Assembly: GCA_031270755.1 (NCBI GenBank)
Contig: JAISWV010000321.1
Span: 1 to 17,062, forward strand
Direction of reading: 5' to 3'
Source of the DNA: Synergistaceae bacterium
GTDB taxonomy: Bacteria; Synergistota; Synergistia; Synergistales; Aminobacteriaceae
Length of the DNA stretch: 17,062 nucleotides
The notes beneath the pieces are model-generated. The model was not told the origin of the DNA and did no database searches. It was given only the letters and a program-made list of their open reading frames with translations. The stretch's first letter is position 1. Each line of letters opens with the position of its first letter. Shown here in pieces: positions 1 to 17,062 of this stretch. Made by a program: the position numbers and the translations under genes.

Positions 1-1445
1 AGGCTCTCGGCGTCGTCGTCCCAGTCGAGGTTGATGTAGCTCAGCGCGAAGGCGACGTTTTCGGTGTATTGGTACTCCACGCCCAGGCCCCACTGGAGCA
101 GTTTGGCGTCGACGTTCACCCCTGCTTCCTCGAGGGTGTGGCTCGCCACGTAGAGCCACGTGCTCCACTTGTCGTTCCACTGCTGGGTTGCGCCCACGCG
201 CCAGATCTTTGTCTTGAACTCGGTAAACCCATCCCCGCCGCCTGCAACATCCCAGTTATCCAGCGTCAGCGCCGTGTAGCCGGTGGGCAGATAGAAATCC
301 TCGTCCACCTGGCCGTACTCCAGCCACAGGCTCGTGAATTTGAGCAGGTCTTGTTTGACGTCCACGATGACCTTCCACGCATTGGAGCTGTCCAGGTCCA
401 CGTCCAGCCAAGCTCCTGTCTCGTCATTCTCCAAGCCGGCGTCCTGATAGTAGTAAATTCCCTTGAATCCGATACTTTCGTTGAAGTTGAAACGGAACCC
501 GGCGAAAAGCGTCCAAAGGCTGTTCAGCTTCACCGAGTAGTCCCCCACCGGCACCGTGGAGTCGTCATCGCCAATGAGCCCCTGCCCGCCGATATCGAAG
601 CCGAACTGCTCCGTAAATTGAAGCTGAGCTACCGCAGCCAGCTCCCAACCGCTCAAGGACTCGTCCTCCCAGCCCGGCAGGTCGGCCGGATGAGCCGCGT
701 AAAAATTGAATGAACCCAACCCGAAAGATTTGTCGAAGGCGATACCGTCCACCGTACGGTCGGTCAACCAAGCCTCGTTGGCGATATCCGTGGCCCCGCC
801 GATCTGGAAGCGATACTCTCCCTCGAAGTCCCGGTCGAAGCGCCCGACCGTTATCGTCGAGTCCCAGAAGAACGGGATATCCGCGTAGAATTTGTCGTAG
901 AACACTGTCCTCTCGCCTTCTTCGATCCGGGCGTAGAAGAAGATCCCCTCGTCCTCTCCGAACCACCGCTGGATCTCCAGGCGAGCCATGCCCAGATAGG
1001 CCCCGTCTCCTGCTTCGTCCTCCCATTTCTCGATGTCCAGGCGCAGCTCGCCGCTGAGCTTCCATCCGCCCAACCGCCCTTCTATCACCCCAAGACGCTT
1101 GTCCACCTGCTCCACTTTCACGCCCAACATATCCAGCTCGTCGCTGAATTCGATGATGAGCTTCTTGAGCATGTCCACGTCCCGGTTGTCGGCTTTCGTC
1201 ATGTCGACGAGAGCCAGGGCGCGGGCCAGAGCGGAGGCCATTTCGTAGCGCGTGGTCGGCTGTCTGCCTTTATAGGTGCCGTCCGGGTACCCGGACAAAA
1301 CGCCCTGCGCCGCCAATTGGCCGATGGCGTCGTACGCCCAGTGATTCAAGGGCACATCCATGAACGGGTTTGTTGCGGCAAAACCTGCCGTTGCGGACAG
1401 CAACAACACGCATAGACACCATGAAAGAACTCCCACTTTCTTCAC
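1..1445 (-). CDS. SLH-domain outer-membrane porin, 3' end missing (runs off left edge)
   Basis: The frame is open from a GTG at 1445 to the window edge, giving at least 481 codons with no stop. The start is fixed by a GAGGAGG ribosome site at 1454-1460, eight bases upstream. Residues 1-23 form a signal peptide ending in SATAGFA. Residues 26-78 are one S-layer-homology domain (NPFMDVPLNHWAYDAI, then GYPDGTYKGRQPTTRYEMA). Residues about 88-126 look like a short coiled coil. From about residue 128 the chain alternates aromatic and charged residues as in a beta-barrel (for example GVEYQYTENVAFALSYINL near the edge). This layout matches the OmpM-like SLH porins of diderm Firmicutes and Synergistota, in which the SLH domain holds the outer membrane to the cell wall. 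The gene is monocistronic as far as visible and has its own promoter. The family call is firm; the transported solutes are unknown. Confidence 0.88.
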   Translation of the reverse strand, partial: MKKVGVLSWCLCVLLLSATAGFAATNPFMDVPLNHWAYDAIGQLAAQGVLSGYPDGTYKGRQPTTRYEMASALARALALVDMTKADNRDVDMLKKLIIEFSDELDMLGVKVEQVDKRLGVIEGRLGGWKLSGELRLDIEKWEDEAGDGAYLGMARLEIQRWFGEDEGIFFYARIEEGERTVFYDKFYADIPFFWDSTITVGRFDRDFEGEYRFQIGGATDIANEAWLTDRTVDGIAFDKSFGLGSFNFYAAHPADLPGWEDESLSGWELAAVAQLQFTEQFGFDIGGQGLIGDDDSTVPVGDYSVKLNSLWTLFAGFRFNFNESIGFKGIYYYQDAGLENDETGAWLDVDLDSSNAWKVIVDVKQDLLKFTSLWLEYGQVDEDFYLPTGYTALTLDNWDVAGGGDGFTEFKTKIWRVGATQQWNDKWSTWLYVASHTLEEAGVNVDAKLLQWGLGVEYQYTENVAFALSYINLDWDDDAES

Positions 1446-1477
1446 AATAAAAACCTCCTCAAAATTTGTGTGCTGCT

Positions 1478-1506
1478 CTTATAGTATTCTAGCACAAAGT
1501 TTGCAA
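1478..1506 (-). promoter_or_regulatory. Sigma-70-type promoter of the SLH-porin gene
   Basis: On the minus strand a TTGCAA -35 box (1501-1506) and a TATAAG -10 box (1478-1483) are separated by exactly 17 bases. The -10 box lies about 33 bases upstream of the GTG start at 1445. The -35 box lies inside the 8-bp palindrome TTTGCAAA, which could also be a protein-binding site. This is a call from sequence match only. Confidence 0.55.
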
Positions 1507-1534
1507 ATACAAACTCAAAATCGGAGGCCTCTTT

Positions 1535-1663
1535 ATGGAAAATACCGGAATACCGGAATCGGCAAAGCCCGGCCCAGAATATCCGGACGGCCCTTTCCCC
1601 GGCGGCCATCGAGCAGGGCATGGGGCATCCCGCTGTGGAACCAGTTCAAGATTCCTTCTATAA
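1535..1663 (+). CDS. Possible small protein, 42 residues, unrecognised
   Basis: ATG at 1535 is preceded by CGGAGG with a 7-base spacing, which is a good ribosome site, and the frame runs to TAA at 1661-1663. The product would be rich in proline and glycine (it begins MENTGIPESAKPGPEYPDG) and has no hydrophobic segment. It contains the translated 8-bp tandem repeat at 1542-1557. No clear plus-strand promoter is visible. It could be a real small protein, the start of a decayed gene, or chance. I do not recognise it, and composition alone does not distinguish these options. Confidence 0.22.
   Translation: MENTGIPESAKPGPEYPDGPFPGGHRAGHGASRCGTSSRFLL
1542..1557. repeat. 8-bp perfect tandem duplication (ATACCGGA x2)
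   Basis: Two adjacent identical copies of ATACCGGA are visible and are followed by the related ATCGG. They lie at the start of the doubtful small ORF. Confidence 0.8.
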
Positions 1664-1841
1664 TAATAACTCAGTACCCTTCCTGCATCCAGTATCTCCT
1701 GCAACAACACCTTCAAATTATACATATAAGGGATGTGGTTATTTTTGGTCGTGGTCGAATGTGTAAGTGAATGCTTGTAAATATTTGCAAATAGAGGTTT
1801 AATCCAATTTATCAACACATTCGTGACATTTCTAAATAGAG

Positions 1842-2111
1842 ATGCTTGCGGCGAAGACGGAAGAGATGAAGATGACTGTAGGCCGCCTGAAGCAGCTCAG
1901 CGCGGACGAACGGACAAGAATGCCATTCGAGACGAGGCAGCTTTACCTGATGGACGAGGCGGCGCGCCTCGAAGCGGCAGTGGCCAAGACAAGAGGCAGG
2001 AACGAGGGTAAGTTGGAAATGGTGAAAAAGATGCTGCTCAGCGGGTTTGACATTGAGGCAATTGCTCACATTTCCGACATGTCGGCAGAGGAAATCAAAA
2101 AACTGAAATGA
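1842..2111 (+). pseudogene. C-terminal remnant of an Rpn / PD-(D/E)XK transposase-like protein
   Basis: This 89-codon frame ends in a helical, charged tail: about residues 49-89 contain KTRGRNEGKLEMVKKMLLSG, then FDIEAIAHISDMSAEEIKKLK. That pattern (EGK repeats, then 'LL..G.DIE.IA..S.MS.EEI') is typical of the C-terminus of Rpn-family recombination-promoting nucleases, long annotated as putative transposases. Full-length members are about 280-320 residues and carry the PD-(D/E)XK nuclease domain at the N-terminus, which is absent here. An in-frame TAA lies just upstream (1833-1835), and no good ribosome site precedes the ATG at 1842. I infer a truncated, non-functional leftover of a mobile-type gene. 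A short stand-alone protein is possible but less likely. Confidence 0.6.
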
Positions 2112-2146
2112 CCGTAACCGTCCAGGCGGCGGCGATACAGCATACG

Positions 2147-2176
2147 ACGAACACCTCTATTGAGGAAAATGTTCGT
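2147..2176. repeat. Inverted repeat between converging gene ends
   Basis: ACGAACA (2147-2153) pairs with TGTTCGT (2170-2176), and an inner CCTC/GAGG pair sits around a TATT loop, with four unpaired A on one side. It lies between the end of the Rpn-like remnant and the end of the convergent regulator gene. Neither strand has a U-tract directly after it, so it is at best a weak terminator or a structured 3' end. Confidence 0.4.
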
Positions 2177-2208
2177 AATCGTTGTCTATTTGTGTCCGCG
2201 GCCCAGCC

Positions 2209-3123
2209 TTACGCCTTTTCGCCCAGCAGGTATTTTTTCGCGTAGCGCTTGGGGGAGATGCCCGTCAAGGTCCCGAAGGTTCGGATAAAATGCGCGTTGT
2301 TCCGAAATCCGACCCTCTCCCCCACCTCCTGAACGCGCAACCCCTGGCGCAGCAGCTCCCTGGCCTTCAAGACACGACAGTGGATGATGTACTCCATCAC
2401 GCTGAACCCCGTGGCGGACTTGAAAATGTGACACATATGGTACTTGTCGATGAAAAAACGGGCGGACAGGCCGTCCAGCGACAGAGGTTCGGCGATGTTG
2501 GCCGGGATGTATTTGATCAAGGGTTCGATCCTCGCGAAGTCGAGATTCGAGCTTTTGTTTTTGCCGCCCGTTTCCGCGTTCTCGAACAACGAGAACGTCG
2601 CGATCAAAAACTCCAACAGCCGGGCGGTTCTCTTGATATCGCTGCAGAAAGAGGAACCGCAGGGCCCTTCCAAATCTCGAAACATTTTCGTCAGGGCGTG
2701 GGTCTGGCCCTCGTCCAGCTGTTTGCTGCGCCCCGACGCTTTTCGAGTGAACGCGACGAGGTCGCTTTGTTGGGTGGAAAACTCCTGCAGGGTCTCCGGG
2801 GAGATGTGCAGAACGTATCTCGTGTACGGGTCGTCCACAACGCTCTTGTGCAAAGTCGCTTCTCTGAAGAGGAACAGAGCGCCCCGCCGCAAAGGGTAAA
2901 ATTCGTCTTCGACGAAGAAACTTCCGCTGCCCGACAAGGACAACAATATTTCCACATCTTCGTGAAAATGAAGACGGTGCATCTGCCACATGTCGTCCCT
3001 GTTGAAGCGAAGCTGATATTTAGGTTGAAGCAAACGTATCCGCCCCCCTTCAGTAAAACACGCAAGACGCGTTTCGTGGTCTACTATAGCGTACTTGTGC
3101 AAGATATGCAAACATATTGCCAA
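2209..3123 (-). CDS. AraC-family transcriptional regulator with N-terminal cupin domain
   Basis: The 304-residue frame has an N-terminal cupin-type sensing domain (residues about 50-115, with MHRLHFHEDVEILL and RRGALFLFREATLHKSV). At the C-terminus is a double helix-turn-helix AraC domain (residues about 205-300, with EPLSLDGLSARFFIDKYHMC and the second-helix signature VGFRNNAHFIRTFGTLTGIS followed by PKRY). The frame opens with TTG at 3123, which has no convincing ribosome site. A TTG at 3031-3033, preceded by a G-rich AAGGGGGG run 8 bases upstream, would give a 274-residue protein that still contains both domains, so the start is uncertain. It is transcribed divergently from gctA and is the natural candidate to control the hydroxyglutarate cluster. 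The ligand cannot be read from sequence; a C5 acid or its CoA-pathway intermediate is an inference from context. Confidence 0.87.
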   Translation of the reverse strand: MAICLHILHKYAIVDHETRLACFTEGGRIRLLQPKYQLRFNRDDMWQMHRLHFHEDVEILLSLSGSGSFFVEDEFYPLRRGALFLFREATLHKSVVDDPYTRYVLHISPETLQEFSTQQSDLVAFTRKASGRSKQLDEGQTHALTKMFRDLEGPCGSSFCSDIKRTARLLEFLIATFSLFENAETGGKNKSSNLDFARIEPLIKYIPANIAEPLSLDGLSARFFIDKYHMCHIFKSATGFSVMEYIIHCRVLKARELLRQGLRVQEVGERVGFRNNAHFIRTFGTLTGISPKRYAKKYLLGEKA

Positions 3124-3281
3124 ATTATTGAGATAATCATACTTTATTTTTGTGATATCTTATGTTGTCCTAGGATCGATTTGTTGTTGCGTGCCGTCAA
3201 GGGTCTCGGGAGAGAGTGGCGGAGACTGTATGGTTTGTGACCTCTGTCCCGATGAGCTTCAATTCAAAAGGAGGTTGTGTA
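3124..3281. promoter_or_regulatory. Divergent control region between the AraC-type regulator and gctA
   Basis: This is about 158 bases, AT-rich at the regulator side. It holds the inverted repeat ATTAT-TGAG-ATAAT (3125-3137) and, just to its left, the loose direct pair TGCAAA / TGCCAAA (3108-3124). A possible plus-strand promoter is TTGCCA (3117-3122) with TACTTT (3140-3145) at 17 bases. On the minus strand TATGAT (3136-3141) is a fair -10 with a poor -35, as expected for an activator-dependent promoter. The downstream end carries the AAGGAGG ribosome site of gctA. The assignments are motif-based only. Confidence 0.4.
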
Positions 3282-4235
3282 ATGAGCAAAGTTTATACTC
3301 TCCACGACGCTGTCGAGAAGTTCGTGCATGATGGCGACCACATCGCGTTTGGCGGTTTTACCACGAACCGGAAGCCCTACGCGGCGGTTTATGAAATTCT
3401 TCGTCAGGGCCGGAAGGATTTCATAGCCGAGGGAGGGCCGGCCGGAGGCGATTGGGACATGTTGATCGGCGCGGGACGGGTCAAGGCTTTCATCAACTGT
3501 TATACGGCGAACTCCGGTTTTTCCAACGTCAGCCGCCGGTACAAAAACGCCATCGAGAAGGGCACAATATTGTTCGAGGACTATTCCCAGGACGCCCTGA
3601 TTCTCATGTTCGCCGGCGCGGCGCTTGGTCTTCCTTACGTTCCGGTCCGTCTCATGCTGGGTTCGGGCCTGGTCGACAAATGGGGGATCAGCAAGGAAGA
3701 AAGGCAAAAAATCGACAAGCTGCCAAACGAAAAATTCGTCATTCAGGACGACCCGTTCAATCCCGGCCAGAAACTGGTGCTTTTGCCGACGCCCAAGCTG
3801 GATACGGCCGTCATTCACGTGCAGAAGGCATCCCCGGACGGAACCTGCCGTATCGAGGGCGACGAGTTCCACGACGTGGATATCGCCATTGCCTCCAAAC
3901 ACTGCATCGTCACCTGCGAAGAACTCCTCGGCAACGAAGAGATCAAGCGAGACCCCAACCTGAACAAGATTCCCGGCTTCGTCGTGGACGCCGTCGTCCA
4001 CGCTCCCCACGGCGCGCACCCGTCCCAGTGCTACAACTACTACGACTACGACGCCCAAATGCTGAGAGACTACGACGCGGCCAGCAAGACCGCCGAGGAC
4101 TTCGAGAAGTTCATCACCACGTGGGGTTACGAGCCCAAGACCCATGAGGAATATCTCAACAAGCTTGGAGCGGAGCGCCTGATCAAAACGAGGGTCGTAC
4201 CGGGTCTGGGGTACGTGCCCAGGGTAAAAAAGTAA
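3282..4235 (+). CDS. gctA: Glutaconate CoA-transferase subunit A
   Basis: 317 residues, the usual length. The sequence follows Acidaminococcus fermentans GctA closely from memory (MSKVYTLHDAVEKFVHDGDH, GGFTTNRKPYAAVYEILRQG, GGDWDMLIGAGRVKAFINCY, SPDGTCRIEGDEFHDVDIA, AHPSQCYNYYDYD, RVVPGLGYVP). With GctB it forms the enzyme that moves CoA from acetyl-CoA or glutaconyl-CoA onto (R)-2-hydroxyglutarate, the activation step of cytoplasmic glutamate fermentation. I chose ATG 3282 because AAGGAGG lies 8 bases upstream and it gives the family N-terminus. An in-frame ATG at 3216 would add 22 unrelated residues and lacks such a site. It is the first gene of the cluster, with 16 bases to gctB. Confidence 0.95.
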   Translation: MSKVYTLHDAVEKFVHDGDHIAFGGFTTNRKPYAAVYEILRQGRKDFIAEGGPAGGDWDMLIGAGRVKAFINCYTANSGFSNVSRRYKNAIEKGTILFEDYSQDALILMFAGAALGLPYVPVRLMLGSGLVDKWGISKEERQKIDKLPNEKFVIQDDPFNPGQKLVLLPTPKLDTAVIHVQKASPDGTCRIEGDEFHDVDIAIASKHCIVTCEELLGNEEIKRDPNLNKIPGFVVDAVVHAPHGAHPSQCYNYYDYDAQMLRDYDAASKTAEDFEKFITTWGYEPKTHEEYLNKLGAERLIKTRVVPGLGYVPRVKK

Positions 4236-4251
4236 GGGAGGGGAAAGTGTC

Positions 4252-5052
4252 ATGGCGGACTCTACTAATTACACCAATTACACCAACCGTGAAATGCAGG
4301 CCGTCTCCATCGCGAGGTCGGTCAAGAACGGACAAATCGCCATCGTGGGGACCGGGTTGCCGCTTATCGGCGCGACTCTGGCCAAAAAGTGCTTTGCCCC
4401 GGACTGCATCCTGATCGTGGAAAGCGGCCTCATGGACTGCGACCCCATCGAAGTTCCCACCAGCGTCGGAGATTGCCGTTTCATGGCGCACTGCGCGGTG
4501 CAGTGGCCCAACGCCAGGTACGTGGGTTTTCAGGCCAACGAGTGGCAGCACGGCGGCGACCGGATGATCGCCTTCATCGGAGGCGCGCAGATCGATCCTT
4601 ACGGCAACGTGAACTCCACCAGCATCGGCGACTATCACCACCCCAAATCGCGCTTCACCGGAAGCGGAGGAGCCAACGGGATCTGCACCTTCGTCAACAC
4701 GATCATCATGATGCAGCACGAGGCGCGCCGTTTCATCGACAAGGTCGATTACGTCACCAGCCCCGGCTGGATCGACGGCCCCGGCGGGCGGGAAAAAGTC
4801 GGCCTTCCCGGCGACCGCGGTCCGATGATGGTGGTGACCGACAGGGGAATCCTGAAGTTCGACGAAAAGACGAAACGCATGTACCTTGCGGGATACTACG
4901 AAACCTCCTCCGTTCAGGATATCGTCGAGAACACCGGCTTTGAGATCGACGTCTCCCGCGCCGAAAAAATCGCGCCTCCGGAGCCGGAGATCATCCGTAT
5001 AATCCGAGAGGAAATCGACCCGGGTCAAGCGTTCATAAAAATACCGGCCTGA
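4252..5052 (+). CDS. gctB: Glutaconate CoA-transferase subunit B (catalytic glutamate subunit)
   Basis: 266 residues. It matches A. fermentans GctB throughout (NREMQAVSIARSVKNGQIAI, GTGLPLIGATLAKK, FIGGAQIDPYGNVNSTSIGD, YVTSPGWIDGPGGREK, REEIDPGQAFIKIPA). The catalytic glutamate that carries the CoA thioester is E57 in VESGLMDC. It corresponds to Glu54 of the A. fermentans beta chain, with the offset of three explained by an extra NYT triplet near the N-terminus. A ribosome site GGGAGGGG lies about 10 bases before ATG 4252, and the gene sits 16 bases after gctA, so the two subunits are probably co-translated in equal amounts. All key motifs are intact. Confidence 0.95.
   Translation: MADSTNYTNYTNREMQAVSIARSVKNGQIAIVGTGLPLIGATLAKKCFAPDCILIVESGLMDCDPIEVPTSVGDCRFMAHCAVQWPNARYVGFQANEWQHGGDRMIAFIGGAQIDPYGNVNSTSIGDYHHPKSRFTGSGGANGICTFVNTIIMMQHEARRFIDKVDYVTSPGWIDGPGGREKVGLPGDRGPMMVVTDRGILKFDEKTKRMYLAGYYETSSVQDIVENTGFEIDVSRAEKIAPPEPEIIRIIREEIDPGQAFIKIPA
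4267..4284. repeat. 9-bp perfect tandem duplication inside gctB
   Basis: AATTACACC is present twice in a row and gives the repeated NYT-NYT near the N-terminus. It accounts for the three-residue shift of the catalytic glutamate relative to the A. fermentans protein. Confidence 0.85.
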
Positions 5053-5124
5053 CGGAAAGGTGCGCCGAAATATCGGGGAGTCGGCGAGCCCGCTTTTGGG
5101 TGAACGCGCCCTGCCCCCCTGAGC

Positions 5125-5138
5125 TATAATATAGAAAG
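5125..5138 (+). promoter_or_regulatory. Consensus -10-like box upstream of gcdA, overlapping a shared 11-mer
   Basis: TATAAT (5125-5130) lies 19 bases before the gcdA start, in a 97-base gap that is large for this operon. A TGAACG at 5101-5106 is a poor -35 at 18 bases. The overlapping 11-mer AATATAGAAAG (5128-5138) recurs at 10289-10299 before the thiolase gene. The site is too close to the ATG for a long leader, so it may be a promoter for a short leader, a processing site, or chance. Confidence 0.3.
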
Positions 5139-5149
5139 GTGGTTGAACA

Positions 5150-6907
5150 ATGTCAGAGTACTCCATGCCGATCTATTTCCAAAATATGCCGACGGTCGGC
5201 AGGCCTTTGGCTTCGGTAAATACGGAAAACGAGACCGCTTTGAGAAAAGTGGAACAGGAAATTCGCGAAATGGCGGCCAAAATGCAGGCCGAAGGGCGTT
5301 CCGACGAATCTTTGAACGAATCCGGGCAGATGACGGCCATGCAGCGGATTCGGGCCCTGGTCGAAGAGGGTACCTGGTGCCCGTTGAACAGCCTGTTCAA
5401 CCCGGACGACAACCCGGAGGGCTCCACCGCCATTATCAAAGGGCTGGGACGGATCAGCGGAAGGTGGGCGGTGGTGGTCGCGTCGGACAACAAGAAGCTG
5501 GCGGGCGCTTGGGTGCCCGGGCAGGCGGAAAACCTGATCCGCGCTTCCGACACGGCGAAGATGCTGCGCATTCCTCTGGTTTACGTCCTCAACTGCAGCG
5601 GCGTCAAATTGAGCGCTCAAGAGAAAGTTTACCCCAACCGACGGGGCGGCGGAACGCCCTTTTTCCGCAACGCAGAGCTGGAGCAGCTGGGTATTCCCGT
5701 CATCGTCGGCATTTACGGCACCAATCCGGCAGGCGGCGGCTATCACAGCATCAGCCCCACCATTTTGCTGGCCCACAGCAAGGCGAACATGGCGGTAGGC
5801 GGAGCCGGCATCCTGGGCGGAATGAACCCCAAGGGTTACGTGGACCTGGAGGGTGCTCACCAATTGATCGAACTGGAAGAAAATTTCAAGGCGGATCCCC
5901 CCGGGACGGTGGCCGTCCACTTCAACGAGACGGGGTTTTTCCGGGAGGTCTACACGGAAGAGCTGGGCGTGCTGGAGGCGATCAAGAAATACATGTGCCA
6001 GATCCCCGCCTACGACCTGGAATTTTTCCGCGTCGATGAGCCCAGGGAACCTCTTTACGACGTCAACGACCTCTACAGCATCGTGCCGCTGAACCCCAAG
6101 CGGGGTTACAACATTTACGAGGTCCTGGGACGCATCTTCGATGGCAGCGAGATCCTGGAGTACAAGCGGGGGTACGGTCCCGAAATGGTGACGGGGCTGG
6201 TGAAGGCGGACGGGCTTCTGCTGGGGGTTGTGGCCAACGCCCAGGGGATTCTCGTCAACTATCCCGAGTACCGGCAGAACGCCACCGGCATAGGGGGCAA
6301 GCTATACCGTCAGGGCCTGGTCAAGATGAACGAGTTCGTCACCCTTTGCGGAAGAGACCGTATACCCATCGTCTGGATTCAGGACACCACGGGCATCGAC
6401 GTGGGCGACGAGGCGGAGCGGGCGGAGCTGCTGGGGCTGGGGCAGTCTTTGATTTACTCTATCGAGACCTCCGGCGTGCCGCAGATCGAGATCACTCTGC
6501 GAAAAGGCACCGCGGCGGCCCACTACGTTTTGGGAGGACCTCAGGGCAACAACAACAACGCCTTCTCCCTGGGAACGGCCACCACCGAGATCAACGTCAT
6601 GAACGGCGAGACCGCGGCCGCGGCCATGTATTCCAGGCGACTGGCGAAAGACCAAAAAGCGGGCAAGGACCTTCAGCCGATCATCGACAAGATGAACCAG
6701 TTGATCGAAGAGTACACGGAAAAAGCGAGACCGGACTTCTGCGCAAAGATGGGGATGGTGGACGAGGTGGCGGAGTTCCCGGCCTTGCGCTCTTATGTCA
6801 AGGCGTTCGCCTGCTCCGTGTACCAAAATCCAAAGTCCATCTGCCCGTTCCATCAAATGCTGCTGCCGCGTTCGCTCCGGGAGTACGACACCTGGAGAAA
6901 GCCGTAA
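5150..6907 (+). CDS. gcdA: Glutaconyl-CoA decarboxylase alpha subunit (carboxyltransferase)
   Basis: 585 residues against 587 for A. fermentans GcdA, with near-continuous similarity (YSMPIYFQNMPTVGRPL, WVPGQAENLIRASDTAK, KVYPNRRGGGTPFFRNAEL, GTNPAGGGYHSISPT, GGAGILGGMNPKGYVDLE, IVWIQDTTGIDVGDEAE, ICPFHQMLLPRSLREYDT). It is a tandem carboxyltransferase of the acetyl-CoA carboxylase beta/alpha type (two crotonase-fold halves, about residues 40-300 and 320-570). It removes CO2 from glutaconyl-CoA and passes it to biotin, giving crotonyl-CoA. The complete enzyme is a membrane sodium pump that needs GcdB (beta), a biotin carrier (gamma) and GcdD (delta); none is in this window, so they must lie elsewhere. 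AGAAAGGTGG lies 7 bases before the ATG. Confidence 0.95.
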   Translation: MSEYSMPIYFQNMPTVGRPLASVNTENETALRKVEQEIREMAAKMQAEGRSDESLNESGQMTAMQRIRALVEEGTWCPLNSLFNPDDNPEGSTAIIKGLGRISGRWAVVVASDNKKLAGAWVPGQAENLIRASDTAKMLRIPLVYVLNCSGVKLSAQEKVYPNRRGGGTPFFRNAELEQLGIPVIVGIYGTNPAGGGYHSISPTILLAHSKANMAVGGAGILGGMNPKGYVDLEGAHQLIELEENFKADPPGTVAVHFNETGFFREVYTEELGVLEAIKKYMCQIPAYDLEFFRVDEPREPLYDVNDLYSIVPLNPKRGYNIYEVLGRIFDGSEILEYKRGYGPEMVTGLVKADGLLLGVVANAQGILVNYPEYRQNATGIGGKLYRQGLVKMNEFVTLCGRDRIPIVWIQDTTGIDVGDEAERAELLGLGQSLIYSIETSGVPQIEITLRKGTAAAHYVLGGPQGNNNNAFSLGTATTEINVMNGETAAAAMYSRRLAKDQKAGKDLQPIIDKMNQLIEEYTEKARPDFCAKMGMVDEVAEFPALRSYVKAFACSVYQNPKSICPFHQMLLPRSLREYDTWRKP

Positions 6908-6942
6908 GGTCGAGTTGGAAAGACGATTTGGACAAGTTCGCC

Positions 6943-7761
6943 ATGAGTGCGCGCACCACAATGGGTATCGACATCGGCTCCACGGCGTCGAAGTGCATTA
7001 TTTTGAGAGAAACCCCAAATGACGGCAGAGAGAATGGCAGAGAGATCGTAAGCAAGGCGCTGATTCCCTTCGGAGCCGGAACCAGCGGTCCCGTGCGCGT
7101 TATCGACCAAGCGCTGGCCGACTGCGACTACCGGAAAGAGGACATGGCCTATATTCTGGCTACGGGCTACGGCCGCAATTCTGTCGAAGCGGCGAATTTC
7201 GAGATGAGCGAACTGTCCTGCCACGCATGCGGCGCGTATTTTCTGTTTCCCGGCGTCCGTACCGTCATCGACATCGGAGGTCAGGACGTCAAGGTCTTGC
7301 GTATCGGAAAAGGAGGCGCTCTCGACACCTTCGTGATGAACGAGAAGTGCGCCGCGGGTACGGGGCGTTTTCTGGAGGTCATGGCGCGGGTTCTGGAGGT
7401 AAAACTGGAGGACATGGCGCGGTTGTCCGCCCAGAGTACCGAGCGGGTGAACATCAGCAGTACCTGCACGGTGTTCGCGGAGTCGGAGGTCATATCGCAG
7501 CTCGCGCGGAACAAGAACAAGCGCGATATCATCAACGGCATTCACCGTTCGGTGGCCGGGCGGGTAGCCGGGCTCGCAAGGCGGGTAGGCGTCGAGAAAG
7601 ACGTGGTCATGACGGGCGGCGTCGCGCAAAATTCCGGCGTGCTGCTCGCTTTGGAAAACGAGTTACAGACCGACATCGAAACATCGCCCTTGTCTCAGTA
7701 CGTGGGCGCGTTGGGAGCGGCGTTGTTGGCGTTCAGGAAATTGGGGAGCCTGGAAGCATGA
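6943..7761 (+). CDS. hgdC: (R)-2-hydroxyglutaryl-CoA dehydratase activator (ATP-dependent archerase, component A)
   Basis: 272 residues, against about 260 in A. fermentans. It is an ASKHA-fold ATPase: MGIDIGSTASKCII at residues 7-20, TVIDIGGQDVKVL, MTGGVAQNSGV. The two cysteines that hold one [4Fe-4S] cluster between the two chains of the homodimer are C136 (NEKCAAGTGRF) and C175 (SSTCTVFAESE), 39 residues apart as in the characterised enzyme. ATP hydrolysis drives injection of a single electron into HgdAB to start ketyl-radical dehydration. I chose ATG 6943, although its ribosome site is weak. TTG 6928 (after GGAAAG) and ATG 6961 are alternatives in the same frame. A 12-bp near-duplication gives an extra DGRE/NGRE stretch (residues 27-34). 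It lies 35 bases after gcdA. Confidence 0.93.
   Translation: MSARTTMGIDIGSTASKCIILRETPNDGRENGREIVSKALIPFGAGTSGPVRVIDQALADCDYRKEDMAYILATGYGRNSVEAANFEMSELSCHACGAYFLFPGVRTVIDIGGQDVKVLRIGKGGALDTFVMNEKCAAGTGRFLEVMARVLEVKLEDMARLSAQSTERVNISSTCTVFAESEVISQLARNKNKRDIINGIHRSVAGRVAGLARRVGVEKDVVMTGGVAQNSGVLLALENELQTDIETSPLSQYVGALGAALLAFRKLGSLEA
7024..7047. repeat. 12-bp near-perfect tandem duplication inside hgdC
   Basis: Two copies of GGCAGAGAGA, each followed by two variable bases, stand in register and encode GREN/GREI. The A. fermentans protein has only one such element at this loop, as I recall it. Confidence 0.75.
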
Positions 7762-7790
7762 AATAGTGGTTTGCCTAGGAGGGGAACGCG

Positions 7791-8027
7791 ATGAGCGAAA
7801 GTAAAGAAACACAAGAAAAAAAAGAGGCAAAGGTCGTTCTGAGAGAGATCGTGGACCGGGTCTACCAAAGCGCGTGGGACGCCAAAAAACGGGGCGAGCC
7901 CGTGGGCTGGTCCTCTTCCAAATTTCCGGCGGAGATAGCGGAGGCCCTGGGGCTGGCCGTCTGCTATCCCGAAAATCAAGCGGCCGCCATCTCCGCCAAA
8001 CACGGCGGCCAGAGAATGTGCGAGTAA
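7791..8027 (+). CDS. hgdA: 2-hydroxyglutaryl-CoA dehydratase alpha subunit, N-terminal part ending at an in-frame TAA
   Basis: 78 residues behind a strong AGGAGGGG ribosome site, 30 bases after hgdC. VVLREIVDRVYQSAWDAKKR, GWSSSKFPAEIAEALGL and YPENQAAAISAKHGGQRMCE match the first ~80 residues of A. fermentans HgdA (which reads ...GWSSSKFPCELAESFGL... then MCQAAEDIGYDNDICGY). The next codon is TAA, and the same frame then continues at once with AESMGYANDICGY, so this is the front of one gene and not a separate protein. The conserved MC pair (C77) is upstream of the stop. On its own this fragment cannot be active. See the junction entry for the possible explanations. Confidence 0.85.
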   Translation: MSESKETQEKKEAKVVLREIVDRVYQSAWDAKKRGEPVGWSSSKFPAEIAEALGLAVCYPENQAAAISAKHGGQRMCE

Positions 8028-8036
8028 GCCGAGTCC
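8025..8036 (+). other. In-frame TAA codon splitting hgdA, with the first downstream ATG 9 bases later
   Basis: The reading is TGC GAG TAA GCC GAG TCC ATG GGG TAC. The frame before and after is the same, and both sides align without loss to HgdA proteins, so only one codon is affected (aligned with an alanine in A. fermentans from memory). There is no shift. UAA is not a selenocysteine or pyrrolysine codon. Possible explanations are a point mutation, a base-calling or assembly error, stop readthrough, or coupled re-initiation at ATG 8037. Upstream of that ATG I see no AGGAGG-like site. Confidence 0.85.
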
Positions 8037-9032
8037 ATGGGGTACGCCAACGACATCTGCGGCTACACCCGGATCAGCCTGGCCTACGCGGCGGGGGCCG
8101 AGTGCGGGGAAAGGCCGATGCCGCAGCCGGATTTTTTGTTGTGCTGCAACAACATTTGTAACTGCATGACCAAGTGGTACGAAAATATCGCGCGTATGCA
8201 CAACATCCCTTTGATTATGATCGACGTCCCCTACAACAACACCACCGAGGTCAGCGAGGAAACGGTGGCCTACCTCAAGGGGCAGTTCCAGGACGCCATC
8301 CAGCGGCTGGAAAAGATCAGTGGCCGCAAATGGGACGAAAAGCGCTTCGAGGAGGTTTGTCAGAACTCGAACCGCACCGCGAAAGCGTGGCTGAAGGCGT
8401 GTTCTTACTGTCAGTACCTCCCGTCGCCCTTGAGCGGGTTCGACCTGTTCAACCACATGGCCGACGTGGTCACGGCGCGCAGCAAGCCGGAGACCGCCGC
8501 CGCCTTCGAGCTGCTGGCCGAGGAATACGAGCAGGCGGTGAAGGACGGGACCTCCACCCTGCCCTATGAGGAAAAGTACCGCATCATGTTCGAGGGAATC
8601 CCCTGCTGGCCGGAACTGCGCGCTCTCTTCAAGCCGCTGAAGGCGAAGGGCATCAACACCACGGCCGTGGTCTACGCTCCGGCCTTCGGTTTCGTGTACG
8701 ACAACCTGGACGAGATGATGCGCGCTTACTGCAAAGCGCCCAACTCGGTCTGCATCGAGACCGGTGTGGACTGGCGCGAGGGCATCTGCCGCGAGAACAA
8801 AGTGGACGGCGTTCTGGTCCACTACAACCGGAGCTGCAAGCCCTGGAGCGGCTACATGCCGGAGATGGAGCGGCGCTTCCGCAAAGACCTGGGCGTACCT
8901 GTGGTGGGGTTCGACGGCGACCAGGCGGATCCACGGAATTTCTCCGAGGCGCAGTACGCGACCCGCGTGGAAGGTCTTTTCGAGCTGATGGAAGCGAATA
9001 AAATGGAAGCGAACAAATCGGGGGGGAAATGA
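8037..9032 (+). CDS. hgdA: 2-hydroxyglutaryl-CoA dehydratase alpha subunit, main part
   Basis: 331 residues from the first ATG after the stop; the same frame actually continues from 8028. Strong family motifs follow: GYANDICGYTRISLAYAAG, FLLCCNNICNCMTKWYENIA, NRTAKAWLKACSYCQYLP, GFDLFNHMADVVTARSK, HRIMFEGIPCWP-like RIMFEGIPCWPELRALFKPL, VVYAPAFGFVYDNLDEMMRA, GVLVHYNRSCKPWSGYMPEM and GFDGDQADPRNFSEAQYATR. With HgdB it binds a [4Fe-4S] cluster and carries out reversible radical dehydration of (R)-2-hydroxyglutaryl-CoA to glutaconyl-CoA. It lacks the ~60-residue insertion near the N-terminus that the A. fermentans chain carries. The C-terminus has a duplicated MEANK. The gene ends in a 4-base ATGA overlap with the first possible hgdB start. 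Confidence 0.9.
   Translation: MGYANDICGYTRISLAYAAGAECGERPMPQPDFLLCCNNICNCMTKWYENIARMHNIPLIMIDVPYNNTTEVSEETVAYLKGQFQDAIQRLEKISGRKWDEKRFEEVCQNSNRTAKAWLKACSYCQYLPSPLSGFDLFNHMADVVTARSKPETAAAFELLAEEYEQAVKDGTSTLPYEEKYRIMFEGIPCWPELRALFKPLKAKGINTTAVVYAPAFGFVYDNLDEMMRAYCKAPNSVCIETGVDWREGICRENKVDGVLVHYNRSCKPWSGYMPEMERRFRKDLGVPVVGFDGDQADPRNFSEAQYATRVEGLFELMEANKMEANKSGGK
8988..9017. repeat. 15-bp tandem duplication at the 3' end of hgdA
   Basis: ATGGAAGCGAATAAA and ATGGAAGCGAACAAA stand side by side and differ at one base. They encode MEANK-MEANK. The aligned A. fermentans protein ends with a single MEAN. Confidence 0.85.
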
Positions 9033-9034
9033 CG

Positions 9035-10174
9035 ATGAGCACCATCGGAGAGCTGTTGAATCAATTCGACATGATCGCTTCCAATCCTAAAGCCCAGTTG
9101 GAAAAATACATCGCCGGCGGAAAACAGGCCATCGGCTGCTTCCCGTATTACGTGCCGGAGGAGCTGGTGCGGGCTGCCGACATGGTGCCCTTCGGCGTCT
9201 GGGGAGCGGAGGGGACCATCAACTCGGCAAAGAAGTACTTTGCCCCCTTCTACTGCACCATCGCCCAGATGGGGCTGGAACTGGCCCTGAACGGAAAACT
9301 GGACAAGCTTTCGGGCGTGATCATGCCGTCCATATGCGACACCCTGCGCCCTCTGACCCAGAACTTCCGCTCGGCAATCCCCCAGCTTCCCTTCATTTTC
9401 CTGGCGCATCCCCAAAACAGACGAGCCCCCTACGGAGTGGAGTACACGAAGAGCCAGTACGGCAGCGTGAAACAGAAGCTGGAAGCCATTGCCGGCAAAG
9501 CCATTACCGACAGCGCTTTGAAAGACGCCATCCGCGTTTACAACGAGAGCCGCGCCGCCCGGAGGAAATTCGTCAAACTCGCGGGGCAGCATCCCGAGTC
9601 GGTGTCCCCCATTCATCGAAGCGCCGTTCTGAAGAGCGCGTACTTCATGGACAAGGCGGAACACACGGCGCTCTTGACCGAACTCAACTCTCAGCTGGAG
9701 GCTTTGCCAAAGTCCGATTGGAAGGGCTCCAAGATCCTCCTCTCGGGGATACTCGCCGACAGCAAGAACCTGCTGCAAATTCTCGCCGACCACAACATGG
9801 CGGTGGTGGCCGACGACGTGGCCCAGCAGTCCCGCGCTTTCCGCCTGGACGTGCCGGAGGCGGACGACCCCATGACGGCCTTGGCGCTGCAGTTTGCCGG
9901 ACAGGACTACGACGTCCTCCTGTACGACCCGGAGCTGAACAAGCGCCCGGAGCACGTGGTGAATTTGACCCGCGAAAACGGCGCTCAAGGAGTCGTCATC
10001 CTGATGATGCAGTTTTGCGATCCGGAGGAGATGGAATACCCCTCGCTGAAACAAGCTCTGGACAAGGCGGATATCCCCTCCGTGTCCATCGGTTTCGACC
10101 AGCAGATGCGGGACTTCGGTCAGGCGCGAACGCAGCTTCAGGCTTTCGCGGATGTTTTGAGTTCCAAACGTTAA
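9035..10174 (+). CDS. hgdB: 2-hydroxyglutaryl-CoA dehydratase beta subunit
   Basis: 379 residues from ATG 9035 (MSTIGELL), which sits 8 bases after GGGGGG. ATG 9029 overlaps the hgdA stop but lies only 2 bases from that site, so I prefer the second start. Family motifs are intact: AIGCFPYYVPEELVRAADMV, GVWGAEGTI, YCTIAQMGLELAL, ICDTLRPLTQNF, YDVLLYDPELNKRPEH and MMQFCDPEEMEYPSL. The cysteines in GCFPYYVPEE (C35), ICDTLRP (C101) and MMQFCDPEEMEYP are the expected ligands or near-ligands of the beta-subunit cluster in this enzyme class. One cysteine of the A. fermentans sequence (KEYCASF) is phenylalanine here (KKYFAPF). It pairs with HgdA and is reduced by HgdC. A 142-base spacer follows before the thiolase gene. 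Confidence 0.93.
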   Translation: MSTIGELLNQFDMIASNPKAQLEKYIAGGKQAIGCFPYYVPEELVRAADMVPFGVWGAEGTINSAKKYFAPFYCTIAQMGLELALNGKLDKLSGVIMPSICDTLRPLTQNFRSAIPQLPFIFLAHPQNRRAPYGVEYTKSQYGSVKQKLEAIAGKAITDSALKDAIRVYNESRAARRKFVKLAGQHPESVSPIHRSAVLKSAYFMDKAEHTALLTELNSQLEALPKSDWKGSKILLSGILADSKNLLQILADHNMAVVADDVAQQSRAFRLDVPEADDPMTALALQFAGQDYDVLLYDPELNKRPEHVVNLTRENGAQGVVILMMQFCDPEEMEYPSLKQALDKADIPSVSIGFDQQMRDFGQARTQLQAFADVLSSKR

Positions 10175-10232
10175 TGCGGCGTTTTGTCTTTTAATTTGTG
10201 CAATATTGAGCCATAATAACAGTATCGTTTTT

Positions 10233-10278
10233 TCCTTCCTTGCCCCTCTCTTCAATAGAAAAGGGGGACAAGGAGGGA
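10233..10278. repeat. Long GC-rich hairpin between hgdB and the thiolase gene
   Basis: TCCTTCCTTGCCCCT (10233-10247) pairs with AGGGGGACAAGGAGGGA (10262-10278) with a few mismatches and a ~14-base loop. There is no U-tract after it on either strand, so it is not a standard terminator. It could stabilise the upstream mRNA, attenuate read-through, or mark an RNA-processing site. The purine arm contains AAGGAGGG but is too close to the next ATG (10278) to serve it. Confidence 0.5.
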
Positions 10279-10316
10279 TGTTGTCATTAATATAGAAAGA
10301 ATAGGGGTGAAGTTAC

Positions 10317-11501
10317 ATGAGTAAAGAAATAGTATTGGCGGGAGCATGTCGTACGGCTATTGGAAAGATGGGAGGCACGCTGACGGATATCTCCGCCGCC
10401 GAGCTGGGCGCCGTCGTCATCAAAGAGGCCCTGAAACGCGCGGGTGTGCCCGCGGACCAGGTGGACGAGGTCTACATGGGGTGCGTGCTGCAGGCCTCCC
10501 AAGGGCAGAACGTGGCCCGTCAGGCCTCCATCAAGGCGGGGCTTCCCGTGGAGACCCCCGCTCAGACCCTGAACATCGTCTGCGGCTCGGGATTGAAAAG
10601 CGTCAACCTGGCCGCCGCCATGATCGCCTTGGGCGAGGCCGACGTGGTGGTCGCGGGAGGCACGGAGAACATGTCCGCCGCCCCTTACTCCCTGGACAAA
10701 GCCCGTTTCGGCTATCGCATGAACAACGGGGCCTTGATCGACCTCATGGTCAAAGACGCCTTGTGGGACGTTTTCAACGACTACCACATGGGCATCACGG
10801 CGGAGAACGTCGCCGAGAAATACGGCGTCACCCGGGCAATGCAGGACGCCTTTGCCGCAGAGAGCCAGCAGAAATGCGAAGCCGCTCAGAAGGCTGGAAA
10901 GTTTAAGGACGAGATCGTTCCCGTTCCGGTGAAGGTGAAAAAAGACACGGTGAACTTCGAAGTGGACGAGTATCCCAGGGCGGGCGTCACTGTCGATGTC
11001 ATGGCCGCTTTGCGCCCCGCGTTCAAGAAGGACGGCACCGTCACGGCGGGCAACGCGTCGGGCATCAACGACGGCGCGGCCGCTGTCGTCGTGCTGAGCG
11101 CGGAAAAGGCGAAAGAACTGGGAGTGAAGCCCCTGGCGAAATGGATCGCGGGCTCGGTGGCGGGCGTGGACCCGTCGGTGATGGGGATCGCCCCCGCGTT
11201 CTCCACGGAGAAGCTTTTGAAGAAAGCGGGGCTCGATATCGGAGCCATTGACTTGATCGAGGCCAACGAGGCTTTCGCGGCCCAGGCCGTGGCGGTGGGC
11301 CAGTTGTTGAAGTGGGACCCGTCCAAAGTGAACGTCAACGGAGGCGCCATTGCCCTAGGTCATCCGGTGGGGGCGTCGGGCTGTCGCATCCTGGTGACGC
11401 TTCTGCACGAGATGCGCAGGCGGGGCGCTGGCAAAGGCGTCGCGACGCTCTGCATCGGCGGAGGCATGGGAGTGTCCACCCTGGTGGAAAGCTGCGAATA
11501 A
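10317..11501 (+). CDS. Acetyl-CoA C-acetyltransferase (biosynthetic-type thiolase)
   Basis: 394 residues, the standard length. The nucleophilic cysteine is C89 in [15 protein letters not shown]. The other active-site elements are [11 protein letters not shown]349 in [16 protein letters not shown] and C379 in LCIGGGMG. Further thiolase marks are [11 protein letters not shown] and [17 protein letters not shown]. It interconverts two acetyl-CoA with acetoacetyl-CoA plus CoA. In this cluster it would link the crotonyl-CoA branch to acetyl-CoA together with the dehydrogenase that follows 35 bases later. AGGGGTG lies 8 bases before the ATG and is a moderate ribosome site. The gene follows a 142-base spacer with a hairpin and an AATATAGAAAG motif, so expression may be adjusted separately. 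The function is firm; the physiological direction is not shown by sequence. Confidence 0.94.
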
Positions 11502-11536
11502 GCCGCTGAAGGCTGAAAATTGAGGAGGTAGGGAAA

Positions 11537-12379
11537 ATGAAAATTGGAGTGATCGGTTCCGGGACGATGGGAGCCGGTATCGCGCAGGTGTTCGCCTCCA
11601 CGGAGGGGTACGAGGTCGTTGTGACCAGCGCCCGTGAAGGGGCTGTCAGCGGTAGCAAGAAGAAGATCGAGTCCTCCCTGGGCGGGCTCGTGAAGAAGGG
11701 GAAGACGACCCAGGAGCAGGCGGACGCGATTCTCGCCCGCGTCACGGTGGGGTCTTCCCTCAAGGATCTCGCCGGCTGCGACCTGGTGATCGAGGCCGTT
11801 CCCGAGGAGATGCCCCTCAAGAAAGAGCTGTTTTCCAAGCTTCAGGGCATTTGCAGGCCGGACACGATCTTCGCGTCCAACACCTCGTCCTTGTCTTTGA
11901 CGGAGATTTCCGCGGGGCTGGATCGAGCCATCGTGGGAATGCACTTTTTCAATCCGGCGCCGGTCATGAAATTGGTGGAAGTCATCGCCGCGCTGCAAAC
12001 ACCGGCGGAAGTCGCGGCGAAGGTGACGGACATCGCGGTGAAGATCGGCAAGACGCCGGTTCAGGTCAAAGAAGGCGCGGGTTTTGTCGTCAATCGTATT
12101 CTGATTCCCATGATCAACGAGGCGGTGGGCATTTACGCGGACGGCCTGGCGTCGGTGGAGGACATCGACACGGCCATGAAACTGGGAGCCGCGCACCCCA
12201 TGGGCCCGCTGGCTCTGGGAGACCTGGTGGGTCTCGACGTCTGCCTGGCGATCATGGAAGTGCTCTACAGCGAGTTCGGAGACACGAAGTACCGTCCTCA
12301 TCCGCTTCTGAAGAAGATGGTGCGGGGCGGTCTGCTGGGCAAGAAAACCGGCAAGGGCTTCTACGATTACGGAAAATAG
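11537..12379 (+). CDS. hbd: 3-hydroxybutyryl-CoA dehydrogenase, possibly NADP-dependent
   Basis: 280 residues. The Rossmann motif [11 protein letters not shown] is at residues 7-17. The catalytic pair is H136 and E148 in [17 protein letters not shown]. The C-terminal domain includes [40 protein letters not shown] and [12 protein letters not shown]. It interconverts (S)-3-hydroxybutyryl-CoA and acetoacetyl-CoA. The end of the second strand reads [14 protein letters not shown]: the acidic residue that in most Hbd proteins (VVLRDI) holds the NAD ribose is missing and an arginine follows. This resembles the NADP-dependent Clostridium kluyveri Hbd as I recall it. The ribosome site is GAGGAGGTAGGGAAA before ATG. 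No crotonase or butyryl-CoA dehydrogenase gene accompanies it here. Confidence 0.93.
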
Positions 12380-12466
12380 CGAACCGGTAAATGGCTGCGG
12401 AAATATTTGTGGAAGTATTTTCGAAGGAGGAGAGCGGCCGGGAGCAGACATAAATAATAATGGGGT

Positions 12467-12514
12467 CAGGGGACGAGTCCCCTGCGAGGTGCGGGGCGGA
12501 GCCCCGGAGTTTTT
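12467..12514 (+). terminator. Double GC-rich hairpin ending in a T-run; terminator after hbd
   Basis: CAGGGGAC-GA-GTCCCCTG (12467-12484) is a perfect palindrome. It is followed by CGGGGC-GGA-GCCCCG (12492-12506) and then GAGTTTTT. The second hairpin plus five T is a good intrinsic terminator about 110 bases after hbd. The translated repeat creates a false upstream start for the next gene (MRGGAPEF from 12489). The mirrored GC blocks look like a dispersed palindromic repeat, which only a genome search can confirm. Confidence 0.65.
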
Positions 12515-12545
12515 GCTTGTATTGATTATTTCTGGAAGAATTCAT

Positions 12546-12567
12546 GTGGAAGATAAGTGGAAGATAA
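12546..12567. repeat. 11-bp perfect tandem duplication before the TAXI gene
   Basis: GTGGAAGATAA occurs twice in a row, 18 bases upstream of the GTG start. It lies directly in front of the GGGAGG ribosome site and so lengthens the leader. Confidence 0.85.
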
Positions 12568-12584
12568 AAGGGAGGTTTTTTGCA

Positions 12585-13583
12585 GTGAAAAAGTGCGCAA
12601 CGATTTTGTTGTCGGTTTTTGTCGTTGGAATGCTTTTGTTGGCTGGAGTTCCGGCGGATGCCGCACAGTACAGGGTCAACATCGCCACGGCTACCACGGG
12701 CGGCGCGTATTACCCGATAGGCAACACGATGGCCCAGATTTACTCGAAAATCGAGGGAGTTCGCGCCTCGGCACAGGCCACGGCAGGGACGCCGCAGAAC
12801 ATCGAACTTCTGCAGAACGACGAAGTTCATATCGCCATCGGTCAAATCGGCATTTGCTACTACGCTTACACCGCTACCGGCTCTTACGAAGGAAAGACCC
12901 CCTACACCAACGAACGGGGAATGTTCACCCTCTATCCCAACGTCATGCACTGGGTCGTCAAGAAAAACTCCGGGATCAAGAGCGTGGGCGACCTGAAAGG
13001 CAAGCACATCGTCCCGGGCCAAGTCGCCAGCGCTACCGAGATCAACAGCCGCGAGATGCTGGACGCCTATGGACTCAACTACCTCAAAGACAAGGGCGAA
13101 GTTACGGTCACGGCCGAGTACCTGGGCTACAACGAAGCGGGCGACCAGATGAAAAACGGGCTGATCGACGCGACCCACATCGCGGGCGGCGTGCCCACGG
13201 CGTCCGTCATGGACATCCTCTCGTCGGAAGCGGGGGAACTGCTTTCGATGGATGAAGCGCAAATCAAGATAATCTGCGAGAAATATCCCTGGTACTATCC
13301 CTACACCATCGCCGCGGGCACTTATCCCAAACAGACCCAAGACGTTCAGACCATCGCCCTTGCCAACATTCTTTTCACCGACGCCAAACTGCCGGACGAC
13401 CTCATCTACAAGCTGACCAAGGCGACGTTCGAGAACCACGAGGACATGGTCATCGGTCATAAGGCTACCGAGTACACCGTGATCGAGAACTCCGTGAAGG
13501 GAATGCTGATTCCTCTCCACCCGGGCTCGATCAAATACCTGGAAGAGCAGGGAGTTGTCATTCCCGACAGCCTGAAGCCCTAA
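12585..13583 (+). CDS. TAXI-family TRAP transporter solute-binding protein
   Basis: 332 residues from GTG 12585, chosen because GGGAGG lies 9 bases upstream and the protein then starts with a clean signal peptide: VKKCATILLSVFVVGMLLLA, then GVPADA before AQYRVN. It has no lipobox, so it should be a free periplasmic protein. The mature part has the TAXI hallmarks: NIATATTGGAYYPIGNTMAQ, QATAGTPQNIELLQNDEVHI, LKGKHIVPGQVASATEIN and AGTYPKQTQDVQTIAL. TAXI proteins capture acidic solutes and deliver them to a fused TRAP permease; a Thermus member was crystallised with glutamate. In a hydroxyglutarate-pathway cluster, glutamate or another C5 acid is the likely ligand, by inference. An upstream in-frame ATG (12489) lies in the terminator repeat and is not credible. 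A terminator follows the gene. Confidence 0.92.
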   Translation: MKKCATILLSVFVVGMLLLAGVPADAAQYRVNIATATTGGAYYPIGNTMAQIYSKIEGVRASAQATAGTPQNIELLQNDEVHIAIGQIGICYYAYTATGSYEGKTPYTNERGMFTLYPNVMHWVVKKNSGIKSVGDLKGKHIVPGQVASATEINSREMLDAYGLNYLKDKGEVTVTAEYLGYNEAGDQMKNGLIDATHIAGGVPTASVMDILSSEAGELLSMDEAQIKIICEKYPWYYPYTIAAGTYPKQTQDVQTIALANILFTDAKLPDDLIYKLTKATFENHEDMVIGHKATEYTVIENSVKGMLIPLHPGSIKYLEEQGVVIPDSLKP

Positions 13584-13604
13584 GCTTTCGGCTCGAACCA
13601 ACGC

Positions 13605-13642
13605 AGGCAATCCAGGCGCTCCATCTCTGGATTGCCTTTTTT
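13605..13642 (+). terminator. Intrinsic terminator between the TAXI and TRAP permease genes
   Basis: AGGCAATCCAG (13605-13615) and CTGGATTGCCT (13627-13637) form a perfect 11-bp stem with an 11-base loop, followed by six T (13637-13642). It lies 21 bases after the solute-binding-protein stop. As the permease gene starts only 33 bases later with no clear promoter between, the terminator is probably leaky and sets more binding protein than permease. Confidence 0.85.
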
Positions 13643-13660
13643 AAACAGTTTTTTAAACAG
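13637..13660. repeat. 12-bp perfect tandem duplication of the terminator tail
   Basis: TTTTTTAAACAG is present twice in a row. The first copy supplies the U-tract of the terminator and the second lies just before the permease ribosome site GGAGG. Confidence 0.85.
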
Positions 13661-13675
13661 TGGAGGCTAACCGTT

Positions 13676-15649
13676 ATGTCGAATGACGCGCCCGTTACGG
13701 GAAATTTGAAAGAAGAAATATCGCAGGCCAAGGCGGAGGAAGTCCTCGAACAGATCGACAAAGAGTCGAGCTTCCGCAAATACGCCGGCGCCTGGGCAAA
13801 GGTCGTGGCGGTGGTCGCGACGCTCATGTCGGTGTATCACTTGGTAACGTCATCCGGCCTGTGGATATGGCCGTCGATGCAGCATCAAAGCGTACACCTG
13901 ACGTTCCTCATGGTTTTGACGTTTCTGCTCTACCCGGCGTTCGGAAAGAAAAAAGGCTCCGGCCCGTCGTACTTCGATTTGATCTGGCTCGTTGTTGCGG
14001 CTGCCTCCAGTATTTACATCTTCCTGTACTTCGACGAATTCAGCATCAGAGGGACGGCGATTCCTCGAGACATCATCATGGGAGAAATTCTCATCGTTTG
14101 CGTACTGGAGGCGACCAGGCGTTCCGTGGGGAAAGAGCTGATGATTCTCGCCGTCGTTTTCTTGATCTACGGCCTATGGGGCGATTACTTGCCCGGTCTG
14201 CTGGGGCACACGGGCTTTTCCCTTCGGAGAATCGTCTATCAGACGTATCTTACGTCCGAAGGCATTTTCGGCGTGGCCCTCAGCGTGTCCTCGACCTACA
14301 TTTTCCTGTTCATCCTCTTCGGCGCGTTTTTGGCCGAGACGGGTATGGGCTCTTTCATCAAGGACTTCGCCATGTGCATAGCAGGGCGTACCATCGGAGG
14401 CGAGGCCAAGGTCGCCATCGTGACCTGCGGCTTGATGGGAATGATCAACGGCAGCGCCGTGGGCAACGTGGCGGCCACGGGGACCTTCACCATACCTTTG
14501 ATGCGCAGTGCCGGTTTCAAGCCGGTGTTTTCCGCGGCTTTGGTGGCGGCAGCCGGGACGGGAGGAATGATCATGCCTCCGGTGATGGGGGCGGCCTCCT
14601 TCATCATGGCCGAGTATCTGGGTATGCACTACGCCCGAATCATGCTGGCGGCGGCAATCCCGGCCGTTCTCTATTACTTCTCCCAGTATGTCTACGTCCA
14701 TATCGAGGCGAAACGCCTGGGAATGCGGAAAGTGCCCAGCGAGAAAATCACTCCCATGTTCAGCGTGCTGAAGACACAGGGGCACATGATCGTCCCGATC
14801 GTCACCATCATCTACCTTTTGCTCTTGGGGCGCACGCCTCTTTACGCGGCGTTCTACGGAATCGTGAGCACCCTCGTGGTCACAATGATAGCGGCAATCT
14901 TCCAGAGGAAGCTCGTAGCGATGTTGAAGTCGTACCTGCGAGCCCTGGAGCAGGGAGCGCGGCAGAGCGTCAGCGTGGGTGTGGCCTGCGCGGTGGTGGG
15001 GATCATCAACTCCGTGACGAACTTGACGAGCCTCGGATTCACCCTGGGCAACGCCATCGTCTCCCTGGCGGCGGGCAGCATCGTCCTCACGGCCCTTCTC
15101 ACGATGATTCTGTCCATCATTCTGGGTATGGGACTGCCGACGACGGCCTGTTACATCATCACGGCCACCATAGGGGCGCCCGCGCTTCTGAAACTGGGGG
15201 TCAACCCTCTGGCGGCACACATGTTCGTTTATTATTTCGCGTGCCTGTCGAACTTGACGCCTCCCGTTGCCATCGCCTCTTACGGCGCGGCCGGGCTCTC
15301 GGGGCAGAATCCCTCGGAAGTGGGTTGGGCCGGGTTCCGCATCGCGCTTGCCGGCTTCGTCATCCCGTACACCTTCATCTACGCCCCGGCGCTGCTTTTC
15401 GTGAGCGAATCTTATTGGGAGATCATAACCGCGACCATATCCGCCACCATCGGAGTCATTGCCGCGGCGGCGGCGGTGCAGGGCTACATCTTCAAGCCGA
15501 TCAACATTCTTTTGCGCATCTTGCTTTTTGGAGCCGCCTGCCTTCTGATCTTCCCGGGCGTCCAAACAGATGTCGCGGGATTGACCATCTTTGCCGTCAT
15601 GGTGATTTGGCAGAAGATGCAGATGAGATCGGGCACTTCGACGATCTGA
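13676..15649 (+). CDS. TRAP transporter fused permease (4TM/12TM, DctQM type)
   Basis: 657 residues, a standard size for fused TRAP permeases. After a charged cytoplasmic N-terminus (1-40) comes a small DctQ-like part with about four membrane spans (45-185; for example VVAVVATLMSVYHLV, LTFLMVLTFLLYPAF, FDLIWLVVAAASSIYIFLYF). The large DctM-like part follows (200-650) with its signature motifs: INGSAVGNVAATGTFTIPLM, GTGGMIMPPVMGAASFIMAE, ILGMGLPTTACYIITATIG and CLSNLTPPVAIASYGAAGLS. It is an inner-membrane secondary importer driven by an ion gradient, fed by the TAXI binding protein encoded just upstream. A GGAGG ribosome site lies 9 bases before ATG 13676. Its substrate is inferred from neighbours (glutamate or a related C5 acid). 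Sodium coupling would fit an organism with a sodium-pumping decarboxylase, but this is not shown here. Confidence 0.93.
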   Translation: MSNDAPVTGNLKEEISQAKAEEVLEQIDKESSFRKYAGAWAKVVAVVATLMSVYHLVTSSGLWIWPSMQHQSVHLTFLMVLTFLLYPAFGKKKGSGPSYFDLIWLVVAAASSIYIFLYFDEFSIRGTAIPRDIIMGEILIVCVLEATRRSVGKELMILAVVFLIYGLWGDYLPGLLGHTGFSLRRIVYQTYLTSEGIFGVALSVSSTYIFLFILFGAFLAETGMGSFIKDFAMCIAGRTIGGEAKVAIVTCGLMGMINGSAVGNVAATGTFTIPLMRSAGFKPVFSAALVAAAGTGGMIMPPVMGAASFIMAEYLGMHYARIMLAAAIPAVLYYFSQYVYVHIEAKRLGMRKVPSEKITPMFSVLKTQGHMIVPIVTIIYLLLLGRTPLYAAFYGIVSTLVVTMIAAIFQRKLVAMLKSYLRALEQGARQSVSVGVACAVVGIINSVTNLTSLGFTLGNAIVSLAAGSIVLTALLTMILSIILGMGLPTTACYIITATIGAPALLKLGVNPLAAHMFVYYFACLSNLTPPVAIASYGAAGLSGQNPSEVGWAGFRIALAGFVIPYTFIYAPALLFVSESYWEIITATISATIGVIAAAAAVQGYIFKPINILLRILLFGAACLLIFPGVQTDVAGLTIFAVMVIWQKMQMRSGTSTI

Positions 15650-15713
15650 TGACGGGCGCTGGAATCGGTTGAATTGAGTGAAACGGCTGGATCGATAGGA
15701 GGTTTTTTTAATC

Positions 15714-16784
15714 GTGCCCAAGTACGATATCGTTCATTTTGAAGCGCTAGGCGAGGAAGCGAAGCATCTGGAGGAAGAGACGGTAAAGGAGCAGAAAAAA
15801 AACAACCTGCCCCAAGACCTGGAGTACCTCATAACGCCCGATACGGTACAGGACTTTATGGAAAAAAACCCCGGCGTGGCTTTGCCGGACCTCATAACGA
15901 CGAAAACCCACTCCCGGCTTCCTGAAGACTACCTGAGCGGCACAAAAAAAAGCATCGTCACACGAAGCGCCGGGTACGATCACTTCGAGCACCTGGTGGA
16001 CGCGGCGAACTTCGCCTCTCTGCGGGAATACTGCGTCGACGCCGTCGCCCAAACTGTAATAAAGTTTTTGTACGCCGCGGCGGGTGTTTTGAATCACTAC
16101 ACGGAAAACACCCGCACCTTCGAACGGAACAAGAGCCTTTCTTTCATGGAATTGACCTCCGACAAGGTGGCGACCGTTTTCGGAGTGGGGAAAATCGGGA
16201 AAAAGACCCACGACCTGCTGGCGGGCAACGGACTGACGGTGCAGGGAGTGGACGTCCGGCAGGACGAGCTGGGCTCTCTTTACGGTCCCGGCGTCCGCTT
16301 CGTTTCAAAAGAAGAGGCGATCAAAAACAGCGACATCGTCGTCAACACCATGAACTTGACGAAAATCCCTCAAAGCCGCTTCTTCAACGTGGGCTATTTT
16401 TCGAAAGAATACTTGTCTCAGGCAAAGCCCGGGTTGATCTTCATCAACGTGACCCGGGGAGAAATAGCCCCGGAGTCGGGGCTGTTAGAGCTCTACGACA
16501 AAGAGATCATCGGAGGAATCGGCCTGGATATTTTTACAGAGGAAAATGTCTTCGCCAGTGTCGTCAGAGGGCAGGCGCCGGAAAAGCCGGACCACGCCGC
16601 CGCGCAAGAATTGGTGGAGCGGGCCTCGAACCGCAGCGCGAACATTTACGTCCAGCCGCATCAAGGCTTCAACTCGGACGTTGCCACTGTCAACAAGGCT
16701 CACGAAGCCATCAAACACATCGTGTCCTGGTACAAAAACGGCAAGCGGCACTTCGACGAGCAGCTTCCCTATTACAAGAGCTGA
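15714..16784 (+). CDS. NAD-dependent D-isomer 2-hydroxyacid dehydrogenase, probable 2-hydroxyglutarate dehydrogenase
   Basis: 356 residues from GTG 15714, behind AGGAGG at an 11-base spacing. It has a D-2-hydroxyacid dehydrogenase layout: a split catalytic domain (1-110 and 300-356) around a Rossmann domain with GVGKIG at 157-162 and D180 eighteen residues later, the position that selects NAD. The expected catalytic residues are R248 (INVTRGEI), a glutamate at 276/277 (GLDIFTEE) and H316 (YVQPHQGFNSD). The gene is 64 bases after the permease. In this setting it would reduce 2-oxoglutarate to (R)-2-hydroxyglutarate, the step just before GctAB. It is somewhat longer than, and clearly diverged from, the ~331-residue A. 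fermentans HgdH, so a different 2-oxoacid (for example a phenylpyruvate-type or branched-chain acid) remains possible. Confidence 0.82.
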   Translation: MPKYDIVHFEALGEEAKHLEEETVKEQKKNNLPQDLEYLITPDTVQDFMEKNPGVALPDLITTKTHSRLPEDYLSGTKKSIVTRSAGYDHFEHLVDAANFASLREYCVDAVAQTVIKFLYAAAGVLNHYTENTRTFERNKSLSFMELTSDKVATVFGVGKIGKKTHDLLAGNGLTVQGVDVRQDELGSLYGPGVRFVSKEEAIKNSDIVVNTMNLTKIPQSRFFNVGYFSKEYLSQAKPGLIFINVTRGEIAPESGLLELYDKEIIGGIGLDIFTEENVFASVVRGQAPEKPDHAAAQELVERASNRSANIYVQPHQGFNSDVATVNKAHEAIKHIVSWYKNGKRHFDEQLPYYKS

Positions 16785-16814
16785 ATTGCCCGCGGCAGCG
16801 CGAGAAACGGAAAA

Positions 16815-16880
16815 AATCCCCCGGAGTACCTTTCCTCCGCGTGAAATAAAGTCACGCGGAGGCAAAGGGACCGGGGGATT
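16815..16880. terminator. Very long hairpin after the dehydrogenase gene, U-tract on the minus strand
   Basis: Three stacked stems are visible: AATCCCCCGG/CCGGGGGATT (16815-16824 with 16871-16880), CCTTT/AAAGG (16829-16833 with 16864-16868) and CCTCCGCGTGA/TCACGCGGAGG (16834-16844 with 16852-16862), around a 7-base loop. That is about 26 base pairs with one small internal loop and one bulged base. On the plus strand no T-run follows. On the minus strand the stem is followed directly by TTTTTT, as in an intrinsic terminator. It may act at the 3' end of the plus-strand operon by stability, and as a true terminator for leftward transcription. Confidence 0.7.
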
Positions 16881-16904
16881 CAAAATTTGCCTCTTGCAGG
16901 CTAT

Positions 16905-16928
16905 CGGCTTCCTTTTCGGCTTCTTTTT
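16905..16928. repeat. 12-bp near-perfect tandem duplication
   Basis: CGGCTTCCTTTT is followed directly by CGGCTTCTTTTT (11 of 12 identical), in the gap before the last gene. Confidence 0.7.
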
Positions 16929-16932
16929 TTAT

Positions 16933-16958
16933 CGCATGATCATGCGGCTCGCTATAAT
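16933..16958 (+). promoter_or_regulatory. Perfect 14-bp palindrome next to a TATAAT box upstream of the right-edge gene
   Basis: CGCATGATCATGCG (16933-16946) is its own reverse complement. TATAAT (16953-16958) begins 7 bases later. The palindrome covers the spacer and -35 area, where a repressor or activator site would sit. No good -35 box is visible. Another weak promoter possibility is TTGCGG (16959-16964) with an AT-rich stretch near 16982. The downstream GTG is about 95 bases away. Confidence 0.35.
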
Positions 16959-17052
16959 TTGCGGATATATTGTAAAATTACGATATCTGCAGTTGTTTTT
17001 TGCAGAGTGCGGAGCGGGGCGTTCGGGAAGTCGAAAACGAGGAGGTTGCGCT

Positions 17053-17062
17053 GTGAAAAAGA
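17053..17062 (+). CDS. Start of a gene cut off by the right edge
   Basis: GTG AAA AAG begins 7 bases after an AGGAGG ribosome site (17040-17045). Only three codons and one base are visible. The VKK start resembles the signal-peptide starts of the porin (1445) and TAXI protein (12585), so an exported protein is a guess. The product is unknown. Confidence 0.45.

Follow-up and report, generated by a model that had tools for sequence, protein, structure and literature searches.

An uncultured Synergistaceae bacterium with an in-frame TAA in its 2-hydroxyacyl-CoA dehydratase alpha-subunit gene: probably a recent nonsense change or a base error

The locus and its gene neighbourhood

The stretch of DNA analysed here (the window, 17,062 bases) is one whole contig (C2) of a metagenome-assembled genome (MAG), a fragmented assembly of 2.68 Mb in 446 contigs that is rated 86.7% complete. 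Its nearest named relatives are MAGs labelled Synergistaceae (L023-L026), with 94-95% protein identity over the C-terminal piece of the gene discussed below; sample codes of such kind presumably stand for termite guts. The contig encodes CoA-transferase subunits, a decarboxylase alpha subunit, an acyl-CoA dehydratase activase and two dehydratase subunits, together with a thiolase, a 3-hydroxyacyl-CoA dehydrogenase, a TAXI/DctM transporter pair and a 2-hydroxyacid dehydrogenase. The features relevant to this work are the following:

3282..4235, + strand: gctA-like CoA-transferase subunit, intact, ending in TAA (ATG 3282 taken as start)
4252..5052, + strand: gctB-like CoA-transferase subunit, intact
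5150..6907, + strand: gcdA-like carboxyltransferase alpha subunit, intact, ending in TAA
6961..7761, + strand: hgdC-like dehydratase activase, intact (TIGR00241, 254 bits, cut-off 125.4)
7777..7784, + strand: AGGAGGGG, judged by eye to be a Shine-Dalgarno-like motif preceding the normal start ATG 7791
7791..8024, + strand: first 78 codons of the dehydratase alpha-subunit gene (N-terminal piece), holding the GWSSSKFP and YPENQ stretches
8025..8027, + strand: in-frame TAA, a Tyr (2) or His (3) codon in five close relatives
8028..9032, + strand: in-frame remainder of the alpha-subunit gene, containing Cys90, Cys123 and Cys349 (numbered as if read through); stop TGA
8037..8039, + strand: ATG proposed as restart, a Leu codon in five close relatives and mostly Met/Leu in homologues
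9035..10174, + strand: hgdB-like beta subunit, intact, ending in TAA (start 9029 or 9035)

The alpha gene spans positions 7791-9032, and the frame running from ATG 7791 to TGA 9030-9032 contains the TAA at 8025-8027, leaving an upstream piece of 78 aa and a downstream piece of 334 aa. The NCBIfam HadB model is covered at profile positions 1-69 by the first piece and 71-398 by the second, which indicates that only one codon is affected, with no other loss. Thus, the coordinates and frame given in the initial annotation, which described a stop dividing an otherwise intact hgdA, are correct. Its statement that the neighbouring pathway genes are intact also holds, since all ten other window genes compared are uninterrupted: five of the six core genes (the alpha gene being the sixth) in a comparison with five relatives, the thiolase and 3-hydroxyacyl-CoA dehydrogenase against one relative (L103), and the TAXI, DctM and 2-hydroxyacid dehydrogenase genes against another (L105). 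The core genes from gctA to hgdB keep the same order in all five close relatives, and all are unbroken apart from the alpha gene of this genome.

Enzyme class

The C-terminal piece matches PF06050 (HGD-D) with 243.2 bits (cut-off 28.4), the 78-aa N-terminal piece alone gives no Pfam match, and the beta-subunit frame 9029-10174 reaches 264.5 bits with the same model. The HGD-D domain, together with the adjoining activase and beta subunit, identifies the gene as that of a 2-hydroxyacyl-CoA dehydratase alpha subunit, akin to HgdA and HadB. The best solved relative is HadB (3o3m_A; E 3.7e-123 with the intact homologue P0001 as query), and in an alignment with this structure the cysteines of both proteins are paired in the regions of Cys90, Cys123 and Cys349, which we take to be the counterparts of the HadB cluster ligands. 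The gene differs from these known systems in its single in-frame TAA and in its score against the HadB equivalog NF052455, whose 750-bit whole-protein cut-off is not reached by the two pieces (80.7 and 382.2 bits). The two intact relatives tested also stay below it (486.1 and 482.1 of 750 bits), so that the alpha gene is not HadB itself. The gene set fits the hgdA/hgdB of the 2-hydroxyglutarate route of glutamate fermentation, and 2-hydroxyglutaryl-CoA is the predicted substrate, a prediction taken only from the gctAB-like and gcdA-like neighbours.

The site of the stop in relatives and homologues

The alpha gene was sought in 58 other genomes and a match was obtained in 18. Five close orthologues (93-95% protein identity) and two at 40% identity carry the gene without a stop, the matches in the remaining genomes being weak (21-27%). 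Five of the weak matches (E 6e-9 to 6e-5, 23-27% identity) seemed to contain internal TAG or TGA codons; these were discarded, since they coincide with the edges of the alignments, as at normal gene ends, and no TAA is among them. In the close orthologues the site is occupied by Tyr (two) or His (three), and a Tyr codon is one base away from TAA. Among the 120 homologues listed of 2311, the residue is H in 42, A in 29, Y in 16, I in 11, E in 9, Q in 6 and one of five others in 7. The initial annotation had placed the stop in a conserved stretch, which is true of its flanks, but the residue itself is variable, with 11 kinds in these 120 closest homologues.

Named loci were collected with the C-terminal piece alone as query, a search in which split genes would have shown up, and 80 of the 234 confirmed loci were kept. 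All 80, four of which (L023-L026) are contigs already counted among the five close relatives, are unsplit and continuous through the N-terminal motif; 76 match this motif, L045 and L065 hold a variant of it, and the frames of L025 and L026 are unbroken. The N-terminal piece alone, used as query, retrieved 28 short proteins, namely the window's own and 27 others, none of which ends at the TAA site, and several of the 27 look frame-shifted by eye. Two short alpha-subunit proteins, P0122 and P0124, lie on contigs of 28 and 33 kb and have a normal N terminus followed by sequence that is seemingly out of frame; other assemblies therefore seem to contain broken copies of the alpha gene as well.

As one ground against its claim, the initial annotation had named uninterrupted relatives combined with a second intact hgdA in this genome. 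The relatives are indeed uninterrupted, but the search for a further intact copy in the 86.7% complete assembly came up empty, the alpha query matching only itself. A search of this genome for HGD-D returned, besides the alpha and beta genes, a shortened one on contig C306. This last homologue (L162; positions 2880-3566, minus strand; 228 aa) covers positions 1-92 and 255-342 of the Pfam model and lacks the middle part that is present in a 393-aa relative (L123, on contig C35 of genome G001); either a deletion that kept the frame or a collapse during assembly may account for its gap.

Selection on the alpha gene

Selection was compared in the six core genes of six genomes, with G001 and G002 as congeners. 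The overall dN/dS of the alpha gene is 0.077 against G002 and 0.039 against G001. Downstream of the stop, the values are 0.065 (G002) and 0.040 (G001), and upstream of it 0.129 (G002, 77 codons) and 0.033 (G001, 73 codons). The two congeners, compared with each other, give 0.033, which is lower than the value of the alpha gene against G002 (0.077), all of them being far below 1. Private codons number 20 and private residues 6 (stop included) of 399, the corresponding figures for the congeners being 32 and 5, and 31 and 6. Taken together, these sequence comparisons show no clear relaxation of selection or decay following the stop, so that the change is either recent or an artefact. A slight relaxation could still be read from the overall dN/dS against G002, above that of the congener pair, and from the upstream value of 0.129 over 77 codons.

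At the stop, a run of five codons includes three private ones. Such a cluster appeared somewhere in the gene in 402 of 2000 shuffles; it is not unusual and gives no support to a local patch of errors.

Use of TAA in this genome

Five of the 11 window genes terminate in TAA. Of 60 gene ends aligned in the sample, 19 are TAA, 26 TGA and 15 TAG, a count that takes in the window genes and in which some ends perhaps belong to shadow frames. TAA is therefore an ordinary terminator here and has not been reassigned. For internal stops, a sample of 400 kb (66 stretches, about 15% of this genome) was compared with 1.0 Mb of relatives, yielding 88 aligned segments on 29 stretches and 26,846 codons, the window included and some shadow frames among them. 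The only convincing internal stop in these codons is the TAA at 8025-8027. Six stops passed the rule applied: the alpha-gene TAA, one that by its coordinates alone was judged to precede the start of hgdB, and another four, located in L226, L234 and L242, which were rejected as shadow frames or as reading past gene ends. A further 26 were classed by the same rule alone as lying at edges or in poorly aligned parts. The initial annotation had proposed a search for in-frame TAA in other conserved genes, and in these 88 segments, covering about 15% of the genome, no other convincing one appeared. UAA reassignment was accordingly rejected, given the share of TAA among gene ends and this lack of further internal stops in the sampled segments.

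Matches to tRNA genes number 15, which is few for an assembly rated 86.7% complete.

Interpretation of the in-frame stop

The initial annotation had offered four readings of the stop and considered a recent mutation or a base error the simpler ones; the evidence supports these two. Efficient UAA readthrough, or a suppressor tRNA, producing a full-length subunit would agree with the purifying selection acting on the frame on either side of the stop. However, TAA ends genes normally in this genome (5 of 11 in the window and 19 of 60 sampled ends, some of these maybe in shadow frames), no suppressor anticodon occurs among the 15 tRNA matches, a plainly incomplete set, and the RNA fold around the stop is no better than that of shuffled sequences (z -0.09), which leaves readthrough programmed by RNA structure very unlikely. 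Furthermore, a recoded gene should conserve its stop in relatives, and here neither the five close relatives nor any of the 80 named loci has a stop at the site, the TAA being confined to one genome. Readthrough thus has little in its favour and is considered very improbable.

A similarly low standing is given to a two-piece alpha subunit, in which translation would terminate at the TAA and restart at ATG 8037. This ATG is the first one past the stop, in frame and, as the initial annotation said, separated from it by nine bases, and the conserved residues are kept in both pieces. The best point for a restart, which favours it mildly, is that, of the six genomes compared, this one alone has the ATG as well as the stop, the five close relatives all having Leu at the ATG position. 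Nevertheless, Met is common at this position in unsplit homologues (Met 76 and Leu 40 among the 120 listed; Met 23 and Leu 49 in the 74 readable named loci), and no Shine-Dalgarno-like stretch was seen by eye before ATG 8037, in contrast to the AGGAGGGG that precedes the normal start. All 80 kept loci are unsplit even though the C-terminal piece served as query, four of them being relatives' contigs. An intact relative modelled by AlphaFold (mean pLDDT 86.9) has the site at residue 76, inside a predicted helix (70-79), and a split would part SSSKFP (41-46) from the conserved cysteines Cys90, Cys123 and Cys349. The position of the ATG is hence confirmed, but the stop-restart subunit proposed from it has little support. 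Slighter still is the chance that the stop is real and tolerated, with a restart at ATG 8037 from the same lineage and chains of 78 and 331 residues that would reassociate into a working alpha subunit; such a split subunit was not seen among the relatives examined.

The remaining readings differ in whether the base exists in the cells. With a probability of roughly 0.58, a single uncultured Synergistaceae strain has very recently acquired the TAA through a local nonsense change in its alpha-subunit gene. It agrees with this that five relatives (93-95% protein identity) have Tyr or His instead of the stop, Tyr being one base from TAA, that private residues are on a par with those of the congeners (6 against 5 and 6) and downstream dN/dS is low (0.065, 0.040), that the five relatives share the gene order from gctA to hgdB, with all these genes intact, and that none of the 27 other short N-terminal proteins ends at the site. 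On the other hand, a consensus base error would give the same picture in so fragmented a MAG (446 contigs, 86.7% complete), dN/dS against G002 exceeds that of the congener pair (0.077 against 0.033, with 0.129 upstream), and no second internal stop appears in the sample, so that a wider gene decay is not seen. A base error or strain-mixture artefact of metagenome assembly, with the gene intact in the cells, is the less favoured but serious alternative: it fits the single-base difference from a relative and a gene under purifying selection within an intact core operon, and the HGD-D gene on C306 that lacks its middle could itself be an assembly fault. Against it, one convincing internal stop in 88 segments and 26,846 codons means that the assembly is not generally error-rich, and a real allele is favoured because the sample shows no such general error problem.

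According to the preferred reading, a nonsense change, the mutation would have arisen in the sampled population or be carried by part of it, and visible decay of the gene would not yet have followed. Translation would stop after 78 residues, and with translation ending there the allele would make no working dehydratase. We infer, then, a base that is real in the cells and an allele that is null and young. The case resembles a bacterial pseudogene formed by a single nonsense mutation, in that one codon is changed in one genome and the gene is otherwise unchanged; if the base is real there is no difference from that known situation, and no clear older decay is seen here.

Meaning of the finding

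Among the literature matches listed, no paper title concerns this gene. The finding has little biological weight, since nonsense alleles of this single kind are as ordinary as single-base errors in a consensus. The case also serves as a caution, as an in-frame stop in one MAG needs comparison with relatives before recoding is proposed. A two-piece subunit, if it were true, would change the known picture of how the radical dehydratase family is built.
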